Below are positions 1-43,302 of a stretch of DNA of 43,302 nucleotides, one piece after another. A program made the translations under genes and the position numbers. How positions within the stretch are numbered: position 1 is the first letter of the stretch; every line of letters starts with the position of its first letter. Source of the stretch: a virus; the IMG/VR virus record IMGVR_UViG_3300003690_003728, positions 1 through 43,302 of that record. The stretch is one strand, 5' to 3'. The notes under the pieces were generated by a model that did no database searches, was not told the DNA's origin, and worked only from the letters and a program-made list of their open reading frames with translations.

Positions 1-1161
1 TTACAGGCTAGAGGGGTCTACGACCGGTAGGCTGAGGTCGTAAACATCCAGCATTGAAGCGCTGCGGTGGCCGCTTGCTTCCTGCTTATCGTGGCGGTTT
101 CCAACCGTGTCAGTAATCCCCCGGCGTTTGAGGTCGTGTAGCCCAAAGCGCTGGCCATCTTCTATGATTCCAGCGGCTACGGCGCTCATCATCATGCGGT
201 GCCAGGCGCTGTCTAAGCCTGCTCGTGATATCGGGTTGCCGGTGGTGCCGATGAAGATGGGGCGCTTCTCTGGGTCTAGCGGGATCGCCTTGCCTCTCTT
301 TTCCCAACGTTTGTTGCGCGTCGCAATGGCGGCATCCCATGCCGCTTTTAGCCTGGGTGACCACCTAACAACATTATCGCGTGAACCTTTACGGCGGTTG
401 GTGAGAATACCTTCCTCTTTTGCATTCGCTTCTGTGAGCGTGAGGACTTCGATCGCTCGCAGTCGGCACAGGTACGCGATCTCAATCAGACACCATAGAT
501 AGGGCGCAATGGCTCCGGTCTCGGTGGTGCGCCCTTGGCTTTTCTCAATGCAGAAGTTGGTGATGGCCGCCAGGTGCTGTCGATCGGGGAGGCGGTGACG
601 CTTGCGCTCCTGGGCTACTTCTACGGTGGTGGCAGGATTGCTGGTGGCGTAACCGCGGTTAATGCCCCAGCGATAGAGACGCCGCAGGTAAGCAGCTACT
701 TTGTTGGCTTTTGCGGGAGTGCCTTCTGCGGCGATTCTGTCCACTAGTCGTTGAACGATAGCCGGTGACACTCGATGTCTGTTTAGCTTAATGAATGGCT
801 GCCCGTCTTTGGTTTTGAATCGTTCGAGCACGCTGTGTGAGTACACATAGATTTTCTGGGTTTTTGGTGCGAGCCGTTTGAACTGCTCACTCTCCATGAA
901 TTTATTGGAGAGCCATTCAAGACTTGTGGGGTCTTCGTGTTTAAGCTGCTCGACCAGGTGATAGAGATCGGCCAGGGAGGCGGCAGCGCTGGCAATGTTT
1001 TTGCGGCGGCGTGCTTCGCCATCTGAGAACAGGGTGTACCAGTTTCCGTGGCCCCGGTGGTCGAAGTAAACGCCATCGGGGAGTTTGGCTTGGTTAATGT
1101 GGTCGGGTATGTGGGGGTTGTGGCCGCGCTTGCGGCCAGACTTCTGTTTGGGGCGTGTCAT
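1..1161 (-). CDS. int: Tyrosine recombinase, phage integrase
   Basis: A 386-aa tyrosine-family site-specific recombinase that should integrate and excise the prophage. The N-terminal half (about residues 75-180) fits a SAM-like core-binding domain, and the catalytic domain follows. Visible catalytic elements are Arg235 in LRAIEVL, Lys258, His342 in LHDLK, His365 in SGH, and Tyr374 in LDVYDL. The usual second Arg (H-x-x-R) is Lys345 here, followed by two Arg; some phage integrases carry an HDLKAKG-type box, so this is a subfamily trait rather than decay. It is the last gene of the leftward early operon, and its start overlaps the DUF4224 gene by 4 bp. The stop is at the window edge, so an att core is probably just outside or at the boundary. 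The family call is secure. Confidence 0.95.
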   Translation of the reverse strand: MTRPKQKSGRKRGHNPHIPDHINQAKLPDGVYFDHRGHGNWYTLFSDGEARRRKNIASAAASLADLYHLVEQLKHEDPTSLEWLSNKFMESEQFKRLAPKTQKIYVYSHSVLERFKTKDGQPFIKLNRHRVSPAIVQRLVDRIAAEGTPAKANKVAAYLRRLYRWGINRGYATSNPATTVEVAQERKRHRLPDRQHLAAITNFCIEKSQGRTTETGAIAPYLWCLIEIAYLCRLRAIEVLTLTEANAKEEGILTNRRKGSRDNVVRWSPRLKAAWDAAIATRNKRWEKRGKAIPLDPEKRPIFIGTTGNPISRAGLDSAWHRMMMSAVAAGIIEDGQRFGLHDLKRRGITDTVGNRHDKQEASGHRSASMLDVYDLSLPVVDPSSL

Positions 1162-1370
1162 AGGATACTGGGATCATAGCTGTCGTCGTTTTGAGCGCGT
1201 GTGGTTAAGCCGCCAGCCTGGTTGATCAGGTCGATGGTCGTCCAGGGGCCAAGGCGGCCCCTGAACACTTTGACGCCTTGCTCGATTAGGCAGCGCTCTA
1301 TATCGGCTTGACGCTGGTAGCCGGTAATCACGCGTAGTTCTTCGCAGGATAGGACATTTGGATTAGCCAT
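1158..1370 (-). CDS. DUF4224 family small protein, possible excision accessory factor
   Basis: A 70-aa protein matching DUF4224 by its LSCEEL-(hydrophobic)-TG start, a QxxxI-x-x-L-x-x-x-G-V segment and a C-terminal G-x-x-x-T. These proteins typically sit directly upstream of prophage integrases and look like a small winged-helix DNA-binding fold. A role in excision or in regulating int is inferred from position only. I chose the ATG at 1370 (MANPN) over the longer frame starting at 1400, because the shorter form begins right at the family's start and overlaps the upstream stop by only 8 bp. Its stop overlaps the integrase start, which implies translational coupling. Confidence 0.75.
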   Translation of the reverse strand: MANPNVLSCEELRVITGYQRQADIERCLIEQGVKVFRGRLGPWTTIDLINQAGGLTTRAQNDDSYDPSIL

Positions 1371-2049
1371 GGCTTGGCACCGTTTCGTTGTTAATGCCAA
1401 CGGGTTGCAGGTCGTAGATCCACACGGGTGGGTTAGCGTCCCAACTACCTTTGCCGTTTACGGAATCCCATAGGTTCCAGAAATGCAGGAAGGCATCGCC
1501 GTTTTCATCGCCTTCAAACCCTTCTGCCTGCGCATCTTCATCGCTCATATCTTTCAGCTTCTCAAGGCGAACGCTCACAACATCAAACACTAGGCGGGCT
1601 GCCCAGCGTGGCATGAACATTGAAGGTCGCCATGGAAAGCTACGTGCCCGATCAAAGTTCTCGCGGTATACGCAGGCCTCATAATCATGATCAGGGTTTA
1701 TCGTTTGAATGATGCCCGTGCTGCGTCGGTACGCCGGTTCTGGGACAAACGCGTGGGCTTCCTTCACGTATATCCGATCCCCAGGCTGAACCCGCGAATA
1801 AATCCGGTGCGTGGTGCCTTCCGCGCAAGTGGCTTTTAGGTACGGGCCTGGGTTGCCTGCAGGTGAGGGGCCGTTGTCGATCGTCGCGTTGGCGAGGTCG
1901 AAACCTGCAGCCTCCCAGCGTTTTTTGCTGATGCCGTTGCCATCGACCAGGGAGTTGTGAGCATCGACCACGCGGCGGGTTTGGTTTTTGCGGCCCTCCA
2001 GGAAGGCCTGCACCATGGCGGTGTTGAATAGTTTGCCGTGTTCTTTCAT
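1363..2049 (-). CDS. ASCH-like phage protein of unknown function
   Basis: A 228-aa protein resembling the phage proteins often annotated as ASCH-like. It opens with a lysine/threonine/arginine motif (GRKNQTRRV), has a beta segment PGDRIYVKEAH, then RPSMFMPRWAARLVFDV and a Trp-rich C-terminal region (WNLWDSV, WDANPPVWIY). ASCH domains are predicted RNA-binding folds related to PUA; the biochemical role of the phage versions is not established. It overlaps the methyltransferase stop by 4 bp and the DUF4224 start by 8 bp, inside the early operon. The similarity is recalled from family patterns and was not searched. Confidence 0.6.
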   Translation of the reverse strand: MKEHGKLFNTAMVQAFLEGRKNQTRRVVDAHNSLVDGNGISKKRWEAAGFDLANATIDNGPSPAGNPGPYLKATCAEGTTHRIYSRVQPGDRIYVKEAHAFVPEPAYRRSTGIIQTINPDHDYEACVYRENFDRARSFPWRPSMFMPRWAARLVFDVVSVRLEKLKDMSDEDAQAEGFEGDENGDAFLHFWNLWDSVNGKGSWDANPPVWIYDLQPVGINNETVPSHG

Positions 2050-3767
2050 GCCACGCCCTCCATGTGATTGAGCGCTATTACCTGGTGATCGTTAGCGGCG
2101 GCGAGTGCTGCCATGGGCAGTGGGCTAACGCTGTTGCCGCACATGCGGGTTTGCGCGGTGATGGTGAACGGTTTGCCGTCGTGGCCGCGATCAATGATGT
2201 AGCTATCTGGGAAGCCTTGGGCGCGGTAGAGCTCACGGGGTTTGAGCATGCGCAGGCAGATATCTACGATGACGTAGGGTTTGCCTTTGATGTAGACGGT
2301 CACCAGGGCTAGGCGGTCTTTCGTGGTCACCGTCGTCATCGGTTCGTGCAAGTCTGCCCATTGGCCGCCGGTGCTGTGGTAGCGCATCAGGAATGCGGCC
2401 ACCTGCAGGGCGCTTTCTTCTACCTGCTGGGAAAGCGTGCAATGCACTAGGCCGTGATGGTTGGCCCCGGCGGTGATGGTGTGTAGTGGTTCTTTCACGT
2501 CGGCGCCGTGCTGGTTGCGTCGTTGAACCATTAGGTGGGCGGTGACGATCTGCTGTTGGGTACCGCTGCCGGTGATGGTGCTTAGCGGGTCATCGGCGGC
2601 GCGGCCTGCGCCTTCGTAGAAGCCGCCGTTCATCTGTGCCATGAACGCGGTGGCCACGGCCATGCCACTGCTGGCCGTGATGGTGTTCATTGGTTCTTCA
2701 ATGTCCCGGCTGCCGATGCCCCAGCGTTGGACGCCTCCGGGTTTACCCTGACCGTGGGCTAGCTGAACCAAGCAGGGTGAAGCCACGGCAAAGCTGCCGC
2801 CTTTCGGCCATGCGGTGATGGTGCGTAGTGGCTCGCTGATCGGTTGTACTACTTCGCCGGTACCGTAGTTGGCGATCGGCACGATGAAGGGCTGGGCAGA
2901 ATTGATCACGAACTTATCAATGCCCTTGGCGATGCGCTTCAGCGTGTTCTCTGCGAGTGGGCGGGGGCGGTTGAAAATGCTCTTGCCTAGGTCTGACCAA
3001 TCAATACACGTTGCCGCCGAAGCATAGCGCTTTTGGCCCTTGGCGGGTTTGCGGGCGTGGGTAGGGGTAGGCCATACGATGGGTTGACCATCGCGGCGGG
3101 CGATCAGATATAAACGCTTGCGTGTTGTGGGCGCGCCAAAGTCACAAGCGGCGATCGTGCGCCATTCCACTTCATAGCCTAGGGCGCGTAGACCGCCGAT
3201 AAAGTGCCGCCAGTTTTGGCTGCGGCGTTTCTTATCCGGTACCAGGAACTGTTCATTGATCGGGGTTCGTTCACCGGGAGCGGCTACGGTGCCGTCGATT
3301 TTCAGAACACGGCCCGTTTCTTTGCAGCGCTTGGCGACCAGTGGGCCCCACTGCAAAATCTGCTCGACGTTCTCCAGAGTGATAACACGTGGGCGCCCTA
3401 ATCCTGCCCATTTGAGACCTACCCAGCTAAGCGAGCGTATAGCGCGCTTCCTTGGCTGCCCGCCACGGGCCTGGCTGTGATGGGTGCAGTCGGGGCTCAT
3501 ATGCAGATGGCCAATGGGCCTACCCCGCGAGGCTGCGATCGGGTCGACTTCGTATATGTCGCACTGATAGTGCTCGGTGCCGGGATGGTTGGCGGTGTGC
3601 ATGCTGATGGCGTCGGGATCGTGATTGATGGCCACGTGCACGGGGCGCTTTAGACCCATTTCTAAACCGGTGCTGGCACCACCACCGCCGGCGAATAGAT
3701 CGACGTTGATTTCGCCTTCATAGTCGAGTGCGTATTGGGTGCGCCAGTGTAAGGGCTGTCGTTTCAT
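2046..3767 (-). CDS. C5-cytosine DNA methyltransferase (phage type)
   Basis: A 573-aa enzyme expected to transfer methyl from SAM to C5 of cytosine in phage DNA, probably for protection from host restriction. Motif I is VDLFAGGGG (residues 22-30). Motif IV is SPDCTHHSQARG with the presumed nucleophile Cys94; the residue before it is Asp, where bacterial enzymes have Pro-Cys. Motif VI is LENVEQ (131-136), TTRKRLYLIARR (214-225) fits motif VIII, and RELYRAQGFP (511-520) and GNSVSPLP (544-551) fit motifs IX and X. The region between about 310 and 482, where the target-recognition domain should lie, holds five repeats of the form (E/D)P(L/M)xT(I/V)T. At 573 aa it is longer than typical enzymes of about 330-450 aa. 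It overlaps both neighbours by 4 bp. The specificity cannot be read from sequence. Confidence 0.92.
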   Translation of the reverse strand: MKRQPLHWRTQYALDYEGEINVDLFAGGGGASTGLEMGLKRPVHVAINHDPDAISMHTANHPGTEHYQCDIYEVDPIAASRGRPIGHLHMSPDCTHHSQARGGQPRKRAIRSLSWVGLKWAGLGRPRVITLENVEQILQWGPLVAKRCKETGRVLKIDGTVAAPGERTPINEQFLVPDKKRRSQNWRHFIGGLRALGYEVEWRTIAACDFGAPTTRKRLYLIARRDGQPIVWPTPTHARKPAKGQKRYASAATCIDWSDLGKSIFNRPRPLAENTLKRIAKGIDKFVINSAQPFIVPIANYGTGEVVQPISEPLRTITAWPKGGSFAVASPCLVQLAHGQGKPGGVQRWGIGSRDIEEPMNTITASSGMAVATAFMAQMNGGFYEGAGRAADDPLSTITGSGTQQQIVTAHLMVQRRNQHGADVKEPLHTITAGANHHGLVHCTLSQQVEESALQVAAFLMRYHSTGGQWADLHEPMTTVTTKDRLALVTVYIKGKPYVIVDICLRMLKPRELYRAQGFPDSYIIDRGHDGKPFTITAQTRMCGNSVSPLPMAALAAANDHQVIALNHMEGVA

Positions 3768-3976
3768 TGGGTGGCCTCCAGCATGGCAAATGCCATGGCC
3801 GCTAGGTGCCAGCCGATCAGAAAAGAGCCTGCAGAGACCAGGCCGATCACGGCACCGAGCGATGCGACAATCAGGCGATCGCTTAGGATTGGGCTGCGGG
3901 TGTCGACGAATAATGATGCGATGAACGCACCGCTAAGTATGCCGATGGCTAGCACGTTAAGTGTTTGGAGGTTCAT
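3764..3976 (-). CDS. Small two-helix membrane protein, unknown function
   Basis: A 70-aa hydrophobic protein with two predicted transmembrane segments, roughly residues 6-25 and 36-62, separated by a short loop with charged residues. I do not recognise a family. Small inner-membrane proteins in phage early operons can act in superinfection exclusion or host takeover, but nothing here shows which. It sits in a run of genes with 4-bp overlaps (upstream stop at 3973, methyltransferase start at 3767). That strict coupling is the main argument that it is a real gene. Confidence 0.6.
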   Translation of the reverse strand: MNLQTLNVLAIGILSGAFIASLFVDTRSPILSDRLIVASLGAVIGLVSAGSFLIGWHLAAMAFAMLEATQ

Positions 3977-4548
3977 GAATCACCCCCATCTTCACGAATA
4001 ATTTGATTGCCAACCAAAATAGCGACGTTAGCTGCTTGCTCTCTGGGGTGGTCGCCAAACTTTTTCCAATCAATATGCCCGTTGCGTAGCTCTTCAGATA
4101 CTCGTAAGCAGCCTTGTTGTTGCTGTTCAGCGCAGAGTGCTTTGAGGCTGGCTTTTGGTGCGCGTTTCAATACAGCCTTGGCTTCATTTGCATAAGCGGG
4201 AGTAACTTGCCCGTCATGGGCAAGGTTGTGTAGAACTGACTGGCAGGCCGTGAGCTCTCGAATTAACTCTGCTTTGTAAGCTGCCAGTGAATTTCGCTCG
4301 TCTACCACCTCTCTGACTAGCACTGACTCAATGCCCGCTACGCCGTTACCAAGTGCAGTTTGGATCTCGCCCAGCGTCGCGCAGGCTTCAGCAAACATCC
4401 GCTTATGTCTGTCGAGTTCCTTCTCTACCTTCTGCCTTAGGCCTATCTGGTGCTGTTCGGCGATGCGGTAATCTTCAGCGTCTCCATAGGCAGATCGGGC
4501 GGCATGCTCGCTGCTTTGGAATGTGGCTCGCCAGGCTTCGTAGTTCAT
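3973..4548 (-). CDS. Hypothetical early protein, helical
   Basis: A 191-aa, mostly helical, charged protein. Residues about 28-65 and 85-110 look amphipathic, and the C-terminus (WKKFGDHPREQAANVAILVGNQI) looks like a compact folded segment. Small phage proteins with a similar middle and end are common in early operons of Pseudomonas-type prophages, but no function is known to me. It overlaps neighbours by 4 bp on each side. The ATG at 4548 coincides with the upstream TGA, which fixes the start. Confidence 0.6.
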   Translation of the reverse strand: MNYEAWRATFQSSEHAARSAYGDAEDYRIAEQHQIGLRQKVEKELDRHKRMFAEACATLGEIQTALGNGVAGIESVLVREVVDERNSLAAYKAELIRELTACQSVLHNLAHDGQVTPAYANEAKAVLKRAPKASLKALCAEQQQQGCLRVSEELRNGHIDWKKFGDHPREQAANVAILVGNQIIREDGGDS

Positions 4549-4766
4549 AGCAGGCGCTCCTTGGGTGGATTGTCGCCAAGGGCTTCGAGCTTATCGACTG
4601 TTGCGTTGAACGCCTTGGCGATTCGCGTACGGCGGCCACCGGTTAGGTGGTCGGCCAAGTTATGACCGCAATCCAGGTGGTCGTGAGCACCGGCATAGGC
4701 TAGGTAGAGGCGGCGTGCACGGCCACGCAGTTGACGGATGCGGACGCCTTTTAACAGTGCTTTCAT
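4545..4766 (-). CDS. Small basic hypothetical protein
   Basis: A 73-aa Arg/His-rich protein (MKALLKGVRIRQL, then LDCGHNLADHLTGGRRTRIAKAFN). The ATG at 4766 overlaps the upstream stop by 4 bp. The longer open frame to 4826 would run well into the upstream gene and was not used. One Cys and several His occur, but not in a clear zinc-binding pattern. No family recognised; a nucleic-acid role is possible from the basic charge only. Confidence 0.5.
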   Translation of the reverse strand: MKALLKGVRIRQLRGRARRLYLAYAGAHDHLDCGHNLADHLTGGRRTRIAKAFNATVDKLEALGDNPPKERLL

Positions 4767-5008
4767 CCCCGGCCCCCTTGCCCGTAGGCTTTCAGGGCTT
4801 CGGTAAGCGCTTCGTGTGGGCCCCATTGACGGATGTAAGCGTTAAGGTCGCCAGCAGAGAGCCACATTTCATCATGGTCGCCTTCGCTGTGGATGATTTC
4901 GATCCGTGTTGGTACCAGTCCGCGCTTAAAGCGGCGATTGCTGAACTCAACGAATCGAAACTGTGGGTATTGGGGCGCTGCCTCGGGGTGTTGTTGTGGG
5001 GTGCTCAT
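4763..5008 (-). CDS. Small hypothetical early protein
   Basis: An 81-aa protein with an N-terminal PQFRFVEFSNRRFKRGL segment and an acidic middle (HSEGDHDEMWLS). The ATG at 5008 coincides with the TGA of the upstream gene (4-bp overlap). The open frame to 5131 lies inside the upstream gene and is rejected as an N-terminal extension. Function unknown; it is accepted as a gene because of the coupled start and stop. Confidence 0.5.
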   Translation of the reverse strand: MSTPQQHPEAAPQYPQFRFVEFSNRRFKRGLVPTRIEIIHSEGDHDEMWLSAGDLNAYIRQWGPHEALTEALKAYGQGGRG

Positions 5009-5649
5009 GCAGCGTCCTCCCCGGCTTTCGCATAGGCGGCGGCGCGGTCTTGGCGTTCGATTTCGGCGAGGATCAGGGCGCCTGCTTTGACTAGGTCGCG
5101 GCGGGGAGTGGTGGGTTTCCACCAGGCGCAATCAAACGGCCAATCGGTTGTTAGCATATTGCTGGTATCGGATGCACCGCGTTCAATGGCGTTGCCTGCA
5201 ACTGAGGCGTAAGCGCCCGCTGCTCTGGCCAGTTCGCCTTTCATGTAATGGTCGTCACGCTCACGGCTAAAGTCTTCCATTTGCATTTGTCGGGTGCGCT
5301 CTTCATAAATCGCTTGCCCTGCTCGTGCTTGCGGATTAACAAGCTCTGAGTAGTCGGGATCAGAGCCTAATAGTCTTTGCGCAAAGAACGTCTTGGCGCG
5401 AACGGAGACGAAGACGATATCGCCATCTTCGGTTTCAAACCGGGCGATCTCTGTGAAGCCTCCGGGTGGGGTATGTTCGAGCGCCTCGATGTAGGCTTCG
5501 TAATTCTCAGTGAACCGGGCAAAATCTTCCGGTTCGTCATCTTCGTTCGGTAGCTCAGTGCTGCGGACATTCACGTCAAAGCCGAACGGCTCCAGAATGT
5601 CACTAGCGGGGCGTTCCTCAAACAACGGGTGTGCGAGTAGTTGATGCAT
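5005..5649 (-). CDS. Phage hypothetical protein with conserved WPFD/WWKP C-terminal region
   Basis: A 214-aa protein. The C-terminal third has a pattern recurrent in phage proteins: a KGELARAAGAYA helix, then WPFDCAWWKPTTPRRDLVKAG, then ALILAEIERQDRAA. That module is found in several phage early proteins, sometimes attached to unrelated N-termini; its function is not known to me. The N-terminal part is acidic and unassigned. I set the start at the ATG at 5649, which has GGAGAG about 9 bases upstream, and not at 5781, which would run through a proline-rich stretch and overlap the DUF2303 gene. An 88-bp gap separates it from that gene. Confidence 0.6.
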   Translation of the reverse strand: MHQLLAHPLFEERPASDILEPFGFDVNVRSTELPNEDDEPEDFARFTENYEAYIEALEHTPPGGFTEIARFETEDGDIVFVSVRAKTFFAQRLLGSDPDYSELVNPQARAGQAIYEERTRQMQMEDFSRERDDHYMKGELARAAGAYASVAGNAIERGASDTSNMLTTDWPFDCAWWKPTTPRRDLVKAGALILAEIERQDRAAAYAKAGEDAA

Positions 5650-5737
5650 TGGTTTGCTCTCCGGTGGTGGAACCCCACCGCCCGTGGTGGTTGGCGGCGG
5701 GGTAGTCTTGCGGGTGTTGTTGCTGTTGATTGGGTGC

Positions 5738-6538
5738 TTATTTGCTGAATGAGCCCAGTAGTAGCGTGGCTTTTTCGTCAAGCTCGCCCTGCAGCACGTC
5801 TTTAAACTCCTTGGCCATTTCTTCTTGTGCGGTTTCCAGCCCGATGATGCGAAGCTTTAGCTTGGGCTTGATGTCGTCGGTCAGGATCGAGACGCGCATT
5901 TCAAACGTGCGGAAGGCCAGGCCTTCGTAGGGGATGCAGTGGAAGCGGATGATATCCGGCGTGGCATCGCCAGCGCTGGCATCCAGTGCGTCCATGCCGC
6001 TGCGCTTGGTGTTCCAGTCGCCTTCCTCGTGGGTGCGCTCAGACGATGCTTTGATCTCTACTTTGCGCACGGCGTTGGCGAGCTGCTTGGCCGTTAGCTC
6101 CTGGCCGTTGCTGTCGATCCCTGTGATGCAGTGGTGCCAGTCCTCAATCCAGTGGGCCAATTCCTTTTGGGCGAAGCTTGAGCCGTTGGCTTGCAGGCAG
6201 GCTTCATAGGCGCCGGTTTTCTCTAGGCGTAGGCTGGCGGTGTGCTCGCCATGGCCTGGTGTTGCTGGGTTGCCTAGGTCAAAGAACGCCTTGGCGCGCA
6301 TGGCGTCGATATCAACGAACACGCGGGCTTCATCTTCGGCGTTGACGTAGTGGCCGTAGTCTTCGATCGAGCTAGTAGCAAAAGCGCCGCGGAAGCGGAA
6401 GGGCGTTTCTTGATATTGCTCTAACGATGCCAGCGTATAGCCATCCGGTACCAGCAGCGTGGGCACGTCGGTGCCTGGTGCGCCGATCATAGCGGCGTGG
6501 ACTAGCTGCTGGATTTTGTCGATTGCTTGGTGATCCAT
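5738..6538 (-). CDS. DUF2303 (YfdQ-like) phage protein
   Basis: A 266-aa protein that fits the DUF2303/YfdQ prophage family. It has an N-terminal LLVPDGYTLASLE segment, FRFRGAFATSSIEDYGHYV, then a beta-rich core and an FAQKELAHWIEDW helix, with a C-terminal domain of the kind KLKLRIIGLETAQEEMAKEF. The family is widespread in prophage early regions near recombination and exclusion genes; its biochemical role is unknown. The ATG at 6538 has AAGGAA upstream. It is a mid-operon gene, next to the 119-aa gene that often accompanies such proteins. Confidence 0.8.
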   Translation of the reverse strand: MDHQAIDKIQQLVHAAMIGAPGTDVPTLLVPDGYTLASLEQYQETPFRFRGAFATSSIEDYGHYVNAEDEARVFVDIDAMRAKAFFDLGNPATPGHGEHTASLRLEKTGAYEACLQANGSSFAQKELAHWIEDWHHCITGIDSNGQELTAKQLANAVRKVEIKASSERTHEEGDWNTKRSGMDALDASAGDATPDIIRFHCIPYEGLAFRTFEMRVSILTDDIKPKLKLRIIGLETAQEEMAKEFKDVLQGELDEKATLLLGSFSK

Positions 6539-6596
6539 GTTGATTCCTTAATGCATTGGTTTGCGTTGGTGGGTTTTGGGTGTACCAGTGCGCTGG

Positions 6597-6956
6597 TTAG
6601 GCTCGCTGGGTGTTGCCTTGGCCTTCCGGCTGGAAGTCGAACTTGCCCTGGTTCTCTGGGAAGAGCGTGAGCTTGCCGCCGCGACCTACGTGAAGCGGGG
6701 TGGAGGTGGTGTTTTCCTCGGTGCGCTTACCCTTGAGCGTTGGCTCGATCTTGCTGACCTTGTGCGTGCAGCTGATCTGGCGGGCGTCGTCGATCTGTTT
6801 CATATCGAACGTGACGGTGACTTTGCCGGCCTTGCCGGTGGCGATGATGCCAGCAGCCACAGCGCTGAGCGCTTGGCCGACTTTGTCGCGGAAGACGCCG
6901 GCGTCTAGGTCATCCAGTAGGGCGTTGATATCGGTTGAGGTGGGCTCATTAGCCAT
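6597..6956 (-). CDS. Conserved prophage hypothetical protein
   Basis: A 119-aa protein with an N-terminal acidic helix (INALLDDLDAGVFRDKVGQALS), a two-strand segment GKVTVTFDMKQI, and a C-terminal part ending in LTLFPENQGKFDF. Proteins with this layout are found beside DUF2303 genes in prophages; function unknown. The ATG at 6956 has AGAGGAAA upstream. The 58-bp space downstream contains a perfect 5-bp inverted repeat (ACCAG/CTGGT, 6584-6597) with no T-tract, so I do not call a terminator. Confidence 0.65.
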   Translation of the reverse strand: MANEPTSTDINALLDDLDAGVFRDKVGQALSAVAAGIIATGKAGKVTVTFDMKQIDDARQISCTHKVSKIEPTLKGKRTEENTTSTPLHVGRGGKLTLFPENQGKFDFQPEGQGNTQRA

Positions 6957-6988
6957 GATTGGTTTCCTCTTACGTGGTGGTGTGGCCG

Positions 6989-7390
6989 TTAGGCCGTGGT
7001 TTTCGGTGTTGCTTCTGCAACATCGCGAAACTGGGTGATAGGTACCGCGTCAATTAGGCGTTGGTGCAGGCGTCGATCGCGGGTGGATGTTGTAAACAGC
7101 ACATGGCGCTGGGCGTAGGCGGCTTCGATCGCACGGTGCTCAATGTAAGCGGCGAGCTGATAAATGCAGATGTAGGACTGCGCCTTTTCCGATACGTCTA
7201 GCGTGATCACCGGTAGCGGAATACGAAAGCTGCGCAGTACGCGGCGGAACGTCTCTTTGTTGAGGTTCCGGTAATACGCGAGGCGAACTTCTTCAACTGG
7301 AATCAGCACTTTGCCGAACTGCTGGTGTAGCAGCCCCACGGTGCTGTTGTCGGGTAGCGCTTCACCCCACTCGGGCATCGGCTCACTCAT
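6989..7390 (-). CDS. PrtN-like (pyocin activator family) transcriptional regulator
   Basis: A 133-aa protein with the PrtN-family core: LHQQFGKVLIPVEEVRLAYY, NKETFRRVLRSFRIPLPVI, then an SEKAQSYICIYQLAAYIEHR segment. In Pseudomonas aeruginosa PrtN activates pyocin genes after DNA damage, and PrtN-family proteins also occur in prophages. Here it may activate phage genes, but its targets are unknown. I chose the ATG at 7390 (MSEPM), which overlaps the antirepressor stop by 8 bp, over the frame that starts at 7405. It is part of the leftward early operon and therefore probably expressed after induction. Confidence 0.75.
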   Translation of the reverse strand: MSEPMPEWGEALPDNSTVGLLHQQFGKVLIPVEEVRLAYYRNLNKETFRRVLRSFRIPLPVITLDVSEKAQSYICIYQLAAYIEHRAIEAAYAQRHVLFTTSTRDRRLHQRLIDAVPITQFRDVAEATPKTTA

Positions 7391-7703
7391 CGTTGGCCGC
7401 CTCACGCTGGATTTTGATATTGAGGCGGCTGGCGATGTAGAGCAGGCCGCGCTCGGTCACCAGCGTTTTGCCGTAGGGGCGTTCGGTGCCCAGGCCGCTA
7501 TGTTCAAACGATTTCAGCTCAACGAATAGGCGACCGCTGCTGGTGTGTGGGCGGGTGCCTAGGTTGTTGGCGTCCAGCATGCCTAGCTCGCGTAGCTGCT
7601 TGCACAGGGTGATATGGCCGGTACCGAGTAGCGCGGCGGCTTCTTTCAAGCTGTAACGCTTGCCGAGTACGCGGGCGGCTTGTGGGTGTTGGGGGGCGTT
7701 CAT
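7383..7703 (-). CDS. KilA-C/ANT-type phage antirepressor-like protein
   Basis: A 106-aa protein matching the KilAC (ANT) domain: SLKEAAALLGTGHITLCKQLRELGML is the winged-helix half, followed by SGRLFVELKSFEH and KTLVTERGLLYIASRL. This domain is found at the C-terminus of phage antirepressors and alone in small phage proteins. Here it stands alone, without the usual N-terminal Bro-N or Rha domain. It likely binds DNA or a repressor and promotes lytic growth; that is inference from the family. The ATG at 7703 overlaps the upstream stop by 4 bp. Confidence 0.75.
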   Translation of the reverse strand: MNAPQHPQAARVLGKRYSLKEAAALLGTGHITLCKQLRELGMLDANNLGTRPHTSSGRLFVELKSFEHSGLGTERPYGKTLVTERGLLYIASRLNIKIQREAANDE

Positions 7704-8029
7704 GCGGCGTCTCCTGTTGGTGGGGATAGGAAACCTTCCAGTACGCGTGCCGTTGCCTGCAGCTCTTGAAGCGCGTGAGCGCCCATCCAAGAGCAGCGCC
7801 CCGGCAGGTATACGTTGATGACTGTGGGCGCTTTGAAGTTGCCCTTGTCGATCTCGCTGAACAGCAGCACGTGCACCGTGAATTCGTGAGCAATGCCTGA
7901 GTAGTAAGCATGAACGGCGTAAGTGCCTTGCTGGCTGATCGTGATCGCCAGCTCTTGGATGTAGGCCATGGCGTCGCGGTGCGCTTGGGTCAGCACGGTG
8001 GTAGCGGGGAGGTGGGCGATAGTGCTCAT
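7700..8029 (-). CDS. Hypothetical early protein
   Basis: A 109-aa protein of mixed helix and strand: an N-terminal helix (AHRDAMAYIQELAITIS), then strands around TYAVHAYYSGIAHEFTVHVLLF, and a C-terminal helix (WMGAHALQELQATARVLEGF). No transmembrane segment or signal peptide is clear. I do not recognise the family. It has 4-bp overlaps on both sides within the early operon, which fix its start and support its reality. Confidence 0.55.
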   Translation of the reverse strand: MSTIAHLPATTVLTQAHRDAMAYIQELAITISQQGTYAVHAYYSGIAHEFTVHVLLFSEIDKGNFKAPTVINVYLPGRCSWMGAHALQELQATARVLEGFLSPPTGDAA

Positions 8030-8307
8030 GCGGTCACCTCTAAAGTGTCAGCATGAGTCACGATTTCGTGCTCATCATCCAGGCGTTCAGCCAGTTCTTC
8101 GTAAAGTTCGCGGGGCGACCAGTCGTGGAGAGTGAGCCATGTATTCTGCGGGCATTCCAATAACAAGGCATTTGCCTTGTCTGGGTAATTGGTACGAACT
8201 TTAATTTCGATGCATATAGTTACCGTGCCACTCAACGTTGGCAGATCGAGCCTGCCGCCTTTGCGGCACAACGTACGCAGCGCACGTTCTTGTAGACGGT
8301 TCATCAT
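8026..8307 (-). CDS. Hypothetical early protein
   Basis: A 93-aa acidic-ended protein. The N-terminus (NRLQERALRTLCRKGG) is basic, the centre is mostly beta, and the C-terminus (WSPRELYEELAERLDDEHEIV) is an acidic helix. The start is ATGATG, so either Met at 8307 or 8304 works; the first overlaps the upstream TGA. No family recognised. Second gene of the leftward operon. Confidence 0.55.
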   Translation of the reverse strand: MMNRLQERALRTLCRKGGRLDLPTLSGTVTICIEIKVRTNYPDKANALLLECPQNTWLTLHDWSPRELYEELAERLDDEHEIVTHADTLEVTA

Positions 8308-8495
8308 GCTGCACCGCCCTGGCGGCGATAGCGCGCCGCTTCTTCAGGGGTGAGCAAATAGATAGTGCGGGATTTGTTACCAGCCAGGCGGGCGGCAACG
8401 CGCCCCGTGACGTGTTGCATGGCCTGGATGGCGATGTGGCTGTTACCTGCGGCCGGGTGCATGTACACCCGGCATGGTTGGGCATTGGTTTGCAT
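8304..8495 (-). CDS. Small hypothetical protein, first gene of the leftward early operon
   Basis: A 63-aa basic protein. The middle and end (AARLAGNKSRTIYLLTPEEAARYRRQ) suggest a small DNA-binding or regulatory peptide, though no family is recognised. It is the first gene after the leftward promoter, in the position where lambda carries N, but nothing in it resembles N. GGAG lies 8 bases before the ATG at 8495. The leader upstream holds the repressor-type operators. Confidence 0.55.
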   Translation of the reverse strand: MQTNAQPCRVYMHPAAGNSHIAIQAMQHVTGRVAARLAGNKSRTIYLLTPEEAARYRRQGGAA

Positions 8496-8530
8496 TGTCG
8501 TTGCTCCGTGGTGGGCGGATTACGACAATG

Positions 8531-8559
8531 AGTTTTGTACACCTTAAGGTTTTTGTCAA
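8531..8559 (-). promoter_or_regulatory. Leftward early promoter (PL-like)
   Basis: On the minus strand a perfect -35 TTGACA (8554-8559) is followed after 17 bases by a weak -10 AAAACT (8531-8536). The palindrome ACCTTAAGGT fills the spacer, and an AACC-N5-GGTT site overlaps the -35. This is the only good promoter candidate before the early operon that begins at 8495. The -10 has only three consensus matches, so the exact start point is uncertain. Confidence 0.65.
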
Positions 8560-8586
8560 CCGTTAAGGTTAATAACCTTTTCGGTT
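8541..8586. promoter_or_regulatory. OL-like operator cluster (three sites)
   Basis: Three related palindromic sites: ACCTTAAGGT (8541-8550), AACCGTTAAGGTT (8558-8570) and AACCTTTTCGGTT (8574-8586). The last two share AACC-N5-GGTT with sites beside the repressor gene. The middle site matches the one at 9933-9945 in 12 of 13 positions. They cover the spacer and -35 of the leftward promoter, so the repressor or the Cro-like protein would shut this promoter off. The outermost site runs into the stop codon of the TerB/BRCT gene. Confidence 0.7.
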
Positions 8587-9202
8587 ACTTGAAGGCGTAT
8601 TTCATAAAGTGATCCTCATCAATGATCATGACGGGATGTCCGCCATCTTTGAGAGTTACTGCTGCTTCGATCTTGCGACCATGGCTGGAATACATCCATT
8701 CTTCGTTAGCGATCGTGCCGATGACCAGGTAGTTGACCCGCTTCGACATGGATGATTTGCATTTACCGCCACGCTCTGTGACCAGCGCGGTGCATTCTTT
8801 GCGTGGCCCGTAGGCCATGATGCCCGTAAAGAGAAATGTGCGGTCGACAAACTCAATATCGAGCATTGGTTTGTCGAGGGGGAGGCGAGAAGGGCTGCGG
8901 TAGGCTTTCAGTTCGCCGTTGTCACCAGTCAGAGCGTGGATCATTTCCAGCAGCTCGGCTGACTCGTCATCATCAAGGTGGCCGTCAGACAGCATTTGAT
9001 TAACACGTTCGTACAGAATGCGATAAACCGGATCATCCTGATAGGCACTGGTCTGATTCAGCCAGTATTGCAGAAATTCGGCTTCGGCCTGAACGATCTT
9101 GCCATCGGCAGCGAGGCCACGGGCTAGGCCGATGAGCTCATCGAGTGTGCGGCTCTGGACGCGCGCCTGGGCGTACTGCCTCAGCGGTGCATATTCTTCC
9201 AT
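8585..9202 (-). CDS. TerB-like/BRCT domain protein in the rex-like position (possible lysogenic defence or conversion gene)
   Basis: A 205-aa protein. Residues about 20-95 are helical with two acidic DG-x-I/L-x(3-4)-E type turns (DGKIVQAEAE and DGHLDDDESAE), resembling TerB-like or EF-hand-like stress modules. Residues about 119-200 form a BRCT domain like that of bacterial NAD-dependent DNA ligase: RTFLFTG, then ALVTERGGKCKSSMSKRVNYLVIG, then KIEAAVTLKDGGHPVMIIDEDHF. No ligase catalytic part is present. It lies 25 bp behind the repressor, on the same strand, with GGGG 7 bases before its ATG. It should therefore be expressed during lysogeny, like lambda rexAB. A role in exclusion or DNA-damage response is inference from position and domains. 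A BRCT fold usually binds partner proteins or DNA ends. Confidence 0.8.
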   Translation of the reverse strand: MEEYAPLRQYAQARVQSRTLDELIGLARGLAADGKIVQAEAEFLQYWLNQTSAYQDDPVYRILYERVNQMLSDGHLDDDESAELLEMIHALTGDNGELKAYRSPSRLPLDKPMLDIEFVDRTFLFTGIMAYGPRKECTALVTERGGKCKSSMSKRVNYLVIGTIANEEWMYSSHGRKIEAAVTLKDGGHPVMIIDEDHFMKYAFK

Positions 9203-9227
9203 CTTGATTCCCCTTTACGTAGTAACG

Positions 9228-9896
9228 TCAGAGAACCTTAACGAGGTACAGCCCCTTGCCGACGACTTCCCAGGTGTCGTCCATCTTCATGTACTGTGGT
9301 TCCCATTTTGGATTCTTGGCGCAAAGGTAATAGTTTCCATCCTCGTACCGGATCTCCTTGAATGTCCCGCTATTGTTCTGTGTGCAGCGGGCGTAGACGA
9401 CATCCCCAGACATCCATTCAGCCTCAGGATCAATCACGATACGATCCCTGGGGTTGAAGTCTGGCAGCATGCTGATGCCATCGAGTATCAGCACGAAGGC
9501 CCGATTGCTGCATGGACCTGGGGCTGGTACGTACTCCTCGATATCGGCCTCCTCAAACGCCTCTTTGAGGGCGCCGGCTGTTGCCATGCCTATTACGGGC
9601 AGCATGTGGCCCACTGGGTGAAGCACGCTGGCATCTTCTAAATGATATACCGGTGAGTTCTCTTGGGTGTGTATGCCCGCGTTTCGTATGTCGTCTAAAT
9701 AGTTGCTGGGAAGGCTTAGCTTCTGTTCTATGTGGCGCGCTAACTTCTCGCCTATATTTTTGGTGGGATTTCTGCCCGCAAAGCTGCTGCACTGGCTGGG
9801 ATGGCGATCCAGAGCGTCAGATAGTTTCTGCAGATTCATGTGTCGCTGCTCCATCACCTGATGGAGAAGCTCTAAGCGCAAGGCATGTATATTCAT
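9228..9896 (-). CDS. CI-like repressor with S24 (LexA-type) peptidase domain
   Basis: A 222-aa lysogenic repressor. The N-terminal part (about residues 5-70) is a helix-turn-helix of the kind NLQKLSDALDRHPSQCSSF, with GRNPTKNIGEKLARHIE after it. The C-terminal S24 domain has the cleavage pair Ala107-Gly108, the nucleophile Ser142 in DGISMLP and the base Lys180 in TFKEIR. All self-cleavage residues are present, so it should be inactivated by activated RecA after DNA damage. I chose the ATG at 9896, since the longer frame to 9983 reads through the operators and promoter. No clear Shine-Dalgarno precedes this ATG. It is divergent from the Cro-like gene. Confidence 0.92.
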   Translation of the reverse strand: MNIHALRLELLHQVMEQRHMNLQKLSDALDRHPSQCSSFAGRNPTKNIGEKLARHIEQKLSLPSNYLDDIRNAGIHTQENSPVYHLEDASVLHPVGHMLPVIGMATAGALKEAFEEADIEEYVPAPGPCSNRAFVLILDGISMLPDFNPRDRIVIDPEAEWMSGDVVYARCTQNNSGTFKEIRYEDGNYYLCAKNPKWEPQYMKMDDTWEVVGKGLYLVKVL

Positions 9897-9914
9897 AAGG
9901 TTATTTTTCGATAT

Positions 9915-9945
9915 AACCGCCAAGGTTGCGATAACCGTTAAGGTG
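9915..9945. promoter_or_regulatory. OR-like operator pair between repressor and cro-like gene
   Basis: Two sites in the divergent intergenic region: AACCGCCAAGGTT (9915-9927) and AACCGTTAAGGTG (9933-9945). They sit 18 bases apart start to start, nearly two helical turns, so dimers could bind side by side. A single half-site AAGGTT (9897-9902) lies next to the repressor start. The sites share AACC-N5-GGTT with the cluster at 8558-8586, which ties both promoters to one regulator. Confidence 0.7.
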
Positions 9946-9952
9946 TTGCTTT

Positions 9953-9958
9953 TATAAT
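9953..9958 (+). promoter_or_regulatory. Rightward early promoter (PR-like), -10 box
   Basis: A perfect TATAAT lies 46 bases before the cro-like ATG, with the operator 9933-9945 in the spacer region. No good -35 is seen at 16-18 bases; the nearest TTGCGA (9926-9931) is 21 bases away. Repression by an operator between -35 and -10 is plausible. The start point would be near 9965. Confidence 0.6.
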
Positions 9959-10003
9959 CTCTAGGTGTCATTCTTAATGGCATGCCACATTGGAGATACA
10001 GCC

Positions 10004-10231
10004 ATGCAGCTTCGTGAATACTTAAAACAGCAAGATGAAGCCCAGCTTGAACAATTTGCAGAGCGGGTCGGTACGTCCACTAAGTACCTAAGAGCCCATG
10101 TGATTAGCGGTAGCCGAGGAGCTTCATTGAAATTTATGCGCGCACTTGCCCGTGGCAGTGAAGGTTCAGTTTCACTGTCAGAAGTTTTGCAGCACTACGG
10201 TGTTAGCAAGGAAGAGCTAGAGGCCGCCTAA
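10004..10231 (+). CDS. Cro/YdaS-like DNA-binding regulator
   Basis: A 75-aa protein with a helix-turn-helix: LREYLKQQDEAQLEQFAERVGTS, then TKYLRAHVISGSRGASLKFMRALARGS. This pattern fits small Cro-like or YdaS-like regulators divergent from phage repressors. It likely binds the same operators and shuts off the repressor promoter early in lytic growth. GGAGAT (9992-9997) is 6 bases before the ATG at 10004. The open frame from 9965 would place the start at the promoter itself, so it was not used. Confidence 0.75.
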   Translation: MQLREYLKQQDEAQLEQFAERVGTSTKYLRAHVISGSRGASLKFMRALARGSEGSVSLSEVLQHYGVSKEELEAA

Positions 10232-10432
10232 CGATTCGTTAGAGGTGCTGGATAAGCTGCTCGAAAGCAACTTACCCAGCGGGTGCCAGAGAGGGTCTGC
10301 CCACCACAGACCGATCCCTCACTGGACTTTTTGCAACGCAAGAGAGCAAACCAATAAAGCCCCTTGCGCTACAGTTCCCATCATACACCACTGGAGAGCT
10401 GTTGCGCATGGCATAGGAACGGGAGTAATGCC
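10232..10432 (+). other. Intergenic leader between cro-like and CII-like genes
   Basis: About 200 bases with no credible gene; the open frame at 10245-10436 has no fitting ribosome site and looks like chance. TTGC-AAC-GCAA (10331-10341), an inverted TTGC pair, is the only clear symmetric element and could bind a regulator. No T-tailed hairpin or strong promoter was recognised. Confidence 0.35.
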
Positions 10433-10942
10433 ATGAGTAAACGCTGGCCCACATCACGAGATCGCGCTGAGCGCGAGATCCTGCCCCTTAATTTATCGTT
10501 GTATCACGCGGCGCGTGATTACCCTGGCGGCGGCAAGGCCATTGCTGCTGTTTATGGGGTGCCTGCTACCACGCTGCAGCATCGATTAAACCCCAACGCG
10601 GATACCCATAAGCTGACCGTCGATGATTTGGAGTACGTGCTGGAAGCGACCCGCGACCCGCGTATTTTGGATTCATTGCTTTCGTTGGTACCGGGCGCTC
10701 ACTGGTTTGAGTACCAGGAAGCGACGAACGATAGCAGCGAACAGCAGTTGATGGAGTCGGTGGCGGAAATGTCTAGCCGTGTCTCTGACCTGTTGAGCCG
10801 CATCAGCGAGCATCGTAAGGACGGTGTGTATACCTCCGGCGAGGTTTCTGAGCTTAAGAAGCTGAAAGGGCAGTTGATAAGCGCCCTGCAGGGGCTGCTG
10901 GTGAGCGCTCAGCGCTTTGATGGGGAGAGCAGCCATGGATAA
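10433..10942 (+). CDS. CII-like phage regulatory protein (CP76 family)
   Basis: A 169-aa protein of the CP76/phage regulatory CII family. The core is LYHAARDYPGGGKAIAAVYG, then ATTLQHRLNPNADTHKLTVDDLEYVLEAT, then RILDSLLSL. In P2-like and related phages such proteins act on early promoters to favour lysogeny or replication genes. The C-terminal half is a coiled-coil-like region (SVAEMSSRVSDLLSRISEH) probably used to multimerise. I chose the ATG at 10433, with GGGAG 7 bases upstream, over 10364. Its stop lies inside the next gene's start region. Confidence 0.8.
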   Translation: MSKRWPTSRDRAEREILPLNLSLYHAARDYPGGGKAIAAVYGVPATTLQHRLNPNADTHKLTVDDLEYVLEATRDPRILDSLLSLVPGAHWFEYQEATNDSSEQQLMESVAEMSSRVSDLLSRISEHRKDGVYTSGEVSELKKLKGQLISALQGLLVSAQRFDGESSHG

Positions 10943-11138
10943 GGCCGATATCGCGAACGATTACATTGAGTGGCGGTTAGAGCAAGCGATGAAAGCTCGC
11001 CAGCAATGCGCCGCTTCTGTGCTTTCAAGCCGTGCAATCTGCAAAAAGTGTGATGAGCCGATCCCGGCGGCGCGGCGTAAGGCGCTGCCAGGGGTGCAGT
11101 TGTGTGTTGAGTGTCAGTCAGCGATGGAGGGGCGGTGA
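10935..11138 (+). CDS. Small TraR/DksA-type C4 zinc finger protein
   Basis: A 67-aa protein with a helical N-terminus (DKADIANDYIEWRLEQAMKAR) and a C4 zinc finger made by CKKC and CVEC, spaced by PIPAARRKALPG. This is the TraR/DksA-like pattern of phage proteins that can modulate RNA polymerase through its secondary channel. Its effect here is unknown. The ATG at 10935 overlaps the CII-like stop by 8 bp, and GGGGAGA lies upstream. The TGA at its end is shared with the primase ATG (TGATG). Confidence 0.85.
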   Translation: MDKADIANDYIEWRLEQAMKARQQCAASVLSSRAICKKCDEPIPAARRKALPGVQLCVECQSAMEGR

Positions 11139-12166
11139 TGGATTTACTCTCTATTGATGAGGTGCGCGTGGCGTTAACGCATATCCCCGCCGATGACCGC
11201 GATACCTGGGTGAACGTGGGTAATGCCGTCAAAACCGAATATGGTGATGACGGTTTTTTTGCGTGGGATGAATGGAGCCAAGGTGGTGATAGCTATAACG
11301 CAAAGGATGCGCAGAGCGTGTGGAAAAGCCTGCAAGCGGGCCACGTGCGCTTGGGTACGATCATCAAGCTAGCGGGTCAGCATGGCTGGAAGCGTGAGCG
11401 TAAGGAGATGAGCGCTGACGATCGGAAGCGGATGAAAGTTGAGCAGGAAGAACGGCGTAAAGCGCGCCAAGCCGAAATCGAAGCCGATGAAAAGCGCCGT
11501 GATGCGATGCGTGAAACGGTGGCCATGGCGTGCCGGCATTTCATCAAGAAGCACTGCCAGCGGGAAGGAAAATCCGCTTATCTGGATGCCAAGCAGGTGG
11601 AGGCGTTCGGCGTTTGGTTCCCGCGTTGTTCGGTGGTGATCAGTATCGATGACCAGGCGCAACGGGCGGACGTTTGGCCGGGCATGGAAGTGAAGCGGTT
11701 TTTTGATGATTTGCCCCAGCCAAGGCCGGATCACATTTCCTTTATGCGTATTCAGCAGGGCGATGTTGTGGTGCCGCTGCGGGATGTGAACGGTAAGGTG
11801 GTGTCCATCCAGGTGATCAAGCCTAACGGTACCAAGCTGTTTCCGAAGTATGGCCGCAAGTCGGGCACTTGGCACCGGATCGGCGCGGGGAGTGAATCGC
11901 AGGTCGTGGCGGTGGCTGAGGGTTATGCGACTGGGGCTAGTATTCACATGGCCACCGGTTGGCCGGTGGCCGTGGCGATGGATGCGGGCAACCTACAGCG
12001 CGTTGTTCCACTGCTAGGCCAGCTCTACCAGGGCGCTACGCTGGTGGTGTGTGGCGATGATGACCCGCAAGTGAAGGATAACCCCGGACGCAAGAAAGCC
12101 GAGGAGATCGCGCAAGCCATGCATGCGGTGGCAGTGTTTCCACAGCTGCGCCAGGAGGCCGCGTAA
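11138..12166 (+). CDS. Phage primase (PriCT_2 and Toprim domains)
   Basis: A 342-aa protein for primer synthesis in phage DNA replication. The N-terminus (about 5-78) fits PriCT_2: VRVALTHIPADDRDTWVNVG, FFAWDEWSQGG, LGTIIKLAGQHGW. A charged helix follows (about 85-130). The Toprim-like domain near the C-terminus shows VVAVAEGYATGAS and then TLVVCGDDDPQ. It ends abruptly after a short VAVFPQL strand. The DWNDLHVAEG segment that usually closes such Toprim proteins is instead at the start of the next gene. GGAGGGG precedes the ATG at 11138. I saw no separate prim-pol domain. Confidence 0.85.
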   Translation: MDLLSIDEVRVALTHIPADDRDTWVNVGNAVKTEYGDDGFFAWDEWSQGGDSYNAKDAQSVWKSLQAGHVRLGTIIKLAGQHGWKRERKEMSADDRKRMKVEQEERRKARQAEIEADEKRRDAMRETVAMACRHFIKKHCQREGKSAYLDAKQVEAFGVWFPRCSVVISIDDQAQRADVWPGMEVKRFFDDLPQPRPDHISFMRIQQGDVVVPLRDVNGKVVSIQVIKPNGTKLFPKYGRKSGTWHRIGAGSESQVVAVAEGYATGASIHMATGWPVAVAMDAGNLQRVVPLLGQLYQGATLVVCGDDDPQVKDNPGRKKAEEIAQAMHAVAVFPQLRQEAA

Positions 12167-13632
12167 TGGCAGATTGGAATGACCTGCATGTTGCTGAGGG
12201 CTTGGATGCTGTTAGGCATCAGTTGTTTGCTGCTTTGGAGGCGGCGAATGATAGTAGTCAACCTCTCCCCATCGCCCCCACTCTGGAGTGCGGTACCAGT
12301 GAAAAAGATCAAGGGCAGGAAATCGCGCCCACTCACCCACAGGAGGGGCAGGAGGAGAACCCTTACGGCGTTCGCATTCGCAAAGATGACATGCTCAATC
12401 ACTTCCGGCTGATCTATGGCACGGACTTGGTCTGGGATGGTATGCGCGGCAAGCTGATTCGCGTGCCTCATGTTCGCGAGGCAGTTGGCCGGGAGACGTT
12501 TAAGGAGTGGCAGGATCACCCGTGGCGGATGATTGCCGAGGAGGTGGTGTTCGATCCTACCGAGGAGGTCGACCCGCGTTTGAGCGTGAACCTTTATGAC
12601 GGTTTTAAGATGGAGCCTGACTCGAGAAGTGATGAAGGTTGCAAGCTAATCAGGGCGCATATCTACCGCCTATGTGGCAAACGTGATGCTGAGTTCTGGT
12701 GGTTGCTGAAGTGGATGGCATTGCCGTTGCAGCAGCCGGGTACCAAGATGGCCAGCGCCGTGCTGGTTCACGGTGCAGAGGGTACGGGTAAGTCGTTGCT
12801 GTTTGAGGGTATCTTGAAGCGCATCTATGGTGAGTACGGCGTGACGATCGGGCAGGCCCAGCTGGAAAGCCAGTTCACCGGGTGGCAGTCGCGGCGGTTG
12901 TTCGCGCTGGCTGAGGAGGTCGTGAGTAGGGCTGAGAAGGCGCATTACAAGGGCGTGCTCAAACACGTGGTTACCGGTGATGAACTCCAGATCAATGAAA
13001 AAAACATGCCGCTACGCAGTGAGCGCAACCATGTGAACTTCGTTTTTCTCTCTAACTCGACGGTACCGTTGGAGCTCGACCTGGGCGATCGACGCTACTT
13101 CGTGCTGCATGTGGAAGATGTGCCACCGCCTGAATACTTTGAGGCGCTGTCAGAAGAGATCGCCAGTGGAGGTGTTGAGTCTTTCTATCATTACCTGCTG
13201 AACCTTCCGTTGGCTGACTTCAAGGCACATACCAAACCGCCGCTATCCGACGCCAAGCAACGGTTGATAGATTCCAGCCTTTCGCCGGCACGGTTCTTTA
13301 TCCATGAGTGGCGCAATGGTGATCTTGATTTGCCGTATGGAGTGGTCGCGGTGAACGACCTTTGGAAGGCGTTCTTACGATGGTGCGAGAACACGAATGA
13401 GTTTAAGACCAAGCAGCGGTGGTTCTGTGATGAAGTGGCTAGGGACATGCTGAGGGATCGGCGCGATATCCGTTACCCGGCTAGCTCTGGCCCGTTCAAG
13501 ACGACCAGGTTGTTTGTGCCCCCTGAATATGTGGACAAGGTCGGCAAGCCGGGCTGGCCTGACCTGGCTAGCGAGCAGGCGCGGGCGTTCCGGTTCAAGG
13601 TGGAAGTGAAGCATGAGGATACTGGGTTATGA
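12166..13632 (+). CDS. DUF5906/D5-like SF3 replicative helicase
   Basis: A 488-aa helicase. It starts with ADWNDLHVAEGLDAVRHQL, which looks like a primase C-terminus, then a low-complexity linker to about residue 65. Walker A is GAEGTGKS (203-210), the Walker B-like segment is LFALAEEVV (about 245-253), and a sensor-like VNFVFLSNS follows. The domain matches DUF5906 and P4-alpha-like SF3 helicases, which form rings that unwind the origin. AGGAGG (12153-12158) gives it its own ribosome site, and the start overlaps the primase stop (TAATG). The C-terminal part resembles a winged-helix DNA-binding tail. The origin-like repeats begin two bases after its stop. Confidence 0.85.
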   Translation: MADWNDLHVAEGLDAVRHQLFAALEAANDSSQPLPIAPTLECGTSEKDQGQEIAPTHPQEGQEENPYGVRIRKDDMLNHFRLIYGTDLVWDGMRGKLIRVPHVREAVGRETFKEWQDHPWRMIAEEVVFDPTEEVDPRLSVNLYDGFKMEPDSRSDEGCKLIRAHIYRLCGKRDAEFWWLLKWMALPLQQPGTKMASAVLVHGAEGTGKSLLFEGILKRIYGEYGVTIGQAQLESQFTGWQSRRLFALAEEVVSRAEKAHYKGVLKHVVTGDELQINEKNMPLRSERNHVNFVFLSNSTVPLELDLGDRRYFVLHVEDVPPPEYFEALSEEIASGGVESFYHYLLNLPLADFKAHTKPPLSDAKQRLIDSSLSPARFFIHEWRNGDLDLPYGVVAVNDLWKAFLRWCENTNEFKTKQRWFCDEVARDMLRDRRDIRYPASSGPFKTTRLFVPPEYVDKVGKPGWPDLASEQARAFRFKVEVKHEDTGL

Positions 13633-13633
13633 G

Positions 13634-13866
13634 TCAGACAGTCAGACAGACTATCAGACAGACTTTCAGACGCAGGAATACCGCCGCCATGCGGTTTCCG
13701 ACAGTCCGACAGACTTTTACCGGATAGCCCATGCGCGCGCGTACGCACATGACAACCTTTATATATTACTGTCTGAATGTCTGAAAAATGAAGTAAGTAT
13801 TTAATAAGTAAGATAAAAATTATCAGACAGATATTCAGACAGTTAATCAGACAGTCAGACAGGGGG
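13634..13866. repeat. Iteron-like TCAGAC repeat array with AT-rich core, candidate replication origin
   Basis: TCAGAC occurs at 13634, 13642, 13654 and 13666, and again at 13823, 13835, 13847 and 13855. The spacings are 8, 12, 12 and then 12, 12, 8, a mirror-like layout. TCCGAC variants lie at 13697 and 13705, and the reverse GTCTGA lies at 13771 and 13779, each pair 8 apart. Between the groups, 13757-13822 is AT-rich. Regular short repeats next to an AT-rich stretch, right behind primase and helicase genes, fit an iteron origin. A short open frame across it (13613-13804) is read as chance coding of the repeats. Confidence 0.6.
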
Positions 13867-13870
13867 CATG

Positions 13871-14248
13871 ATGATCAAGGAAATAGACGAATTGCTGCAG
13901 CATTGGGCCGATCAGCTGAAAGGCCGGGGAATGCGTCAATGCTCACCTCTGGGACGCCTTGCCGAGTTTGGCGGAGTGATGCCTAGCGGTGGCCCTAAGG
14001 GCTCGCGTGATCTGCTGGGCTTGGGTGATATGGATGATGCGGCTTGGGAAATGCAGAAGGCAGTGAGCGCGTTGAGCGCTGAGTACCAGGTGCTGGCTCA
14101 CGAGCACTATCTGTGGAATGGGTACAACGATGCGAAAGGTGAGCGCTTGGGAATGGCTGAAAGCACTTACTATGATCGGCTGCATCGCATGCACTACGAG
14201 CTTAAGCAAACCCTGAGAGAGAACCACAAGCGCTATAAGCGTGCATGA
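13871..14248 (+). CDS. Q-like antitermination or late-gene regulator
   Basis: A 125-aa protein resembling small phage late regulators. The N-terminus (ELLQHWADQLKGRG) is followed by a middle with a DDAAWEMQKAVSAL helix, then a sigma-70 region-4-like HTH: VLAHEHYLWNGYNDAKGERLGM, STYYDRLHRMHYELK. It lies directly before the candidate late promoter and two terminators, where lambdoid phages keep Q. The start is ATGATG; the second Met at 13871 has the better spacing from AGGGGG, but 13868 is possible. Antitermination is inferred from position and pattern. Confidence 0.7.
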   Translation: MIKEIDELLQHWADQLKGRGMRQCSPLGRLAEFGGVMPSGGPKGSRDLLGLGDMDDAAWEMQKAVSALSAEYQVLAHEHYLWNGYNDAKGERLGMAESTYYDRLHRMHYELKQTLRENHKRYKRA

Positions 14249-14315
14249 ACCCCACTTATGTCTGTATGACGCCAGGATGAACCCGTTACATTGAAGGTTT
14301 GGCATTACCGACCTC

Positions 14316-14344
14316 TTGATGCCACCGGAGTGGAGGCCCATTAT
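14316..14344 (+). promoter_or_regulatory. Candidate late promoter
   Basis: TTGATG (14316-14321), a 17-base spacer, then CATTAT (14339-14344), with four of six matches in each box. It lies after the Q-like gene and about 36 bases before the first terminator, which is where a Q-dependent late promoter is expected. No other better pair was seen in 14249-14380. Confidence 0.4.
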
Positions 14345-14379
14345 TCAGCTACCGTCTGATAGATGCGTCTCCATCTAGA

Positions 14380-14406
14380 AGCCCCAGCCACCCGCTGGGG
14401 CTTTTT
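14380..14406 (+). terminator. Intrinsic terminator before the late operon (first of two)
   Basis: An 8-bp stem AGCCCCAG/CTGGGGCT (14380-14387 and 14395-14402) with a 7-base loop, followed directly by a T-tract. It would stop early rightward transcription unless an antiterminator acts. The Q-like gene upstream makes that the likely control. Confidence 0.85.
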
Positions 14407-14448
14407 GTTGGGCGCTAGACAACCAGTGCTCCCGTCCGTGGTGGGCGG

Positions 14449-14487
14449 TGCCTCGCATAGCTTCGGTTATGCGGGGCATTTTAATTT
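14449..14487 (+). terminator. Second intrinsic terminator, UUCG loop
   Basis: A 13-base stem (14449-14461 with 14466-14478, two G-T wobbles) closed by a TTCG tetraloop and followed by TTTAATTTT. It lies just before the ribosome site of the endolysin gene, so it also separates lysis gene expression from basal transcription. Confidence 0.75.
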
Positions 14488-14500
14488 TAGGAGGTAGGCC

Positions 14501-15079
14501 ATGGGCATGCGGTGGATTGATCACGTTAACGCGGTGCCCCATCGGCCACCTCAACGCACGACTGTGATGCTCTCAGCTGGGCATAGCGACACGGTGCCGG
14601 GGATCGTGGCGAATGGCTACAAAGAGGCCGATATAGTTCAGCTGTTCCGCGATGACGTTAGCGATCGGTTGAAGCACTTGGGCATTCAGCATGCCCTGGA
14701 TGGCGAGCCAGGGGAGAACCTGCCGTTACGTGAGGCAGTGCAGATCGCTAAGGGCTTTGAGATCGCGATTGAATTCCATACCAACGGTGGTGGCCCTGGT
14801 GCCACCGGTGTTGAGACGTTATCCCGCGCTCATAACAAGCCGCTGGGGGCTGAGCTTTGCCGTGTGACGGCTGACCTGTTGGGCATTGCTAACCGTGGTG
14901 CTAAGCCTGAGAACGCTGGGTACCACGAACGGTTGGCGTTCGTTAGCGGCGGCGGGGGCCTTATCTTCGAGTTGTTCTTTCTATCCAACGCTGACGATCT
15001 CCGCCGGTTTAAAGATAACTACCAGGCGTTAGTCGATGCGGTGGCAGATGTGATCGCGGACGCGGCGCGGGCGGCGTGA
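14501..15079 (+). CDS. N-acetylmuramoyl-L-alanine amidase endolysin (Amidase_3 type)
   Basis: A 192-aa zinc amidase that cuts the bond between MurNAc and L-alanine in peptidoglycan at the end of infection. It has LSAGHSD with His28, then Glu42 in KEAD, His93 in EFHTN, and catalytic Glu157 in LIFELFF. The whole protein is the catalytic domain plus a short N-terminal extension. No signal peptide or cell-wall binding module is seen, so export should depend on the holin downstream. AGGAGG (14489-14494) is 6 bases before the ATG at 14501. Confidence 0.92.
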   Translation: MGMRWIDHVNAVPHRPPQRTTVMLSAGHSDTVPGIVANGYKEADIVQLFRDDVSDRLKHLGIQHALDGEPGENLPLREAVQIAKGFEIAIEFHTNGGGPGATGVETLSRAHNKPLGAELCRVTADLLGIANRGAKPENAGYHERLAFVSGGGGLIFELFFLSNADDLRRFKDNYQALVDAVADVIADAARAA

Positions 15080-15104
15080 CATTCATTAAACAAAGAGTCT
15101 ACCC

Positions 15105-15428
15105 ATGCAGGAACGCGATCCTACTTTGTGGCAACAGGTGCTGACGTACATTGCGCTGGTTTGGCCCCAGATCTATGCGGGAGGGCTGGCGTTCGTCGTG
15201 GCCCTGATTCGTGGCCTGCATGCAGGTAATAAGGCAAGGCAGTCTTGGTTAGAGGCCATATTGTGCGGTTGCCTCACGTTTGGGCTGTTTCCTGTTCTGC
15301 ACTATCTGGGGCTGCCTGGCGGGTTGGCTGCATCTATCGGTGCCATCATCGCTTTTAAAGGCACTGAGTGGTTCGGCGATCGTGCGGATGAACTCTACGA
15401 AAAGCTGGTTGGCAGGTGGCTGAAATGA
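15105..15428 (+). CDS. Lambda-family phage holin
   Basis: A 107-aa membrane protein of the lambda holin family (Phage_holin_3 type). It has three hydrophobic stretches, roughly residues 17-35, 46-66 and 70-86, between a polar N-terminus (QERDPTLWQQ) and a charged C-terminal end (ADELYEKLVGRWLK). It should form the inner-membrane lesions that release the amidase. It follows the amidase by 25 bp and overlaps the Rz gene by 4 bp. No dual-start motif was examined in detail. Confidence 0.88.
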   Translation: MQERDPTLWQQVLTYIALVWPQIYAGGLAFVVALIRGLHAGNKARQSWLEAILCGCLTFGLFPVLHYLGLPGGLAASIGAIIAFKGTEWFGDRADELYEKLVGRWLK

Positions 15429-15856
15429 TCAAGCGCATTCTGGGAAACCTATCCGGTTGGATGGTCGCCGGGCTGTTAGGCATCACGATCTTTGCTGGCA
15501 TGCAGGCTCGCAATTATGCGATGCAGCTATCGGCAACCGAGAGCGAGTTGGCTCGATCCCGCGATCAGGTAGAGATACTGCAGGAGCATCAGCGCTGGCA
15601 GCGTGAGCAGATGGAGACGTTGAGCGCTGTGCTCGCCACGCGTGACAAGCAGCTGCAGCGAGACAATGAACTGGTGGACATGATGCGCCACACGGCACGG
15701 CAACTGGAGAGAGACGATGCGACGACTAGCGATTGGGCTGGGCAGCCTGTGCCTGATGCTGTTAGCAGCTGGGTGCTCGACCTCCCCGAAGATGGTGACA
15801 GTACCGGTGCTAGTGATGCCGGAAGTGCCGCCGCACCTGCTGACGCCACTGAGTGA
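15425..15856 (+). CDS. Rz-like i-spanin
   Basis: A 143-aa inner-membrane spanin subunit. An N-terminal transmembrane anchor (WMVAGLLGITIFAGMQA) is followed by a long periplasmic coiled coil (about residues 25-95, heptad-like Leu/Ile and Gln) and an acidic Ala/Ser-rich tail. Together with Rz1 it links the inner and outer membranes to finish lysis. I chose the ATG at 15425, which overlaps the holin TGA and has AGGTGG 6 bases upstream, over a GTG at 15416. The last 140 bases also encode the start of Rz1 in another frame. Confidence 0.8.
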   Translation: MIKRILGNLSGWMVAGLLGITIFAGMQARNYAMQLSATESELARSRDQVEILQEHQRWQREQMETLSAVLATRDKQLQRDNELVDMMRHTARQLERDDATTSDWAGQPVPDAVSSWVLDLPEDGDSTGASDAGSAAAPADATE

Positions 15857-15995
15857 GCCACAGCGCCGTGTGTCGCACAACCGCGACTTGCTCCAGTTGC
15901 TGGCCGACTATGAATCGCTGCGCCGGCGGGCGAATGCTGACCGTGAGTCTGTCTATCAGCTGTTGCTTAAGCCGGGTTCGGCAGGCGAGCAATAA
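15717..15995 (+). CDS. Rz1-like o-spanin lipoprotein
   Basis: A 92-aa lipoprotein with an N-terminal signal RRLAIGLGSLCLMLLAAGC; the lipobox is LAAGC with Cys20 as the lipid site. The mature part is Pro-rich at first (PEVPPHLLTPL), typical of Rz1, and then helical. It would sit in the outer membrane and pair with Rz. It begins inside the Rz gene in the +1 frame and extends past its end, the overlapped arrangement seen in many phages. Confidence 0.85.
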   Translation: MRRLAIGLGSLCLMLLAAGCSTSPKMVTVPVLVMPEVPPHLLTPLSEPQRRVSHNRDLLQLLADYESLRRRANADRESVYQLLLKPGSAGEQ

Positions 15996-16111
15996 GTCTA
16001 GGTTCTTCTGGCTAGGTAGCGTCCTACACGGGGGAACATAGCCGCGGAATTCGTGCAGCTAAAAACTGCGCATGGCTTCCTTACTTTTAATCTGATCAAT
16101 AGGTTAGCCGC
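15996..16111 (+). other. Non-coding space before the small terminase, candidate cos region
   Basis: 116 bases without a gene, in the position of lambda cos. It holds a weak hairpin GTGCAG/CTGCGC (16053-16071) and a GC-rich stretch around 16026-16046. No sequence matching a known cohesive end was recognised. The assignment rests on position next to Nu1-like and GpA-like terminases only. Confidence 0.3.
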
Positions 16112-16666
16112 ATGACGTCAGTTGAGTTGATCAACGTTTGTCAGCTGGCGTTGCTTAACTGGCACGCGGCTGGCTTGCCTGCATCGGTAAATAAGCGGGC
16201 GCTGTCTGAGCTGCTGCTAGTGTCTGAACGATCACTGACGGAATGGCAGCAAAAGGATATGCCGGTGGCGGTGTCAGCTGGCCGCGGTGCCAGCAATGAA
16301 TATTCCCCGGCTGAAGTTCTCGCCTGGCTACTGGTTCGCGCTAATGACACTAGCCGCGAATCCGCCAAAGATCGCCTCGACCGTTTGCGCGGTGACCAGC
16401 TTGAACGCGAGATGCTGAAAGAAGATGACGTGCTCGTGATGCCCGAAGATCTAGACGTTGAGTATGGCGCGATGGTCGAAGCCGCCCGCGCTGAGTTGCT
16501 GTTCAACATGCCTGATGCCTTGTCCGCTGAGTTAACGGCGATCCACGGCGAAGAGGTGGATGTGTCGATCATCCGCCGTCACATCGAAGATGCGTTATCC
16601 ACATTGAGTAGCTATGAATCCAGCAGCCAACATGAACCGGAAGATGCGGAGGGCATTGAAGCGTAA
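16112..16666 (+). CDS. terS: Terminase small subunit (Nu1-like)
   Basis: A 184-aa DNA-recognition subunit of the packaging terminase. The N-terminal winged-helix part (NKRALSELLLVSERSLTEWQQKDMPV, then EYSPAEVLAWLL) fits lambda gpNu1. The rest is helical and acidic (about 90-184), used for oligomerisation and contact with the large subunit. It should bind cos and direct cutting. The ATG is at 16112, with a weak AGGTTA upstream. It overlaps the large subunit by 53 bp. Confidence 0.85.
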   Translation: MTSVELINVCQLALLNWHAAGLPASVNKRALSELLLVSERSLTEWQQKDMPVAVSAGRGASNEYSPAEVLAWLLVRANDTSRESAKDRLDRLRGDQLEREMLKEDDVLVMPEDLDVEYGAMVEAARAELLFNMPDALSAELTAIHGEEVDVSIIRRHIEDALSTLSSYESSSQHEPEDAEGIEA

Positions 16667-18611
16667 TGCCTCGCGTTGGGCTCGGACGTTGGCACAAAAA
16701 TGGGCGCCCCCTGAACGTATCAGCACTCTGGATTGGGCGAACAAACACCGCTGGATGAGCGAAGTTGAAACAGCCAGGCCCGGTAAGTACTCCATTCACG
16801 TTACCCCTGCGTTGGCATTGCCGGGTGGGCCGCTTGAAGCAATCGACGATCCCAACGTTGAAGAGGTGTGCTGTCAGAAATCAGCGCAGGTCGCTTGGAC
16901 ATCCGGCGTGCTAGGCAATGCTCTTGGCCGCTGGATCGACATTGATCCGTCACCGATCATCGGCCTGTTCCCCAAAGACGGCGCCGCTAAAGAGTACGTG
17001 GCGGAAAAATTTGAGCCGATGGTGGAAGCAACACCACGGCTACGCAACAAGATAGACCTACGCTCGCGGAAGCTGCAGCAACGCCAGCAGTTCAAGCGCT
17101 TCCCGGGCGGCTTCCTGAAGTTGGTGGGTTCCAATTCGCCATCGTCGGTGAAATCGACGCCTAGCCCCCGCGGCTTTGTCGAAGAGCCTGATGACTGCAA
17201 CCTGAATCTGAAAGGTCAGGGTGATTCGATCCTGCTGCTCAAGGAGCGTGGCAAAACCTACGGCCGGGGGCGTAAGAAATACATCATCGGTGGCACGCCC
17301 ACCATCGCGGGCATCTCTTCGATCGAAGCTGAAATGCAGCTTAGCGACAAACGCCGCTGCCTGGTGCCGTGTCACCAGTGTGGCGAATCGCACGAACTGA
17401 GCTTCGATAACCTGGTATGCCCGACGACTGCCAAAGAGCCGCATCCCATTTATGGTGCGTTCCGACCAGAGCAAACCGTTTACGCCTGCCCGCATTGCGG
17501 TAGCGAGTGGAACGATCGGGATAAGAACGCCAACCTGCGTAAAGGGAAGTGGGTAGCCACCGCCGAGTTCCGCGGTGTGGCCGGCTACTACATGAATGAG
17601 TTGCTGAGTACCTTCCCCGATTCGCGCTTTGCGAAGTTGATGGAGAAGTGGCTATCAGCGCAGCACAACGCTGAGCAAGGCGATTTTAGTGACCTGATCG
17701 TATTCACCAACAGCTCAATGGGCCTGGCGTATCAGTTCAAAGGCGACGCGCCTGAAGTGGATGAGCTGAAGGATCGCGCTGAAGAGTATGCAGAGAAAAC
17801 CATCCCCCGTGGTGGCTTGCTGGTAACTGCTGGTGTGGACGTGCAACACGACCGTCTAGCAGTGGTGATCCGTGCCTGGGGCCGTGGCGAAGAGAGCTGG
17901 CTGATCTACTGGGGTGAGCTCTACGGCAACACGATGGACAAGGTAGACCCGGTTTGGGCTGAGCTGGATAAGCTGCTGACCACCGGCTTTGAACATGAAA
18001 GCGGTGCCTCGCTTCGCGTTTCAGCGCTGACGATTGATAGCTCGGACGGCCACACCAGTGACGCGGTTTATGACTACGTTCGGGCACGGCAACGCCATGG
18101 TGTCATGGCGGGCAAAGGCGCCTCTATCAATAGCGAGAACAAGGAAATATTCAGCCGTCCGAAAATCTCAGACGACACGAACAGCAAAAACACCAAGGCC
18201 GATAAGTACGGCCTTCGCCCGTTTATCGTCGGTACCCATAAAGCCAAAGATCTGATTGACGCCCGCATAAGGCTCAAGGGCACTGGCCCTGGTCGCATGC
18301 ACTGGTACCAAGACGTTCGCCCCGACTACTGGGAACAGCTCACGGCAGAGGTTAAGGCACCGCATCCGCGCAACCCGCGTAAGAAGGTTTGGCAGAAAAA
18401 GGCGGGGAAACCCAACGAAGCGCTGGACTGTGAAGTGTACGCATTGCACGCGGCGCGTAGCTGCCGAACCCATGTGCTTAGGGCAAGCGACTGGGATCGG
18501 CTCGAAGCCACGCTAACCCAAACAACCCTGTTTGAATCACCGGCAGAAATACCGGCACAGCCAACTGCTGGCCGCCGTCGTGGACGCCGTATGAGGAACC
18601 GAAGCGTATGA
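16614..18611 (+). CDS. terL: Terminase large subunit (lambda GpA family)
   Basis: A 665-aa packaging motor and nuclease of the GpA family. The ATPase part shows CQKSAQVAWTSG (Walker A-like, about residue 90-101) and FVEEPDDC (Walker B-like, about 188-195). A CxxC pair (CHQCGE and CPHCGSEW) sits in an inserted zinc-binding region near 250-300. The nuclease part includes GGLLVTAGVDVQHDR and DSSDGHTSD. The C-terminal tail is basic (GRRRGRRMRNRSV). I kept the ATG at 16614; 16632 is a second possibility. The stop overlaps the gpW-like start by 4 bp. Confidence 0.93.
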   Translation: MNPAANMNRKMRRALKRNASRWARTLAQKWAPPERISTLDWANKHRWMSEVETARPGKYSIHVTPALALPGGPLEAIDDPNVEEVCCQKSAQVAWTSGVLGNALGRWIDIDPSPIIGLFPKDGAAKEYVAEKFEPMVEATPRLRNKIDLRSRKLQQRQQFKRFPGGFLKLVGSNSPSSVKSTPSPRGFVEEPDDCNLNLKGQGDSILLLKERGKTYGRGRKKYIIGGTPTIAGISSIEAEMQLSDKRRCLVPCHQCGESHELSFDNLVCPTTAKEPHPIYGAFRPEQTVYACPHCGSEWNDRDKNANLRKGKWVATAEFRGVAGYYMNELLSTFPDSRFAKLMEKWLSAQHNAEQGDFSDLIVFTNSSMGLAYQFKGDAPEVDELKDRAEEYAEKTIPRGGLLVTAGVDVQHDRLAVVIRAWGRGEESWLIYWGELYGNTMDKVDPVWAELDKLLTTGFEHESGASLRVSALTIDSSDGHTSDAVYDYVRARQRHGVMAGKGASINSENKEIFSRPKISDDTNSKNTKADKYGLRPFIVGTHKAKDLIDARIRLKGTGPGRMHWYQDVRPDYWEQLTAEVKAPHPRNPRKKVWQKKAGKPNEALDCEVYALHAARSCRTHVLRASDWDRLEATLTQTTLFESPAEIPAQPTAGRRRGRRMRNRSV

Positions 18612-18829
18612 CCCAACAAACCTACACCGACCGCCTGACCCTGGTGCGTGAAGCGATCGATAAGATTTTGTCGGGTTCGCAGTCATGGCGCTTTGGAGAG
18701 CGGCAATATACCCGCGCCGATCTGGGCACCCTGCAGCGTATGGAAGTTCACTACGCGAAGATGGCCGCGAAAGAACAAGCCGCCACACGCGGGCGAGGCC
18801 GTAACCGTATTCGCTATGTGGGGTTTTAA
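18608..18829 (+). CDS. gpW-like/DUF6148 head-tail adaptor
   Basis: A 73-aa protein in the position of lambda gpW. It has the pattern LTLVREAIDKILSG, then QYTRADLGTLQRMEVHY, then a basic tail (RGRGRNRIRYVGF). Such proteins close the head after DNA filling and form the interface for the tail. It is coupled to terL (ATGA) and is 3 bp before the portal gene. Whether the family is gpW proper or DUF6148 was not resolved. Confidence 0.75.
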   Translation: MTQQTYTDRLTLVREAIDKILSGSQSWRFGERQYTRADLGTLQRMEVHYAKMAAKEQAATRGRGRNRIRYVGF

Positions 18830-18832
18830 GCC

Positions 18833-20500
18833 ATGGGCATTTTTCCAAATCTAGGCAGCGCCCGGGCCAAGCTGGCAGAGACACAAGCCCAGCAAGCGAT
18901 GGAGGAAATTCAGCGCCTCAAAGCAACCCAGCCCAGCACCAAGGCCAACGTGGGCAGCGAGACACGCCACCGCGGTGCCAGCCGTATGATCCGTAGCATG
19001 TTGAGTTGGATCCCCGGCTTGGGTAGCCCGCGGCAGGATACGCCCACCAGCGAGCGTGAAACGCTGATTGCCCGCTCGCGGGATGCCTACCGCAACCACA
19101 TGCTTGGCCGTGCTGCGATCAGCCGCGCCGCTACCAACGTAGTGGGCATGGGTTTAACTGTTAGGCCCAATGTTGATGGCAAGGTGCTAGGGCTGGATGA
19201 CGACGCCACCGATGCCCTCAATGACCAGTTAGCGCGTAACTTCGCCCTTTGGGCACAGGAGCCTAATGAATGCGATGCGGAAGCCACGATGGACTTCTAC
19301 ATGCTGCAACGGCTGGCCTTTGTCAGTGCGCTGGTTAGTGGTGATGTGTTCGGCTTCACTCCGTTTGATCAACGAGTAGGCGGGTTGTTTGGCCTCAAGC
19401 TGCAGTTAGTGGAAGCGGAGCGGGTGGGTAACCCTTATAACATCCTAAACACTGAACGCGAGCAAGACGGTATTCGTGTGGATCGGTTAGGCAGGCCAAC
19501 CCATGTAAGACTCTGCAGCGGCTACCCCAGCGACCATTTAACGCGGCATAACTGGGAATGGGTACCCGTGTTCGGCGCCGAAACTGGCCGTCGGCGGATC
19601 ATGCAGTTGATGAATGAAAAGGATCGGCCCAGGCAACAACGAGGCGTTCCTTATCTGGCGCCCATCCTAGAAGCGCTGCAGAAGCTTGAGCGCTTCAGCC
19701 AGGCAGAGCTAACCGCCGCTGTGATCAGCGCGATGTTCACGGTGGCCATTACGCATGGCGACACCGATGAGGAGCAGGGCATTGGTGGCGGTGCCACCAT
19801 GTGGGATGAGCAGAGCAACGATCCCAACAAACCAGCGCGGCCAGTGGTGCAGAGCAATCGGGATCATGAACCGGAAGGCGACAACCTAACGTTAGGCGAG
19901 GGCGCAGTCTGGGATTTAGAAGAGGGCGCCAAACCGGTGCCCATCAGCTCCAACCGGCCTAACCCCGAGTTTGACCCCTTTTTTATGGCGATCGTCAAAG
20001 AGATCGGCGCTGCACTGGATCAACCCGCTGAAGTGCTATTGATGCACTTTTCGACTAGCTACACGGCAGCTCGGGCAGCATTCAACCAGCTGTTCAAATT
20101 TGTTAAGCAGCGCCGCCACCATTTGACGGTGCAATGGTGCCAGCCCATCTATGAGCTCGTGATTGATGAGATGGTCGCCAACGGCATGATCACGCTGCCT
20201 GGGTATCGGGATCCGGCCAAGCGCCGTGCCTATACCCGTTCGCTGTGGATCGGTGAGCCGCTGGGTTCACTCAACGAACTGATTGACGCCCGCGCCGCGA
20301 CGGAGCGCATCGCCAACGGCACCAGTAACGAACACCTGGAAACCATGGCGCTGCACGGTGAGGACTGGGAAGACGTTCACAAGGATCGCGCCCGCGAGAT
20401 CAAGCGTAAAAACGAAGACGGCGTGCCGCTCTACATTGGCGGCAAGATTCATGACGACGACGCACAAACTGACTCGCACCCTAACCAGCACACCGCCTAA
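18833..20500 (+). CDS. Phage portal protein, lambda family
   Basis: A 555-aa portal that forms the dodecameric DNA channel at the head vertex. Family signs are NHMLGRAAISRAATNVVGMGL, RLAFVSALVSGDVFGF, LVEAERVGNP, and a clip/wing region RQQRGVPYLAPILEALQKLERF. The late part includes LDQPAEVLLMHFSTSYTAARAAFNQ, a signature of lambda-type portals. The C-terminus is charged and probably disordered. The gene starts 3 bp after the gpW-like gene and ends at a hairpin. Confidence 0.93.
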   Translation: MGIFPNLGSARAKLAETQAQQAMEEIQRLKATQPSTKANVGSETRHRGASRMIRSMLSWIPGLGSPRQDTPTSERETLIARSRDAYRNHMLGRAAISRAATNVVGMGLTVRPNVDGKVLGLDDDATDALNDQLARNFALWAQEPNECDAEATMDFYMLQRLAFVSALVSGDVFGFTPFDQRVGGLFGLKLQLVEAERVGNPYNILNTEREQDGIRVDRLGRPTHVRLCSGYPSDHLTRHNWEWVPVFGAETGRRRIMQLMNEKDRPRQQRGVPYLAPILEALQKLERFSQAELTAAVISAMFTVAITHGDTDEEQGIGGGATMWDEQSNDPNKPARPVVQSNRDHEPEGDNLTLGEGAVWDLEEGAKPVPISSNRPNPEFDPFFMAIVKEIGAALDQPAEVLLMHFSTSYTAARAAFNQLFKFVKQRRHHLTVQWCQPIYELVIDEMVANGMITLPGYRDPAKRRAYTRSLWIGEPLGSLNELIDARAATERIANGTSNEHLETMALHGEDWEDVHKDRAREIKRKNEDGVPLYIGGKIHDDDAQTDSHPNQHTA

Positions 20501-20529
20501 GCCCTGCCATTGAGCAGGGCTTTCCTTTT
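20500..20529 (+). terminator. Intercistronic hairpin after the portal gene
   Basis: An 8-bp stem AGCCCTGC/GCAGGGCT (20500-20507 and 20514-20521), then TTCCTTTTT. It resembles a terminator but lies inside the late operon, so it may act as a partial terminator or processing site. Confidence 0.65.
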
Positions 20530-20540
20530 TGGAGATGACT

Positions 20541-21764
20541 ATGAGAACCGCACTGGAGCTAGCGGCGGGTCGCCCGTGGCTGATGACCAGCGAAGCGCTC
20601 GATACCGTGATGGCGGTGGCTGATCGTCAGGGCGATGTGGAGGCACTGGAAACACGCCTGGGGCGCTCGCTGGATAACACCCGTAGCGTCACCGTGCGCG
20701 ATGGCGTGGCAGTGATCCCAGTGACCGGCCCGATCTTCCGGTACGCCAACCTGTTCACTGAAATCAGCGGAGCCACCAGTACCCAAGTGTTGGCGACTGA
20801 TTTCCAGACCGCGTTCGACGACCCCGCGATCAAAGCGATTATTCCTGTATTCGATACACCAGGTGGTGAAGCCACCGGCATCAATGAGATTGGCGATCTG
20901 ATCTACAACATGCGCGGCCGCAAGCCTGTGGTTGCCTATGTCAGTGGTATGGCTGCCAGTGCTGGTTACTGGATAGCCAGCGCAGCCGATGAAGTGGTGG
21001 TGGATGACACCGCCCAGCTGGGCAGCGTGGGTGTGGTGCTAAGCCTGCGTAAGCGCGAAGACCGCCCCGGTGAGAAAAGCTACGAGATCGTTTCCAGCAA
21101 CGCCCCCAACAAGCGGCCCGATCTGGAAACGGAAGCGGGCCGGGCGCAGCTTCAAACGCGAACCGATGAGCTCGCCAACGTTTTTCTCGACAAAGTGGCC
21201 CGCAACCGCGGTATTCCCCGTGAAGAGGTCAACGACCGTTTCCGCCAGGGCGGTATTGCCACTGGCGCGCTGGCGATCGAAGCGGGCATGGCTGACCGCC
21301 TTGGTTCGCTTGAATCCCTTATTGCCGAACTGGCCGGTTCCTCTGCCAGTAACCAACCCAGGAGCATCACTATGACCACCGTGAAAACCACGGCAGAGCT
21401 GCAGGCAGCGATCGAGGCCGGTACCGACCCCAAGACCATTCAAATCGCGGCGGCGGAAACCGTCGATACCGACAAGCTGCGCACTGAAGCAGCGGATGCT
21501 GAACGCCAGCGCTGCATCGGCATTCAGGCCTTGGCTATGCCTGGCTTTGAAAAGGAAGTCGCGGCGGCGCTGACCAATGGCGACAGCGTAGAAGCCACCG
21601 GCCTGGCGTTGTTCAAAGCGGCGACAGATCGCGGCATCAGCCTGCAAAGCATCAAAGGCGACAGCACTGAAGCTGGTACCACTACGCCGCCTAAGGATGA
21701 CGACGCCTCCGAAACCGAGCGAGCCCAGGCGGTTGATGCCATCTCCAAGCGCTGGGCGAAGTAA
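20541..21764 (+). CDS. Head maturation protease (S49/SppA type) with C-terminal scaffold
   Basis: A 407-aa protein like lambda gpC. The protease part (about 50-265) has GVAVIPVTGPI, IIPVFDTPGGEATG and the nucleophile Ser140 in SGMAASAGYW. It should cut scaffold and portal during head maturation. The last 130 residues (from Met278) are a helical, acidic scaffold domain also made separately from an internal start. I chose the ATG at 20541, since GGAG (20531-20534) is 6 bases away, over an upstream TTG. It follows the portal after a hairpin. Confidence 0.9.
   Translation: MRTALELAAGRPWLMTSEALDTVMAVADRQGDVEALETRLGRSLDNTRSVTVRDGVAVIPVTGPIFRYANLFTEISGATSTQVLATDFQTAFDDPAIKAIIPVFDTPGGEATGINEIGDLIYNMRGRKPVVAYVSGMAASAGYWIASAADEVVVDDTAQLGSVGVVLSLRKREDRPGEKSYEIVSSNAPNKRPDLETEAGRAQLQTRTDELANVFLDKVARNRGIPREEVNDRFRQGGIATGALAIEAGMADRLGSLESLIAELAGSSASNQPRSITMTTVKTTAELQAAIEAGTDPKTIQIAAAETVDTDKLRTEAADAERQRCIGIQALAMPGFEKEVAAALTNGDSVEATGLALFKAATDRGISLQSIKGDSTEAGTTTPPKDDDASETERAQAVDAISKRWAK
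21372..21764 (+). CDS. Nested capsid scaffold protein (Nu3-like)
   Basis: A 130-aa protein in the same frame as the protease C-terminus. A clear GGAG (21361-21364) is 7 bases before the ATG at 21372, and the codons that follow (MTTVKTTAEL) begin a helical acidic region. Lambda makes Nu3 the same way from inside gene C. It should guide capsid assembly and then be removed by the protease. A ribosome site inside a coding frame is not by itself proof of use. Confidence 0.75.
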   Translation: MTTVKTTAELQAAIEAGTDPKTIQIAAAETVDTDKLRTEAADAERQRCIGIQALAMPGFEKEVAAALTNGDSVEATGLALFKAATDRGISLQSIKGDSTEAGTTTPPKDDDASETERAQAVDAISKRWAK

Positions 21765-21800
21765 GCCCCCGGATAACCCTTTACTGATAGGAGCAAGCCC

Positions 21801-22151
21801 ATGCCTGGCATGACTCAAACAGCCCACCGGCAGCGCCAGTTGCGCGGTGGTGATTTCCCGGTTCGCTTTGCCACTGTGACGATCGCCGCGGGTGAAGTGC
21901 TCGAGGAAGGCAGTGTACTTGGTGAAGTCACCGCCAACGAAGAGTACAAGCTGAGCGCGTCCGCCGCCGCGGATGGCAGCGAAGCCCCCAGCGTAGTGCT
22001 TTGGGAAGACGTAGACGCGACCGAAGGCCCAGTGCCTGCGGAAGTGATGCTGACCGGTGACCTACGCTCAGCCGAACTAACGCTTGGCGAGGGCCACACC
22101 ATCGAGTCCGTGCGTAAAGCGCTGCGCCCATGGTCGCTGTTCGTTCACTAA
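21801..22151 (+). CDS. Head decoration protein (gpD/HDPD family)
   Basis: A 116-aa protein of the lambda gpD family. Typical parts are GGDFPVRFATVTIAAGEVLEEG, YKLSASAAADGSEAPSVVL and the beta segment VPAEVMLTGDLRSAELTLG. It should form trimers on the capsid surface and stabilise the expanded head. AGGAG is present before the ATG at 21801. The gene lies between the protease and capsid genes, as in lambda. Confidence 0.9.
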   Translation: MPGMTQTAHRQRQLRGGDFPVRFATVTIAAGEVLEEGSVLGEVTANEEYKLSASAAADGSEAPSVVLWEDVDATEGPVPAEVMLTGDLRSAELTLGEGHTIESVRKALRPWSLFVH

Positions 22152-22196
22152 GTATGAGCTTAGCGGCACCCTTTTAATTTAATCCGGGAGAACCCC

Positions 22197-23237
22197 ATGG
22201 ACTTATTTGAACTCCGCACGATGCTTGCGGCGGTGGAACGTATGCCGCGGCCGCGTCGTTTTCTAACGACGACCTTCTTTGGTGCTGCGCCCATCATGGC
22301 GACCACCGAGCATATCGACATCGATATCATGAAAGGCAATCGCCGTATGGCGCCGTTCGTTCGCCCCAACCGTCCCGGTACCGTGGTCGATCGCAAAGGC
22401 TTTGTAATGCGTAGCTATAAGCCTGCTTACGTAAAGCCCAAGTTGGAGACCACTGCAGGTGAGTTACTGGTTCGTCAGGCAGGTGAGCATATCTATTCTG
22501 CGCGCACCCCGCTGGATCGTGCAGGTGATCAGCTTGGTCGTGATATGCAGGATTTGGATGATCGCATTAGCCGCCGTGAAGAGTGGATGATTGCCCGAGC
22601 ACTCACTACTGGGCAGGTGCCGATCATTGGTGAAGGTGTCAATGACCTTATCGATTACCAGATGGATGCTGACAACCTAGTGACCGAAGCCACGCTTTGG
22701 ACTGCCGCCGGGTCTGATCCCATTGCTGATTTGCGTAAGTACAAGCGTCGTGCAACCAAAAAGAGTGGGCGCACTGCCAATGCTTGCGTGATGAGCGCAG
22801 AAGCAGCGGATGCTTTCCTGGATAACGAAGCTGTCATTAAGAAGCTTAATACCCGCCGTGTGGATCTGGGGATGATCAAACCTGAGCAGCTGCCGGATGG
22901 CGTTTCCTACTTGGGTTACTTGAACGACCCTGGCCTGGATCTTTACCAGTACGAGGAGTGGTTCACGCCGGACGGTGAAGAGGATGACAGCGGCTTGGAA
23001 GATGAGCCAATGATTCCTGCCGGCGGCCTGATCGTTGGCCCCACCACCAGCCGAAACTCCATGCTTTACGGTGCAATCAAGGATGTTAAAGCCATCGAAG
23101 GTGGTCTGTTCGATGTCGATCGCTACCCCAAAAGCTGGCCCGATGAAGATGCCGGTGTGCGCTGGCTCTCCATGCAGTCAGCGCCGATCCCCGGCTTCCA
23201 CGAACCTGACGCTTTTGTCTTCGCCAAGGTCGTCTAA
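22197..23237 (+). CDS. Major capsid protein (lambda gpE family)
   Basis: A 346-aa protein of the capsid E family (HK97 fold). Signs are the start LFELRTMLAAVERM, FLTTTFFG, HIDIDIMKGNRRMAPFVRP, and the late motif RWLSMQSAPIPGFHEPDAF. It builds the icosahedral shell. GGGAG lies before the ATG at 22197. The stop is followed by a strong hairpin at 23239-23262. Confidence 0.94.
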   Translation: MDLFELRTMLAAVERMPRPRRFLTTTFFGAAPIMATTEHIDIDIMKGNRRMAPFVRPNRPGTVVDRKGFVMRSYKPAYVKPKLETTAGELLVRQAGEHIYSARTPLDRAGDQLGRDMQDLDDRISRREEWMIARALTTGQVPIIGEGVNDLIDYQMDADNLVTEATLWTAAGSDPIADLRKYKRRATKKSGRTANACVMSAEAADAFLDNEAVIKKLNTRRVDLGMIKPEQLPDGVSYLGYLNDPGLDLYQYEEWFTPDGEEDDSGLEDEPMIPAGGLIVGPTTSRNSMLYGAIKDVKAIEGGLFDVDRYPKSWPDEDAGVRWLSMQSAPIPGFHEPDAFVFAKVV

Positions 23238-23238
23238 C

Positions 23239-23262
23239 TCACCCCGCCTAATGGCGGGGTGA
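23239..23262 (+). terminator. Strong intercistronic hairpin after the capsid gene
   Basis: A perfect 10-bp stem TCACCCCGCC/GGCGGGGTGA with loop TAAT. The following bases (TTGGTTTC) are only partly T-rich, so it may protect the capsid mRNA end or reduce downstream transcription instead of stopping it fully. Confidence 0.6.
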
Positions 23263-23319
23263 TTGGTTTCTGGGCATTCGTTTTTGAAATAGCCGTTTTT
23301 AATATCAGTGGAGGTTGTC

Positions 23320-23616
23320 ATGGCAGCTAAACAATATGTGGTAGCGCGTGGGCAGATCGAAAAGGGCAAAGAAGTGCTCGCCAAGCTTGGTGAACTCTAC
23401 AAGCCGAAGGATGCCGCCGAAGAGAAACGCCTGGTGGATGCAGGCGTGATCGCTGAGCTGGGCGCCCCTGCAAAGGGTAAGGGCACCAGTAAAGCCAAGC
23501 GGTCAGCGATACCGCCTGAAACACCACCAGGTGGTACCGGTGGCGATGGCAATGGTGGTGACGGTCAGGGCACCGGTACTGGAGGTGACTCTGGCGGCGG
23601 TTCTGGTGGCGAGTAA
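23320..23616 (+). CDS. Gly-rich head protein in the gpFI-like position
   Basis: A 98-aa protein. The first half (AKQYVVARGQIEKGKEVLAKLGELYKP, then EEKRLVDAGVIAEL) is a small helical domain seen in phage proteins next to capsid genes. The second half is low-complexity: Lys/Pro and then almost only Gly, Thr, Asp and Ser. Lambda gpFI, which aids packaging, sits at the same place; relation is by position only. GGAGG is 5-8 bases before the ATG at 23320. TAATG overlap with the next gene. Confidence 0.6.
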   Translation: MAAKQYVVARGQIEKGKEVLAKLGELYKPKDAAEEKRLVDAGVIAELGAPAKGKGTSKAKRSAIPPETPPGGTGGDGNGGDGQGTGTGGDSGGGSGGE

Positions 23617-23915
23617 TGAGCGCATTTGATGATGAGATCCTAGCGGGCCTTATCGAAATGTACCGCGATGCGGGGAAGCTCGCTGCCTACCAAGGCAGCG
23701 AATCTTCATCCCCTGAGCTCTACGTGGTGCTAGATCGTGGTTATGAGGTGTACGACCAGGATCAAGTCGCCATGCACGTTACCACCATTTCAGTGCTAGT
23801 CGCGGACGTGGCCACCTCGCGGCAGGGCGATACTATCGCCGTGCCGGGGCGCACCTGGACTGTGCAGCAGATTCTGGAAGATGACGGCTTTGAACGGCGG
23901 TTGTGGGTGTCGTAG
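23616..23915 (+). CDS. Head-tail joining protein (gpFII-like)
   Basis: A 99-aa protein resembling gpFII and Phage_attach proteins: a short N-terminal helix (FDDEILAGLIEMY), then a compact beta domain with ELYVVLDRGYEVYDQD, ISVLVADV and RTWTVQQILEDDGFERRLWVS. It should join the head connector to the tail. The start overlaps the previous stop (TAATG). Position after the FI-like gene supports the call. Confidence 0.75.
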   Translation: MSAFDDEILAGLIEMYRDAGKLAAYQGSESSSPELYVVLDRGYEVYDQDQVAMHVTTISVLVADVATSRQGDTIAVPGRTWTVQQILEDDGFERRLWVS

Positions 23916-23936
23916 CGCTACTGCAAGGGAGGTGAC

Positions 23937-24539
23937 ATGCCTAATTACAAGTTCGACTTGCGTGGCCTGCAGCAGCTTAAAAAGCAGTATGAAGATGCGG
24001 ATGTAGAGCAGGCCTTAGCGTGGGCGCTTGATGGTAGCTCCGGCAAAGCCGCCACCTTGATTAGCCGTAATACCCGTAGTCGTTACACGGTGAGAGCAGC
24101 GGATATTAAAAAGCGCTTAAGCATACAACGTCACCGTCGTGATCCTAGGCGTGCGCTGCTTTACACAGGTCGCCGATTGCCGTTAGTGCAATTCAGCCCT
24201 CGGCAGAGGTGGGTATCAGTTAACCCAAACCGAACCGTTCAGTCTGGGCCCCGCAAGGGTTCCAAGATGCGCCGTCGCGGTGTGACGGTTCGGGTGAGAA
24301 AGGACAAGCCACGGCAACTGGTTCAAGGCGGTTGGCATGCCAAGGGGCACATCCTGCGGCGTAAAGACCGCGGCGATAATGATAGCCAACCGATCATGCG
24401 CTTTGGGCCCTCAATACCTGAGATGGTGGCCAACCCCTCAGTCATAGAGGCAGCCCAAGACCTGGTGCGTAAGGATTTGCCAGAGCAGTTCAGCAACCGG
24501 CTTGAATACATACTTAACCGCAAAGCGGGGCGCTTATGA
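23937..24539 (+). CDS. Minor tail protein Z
   Basis: A 200-aa protein of the lambda gpZ family: LRGLQQLKKQYEDADVEQALAWALDGSSGKAATLISR, a long Arg/Lys-rich middle and FSNRLEYILNRKAGRL at the end. gpZ acts in joining tails to heads and in DNA positioning. GGGAGG precedes the ATG. The stop overlaps the next start by 4 bp. Confidence 0.85.
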   Translation: MPNYKFDLRGLQQLKKQYEDADVEQALAWALDGSSGKAATLISRNTRSRYTVRAADIKKRLSIQRHRRDPRRALLYTGRRLPLVQFSPRQRWVSVNPNRTVQSGPRKGSKMRRRGVTVRVRKDKPRQLVQGGWHAKGHILRRKDRGDNDSQPIMRFGPSIPEMVANPSVIEAAQDLVRKDLPEQFSNRLEYILNRKAGRL

Positions 24540-24952
24540 ACGATCCTGACATTATCGATCAGCTACTTCAGCATGTTCGCGATCAGTGCCCTGCCTTGGT
24601 GACTGTTGATGAGGCTTGGTTTGCAGAGCCGATCGACCACTTTGATGTTCAAACCCCAGCCGCACTGATCTATCTGGCAGAGGATGGAGCTGAAAGCGGT
24701 ATTCGCAAGCTGCAGCCTGCCCAGAAAATAACGTTGAGTTACGGGATTTGGCTGGTGGGAGATCGTCAGTTCTTCAAGCCTCAGCGGCTAGCCATCAAGG
24801 ATGCATTACTAGGCTGGGTGCCTAGTGAGCAGTACAGCCCGATGGCATACGGCAAAGGCAAAACTGAGGATATTCGCGGCAGTTTAATCTGGTGGCGTGA
24901 ATTCTGGGAAGTGCAAACCACCCTGCGAGGCCCGCGAAGAAACAACCTTTAA
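24536..24952 (+). CDS. Tail terminator (gpU/gp37-like)
   Basis: A 138-aa protein in the tail-terminator position. It has an N-terminal helix (IIDQLLQHVRDQCPAL), a central strand region QKITLSYGIWLVGDR and a C-terminal YSPMAYGKGKTEDIRGSLIWWREFWEV. These ends resemble phage gp37/DUF1834-like tail completion proteins. It should cap the tail tube and attach it to the head. The exact family was not resolved. Confidence 0.7.
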   Translation: MNDPDIIDQLLQHVRDQCPALVTVDEAWFAEPIDHFDVQTPAALIYLAEDGAESGIRKLQPAQKITLSYGIWLVGDRQFFKPQRLAIKDALLGWVPSEQYSPMAYGKGKTEDIRGSLIWWREFWEVQTTLRGPRRNNL

Positions 24953-24972
24953 CCCCACAGCGAGGAAGCCCC

Positions 24973-25158
24973 ATGTCCACGAAAAAAGCGGGCGTATGGC
25001 GAATTAAGAATGGCAAAAAAACCTGCATTCAGGAGCCAACGAAACCGCCCAAACGGTTGAAGCCTGAAGCTGAGTTTCAAGAGAGCACGCCGCCTGCCGA
25101 TGTGCCTGCCGCTAAACCGCAGCCGCAAGAGGTAAACGAAGATGACCCCACTACTTGA
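24973..25158 (+). CDS. Small Lys/Pro-rich protein before the tail tube gene
   Basis: A 61-aa protein: a short strand region (GVWRIKNGKKTCIQ) and a long disordered tail rich in Lys, Pro and Glu. Small genes just before the tail tube gene are common in siphophages, but the function is unknown. Its last 17 bp overlap the tail tube start, which supports coupling. Confidence 0.5.
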   Translation: MSTKKAGVWRIKNGKKTCIQEPTKPPKRLKPEAEFQESTPPADVPAAKPQPQEVNEDDPTT

Positions 25159-26101
25159 ACGAAAGAAAGCCCTAGTGGTTTGCGTAGAAGATGAATATGC
25201 CGTCGCCAAACCCATGAATGACGGCGTGCTGCTGCTAGTGGTAGAGCTTGATCACACTGCCTATGGCGGGAACACCGCTACCCGGCAGCGCATGAAAGAA
25301 CATTTAGGCGGGGATGCTGAGGTTAACGTGGGGCCGATGGCATCGTTAGTGGTCACGCTTCCGTGGAGCGGTAGTGGTGCTCCTCCTGTCATTGGCACGG
25401 AAGTTACCGCCCCGGCGTTTACCGCGCTGTTGCGTGGCTGCCGCGTAGTCGTGGTTGAAGATTTGGATGAAGGCGAAGTGCGGCTAGAGCCTACCAGCGA
25501 TGGTGACGGCGATTCGCTCACCCTGTATTACAGGCACGATGGTCAGCAACAGCGTATTAAAGGCGCCCGAGGCAACGTAACAGGCACAGGGGAAACCGAA
25601 GGCATGCCAACGCTGCAGGTCACCTTGCAGGGTCAGTATGAGCGTATGCAGTTGGCCGAAGAATTAACGCTTGAGGTAGAAAACCAAGCCGATGAAGTCC
25701 CAGTCAACTACGCAAACTCCACGCTAACCATTTTGGGTCACGATGCGATTGGCGAAGCGTTCAGCTTCGATATGGGCAATACGGTCAGCCATAAAAACAA
25801 GATGGGCCTCAATGCTCATCGAGTCTCGAATCGTGATTCTAGTGGGCAAATGACGTTTCAGGCACCGCGCATTGATGAGTTCGATTTTTTCGAGCTGATT
25901 GAATCACACCAAGAGGTCACTGTGGGCCCGGTTGTTTTCCAGCATGGAACGCAGCCAGGCAATATCGTTGGTTTCCGCACAGTGAAGACGCAGCTCAGTG
26001 GCTTGGCGGATCAGGACGATGAAGGCGAAACCCAATATCAGGTAACGGCTAAGCACTTACCTGATGCCGGTGATGATGAATGGGTGATGTTTTTTAAGTA
26101 A
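25142..26101 (+). CDS. Major tail tube protein
   Basis: A 319-aa protein with the layout of siphophage tail tubes: an N-terminal part with LLERKKALVVCVEDEY, a beta-rich middle (GTEVTAPAFTALLRGCRV) and a second domain with LTLEVENQADEVPVNY and FDMGNTVSHKNKMG. It polymerises around the tape measure. It follows the terminator gene and precedes the chaperone pair, as expected. A strong hairpin follows its stop. Confidence 0.8.
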   Translation: MTPLLERKKALVVCVEDEYAVAKPMNDGVLLLVVELDHTAYGGNTATRQRMKEHLGGDAEVNVGPMASLVVTLPWSGSGAPPVIGTEVTAPAFTALLRGCRVVVVEDLDEGEVRLEPTSDGDGDSLTLYYRHDGQQQRIKGARGNVTGTGETEGMPTLQVTLQGQYERMQLAEELTLEVENQADEVPVNYANSTLTILGHDAIGEAFSFDMGNTVSHKNKMGLNAHRVSNRDSSGQMTFQAPRIDEFDFFELIESHQEVTVGPVVFQHGTQPGNIVGFRTVKTQLSGLADQDDEGETQYQVTAKHLPDAGDDEWVMFFK

Positions 26102-26118
26102 TCAGTAAACGAAACACC

Positions 26119-26155
26119 ACGACGACACGCCCGCCTGTGCGGGCGTCGTCGTTTC
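26119..26155 (+). terminator. Long GC-rich hairpin after the tail tube gene
   Basis: A 14-bp stem with a two-base bulge (26119-26134 with 26139-26152, loop CTGT), then TTTCTG. It likely lowers expression of the chaperone and later genes or protects the tube message. The T-tract is too short for a confident full terminator. Confidence 0.6.
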
Positions 26156-26183
26156 TGAATGACACATAATTTGAGGAACGGTT

Positions 26184-26525
26184 ATGGCTGGCTATGTAGT
26201 AGGCGTCCCATCAGTAGTAAAGCTCATAAAGGTAAAGCGACCAGGTCGTGAGCTGGAAGAATTCTCTGCTGAAATTCGCGTTCATGACATGGATGAGCAG
26301 GACGCCATCTATGAAAAGCAGATGAAAGGCGAGCTCTCTGACAACTCATTAGTGCGTGAAGATGTGCTGGGCATGTGGGGCTTTGAAGACGCCAAAGGGA
26401 ATGAGGTCGAGGCGGATGAAGCCTTAACCGAGAAAATCTTTAAAGACCCCTTTGCCCTGATGGCGTTGGTACGCGCATGGACGCAGGTACAGCAGGGCGT
26501 GCAAGAGGCCACCGAAAAAAACTAA
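26184..26525 (+). CDS. Tail assembly chaperone, short form (gpG-like)
   Basis: A 113-aa chaperone subunit that should coat the tape measure while the tail tube forms. It has a beta start (VVKLIKVKRPGRELEEFSAEIRV), an acidic middle and a C-terminal helix (FALMALVRAWTQVQQGVQEA). A -1 slippery site sits at its last codons, so the longer G-T product is also made. It lies between the tail tube and tape measure genes, as in lambda. Confidence 0.8.
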   Translation: MAGYVVGVPSVVKLIKVKRPGRELEEFSAEIRVHDMDEQDAIYEKQMKGELSDNSLVREDVLGMWGFEDAKGNEVEADEALTEKIFKDPFALMALVRAWTQVQQGVQEATEKN

Positions 26526-26878
26526 AAGACCTCGCCCGGCAATGGGCACGCGGGCGGGGTAAAGCCAGCAACACCAAAAACGAACTAGCCGACGATGCCG
26601 CCGCCTGGGGATTTAAACTGCCCAAGCGATACACCCAGCCGCAGTCTCAGCAAAGCACCGTCATTTGGCCGTGTAATGCTGAAGCGTTTGAAGTGTTTTG
26701 TGATTGCGGCGGGCAGTGGCGTTATCTAACGCAGTTCGGTGCAAAACCTCAGCCCAAGGGGATCGAGCGAACCGCCCTGGCCAGCAGCATGGAGATGCTT
26801 GGCGTGAAGGATCGCCGCGCCACGTTGCATAAAATTCAGGTCATGGAAGGGGCTGCGTTGGCGGTGATGCGGGGATGA
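26184..26878 (+). CDS. Tail assembly chaperone, frameshifted long form (G-T like, DUF1799 C-terminus)
   Basis: The -1 shift at AAAAAAC (26516-26522) joins the 113 codons of the short form to an open frame that ends at 26878, giving about 231 aa. The added part has KKLKDLARQWARG, WGFKLPKRY, then a DUF1799-like end (WPCNAEAFEVFCDCGGQWRY, then GIERTALASSMEMLGV). In lambda the T part links the chaperone to the tail tube subunit. The downstream frame has an ATG at 26477, but no ribosome site supports it. The shift itself is a prediction from sequence. Confidence 0.75.
26516..26522 (+). promoter_or_regulatory. -1 programmed frameshift slippery site
   Basis: The heptamer A AAA AAC sits in frame with zero-frame codons AAA AAC, directly before a TAA stop (26523-26525). 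After a -1 slip the ribosome reads CTA AAA GAC and continues to 26878. This is a classic -1 slippery form in the expected place between two tail chaperone parts. Confidence 0.85.
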
Positions 26879-26937
26879 TACTAGTCACTTTTAATTAAGT
26901 GCGCTAAGTTTACTCATTAAAAATAGGAGAGCTTAGC

Positions 26938-27306
26938 ATGCCTGTTGTCTGGTTGATTATTTTGGTGGTTTTTTTGGTAACGGTTAAGGGTTGTATTTCG
27001 GGGGATGATGAGGAGCCCGCTACAGCGAACCGTTATTTCGAGGTAAAAGCTTTAGTAGAGCAGTCGGTTGAGGATGCCTTAAAGGATTCTGATTCAGCAG
27101 AGTTTAGGGGCTTCTTTCCTGGAGAGTCTAATGGGAACGTAATGGGGTGCGGTGAGGTTAACGCTAAAAACTCCTTTGGTGGCTATACAGGATTTAAACG
27201 ATATGTAAGTGGCGGTGGTGACACTGTTGGCATAGAGGGTGAGACCAACGGTTTTGACGAAGCATGGGATGCTTTTTGTGAACCCTATGTGCATAGAAAG
27301 CCATAA
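26938..27306 (+). CDS. Membrane-anchored accessory protein, candidate lysogenic moron
   Basis: A 122-aa protein with an N-terminal hydrophobic segment (VVWLIILVVFLVTVKGC) that is a signal anchor, or possibly a weak lipobox ending at Cys19. The exported part has ALKDSDSAEFRGFF and MGCGEVNAKNSFGGYTGFKRYVS, a pattern found in exported bacterial proteins that I recall from several genera, function unknown. The gene is more AT-rich than its neighbours, has AGGAGAG upstream and its own terminator downstream. It interrupts the chaperone-tape measure pair. It may change the lysogen envelope or block other phages. Confidence 0.75.
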   Translation: MPVVWLIILVVFLVTVKGCISGDDEEPATANRYFEVKALVEQSVEDALKDSDSAEFRGFFPGESNGNVMGCGEVNAKNSFGGYTGFKRYVSGGGDTVGIEGETNGFDEAWDAFCEPYVHRKP

Positions 27307-27327
27307 ATTATTATATTAAACATTATC

Positions 27328-27351
27328 AGCCCGCACCTAGCGGGCTTTTTT
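27328..27351 (+). terminator. Intrinsic terminator of the membrane moron
   Basis: A 7-bp stem AGCCCGC/GCGGGCT (27328-27334 and 27340-27346) with loop ACCTA and then at least six T. It lies between the moron and the tape measure gene. An own terminator inside a late operon is typical for moron genes. Confidence 0.85.
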
Positions 27352-27376
27352 TATGCTCTAAATTCAGGTGGTTGCC

Positions 27377-30274
27377 ATGGCGCGTCGTTTTGTTACTGAA
27401 TTTGTTATCCAAGGTGATAGCTCCAGTGGTGTACGAGCGACGCGTGAACTGGAGCAGGCAAACGCCGATTTAACGCAAGAGATGCAGCGAGCTCAGCGTG
27501 AAAGCCAGCAGATGAGTGAAAGCTATGAAAGCGTGAGCGTTCATGCTGCTCGGCTTGCTGCGATTAGTACTACTACCACTGCTGCTATGGGTGCGATGGC
27601 ATTAAGCCAAACGAGGAACATTGCCAACCAAGCGGCGCTTGCTAATTCGTTAGGCGTTTCCGTGCAGGCTCTTCAGCAGTGGGATTTTGCTGCTCAGGGT
27701 GTCGGTTTAGCGTCTGGTCAGATTGGCGACATATTTAAAGACACTGCAGAGAAAGTAGGCGATTTTGTTAACACAGAGGGCGGCGAAGCTGCGGATCTGT
27801 TTGAACAATTAAGCCTAAACGTTAACGAACTTAGAGCAATGGGGCCTGATCGGCAGCTATTAGCAATCGCCCAAGCATTTGATGAGGTGGGTACACGCGG
27901 CCAGAAGATCGCTTTCATTGAAGGGCTGGGGAATGACGCAACGCGATTATTGCCCCTCTTAGAAAACAATTCTGCTTTGTTGAAAGAACAGCTCGCCATT
28001 GCCGATCGTCTGGGCGTCTCGCTTCCTCAGGAGGATATTGAAAGTATTCAGCGTGCCAACCAGGCGCTTATCGAACTAACAGCTGTTGGTACCGGTTTTG
28101 CAAATGAGGTGGCCACTCAGTGGGCACCCAGCCTTGTCACCCTTTCTGAGGAAACTCAAACGCTAGTCGAAAATTTTGGCGGCATGGGTGAAGTCGTCAG
28201 CTTTGTGTCTGACGGAGCTGTGTTACTAAGTGGGGTGCTCGCTGGCAGGTTGGTAGGGGCATTAGCAGCAGCAACGGCGGCAAGCATTGCCAAACTCAAC
28301 GCTGATCGAGCCGTGGCGTTGCAAGCGGGCGTTACAGCCGAGCGCGAAGCAGGCGCGGCTTTGGCTACTGCTCGCCGGTCTGAAGCTGAACGCGTTGCTG
28401 CTGTTAACAGTGCGACCATCGCGGCACAGCGAGCGCAGTCGGCAACCGTGGAAGCTGCTTCGCGCTTGCGTTCTATTCAGCTAACACAGCAGCAAATGGC
28501 GGCGGAGCGCGCTTTAGAAACTCAGCGTCTCCAAGCGCAAATCAGCGCTACTGGGCGTCAGCAATCTCTAACCAGGTTAGCGGAAATTCGCCGTGCTGAA
28601 ATGGCCCTCACCACCCAGTCTGCAGCAGCACAGCGGGCTTTAACCGCAGCTGAGGCACAGGGCGCAGCCAGTACGCGCATGTTGTCTGCAGCGAAAGTGG
28701 ATTTGTCGCGTGCGACAGCAGTTACCAGTTCTGCGGTAGCGGCCAATACATCCGCATTGGCGGCCAACACAGGCGCACAGAGAGCTATGACTGCGGCGAG
28801 CCGTGGCGCTGCGTCGGCATTAATGCTGGTCGGCGGGCCAGCAGGAGCGGCACTGTTGGCCGTAGGTTCACTGTTTTACTTCCGTGAAGAGCTTGGCCTG
28901 GTGCAGCCAGAGCTAACAGCATCGGCTGACCGGGTGGCCGAGCTGACGGGTCGTATTGATGACATGAGCCGTGCAGTGGTGCAGAACCGCATAGCTGAGC
29001 TGACCAGCGATCTAGAAAAGCTGAAAGCGTCGTTTATTGAAGTTACTGAAGTCGGCAGTGCTGCCGATAGTCAGCGTATTCGTGGCAGCGGTGTTCTAGG
29101 TGTTGCGCCTGGTGAAACTGGCCGGCAGGGTCGAGCAATTCAAAGTGCAGAGAATGGCATTGTAGCGGGCATACAAAGCCCGGAAACCCTGGCAGAAATT
29201 AGGGCTCACGAGAAAGCAATCGAAGAACTAGATGCTCGCTTTGAATCATTGGGTAGCACCGCTATCACCATCCCTCCGATTTTGCGGGAAAACGATGAAG
29301 CCACAAAAGCCGCCGCCAAGGCTGCCGAGGAAGCGGCGCGGAAATATGAGCGTTTCCAAAATAGTCTGCAAACCCTCCAAGACAAACTGTTCCCGCTAGA
29401 AGCTGCACAACGTCAATACCGTGAAGAACAGCAACTGATTGGCCTTGCCTTTGCGCGGGGAGAAATCGGCATAACGCGGTACCTGGAGTCAATGAATCGC
29501 CTGGAAGCCAGTACGCGCTCAGCGAAAGACGTGGGCGAGGCTTATGGCGTCAGTACTGAGCGAACAACACAGAAGGTCAACCAGGCTACTCAGGATCTAG
29601 GCTTTACCTTCGAGAGTGCGTTTGAAAATGCCATCCTCCAGGGGGAAGGGCTGCGCGGTGTGTTGAATGGCATCTTGGATGATATGGCGCGTATCGCTCT
29701 ACGGGAAACCGTGACGGCGCCATTGGGTGGTGCGCTTGCCAGCAGCATTGGCGGTCTATTTGGGGCCAGTACCATTGCTGCCGGTAGTGCAGGGGCTTAC
29801 GGGTCCGCGGGTTTTCTTGGTCAAGTGGGCTTTTCTGAAGGTGGCTACACCGGGCAGGGTACCAAGTTTGAACCAGCAGGTGTTGTTCACCGTGGCGAAT
29901 TTGTTGTGAAAAAGAGCGTGGTGGAACGCCCCGGCATGCGCACCCTTCTGGAAACTCTGAATGAGGGGCGTGGCTATGCCGAAGGTGGGTATGTCACGTT
30001 ACCCAAGCCAGCACCGCGACGTTACCAAGGCTATGCCGCTGGTGGTTATGTGGACGCCCCGCGCCCAATGCCTGAGCAAGCTAGCCGCCAAGCCAGCCGT
30101 GGCGACAATTACCGGTTGGAAGTGCATGCCCCTGTCACCGTTCAAGCCGCCCCCGGTATGAGCCAAGAGCAAGCCCAGCAGCAGGGGCAGGCGTTTAGCC
30201 GTGCCATTGAGAGCGGGGTTATTCGAGTGCTGCAGCGCGAAACCCGCCACGGCGGCATGCTGTACAAACGTTAG
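27377..30274 (+). CDS. Tail tape measure protein
   Basis: A 965-aa tail length ruler. The N-terminal part has coiled-coil and helical segments (about residues 20-60), followed by a region of Ala/Gln/Arg-rich helices (about 290-470) and a hydrophobic segment near [23 protein letters not shown]. The C-terminal part carries the lambda-type tape-measure end: [20 protein letters not shown], with GYAEGGYV repeats. At roughly 0.15 nm per residue the tail would be near 145 nm; this is an estimate. I chose the ATG at 27377, with AGGTGG upstream. Confidence 0.92.
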
Positions 30275-30282
30275 GAGATCGC

Positions 30283-30633
30283 ATGGCCATTGCAACACTA
30301 CCGGATATTCCGCCCGACTTCGGCGCGGAGCCTATGCCCGTGGCGAACGTTGATGAAGTGCAGTTTGGCGATGGTTATAAGCAACGCGCCTTGGCGGGCG
30401 TTAATGCCCGCCGCACGGATTGGCGGCTGGCCTGGACAGAGCTATACCGTGACGAATACGACACACTTTATCCATTCCTTGTCGAGCGGCTGAAAACGAC
30501 CCCGTTTTGGTGGGTGCCCCCGTGGGAAACCGCCCCGCGTAAGTTTGTATGCGTTGAGCTTTCTGGCCCTCGGCCTACCTCAGCGCTTTACGCCACGATC
30601 AACGCAACTTTCGAAGAGGACTTCACGCCATGA
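30283..30633 (+). CDS. Minor tail protein M
   Basis: A 116-aa protein of the gpM family: PVANVDEVQFGDGYKQRALAG, RRTDWRLAWTELYRDEYDTL and FWWVPPWETAPRKFVCVEL. It forms part of the tail tip. AGGAG is present before the ATG. Its stop overlaps the L start by 4 bp. Confidence 0.9.
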   Translation: MAIATLPDIPPDFGAEPMPVANVDEVQFGDGYKQRALAGVNARRTDWRLAWTELYRDEYDTLYPFLVERLKTTPFWWVPPWETAPRKFVCVELSGPRPTSALYATINATFEEDFTP

Positions 30634-31331
30634 GCCAGTTGATTGCCCGTGAGTCCCAGCAGCTGCAGCAAGATGCCATCGTGACGCTATTTGAACTAGA
30701 CGCGACCCGCTTTGGTGAAGGGGTGCTGCGCTTCTGCCCAACACCGGTCGATGGTGGCCCGGCGATGTTTAACGGCTACCAGTACCAGCCATTACCGATT
30801 CAGGCCGATGGGTTCGAGTGGAGCGGGCAAGGTACGCTGCCCCGGCCCACGCTCAGCATTACCGCGATGCAACTAGCCTTTCTAAGCCTGGTGCTAAGCG
30901 CTGATGACCTAGTTGGCGCACCGTTCAAGCGGCTGCGCACTTACCGCAAGCACCTTGATGATGGCGACGATCCGGACGCTGAGGCGCTATTCCCAGTAGA
31001 TCATTACACCATCGAGCGCAAACAGGCGCAGAACCGCACCGCGATTACGTTTGAGCTATCGGTAGAGATGGATCAGCAAGGCCGCAAAATTCCTGCCCGG
31101 CAGGTGCTGCGGGATAGCTGCACGCACCGTTACCGCTGGTGGGATGGCACCCAGTACCGCTATGAGGGTGTGACGTGCCCCTACGCGGGCACTGGCGAAT
31201 GGGAGCCCAGCGGCAGCGCTGCAGATCCTGGCGATGATAAATGCGGTAAGCGGCTGAGTGATTGCCGCTTACGCTTTGGGCAAAACGGCGTACTGCCAAC
31301 CCGCGCCTTTCCTGGTGTTGGCCGAGTGTGA
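30630..31331 (+). CDS. Minor tail protein L
   Basis: A 233-aa tail-tip protein of the gpL family. The C-terminal part has four Cys in the pattern seen in lambda gpL: RDSCTHRYRWWDG, VTCPYAGTGEW, DKCGKRLSDCRLRFG. In lambda these bind an iron-sulfur cluster. The gene is coupled to M and should be followed by K, but a non-tail insertion of about 550 bp lies in between. Confidence 0.9.
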   Translation: MSQLIARESQQLQQDAIVTLFELDATRFGEGVLRFCPTPVDGGPAMFNGYQYQPLPIQADGFEWSGQGTLPRPTLSITAMQLAFLSLVLSADDLVGAPFKRLRTYRKHLDDGDDPDAEALFPVDHYTIERKQAQNRTAITFELSVEMDQQGRKIPARQVLRDSCTHRYRWWDGTQYRYEGVTCPYAGTGEWEPSGSAADPGDDKCGKRLSDCRLRFGQNGVLPTRAFPGVGRV

Positions 31332-31339
31332 GGTGATTT

Positions 31340-31570
31340 ATGGATAACGAAACTACTCAGCAAATTGTGGCGCTTCAAGATCAGATTAAAACCTTGAATG
31401 GGGATGTGCAGTCTTTACGCGAAGCACTGGAAGGGAAGCAGGATCGAATAGTGCTTAAAAAGAACGTTATTTCATCAGAGGAACTAGCCGCAATTGCTGA
31501 AGAGGCCCGAAAGCGAGCGCGTTTTGATAGCGCGCTCGCTGAAAAAATTGCTACGAATCGCTCTTCTTAA
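31340..31570 (+). CDS. Small coiled-coil protein between L and K (possible moron)
   Basis: A 76-aa charged protein. Residues about 5-35 have heptad-like spacing (IVALQDQIKTLNGDVQSLREALEG), and the C-terminus is basic and helical. No family recognised. GAGGTGA is before the ATG. It lies between minor tail genes that normally adjoin, and its last 20 bp overlap a gene on the other strand. Confidence 0.55.
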   Translation: MDNETTQQIVALQDQIKTLNGDVQSLREALEGKQDRIVLKKNVISSEELAAIAEEARKRARFDSALAEKIATNRSS

Positions 31571-31784
31571 CGCGATCAATATCATCAATAAATCCATTGA
31601 GAGTAGTTGTGAAGATAGGTTTATTGGTGACGCCGTTATAGGTGTCCATATTGTCGATCTGCGACTGCATCCTCGCTACATAGCGTTCAGCATCCAAGTG
31701 ACCTGATTCTTTAAGCGTTGCCGCTAAGCATCTAACTGCGTAAGAAACAGCTCTAACTTCGCTCACAACATCGTTGTTCGACAT
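31551..31784 (-). CDS. Small antisense-strand accessory gene within the late operon (possible moron)
   Basis: A 77-aa helical protein on the strand opposite to the whole tail region. It has a Cys/Ala-rich first half (VVSEVRAVSYAVRCLAATLKESG) and a charged end. AGGAG is 8-9 bases before the ATG at 31784. The gene is convergent with the 76-aa gene and shares its last bases. No family recognised. Such opposite-strand insertions in tail operons are often expressed by lysogens, so exclusion or host effects are possible but not shown. No promoter was clearly seen upstream (31785-31860). Confidence 0.65.
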   Translation of the reverse strand: MSNNDVVSEVRAVSYAVRCLAATLKESGHLDAERYVARMQSQIDNMDTYNGVTNKPIFTTTLNGFIDDIDRVKKSDS

Positions 31785-31884
31785 TCTCACTTACTCCTAA
31801 GTTAATGGAAGCTAGGAGAATCAGCTTAAGCGATGCTTATTGCAATGCCTCTAACGTGCGATGGGATTCCATACAGTGGTTATC

Positions 31885-32604
31885 ATGTTTAAAGAATTCG
31901 CCGAACAGATCCGCGCCGGCGCGCTGGCGTCATATCCTAATGAAGCCGTGTGGCTGATTACCGCCGCCGGATGCCACCAGGTGGAGAACGTGGCCAGTAA
32001 GCCAACCGCCACTTTTCGCGTGGGCAAGTTGGAGATGGTCAGGGCACAGGCGGCGGGGCTACTTGCCGTGGTGCACAGCCATCCGGATTACCCCGACTGC
32101 CCGAGTGAAGCCGATATGCGCGGGCAAATCAGTAGCGGTGTGCCGTGGGGCATTGTGGCCACTGATGGCGAGCAGACGACCCCGATACGCTGGTGGGGGC
32201 ATGATGAGCGCCCGCAGCTGGTTGGGCGTGGATTTGTGCATGGCATTGCTGATTGCTACGGGCTGATACGCGACTACTACGCAGAGAGTCACGCCATCAC
32301 ATTGCCTGAGTACCCGCGTTCTTGGGAGTGGTGGCGTAACGGCCAGGATCTTTACCGTGATGGCTTTGCCGCGGCGGGCTTTCGCCTGATTGATCAAAGC
32401 GAGGCGCGCCCCGGCGATATGTGGCTCGCACAGCTACGCAGCCCGGTACCCAGCCACGGTGGAATCGTGCTCGAGCACGGTTTGGCACTGCACCACCCGT
32501 GCGGGCGGTTGCCGGTGGATCCGTCGCGGCTGTCAGTTCGTGAGCCTCTTGGCCGCTGGCTGCCGTATATCACCCATTGGTGTCGACATAGCGAGTTAGA
32601 TTGA
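31885..32604 (+). CDS. Tail assembly protein K (JAMM and NlpC/P60 domains)
   Basis: A 239-aa two-domain protein. The N-terminal JAMM metalloprotease motif is complete: His64 and His66 in VVHSHP, Ser74 and Asp77. The C-terminal NlpC/P60 part has the Cys in IADCYGLIRDYY and a His in PSHGGIVLEH. In lambda K is needed for tail-tip assembly and carries the same two domains. I chose the ATG at 31885, since the longer frame from 31861 adds only a few unlike residues. Ribosome sites are weak for both. Confidence 0.9.
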   Translation: MFKEFAEQIRAGALASYPNEAVWLITAAGCHQVENVASKPTATFRVGKLEMVRAQAAGLLAVVHSHPDYPDCPSEADMRGQISSGVPWGIVATDGEQTTPIRWWGHDERPQLVGRGFVHGIADCYGLIRDYYAESHAITLPEYPRSWEWWRNGQDLYRDGFAAAGFRLIDQSEARPGDMWLAQLRSPVPSHGGIVLEHGLALHHPCGRLPVDPSRLSVREPLGRWLPYITHWCRHSELD

Positions 32605-33200
32605 TGATTGAATGTCACTTGCACGGTTCCTTAAAGGCTCGCTTCGGCGGGCCTTTTTCATTAGCGGTGCGCGATACCGCCGAAGCGGTGCGCGCCCTGT
32701 GTGCCCAGCTTACGGGCTTTCGTGACGCGTTAACGCAAGGGCAGTGGCAGGTGGTGCGCGGTAACGTCGAAACCGGTACCGCCCTCAATGAGCAAGCGCT
32801 TGGGCTAGCGTTAGGCCATGCCGATGAATTGCACCTTATGCCAGCGATCGAAGGCGCTGGTAGTGATGGCGTAGGCAAAGTGTTGGCCGGTGCCGCACTG
32901 ATCGCTGCTAGTTTCTTTGTGCCGGGCGCAGGTGCCTTCGGTGCCGGGATCATTACCCAGGGCGCCGTGGCTGGCCTAGGTGTAAGCCTAACCTTAGGTG
33001 GTGTCTCGATGATGCTAGCCCCATCGCCTCAGAGCAATTATGAAGAGCGCGAACGGCCTGACCAACGGCCTTCGTTTCTGTTCGATGGGCCGGTGAATAC
33101 ATCCACGCAAGGCCTGCCCATGCCCGTGATCTACGGGCGCATGAAAACCGGCAGCATCGTGATTAGCGCGGGCATGACCGCTGAGGAGCTAGACGCATGA
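32604..33200 (+). CDS. Tail assembly protein I
   Basis: A 198-aa protein of the lambda gpI family: an N-terminal ubiquitin-like part (CHLHGSLKARFGGPFSLAV, then LHLMPAIEGAG) followed by a Gly/Ala-rich hydrophobic stretch (about 90-135) and a C-terminal end with SFLFDGPVNTSTQGLPMPVIYG, typical of the family. It works with K and J at the tail tip. The ATG at 32604 overlaps the K stop; a TTG at 32601 is also in frame. Confidence 0.88.
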   Translation: MIECHLHGSLKARFGGPFSLAVRDTAEAVRALCAQLTGFRDALTQGQWQVVRGNVETGTALNEQALGLALGHADELHLMPAIEGAGSDGVGKVLAGAALIAASFFVPGAGAFGAGIITQGAVAGLGVSLTLGGVSMMLAPSPQSNYEERERPDQRPSFLFDGPVNTSTQGLPMPVIYGRMKTGSIVISAGMTAEELDA

Positions 33201-36200
33201 GCGATCCAACGATGGATGAGGCTTATCAAGCGGATGTGCAGGCGTCGTTATACGGTGAAGGCGGTGGTGGTAAAGGAGGTGGAGATAGCCAGCGCACGCC
33301 GCAGGAAGCGCCCAACACGCTACGCTCCACCTCCAAGGCACGCTTGATTGATGCCATTGGCGAAGGTGAAATCGTTGGCCTAGTGAATGGCCTGAAGTCG
33401 GTCTACCTGGATGACACACCGCTGCAGGACGAAAGCGGTGAGTTCAACTTTCAGGGCGTCACGGTTCACACCCGAAATGGCGAGCCGGATCAAGCGCATA
33501 TCCCCGGCTTTCCCGCCGTCGAAACCGCCAACGATGTCTCTACCGAGGTGACCCAGGAAGCGCCCGTGGTGCGCACCGTGGGCAACCTCGATGCTGACGC
33601 GGTGCGCGTGACCGTGCAGCTACCCGCGCTGAATGAGCAGAACACCACTAATGGCGACCTTGTGGGCGCATCCGCCACGGTGGCCATTGATGTGCGCCCT
33701 AATGGCGGCACCTGGGCAGAGCGCAAGCGCGACACTATCGCGGGCAAAACGACCAGCCCTTACCAGCGCACCTACCGCATTGACCTAGACGGCACTGGCC
33801 CGTGGGATGTGCGCCTTCGTCGCATCACGGCAGATAGCGACGCGGTCACGCTGAACAATGCTACCTACTGGGCAACGTTCACAGAGGTCATCGATGCCAA
33901 ACTGAGCTACCCAGATACCGCACTGGTAGCGCTGGAAGTCGATGCCCAGCAGTTCGGCAACCAGATACCTGCCCGTAGTTATGACGTGAAAGGTTTGATC
34001 CTTCGCGTGCCGGATAACTACGACCCGGAAACCCGTGCCTACACAGGCTTTTGGAGCGGCAATTTCAAGCTGGCTTGGAGTGATAACCCGGCCTGGTGTT
34101 ACTACGACCTGGCAACGAAAACCCGCTACGGCGCGGCGCTGGCGAATGTCGATAAGTGGGCGCTTTACCAGATCGCCCAATACTGTGATGAGTTGGTACC
34201 AGACGGCTTCGGCGGTGAAGAACCACGCTTCACATTCAACACCGTGCTGGCCAGTCAAGAGGAAGCTATCACCGCGCTGCATACACTCGCCAGCGCGTTT
34301 CGTGGCATGACGTACTGGGGCACCAATACGGTAATGCCGGTGGCTGATATGCCTGCTGACCCGGTGAAGCTGGTGACGCCGGCGAACGTGAAAGATGGCG
34401 AGTTCGTGTATGAAGGTACCGGGCTGAAAGCTCGCCATAGCGTGGCCCTAGTGAGCTACAACGACCCCAATGACAACTATCGCCAGCAAGTTGAAGTTGT
34501 GGAAGATGTGGTATCTATCGAGCAGTACGGCTGGCGGCCGCTGGAAATTAACGCAGTGGCGTGCACCTCACGCGGGCAAGCGCATCGATTGGGTAAGTGG
34601 ACGCTAGCGAGCGAGCGAGCCGAAACCGAAACCGTTAGCTACCGGGCCAGCGTGGATCATGCCGATGTTCGGCCAGGTGACATTATCAGTGTCTCCGACC
34701 CAACCACCGCAGGCGCCCGTTTGGGTGGCCGTATTGTCGCCACTGGTACCGCCACCCTAACGTTAGACAAAGTACCCGAGGAGGCCAGTGGAGCTAATTG
34801 GTTTTTAGATGTGATGCTGCCCAATGGTGGAGTTGAGCGTCGCGCGGTTGCTGGTTTTAGCGGCGATGTTGTCGCACTGGCAAACCCGCTTTCATCCGCA
34901 CCCATTACGGGGGCGGTGTGGATTCTATCTAGCCAGGCAGTTGAGCCGCGCCGGTTCCGTGTGCTTGCGAATATTGAAGAGTCTGCCCGGGTGTATCACA
35001 TCACGGCGCTGGAGCATGACCCGACCAAGTATGGCCGCATTGAATTAGGGCTAGATCTACCAGAGCCGGATTACTCGCTGCTGCCTTCTGGCCCAGTGGT
35101 CGCGCCCTACAGCATTACCGCTCAAGCGTTTACGTATCTAGCGGGTGGTACCGAGCACCAGGGTCTAACGATCAGCTGGACGCCCAGCGATGACCCGCGT
35201 GTGTTGCGCTACATCGTGGAAGTGCAGGGGCCTAGCGATCTACGCTGGAGAACCGTTTACACCGAAACCGGTACCAGCGTAGATCTACGCGACGTAGAGT
35301 CTGGCCAGTGGATGATCCGTGTGCGTGGGGTAACGGGCATTGGCACCGCGTCACCATGGGTAGCTTTAACCACTAATATTGGCGGTTTATTGCTGCCGTT
35401 GCCACCTGACAGTGTTGACGTTGAAGTGGGTACGTTCACTATCACGTTAAGGCCGCGGGGCGCTTACCCAGGGCAGATGTACGAGTTTTGGCGTAGTAAT
35501 GTCGCGCTTCAGCTTAACCAGATCACCAGCAACGCTATACGCCTTTCGGTGTCCACGGATCTTACCGATACCGAGCTTACGCCTGGTACCACTTACTACT
35601 ACTACATCAGGGGCACTAACGCCTACGGCGTAAGCAGCTGGTACCCGGTTCAAGCCACCACTGAGCTGAATCCTGAAAAGATCCTTCAGGTACTAACCGA
35701 TGAGATCCGTGAAACCCACCTCTACCAAACGTTGGCAGAGCGCATCGACAAAATCGACGGCCCTGAAACCCTCGACGGCTCAGTCGCCCAGCGCATTGCC
35801 GAGCAGGCCGCTCAGCGTGGTGTGGAGCTAGAAGAGGTGCGCGGGGAGCTGATCGAAGGCTTTCAAGCGGAAGCGCAGGCCCGCGCACAGGCAATTCAAG
35901 AGGAAACTGAAAACCGCACGGTCGCGATGACCGAGCTTAGCGAGACTGTCGAAAACGAGTTCGGCCTGCTGGGCTTGCAGATCAACGCGATTGCCGCGGC
36001 CTACGATGCAACGGCGGCGTCTATCTACACGATGACGCAGATCCGCATTGACGATCAGGAGGTGGTGGCCACACAGATCAGCCAGTTGGCTGGGCGCGTT
36101 GATGAAAACGACGCGCTGATACTCGACGAACGCCAGATCCGCATTAATCAATACAGCTCGCTGGCTACCCAGGTGGGCATCTTGTCAGCCCGTTTAGATG

Positions 36201-38383
36201 TTCGGCCTTCGCTTAATAGCGGCTTTGAGCCGGGTGCAGATTTCGATGCATGGAACGCGACCAGCGGCAACGCGATTAGCGCGTTGACTAGCGGTGTGTA
36301 TAGCGGGCTGCAGTCTGCCTTAGTCACATCGACCACCGTTACCGCTAACGCAAGCACCGGTGGTGTGCGCCGTATCATCGCGCCTGAGACAGCGACTGAA
36401 TTTGCAGGGCATGAGATCCGCCTTTCTGTTTACGCTAAGCAACCGGAGAGCGGCGCAGCAGCAGAGTTTGCACTGGCGTATCAAGTCGCGGGCGAGTCCG
36501 CCCAGTGGTATCGGTTTACGCCTGGTAGTGAGTGGGCATTTTACGATGTAGTGATTGGTGTGCCTGCTGAAACCGGCAGTGTGGAGCATGCCGTCTCAAT
36601 TTGGGGCGACACCGCGGGTGGTGGCAGTGGTGTGCAGCTTGACCGCTTGATGGTCACGTTCGCAGAGATAGCCATCCCTGAAGTGACCGCCGCAATTGAG
36701 CAAATCCAGCAAGCCCTGGTCGATCAGGATCAGGCGCTGGCTCAAGAGTTGACTGGCTTTTCTGCCCAGCTAGACACCAACACAGCGGCCATTCAGCAAG
36801 AGATCACAGCTCGCACCACGCTGACTGACTCGCTGGCTAACAGCGTGCAAACGCTGCAGGCAGCAACGCAGGATAACGCCGCGGCGATTGTCGCAGAGCG
36901 CGAAGCGTGGAGCACTGAAACCGACGCGCTGGCAGAGCAGCTAGATCAACTGATAGCCGATGTTGGCGATGGCGGTGTTGCATCGATCGAAGAAGAGCGC
37001 CGCGTGCGGGCTAGCGAGGATGAGTATCTTGCATCGCTTCAGCGGGTGCTTTCGGCCGCTGAGGGCGTCAATTCAGCGAGCTATCAATTCCAGACGACAA
37101 CACGTATCAACGCCGAAGAAGCCGAAGCCGTACGAAACGAGCAGCTGCAGGCGCAGATCGGCGAAAGCCTGGCCGCTATCGAAAGTGAAGCGACCGTTCG
37201 GGCGTCTGAAACAGAAGCGCTCACACAGCAGATCAACACCCAAGCCTCGGTCGCGGCGAACAACACGGCGCTGATTCAAACCGAGTCGACTACCCGTGCT
37301 AGTGCCGTGGGTGCGCTGGCTGAGCAGATCAACACTGTTCAGGTGGAGTTCGAAGACGAACTGGCTAGCGTGCAGCAAGCCACACAGGTGCAGTACAACC
37401 AAGCCACTCAGCGGCTGGAAGCGATGTGGACGCTGCGCATCGACAACGGTGGCCGGGTTAGTGGTATCGGCCTGGCCGATGATGGGGAAATGAGTACGTT
37501 CGGCATTCGCGCTGACCGTTTCTTTATCGCGCATCCGACGAATGAAAGCGCAGTGCTGCCGATGATTGTCGATAGCGGAATGGTGCTGATCAACAATGCG
37601 CTGATCCGGGATCTGAAAGCTAACAACATTGATGTCGATGACCTGGTGGTCAGTCGTGGGCAATCCAAAAACTACAGTGCTGGAACAGCTGGGTGGCGGC
37701 TAACGACCACCGGCGGCGAGATCAATTTCCCGATCAATTTTAACAACGTGCAGGGCGCCGGTGATCTCGCATCAAAGGACGGACTTAACTATGAGGAGCT
37801 AACAGGATCGACGGCACCCACAGTGCTTGAGCGCGCCAACGCGGCGCATCTGCGCGTTAACGATTGGCAGCGACCAACGTCTACACGCATCGACGGTAAC
37901 AAGATTTTCACCGGGGATGCGTACGTAGACACGCTGCAGATCAAGGGCCAAGCGGTCACCGCTGAAGCGGACGCGACTACCAATGGCGGCATTGTTATAG
38001 CGCCTGCCAATGGGTGGGTGAATGTTCAGACGCTATTAATAGTAGGCAACTCCACCAATTCTCCGGTCTCTATTTTGAGTGTCGCTTTTTTGCGTATGAA
38101 CTGGAGTATCCCCGACACGCTGGGGCAAGCCGTCCAGGCGCGCATCGTTGACAGCACTACTGGGGGCGCTGTAACGCCCACGTTCACAGTGGCTTCCACG
38201 CCGCCTGCGAGCACTTTTGACGTAGCAACGCCGATAGTGCTGGTGGGCAGGCTGTCTTCAAACCCCTCAAACAAGCAAATCAGCATGCAAGTCAGGGTAT
38301 TAAAAATATCAGGGTCAACGATCAGCACGGCAAACTGCACCGTGTCCGGCAGATCCATGAAGGCCACGACTACTAAGAGGTAG
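33197..38383 (+). CDS. Tail tip/host specificity protein J
   Basis: A 1728-aa central tail fibre that recognises the host. The N-terminus has a Gly-rich stretch and the J start (TLRSTSKARLIDAIGEGEIVG), then the conserved tip domains to about residue 620. FN3-like domains follow (about 640-830). A long helical region with repeated TTRINAEEAEA-type segments spans about 850-1400. The end carries a DUF1983-like part (LEAMWTLRIDNGGRVSGIGL, then RDLKANNIDVDDL) and a receptor-binding tip. Host range is probably set by the last few hundred residues. It is coupled to gene I. Confidence 0.93.
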   Translation: MSDPTMDEAYQADVQASLYGEGGGGKGGGDSQRTPQEAPNTLRSTSKARLIDAIGEGEIVGLVNGLKSVYLDDTPLQDESGEFNFQGVTVHTRNGEPDQAHIPGFPAVETANDVSTEVTQEAPVVRTVGNLDADAVRVTVQLPALNEQNTTNGDLVGASATVAIDVRPNGGTWAERKRDTIAGKTTSPYQRTYRIDLDGTGPWDVRLRRITADSDAVTLNNATYWATFTEVIDAKLSYPDTALVALEVDAQQFGNQIPARSYDVKGLILRVPDNYDPETRAYTGFWSGNFKLAWSDNPAWCYYDLATKTRYGAALANVDKWALYQIAQYCDELVPDGFGGEEPRFTFNTVLASQEEAITALHTLASAFRGMTYWGTNTVMPVADMPADPVKLVTPANVKDGEFVYEGTGLKARHSVALVSYNDPNDNYRQQVEVVEDVVSIEQYGWRPLEINAVACTSRGQAHRLGKWTLASERAETETVSYRASVDHADVRPGDIISVSDPTTAGARLGGRIVATGTATLTLDKVPEEASGANWFLDVMLPNGGVERRAVAGFSGDVVALANPLSSAPITGAVWILSSQAVEPRRFRVLANIEESARVYHITALEHDPTKYGRIELGLDLPEPDYSLLPSGPVVAPYSITAQAFTYLAGGTEHQGLTISWTPSDDPRVLRYIVEVQGPSDLRWRTVYTETGTSVDLRDVESGQWMIRVRGVTGIGTASPWVALTTNIGGLLLPLPPDSVDVEVGTFTITLRPRGAYPGQMYEFWRSNVALQLNQITSNAIRLSVSTDLTDTELTPGTTYYYYIRGTNAYGVSSWYPVQATTELNPEKILQVLTDEIRETHLYQTLAERIDKIDGPETLDGSVAQRIAEQAAQRGVELEEVRGELIEGFQAEAQARAQAIQEETENRTVAMTELSETVENEFGLLGLQINAIAAAYDATAASIYTMTQIRIDDQEVVATQISQLAGRVDENDALILDERQIRINQYSSLATQVGILSARLDVRPSLNSGFEPGADFDAWNATSGNAISALTSGVYSGLQSALVTSTTVTANASTGGVRRIIAPETATEFAGHEIRLSVYAKQPESGAAAEFALAYQVAGESAQWYRFTPGSEWAFYDVVIGVPAETGSVEHAVSIWGDTAGGGSGVQLDRLMVTFAEIAIPEVTAAIEQIQQALVDQDQALAQELTGFSAQLDTNTAAIQQEITARTTLTDSLANSVQTLQAATQDNAAAIVAEREAWSTETDALAEQLDQLIADVGDGGVASIEEERRVRASEDEYLASLQRVLSAAEGVNSASYQFQTTTRINAEEAEAVRNEQLQAQIGESLAAIESEATVRASETEALTQQINTQASVAANNTALIQTESTTRASAVGALAEQINTVQVEFEDELASVQQATQVQYNQATQRLEAMWTLRIDNGGRVSGIGLADDGEMSTFGIRADRFFIAHPTNESAVLPMIVDSGMVLINNALIRDLKANNIDVDDLVVSRGQSKNYSAGTAGWRLTTTGGEINFPINFNNVQGAGDLASKDGLNYEELTGSTAPTVLERANAAHLRVNDWQRPTSTRIDGNKIFTGDAYVDTLQIKGQAVTAEADATTNGGIVIAPANGWVNVQTLLIVGNSTNSPVSILSVAFLRMNWSIPDTLGQAVQARIVDSTTGGAVTPTFTVASTPPASTFDVATPIVLVGRLSSNPSNKQISMQVRVLKISGSTISTANCTVSGRSMKATTTKR

Positions 38384-38385
38384 CC

Positions 38386-38739
38386 ATGAACAGGTATGCA
38401 ATTGTTGACGATACCGGTCGAATAACCCAGCTATACAGCACTAATAGTTATTTTGTGCCGTGTGGCGACGACGTGAGTGACACCACGCACTACGCCGATA
38501 GTGCGAACGTGATACACGAAAAGCGCCCGCAAGAGTTTGGTCTGATAACGGAGGGCTTAACCGTCACGCTCACCGGCTTGCCCAGCGGTGTGAACGTTGA
38601 AACCAATGGCCTGGATACCGACACCGACGAAGATCCGCTAGAGATTACGTATGACGTGCCCGGTACTTACGAGATCAAGCTAAGCGGTCACGTTGAGTAT
38701 CTGGATCACGCCCTGGAGGTGACCGTTGGCAACGATTAA
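38386..38739 (+). CDS. Tail protein with beta-rich C-terminal domain
   Basis: A 117-aa protein after J. The N-terminal part (AIVDDTGRITQLYST) looks like a short fibre-attachment segment, and the C-terminal part (LTVTLTGLPSGVNVE, then EITYDVPGTYEIKLSGH) is an Ig-like beta domain found in phage tail-end proteins. It lies 2 bp after the J stop. Function in adsorption or assembly is inferred. Confidence 0.6.
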   Translation: MNRYAIVDDTGRITQLYSTNSYFVPCGDDVSDTTHYADSANVIHEKRPQEFGLITEGLTVTLTGLPSGVNVETNGLDTDTDEDPLEITYDVPGTYEIKLSGHVEYLDHALEVTVGND

Positions 38740-39085
38740 CGCCCACACGTTTGCGCGCCGTACCGATGCCGAGGCGTATTACCTGATGCAGATCGACACA
38801 GCTGCAGGCAATGCGCGCAACATCGACGCGCTACAGCAGGCGGTTTATCAGCGCAAAGCCGAAGAGGCGCGGCGCGGGAAAGGCCCGCTGATCGAGAGCG
38901 AGGCCAAAGCACTGGGCGTAGACGTTGCTAACGTGGCCGCCAAGGTGCTCGCTAAACACGATGAGTGGCAGCAGCGCGTTGATGCTATCGAGGTTCAGCG
39001 CACCAAAGCCAAAGCGGATATTCGCGCCGCCGCGACCGCCGCCGACATGCACCGTATTCACCAACAGTTTCAGGGGGCGCTATGA
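38726..39085 (+). CDS. Helical tail-associated protein with TTG start
   Basis: A 119-aa mostly helical, charged protein. I accept the TTG at 38726 because GGAGGTGA (38715-38722) is a strong ribosome site with fitting spacing, and no ATG near the start would keep the N-terminus (ATINAHTFARRTDAEAYYL). It overlaps the previous gene by 14 bp and the next by 4. Small proteins of this type accompany tail fibres in such prophages; a chaperone role is possible, unproven. Confidence 0.6.
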   Translation: MATINAHTFARRTDAEAYYLMQIDTAAGNARNIDALQQAVYQRKAEEARRGKGPLIESEAKALGVDVANVAAKVLAKHDEWQQRVDAIEVQRTKAKADIRAAATAADMHRIHQQFQGAL

Positions 39086-40092
39086 GCGCAGAGCAGGATT
39101 TAGCCAACGCTAACGTACAGATAGCGAACCTCATCACCGAAGTGACGCGGTTTCGCGACGCAGCGATGGGGCTCAACGATATTTACCCGACGATTACCGA
39201 GGGCCGCCAAACCGTTGCTGATGGTAAATATTTCTCGGTGCCCGGCAGCGGTGCGTATATGCGGTTGTATAGGCGGCAGGGTACCACCGCTGAGTTGATT
39301 GCCGAGTTTGCTGACCGTTCTGAGATCAATGGCATATTGGATCAGCTAGGGCCGCTACTGGGGCGCGGAGTGGTTGGTGGTAGCGGTGACTTGATGGCGA
39401 AAACGGCATTCGGCATTGGTAGCGCAGGCAGAGAAATAGGCAGCAATTCAACTGTGAATTTAAAAGCCCTAGAAAAAGGAATCTATTTTGCTAACAGGCC
39501 GGTAAGTGACAACGTATCGGGTCTTCCTGACTATATTGGAGGCGCTGAATATTCAGCACACATACCGCTAACGGGCTCGAGTCCTTCTTCCCCTATCAAC
39601 TCAGTGCTGACCGTTATTCCGCTCCAAAAAAGAATCATCTGGGGGGTAAGTGACGGCACCGAAACTGGACTCGTGCCTCTTAAGGTTCTCTTTGATGATG
39701 ACATTTTAGGAGGTGTTGCATTTGATGCAGGCACCCCTAGTGGCGGGCTTTTCGAGAAAGGTAGCAACGATTTAGGCCGCTATAGAAAAACCGCAGATGG
39801 TCAGATGCAGTGCTCTGTTAGGTATACCGGTACGCATAGCATAACAACCGGCGTTGACAATCTTTACAGATCCTCATTAATAACTGTACCTCTACCTCAG
39901 ACATTTTCAAGCACGCTAGGGATGAGCCTTTCTGTGGTTCTAGAAACTGGTTCAGGCGCTGCTTTAGGTGCGTGGATAGGTAGAACGCGGGTTGTTAATA
40001 CAAATACTATCGAGTTTTGCTTATTAGCAAGCGTTGCGATTACTGATTTAAGCGTCAGTGTTTCTATTAAAGCAGATGGCGACTGGGCATAA
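39082..40092 (+). CDS. Tail fibre protein
   Basis: A 336-aa protein. The N-terminal third has a helical start (QDLANANVQIANLI) and a fibre-like part with GKYFSVPGSGAYMRLYRRQG, as in phage side fibres. The rest is beta-rich and more AT-rich than the start from about 39420 on, which suggests an exchanged receptor-binding tip. It likely binds a host surface sugar or protein. It is coupled to the previous gene by 4 bp. Confidence 0.7.
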   Translation: MSAEQDLANANVQIANLITEVTRFRDAAMGLNDIYPTITEGRQTVADGKYFSVPGSGAYMRLYRRQGTTAELIAEFADRSEINGILDQLGPLLGRGVVGGSGDLMAKTAFGIGSAGREIGSNSTVNLKALEKGIYFANRPVSDNVSGLPDYIGGAEYSAHIPLTGSSPSSPINSVLTVIPLQKRIIWGVSDGTETGLVPLKVLFDDDILGGVAFDAGTPSGGLFEKGSNDLGRYRKTADGQMQCSVRYTGTHSITTGVDNLYRSSLITVPLPQTFSSTLGMSLSVVLETGSGAALGAWIGRTRVVNTNTIEFCLLASVAITDLSVSVSIKADGDWA

Positions 40093-40104
40093 GGAGTGCT
40101 GATT

Positions 40105-40491
40105 ATGCAGATTAAAATTATCGCAGTTAACGACGCGCCTGTTTTTTATAACATATCTAATGAAGAGATAAATGGTATTGATTTATCAAGTTTTCCCGAG
40201 GGTGCCAGTTATATAGGTACTTCTTTTATGCGGGAGAGTGGAATTTGGGGTCTTGATCGCGTGAATGGCGAACTGCACGTAACCATTGGTCAGCATGGGC
40301 TTCCTTACGAATGCAACCCTGATGGTAATAATCATGAGTGGCAAGGTGTAAACGAGTGGGTTGATGCTAACGACTTTGATCCTGACAGTTGCTATATCGT
40401 TGCCGCTAGTGCGCCCGAAGGTGCTGAGTATATTCGCCGTGAAAACGGCTGGACAGTAGCGATGCCCCAAACTGAGGAGCCATCTGCATGA
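40105..40491 (+). CDS. Hypothetical protein in the tail-fibre cluster
   Basis: A 128-aa protein with mixed strand segments (QIKIIAVNDAPVFYNI, then RESGIWGLDRVNGELHV) and several Trp/Tyr in the second half. It may be a fibre tip part or an attachment factor. AAGGAG is 8 bases before the ATG at 40105. The first half is AT-rich like the fibre tip before it. It overlaps the next start by 4 bp. Confidence 0.5.
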   Translation: MQIKIIAVNDAPVFYNISNEEINGIDLSSFPEGASYIGTSFMRESGIWGLDRVNGELHVTIGQHGLPYECNPDGNNHEWQGVNEWVDANDFDPDSCYIVAASAPEGAEYIRRENGWTVAMPQTEEPSA

Positions 40492-40916
40492 TACAGCTAC
40501 AAGAGGGCGTGCACTACACGCTGCCGATTACGGATGCCGAAAAGCTGGATGACGCCAAGTCGGCAAAAATCAAAGAGATCAACGACGCGTATACAGCAGA
40601 GGCGCAACCGCTGATTAAAGAGTATCCAGACGTAGAGCAACAAACGTGGGCGCTACAAGACGCGGAAGCTAAGGCATACCTGGCTTGGCATGATGTTCAG
40701 CAGGGCGCTGCCCCGGCAACGCCCGTGCTCGATCAGATCCTAGCGGGTCGCAATGGCGACGACGGTACCGAGACGATGCACGAGTTATGTATTGCCGTGC
40801 GCGGTAACGCTGAGATGTTCACGCAGTTTCAGCAGTTGACCGGGAGGCGGCAGCGGCTGGTTAAGGCGGTGCGGGCGGCGGAGACGGTGGAGGTGGTGGA
40901 CGGTATTAGTTGGTAA
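40488..40916 (+). CDS. Tail fibre assembly chaperone-like protein
   Basis: A 142-aa helical protein. The pattern AKSAKIKEINDAYTAEAQPLIKEYPDVEQQTWALQDAEAKAYLAW resembles phage fibre-assembly proteins (DUF4376-like). The C-terminus (QFQQLTGRRQRLVKAVRAAETVE) is a second helix pair. It probably helps fold the fibres upstream. It is coupled to the previous gene. Confidence 0.6.
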   Translation: MIQLQEGVHYTLPITDAEKLDDAKSAKIKEINDAYTAEAQPLIKEYPDVEQQTWALQDAEAKAYLAWHDVQQGAAPATPVLDQILAGRNGDDGTETMHELCIAVRGNAEMFTQFQQLTGRRQRLVKAVRAAETVEVVDGISW

Positions 40917-40952
40917 GCCCCAACCATCGAGCGATATTAGAGGAAATGTGTG

Positions 40953-41150
40953 ATGGAGCGTGAATATCCAGCTCAGGCAATTATTGTCCGGCAAATGTGT
41001 GATGAGCCGAATTGCGCCGGCGAGATGCTTCGCCATGGCCAATCGGCCTTAATGACAGACCCTATGCAGTTCCCGCACAAGTGCAGCCAGTGCGGCGTTG
41101 AGCGCAATTACTTAGAAGTGTACCCATCGACTCGCTTCCGACAGATCTAG
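40953..41150 (+). CDS. Small Cys-containing zinc-ribbon-like protein
   Basis: A 65-aa protein with four Cys in two pairs (MCDEPNCAGEM and HKCSQCGVE) that could hold zinc. The rest is short strands and a basic end. AGAGGAAA lies 8 bases before the ATG at 40953. It is the last gene of the rightward late operon. No function known. Confidence 0.6.
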   Translation: MEREYPAQAIIVRQMCDEPNCAGEMLRHGQSALMTDPMQFPHKCSQCGVERNYLEVYPSTRFRQI

Positions 41151-41157
41151 CTATTCC

Positions 41158-41173
41158 CCGCCGGCGGTTTTTT
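41158..41173 (+). terminator. Weak terminator-like element at the late operon end
   Basis: A short GC palindrome CCGCCGGCGG followed by six T. The stem can only form 3-4 pairs because the loop must be at least 3-4 bases, so it is a weak intrinsic terminator at best. It is the only T-tailed element after the last late gene. Confidence 0.4.
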
Positions 41174-41181
41174 GAACCTTT

Positions 41182-41221
41182 TGTAAGAGATGGCTTACAA
41201 AAAAAACAGCGATCTCTTACA
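41182..41221. repeat. Alternative-pairing inverted repeat between convergent operons
   Basis: TGTAAGAGAT (41182-41191) is perfectly complementary to ATCTCTTACA (41212-41221). A third segment CTTACA (41194-41199) can also pair with TGTAAG. The two pairings exclude each other. An A-tract (41199-41206) lies between. The element may be a bidirectional end, a regulator site or a small structured RNA; the space 41222-41354 holds nothing else recognised. Confidence 0.5.
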
Positions 41222-41354
41222 TATGGGCTGCAGAAACGCTGCTACTGTGAAGGTGTGACGCCAGGATCGCCGCTAATAAAGCATGTCGGATGCGTCACGA
41301 CACGGATGTTTTTGTGTATGTAGAAGGGACTCAGTATTGCCAGGGACGGCATAC

Positions 41355-42629
41355 CTAAGTTTTAACGCACGCAAGCTCATCCCAGCGAGTCGTATATCTC
41401 GGCGTGCGATGCTCACAACGTAATTCCCAAGCGTTCTGTTTTCTAGGCATCCCCAGCCGCACAGTATTTTTGCCGTGCTCTCTATTCAACTTATCCAGCG
41501 TGGCCATCAACCGTTCGTTGCGTTCCCGCTTCTCATCACTCACTGGTTCAGCCAGCAGGCCCAACTGTTCATTGTCGTGGTCGCAGAGATCCATCAGCAT
41601 CACGCCGCATTTTTGATACATGATGCCCGGTTTGAAAATCCTCTCCAGCCCAGCGATCGCAGTCCGAACAAGTTCACGGCTATCATCTGTGGGGTTTGGA
41701 AGTGGTACCACCAGTGATTTGCTATAGCTAGGCAAGTCCTGCCTGAATCGATTGGTGCGAACAAACACCATAATCGCTTGCGCCAAGCCTTGCTGCTTGC
41801 GTAGCTTCTCGCCGGCACGGGATGTATGCACGCGGATCGCCTCATGGAGATCCGCTTGGTTGTTAGTGAGGCGCCCAAAAGAGCGAGAGACCATGATCTG
41901 CTTTTTGGGCTCCGTCATATCATCCAGCGAGATGCAGTCTTCACCACGGAGCTCATAAACTATTCGCTCCATCACGACAGAAAAGTGCTTCCTTAGATGC
42001 TTGGGCGCGGCCTCGCGCAACTGCCAGGCGGTTTCAATGCCGAGGGTGCGCAGTCGGGCAGCGCTACGGCCAGCCACGCCCCATATCTCTGTGACCGGCA
42101 GCTGCTCGAGGAAAGCGCGGGTGTCGTTGCTATCCGGTTCCATAATAGCCACGCCGTTGAAGTGGGGTTCTTTCTTGGCGCGGTGATTGGCAATTTTCGC
42201 CAGCGTTTTAGATGTACTGAGGCCGACACTGACCGGGATCCCTGTATCTCGCCGCACCTGGTGCCGCATTGACTGGCACCGGTCAGTCAGCGTTTCGGGC
42301 TCGAAGCCCTCAAAGCTGAGAAAAGACTCGTCGATCGAGTAAACGTCTACATGTGGGGTGTGCTGTGAGAGGACATCAGTTACGCGGCGGCTCATATCAC
42401 CGTATAGCGCGTAATTACTGGATAGGAGAATACACTGGCGGCGAATGTCTGGATCGATCTGATGTGCAGGCATGCCCATCGCTACGCCCAGTGCTTTGAT
42501 CTCGGCTGATCGGGCGACGACGCAGCCATCGTTGTTCGACATTACACCCACGGGGCGACCTTCTAGCTTCGGGCTAAATACCCGCTCACAGCTAACGTAG
42601 AAATTATTACAGTCGACCAGTGCGATCAT
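41355..42629 (-). CDS. umuC: DNA polymerase V catalytic subunit UmuC
   Basis: A 424-aa Y-family translesion polymerase. The first catalytic Asp is Asp6 in ALVDCNNFYVSCER; VMSNNDGCVVARSAEIK and YSIDESFL (the Asp-Glu pair) follow, then the thumb and little-finger parts with GLSTSKTLAKIANHRAK and RSFGRLTNN. It is of typical length. It works with cleaved UmuD to copy damaged DNA with errors. I chose the ATG at 42629 (MIALVDC), which overlaps the umuD stop by 4 bp. The gene ends about 200 bp from the convergent late operon. Confidence 0.95.
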   Translation of the reverse strand: MIALVDCNNFYVSCERVFSPKLEGRPVGVMSNNDGCVVARSAEIKALGVAMGMPAHQIDPDIRRQCILLSSNYALYGDMSRRVTDVLSQHTPHVDVYSIDESFLSFEGFEPETLTDRCQSMRHQVRRDTGIPVSVGLSTSKTLAKIANHRAKKEPHFNGVAIMEPDSNDTRAFLEQLPVTEIWGVAGRSAARLRTLGIETAWQLREAAPKHLRKHFSVVMERIVYELRGEDCISLDDMTEPKKQIMVSRSFGRLTNNQADLHEAIRVHTSRAGEKLRKQQGLAQAIMVFVRTNRFRQDLPSYSKSLVVPLPNPTDDSRELVRTAIAGLERIFKPGIMYQKCGVMLMDLCDHDNEQLGLLAEPVSDEKRERNERLMATLDKLNREHGKNTVRLGMPRKQNAWELRCEHRTPRYTTRWDELACVKT

Positions 42630-43075
42630 ACCGAGAACCCAGGGGCTAGCGAGTGGATGTTGTGAGTGACCACGCCCCACACCTGGCACTCCCTGCCTTC
42701 TAACGGCATCGGCCGAAACTCAGGGTTAGCGGCAAAGAGGTAAGGGCGGTTGCCGATCGAGCCCAGCTTTTTACACGTGAGCTCACCATCTACACTCATG
42801 ATCACGATATGCCCGCCCTTGGGTTCTAGTGAGCGATCGACTATCAAGAGATCGCCGTCATAGATCCCCGCGCCGGTCATCGATGTACCTTTGGCCCTTA
42901 GGTAGTACGTCGCGCTAGGGTGTTGAATGAGATGGGCGACTAGATCCAGCTCGGCTTCCAGGTAGTCATCCGCTGGCGATGGGAAGCCTGCACGCACTTC
43001 GCCGGCAGCAAGGGGGAGCTTTAACGGTGGAGCGGTGGTGTCGACGCGCCCGAGGATCGAGAGGTGCATGCTCAT
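42626..43075 (-). CDS. umuD: UmuD-like S24 autoprotease
   Basis: A 149-aa UmuD homologue. The cleavage site is Ala29-Gly30 in VRAGFPSPA, the nucleophile Ser65 in KGTSMTGAGI and the base Lys102 in ELTCKK. RecA-stimulated self-cleavage should give UmuD', the partner of UmuC. AGGAG is about 8 bases before the ATG at 43075. It is coupled to umuC and to the DUF1654 gene by 4-bp overlaps. Confidence 0.92.
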   Translation of the reverse strand: MSMHLSILGRVDTTAPPLKLPLAAGEVRAGFPSPADDYLEAELDLVAHLIQHPSATYYLRAKGTSMTGAGIYDGDLLIVDRSLEPKGGHIVIMSVDGELTCKKLGSIGNRPYLFAANPEFRPMPLEGRECQVWGVVTHNIHSLAPGFSV

Positions 43076-43302
43076 GCCATGCTCTCCTCTGGGTTCCAGC
43101 GTAGACGGATGTGCTCTGCAGCGTCATCCAGGGGGATCATAGTCACGTTCTCGACGGTTCCCAGGTCTTCCAGCATGCGCGACCAATCATCAGCGCTATC
43201 ATCCTCCCGCCGGCGGATCTCGACACAGTGTTTTGATTGCGCCCCAGGGCTGCCGATCTCTTTCTGCACTCGCTTGACTAACTGCTCGTATGATTTGGAC
43301 AT
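43072..43302 (-). CDS. DUF1654 family protein upstream of umuD
   Basis: A 76-aa protein fitting DUF1654: SYEQLVKRVQKEIGSPGAQSK, then EIRRREDDSADDWSRMLEDL, ending in EHIRLRWNPEE. Function unknown; such proteins occur next to umuDC-type genes in Pseudomonas prophages. Its ATG is the last codon of the window, so the ribosome site, promoter and any LexA box lie outside; a longer N-terminus cannot be excluded. The operon order is DUF1654, umuD, umuC. Confidence 0.8.
   Translation of the reverse strand: MSKSYEQLVKRVQKEIGSPGAQSKHCVEIRRREDDSADDWSRMLEDLGTVENVTMIPLDDAAEHIRLRWNPEESMA

Follow-up and report, generated by a model that had tools for sequence, protein, structure and literature searches.

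A gene directly behind the repressor in the viral sequence analysed here (the window, the whole stretch of 43,302 nucleotides) encodes a TerB-like/BRCT protein of PHROG 3989, and is cargo in the position that rexAB holds in phage lambda, absent from a close relative. The recurrence of this family at the same place in unrelated viruses, together with its links to bacterial anti-virus systems, suggests a probable role as an accessory to defence, so far uncharacterised. As a tentative best explanation, somewhat short of an even chance, we propose that the protein is an adaptor made in the lysogen, which would bind phosphorylated DNA ends or nicks and steer end-acting enzymes onto incoming phage DNA, thereby protecting the lysogen.

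Gene position, operon layout and operators

The TerB-like/BRCT gene (8585..9202, minus strand, ATG start, 205 aa) follows an S24-type self-cleaving repressor gene (9228..9983, minus strand; Pfam Peptidase_S24, 9e-17) that heads a presumed repressor-BRCT operon. The preliminary description of this DNA placed the gene on the same strand as the repressor with a gap of 25 bp, and the open reading frames and their coordinates agree exactly; the gap contains AAAGGGGAA, a likely ribosome-binding sequence. Operator clusters had also been described on either side of the gene, and sites resembling AACCGTTAAGGTT are indeed present at 8539-8586 and 9915-9945. A scan of the whole window for copies of AACCGTTAAGGTT with up to 3 mismatches gave 20 matches, against 6.3 +/- 2.6 in shuffled sequences, with no shuffle at 20. 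The left cluster (8539..8586) has three sites, one of which (8574-8586) overlaps the stop codon of the BRCT gene, so that the gene extends to the left operator, as in lambda, where rexAB fills the interval from cI to that operator. A candidate -35 box of the left promoter, TTGACA at 8559-8554 (minus strand), was called by eye, and a consensus promoter scan returned no promoter, this candidate included. The two sites of the right cluster (9915..9945), assigned upstream of the repressor reading frame region, fall within that frame as listed (start 9983); the listed start may therefore be too early, with the true start probably at an internal ATG downstream. A small divergent gene with weak HTH matches occupies the cro position (9965..10231, plus strand).

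Among annotated phages, Halomonas phage H4907 is the closest, 26% of a 24-kb query aligning to it at 80% identity. The left operons of H4907 and the window correspond gene by gene (87, 35, 64, 80, 71, 74, and 56% identity), and the two S24 repressors are 37% identical. The first left-operon gene of the window (8304..8495, minus strand, 63 aa), 87% identical to its H4907 counterpart, marks an empty site in H4907, where it adjoins the repressor directly; the 106-bp interval between the two carries a TTGACA box and no gene. It is this empty rex slot in a syntenic phage that identifies the BRCT gene as added cargo.

The window gene thus shares with lambda rexAB its place behind the repressor, its strand, its end at the left operator, and, probably, expression in the lysogen. 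Unlike rexAB, it is a single gene with different domains, no rex family (RexA/RexB) appears among the PHROG matches of its protein, and any exclusion by it is putative. A closer parallel in family is found in Vibrio phage K139, with the gene order cI-orf2 (BRCT)-glo-int, in which glo is annotated as involved in phage exclusion. K139 orf2 belongs to the same family and occupies the same place as the window gene, and differs in its length of 301 aa, its two TerB-like repeats, and the adjoining glo.

Linkage to repressors across relatives

The comparison set of relatives drew on phages and plasmids, together with 80 loci from genomes and 80 from viral contigs; the viral contigs yielded no relatives with a single-protein query and required an alignment query. 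With linkage defined as an S24 gene on the same strand no more than 500 bp upstream, 76 of 171 loci have a repressor immediately upstream: 64/80 viral, 7/80 genome, 4/10 annotated records, and the window itself. Because P. aeruginosa prophages that hardly differ from one another account for many of the viral loci, it is fairer to count lineages, defined at 82% identity: the S24 gene is upstream in 15 of the 26 that include a member from a virus, a plasmid, or the window, and in 1 of the 51 known only from genome loci. The association first noticed in the window recurs in other phages. The upstream S24 repressors form nine clusters at 45% identity, and a phage-type regulator with only an HTH domain lies upstream in four further loci.

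Other settings were also observed. In two other P. aeruginosa elements (L002 and L007), the genes preceding the BRCT gene encode an integrase and a BamE-domain protein rather than a repressor. Gammaproteobacterial MAGs (L080, L084-L087, and L089-L091) carry family members within a conserved neighbour set, mostly with two TerB-like repeats as in K139.

Domains of the protein

The 205-aa protein matches PHROG 3989, a family of unknown function, at 8e-62, and has homologues of near full length in 17 phage records. Its BRCT domain (8594..8860, minus strand; residues about 115-203) falls below the Pfam cut-off when the single protein is searched (17.3 bits against 21.3), with Pfam BRCT matching 49 of 66 relatives at E<=0.1. 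A family profile finds RFC1 (5.7e-8) and LigA (1.3e-6) among PDB sequences, and Foldseek with the AlphaFold model (pLDDT 88.8) finds LigA (1.4e-5) and the RFC1 BRCT domain (1e-4), including the RFC p140-dsDNA complex 2k7f over 84 columns at 2.8 Å. The profile search and structure prediction proposed in the preliminary description therefore both give BRCT, and its assignment to the ligase type is borne out; the family profile and the predicted fold together identify the C-terminal half as a true BRCT domain of the LigA/RFC1 type.

The pocket residues of phosphate-binding BRCT domains (T/S-G, R, and K) are present in alignment with LigA. Across 66 diverse relatives, G127, R134, and K177 are invariant and T126 is conserved in 64, with serine in the other two; K177 aligns with the lysine of the LigA G-S-K. 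By our own matching of residues, these positions would correspond to the phosphate pocket of XRCC1 and to RFC1, such that the window protein appears to share both fold and pocket with the BRCT domains of LigA and RFC1 and with XRCC1 BRCT1. Unlike LigA and RFC1, the family has an insert with an invariant tryptophan, W169, and the motif W-x-[HY]-[ST]-[ST]-[HY]-G-x-K-I, and the window protein has neither ligase nor clamp-loader domains. The same type of BRCT domain is also found in a DNA polymerase III epsilon family.

In domain searches, matches are confined to the BRCT part, in keeping with the earlier statement that the protein has no enzymatic part. Phage records including OQ504958, BK061587, and KT887557 label the family 'NAD-dependent DNA ligase'. 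This label is wrong, since the catalytic ligase domain is absent; identity as an NAD-dependent DNA ligase was rejected for want of the adenylation and OB domains.

The N-terminal part comprises four helices (about residues 5-92) and is acidic, as described previously, with 19 D/E against 7 K/R. The naming of this part as TerB-like holds as a resemblance of motif, two D-G-x(5)-E pairs being conserved (D33/E40 in 66/66 relatives and D73/E80 in 65/66). Membership of TerB is not established, with a weak Pfam TerB match in 4 of the 66 relatives and a profile-profile (HHalign) probability of 28%.

Partner protein and defence neighbours

In 57 of the first loci, almost all of them from Pseudomonas, the BRCT gene has as its neighbour the gene for an unnamed protein of ~130 aa, here f2, mostly just upstream and, in L071, L198, L202-L204, and L207, just downstream. 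Searches of Pfam, PHROG, and PDB sequences gave no match for f2, and its model, whilst good (pLDDT 86.5), has no fold match in the PDB. In two genomes, f2 forms an in-frame C-terminal extension of GajB (L040:2621-4990 and L253:4213-6402), and the BRCT gene follows. The GajA proteins of these two loci are 33% identical and the BRCT proteins 75%, with the alignment of their DNA limited to f2 and BRCT (980 nt, 73%), which indicates attachment of the pair to two divergent Gabija systems. The window differs in having no relative of GajA or GajB, and Gabija systems as described do not include the BRCT gene.

A second link is to Shango, which consists of SngA (TerB), SngB (ATPase), and SngC (helicase). 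In L041, SngA-SngB-SngC is followed by f2, with an internal TAG, and then by the BRCT gene, and in L008 and L082 SngB-SngC lies on the same strand as the BRCT gene; L077/L079 carry less weight because their Shango genes are convergent with it. Shango therefore resembles the family in its TerB-type part and, at L008, L041, and L082, in neighbourhood, whereas SngA pairs TerB with TerB_C and lacks BRCT, and the window has no relative of SngA-C. Additionally, an f2-like domain is fused to an RNase_T exonuclease (L209:4326-5369), and the N-terminal half of f2 alone to a 5'-3' exonuclease (L210:3501-5300). LigA lies directly upstream of the BRCT gene in L046 (12-bp gap) and L069 (8-bp overlap) and nearby in L064, and in Hymenobacter the family has exonuclease neighbours. 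What these neighbours share is enzymatic action at the ends or nicks of DNA. The f2 pairing, the fusions of GajB and f2 followed by BRCT, the Shango links, and the f2-exonuclease fusions were identified in this analysis.

In one further locus (L191:5443-5946), an S24 repressor and f2 are followed by a different BRCT protein, of 167 aa and without the TerB-like part, as if partners had been swapped. In many Pseudomonas genomes (L012-L042), the f2-BRCT pair is flanked on one side by a GH15 glycoside hydrolase gene and on the other by a gene for an alpha/beta hydrolase or a DJ-1/PfpI protein, and no phage or defence gene was recognised at these GH15-side loci.

Most loci in bacterial genomes have no known defence system next door. 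Of 298 genomes in a sample centred on P. nitroreducens, 28 contain a family member, and only two of those loci lie beside a recognised defence system, one being that of the centre genome itself. Further large Pseudomonas neighbours, searched with defence and Pfam models, are mostly ordinary (e.g. integrase, oxidoreductase, and peptidase), with candidate-defence matches to PDC-S42 (L255) and PDC-M28 (L258). In the window, BLASTP against all open reading frames found no relative of f2, GajA/B, SngA-C, LigA, or DnaQ.

Proposed function and alternatives

In the adaptor model that we infer, co-transcription of the BRCT gene with the repressor would yield the protein in the lysogen, where its BRCT domain may bind a phosphorylated DNA end or nick whilst a partner is held by the TerB-like helices. 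Phage DNA, incoming or replicating, would thus be marked at its free ends or nicks, and a nuclease or helicase recruited or licensed, giving the lysogen protection from other phages. For many relatives this partner may be f2 with end-acting enzymes (Gabija, Shango, or exonucleases); in the window phage it would be a host protein or an unrecognised one. That such a partner must be assumed, the window having no f2 or other tested candidate, is the weakest point of the model.

Support for the adaptor comes from the rex-slot layout, the operators, the empty site in H4907, the repressor linkage, and the gene order of K139. Furthermore, the conserved pocket and the RFC1 fold match, which extends to a complex with dsDNA, are consistent with binding at ends, as the RFC1 BRCT domain is known to prefer 5'-phosphate ends. 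Against this reading, the 5' phosphate is of little importance once RFC is docked on its core, and BRCT pockets may instead bind phosphopeptides or poly(ADP-ribose). The f2-extended GajB proteins with BRCT at two Gabija loci, the Shango neighbours, and the f2-exonuclease fusions also favour the adaptor, and the rarity of known defence systems beside bacterial-genome loci counts against it. According to one report, Gabija of P. aeruginosa prefers the ends of injected DNA and prevents circularisation (PMC12407980), and sensing of DNA termini by GajB has been proposed, as discussed in PMC10681800; a GajB fused to f2 and accompanied by an end-binding BRCT protein would fit both. A literature search found no functional study of the BRCT gene and no paper combining Gabija with BRCT. 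The defence role first suggested from position now has links beyond position, namely the Gabija and Shango neighbours, the GajB fusion, and K139 glo, whilst the abortive-infection form of that suggestion is unlikely if the protein is to act alone. A stand-alone abortive-infection toxin was rejected, the protein having no recognisable effector and the window no tested partner.

Gene neighbourhood alone cannot separate a weapon from an antidote, and the same end-binding chemistry would serve equally for self-protection or counter-defence, in which the protein caps ends or nicks and shields the DNA of prophage, phage, or host against RecBCD or against defences that seek ends, Gabija among them, acting as the immunity part where it lies beside Gabija. 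An f2 domain inside GajB could restrain as well as target, and phage end-binding proteins are reported to alter sensitivity to Gabija, though upward (PMC12407980). This role is nevertheless unlikely, as a place on the repressor transcript implies that the protein is made during dormancy, a stage at which free ends are absent from phage DNA, and Gabija is absent near most relatives. A general helper in DNA repair or ligation, present as cargo that is neutral or of mild benefit, with no anti-phage role, would suit the LigA genes that adjoin or lie near the BRCT gene, the exonuclease neighbours in Hymenobacter, and the BRCT type held in common with the DNA polymerase III epsilon family; it sits poorly with a patchy spread through the genomes sampled, with repeated carriage on phages, and with attachment to two divergent Gabija systems, and we consider it slightly less probable still.

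Close linkage to self-cleaving S24 repressors could instead point to control of the switch, with the protein reading DNA damage as ends or nicks and tuning induction through the repressor or its RecA-driven cleavage, and BRCT domains of this type do work at damaged DNA. However, the gene also follows HTH-only regulators, and occurs without a repressor beside Gabija, Shango, LigA, or GH15 genes, whilst nine clusters of repressor make a common contact surface unlikely; of the alternatives considered, this appears the most improbable. Returning to the adaptor, a broader form of the proposal, possible but doubtful, is that f2 and the TerB-BRCT protein constitute a portable module for recognising ends or nicks, used by varied nuclease and helicase defences (Gabija, Shango, and exonucleases); prophages would then express the BRCT half, by itself or together with f2, from the repressor transcript, as the subunit that targets end-acting enzymes to competing phages.

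Significance

These observations bear on the question of how end-acting defences such as Gabija tell incoming DNA as foreign. With its conserved phosphate-pocket residues, its association with two divergent Gabija systems, and its repeated placement on repressor transcripts, the family offers a concrete and easily tested candidate for a targeting subunit, and a testable function for both PHROG 3989 and the unnamed f2 family.
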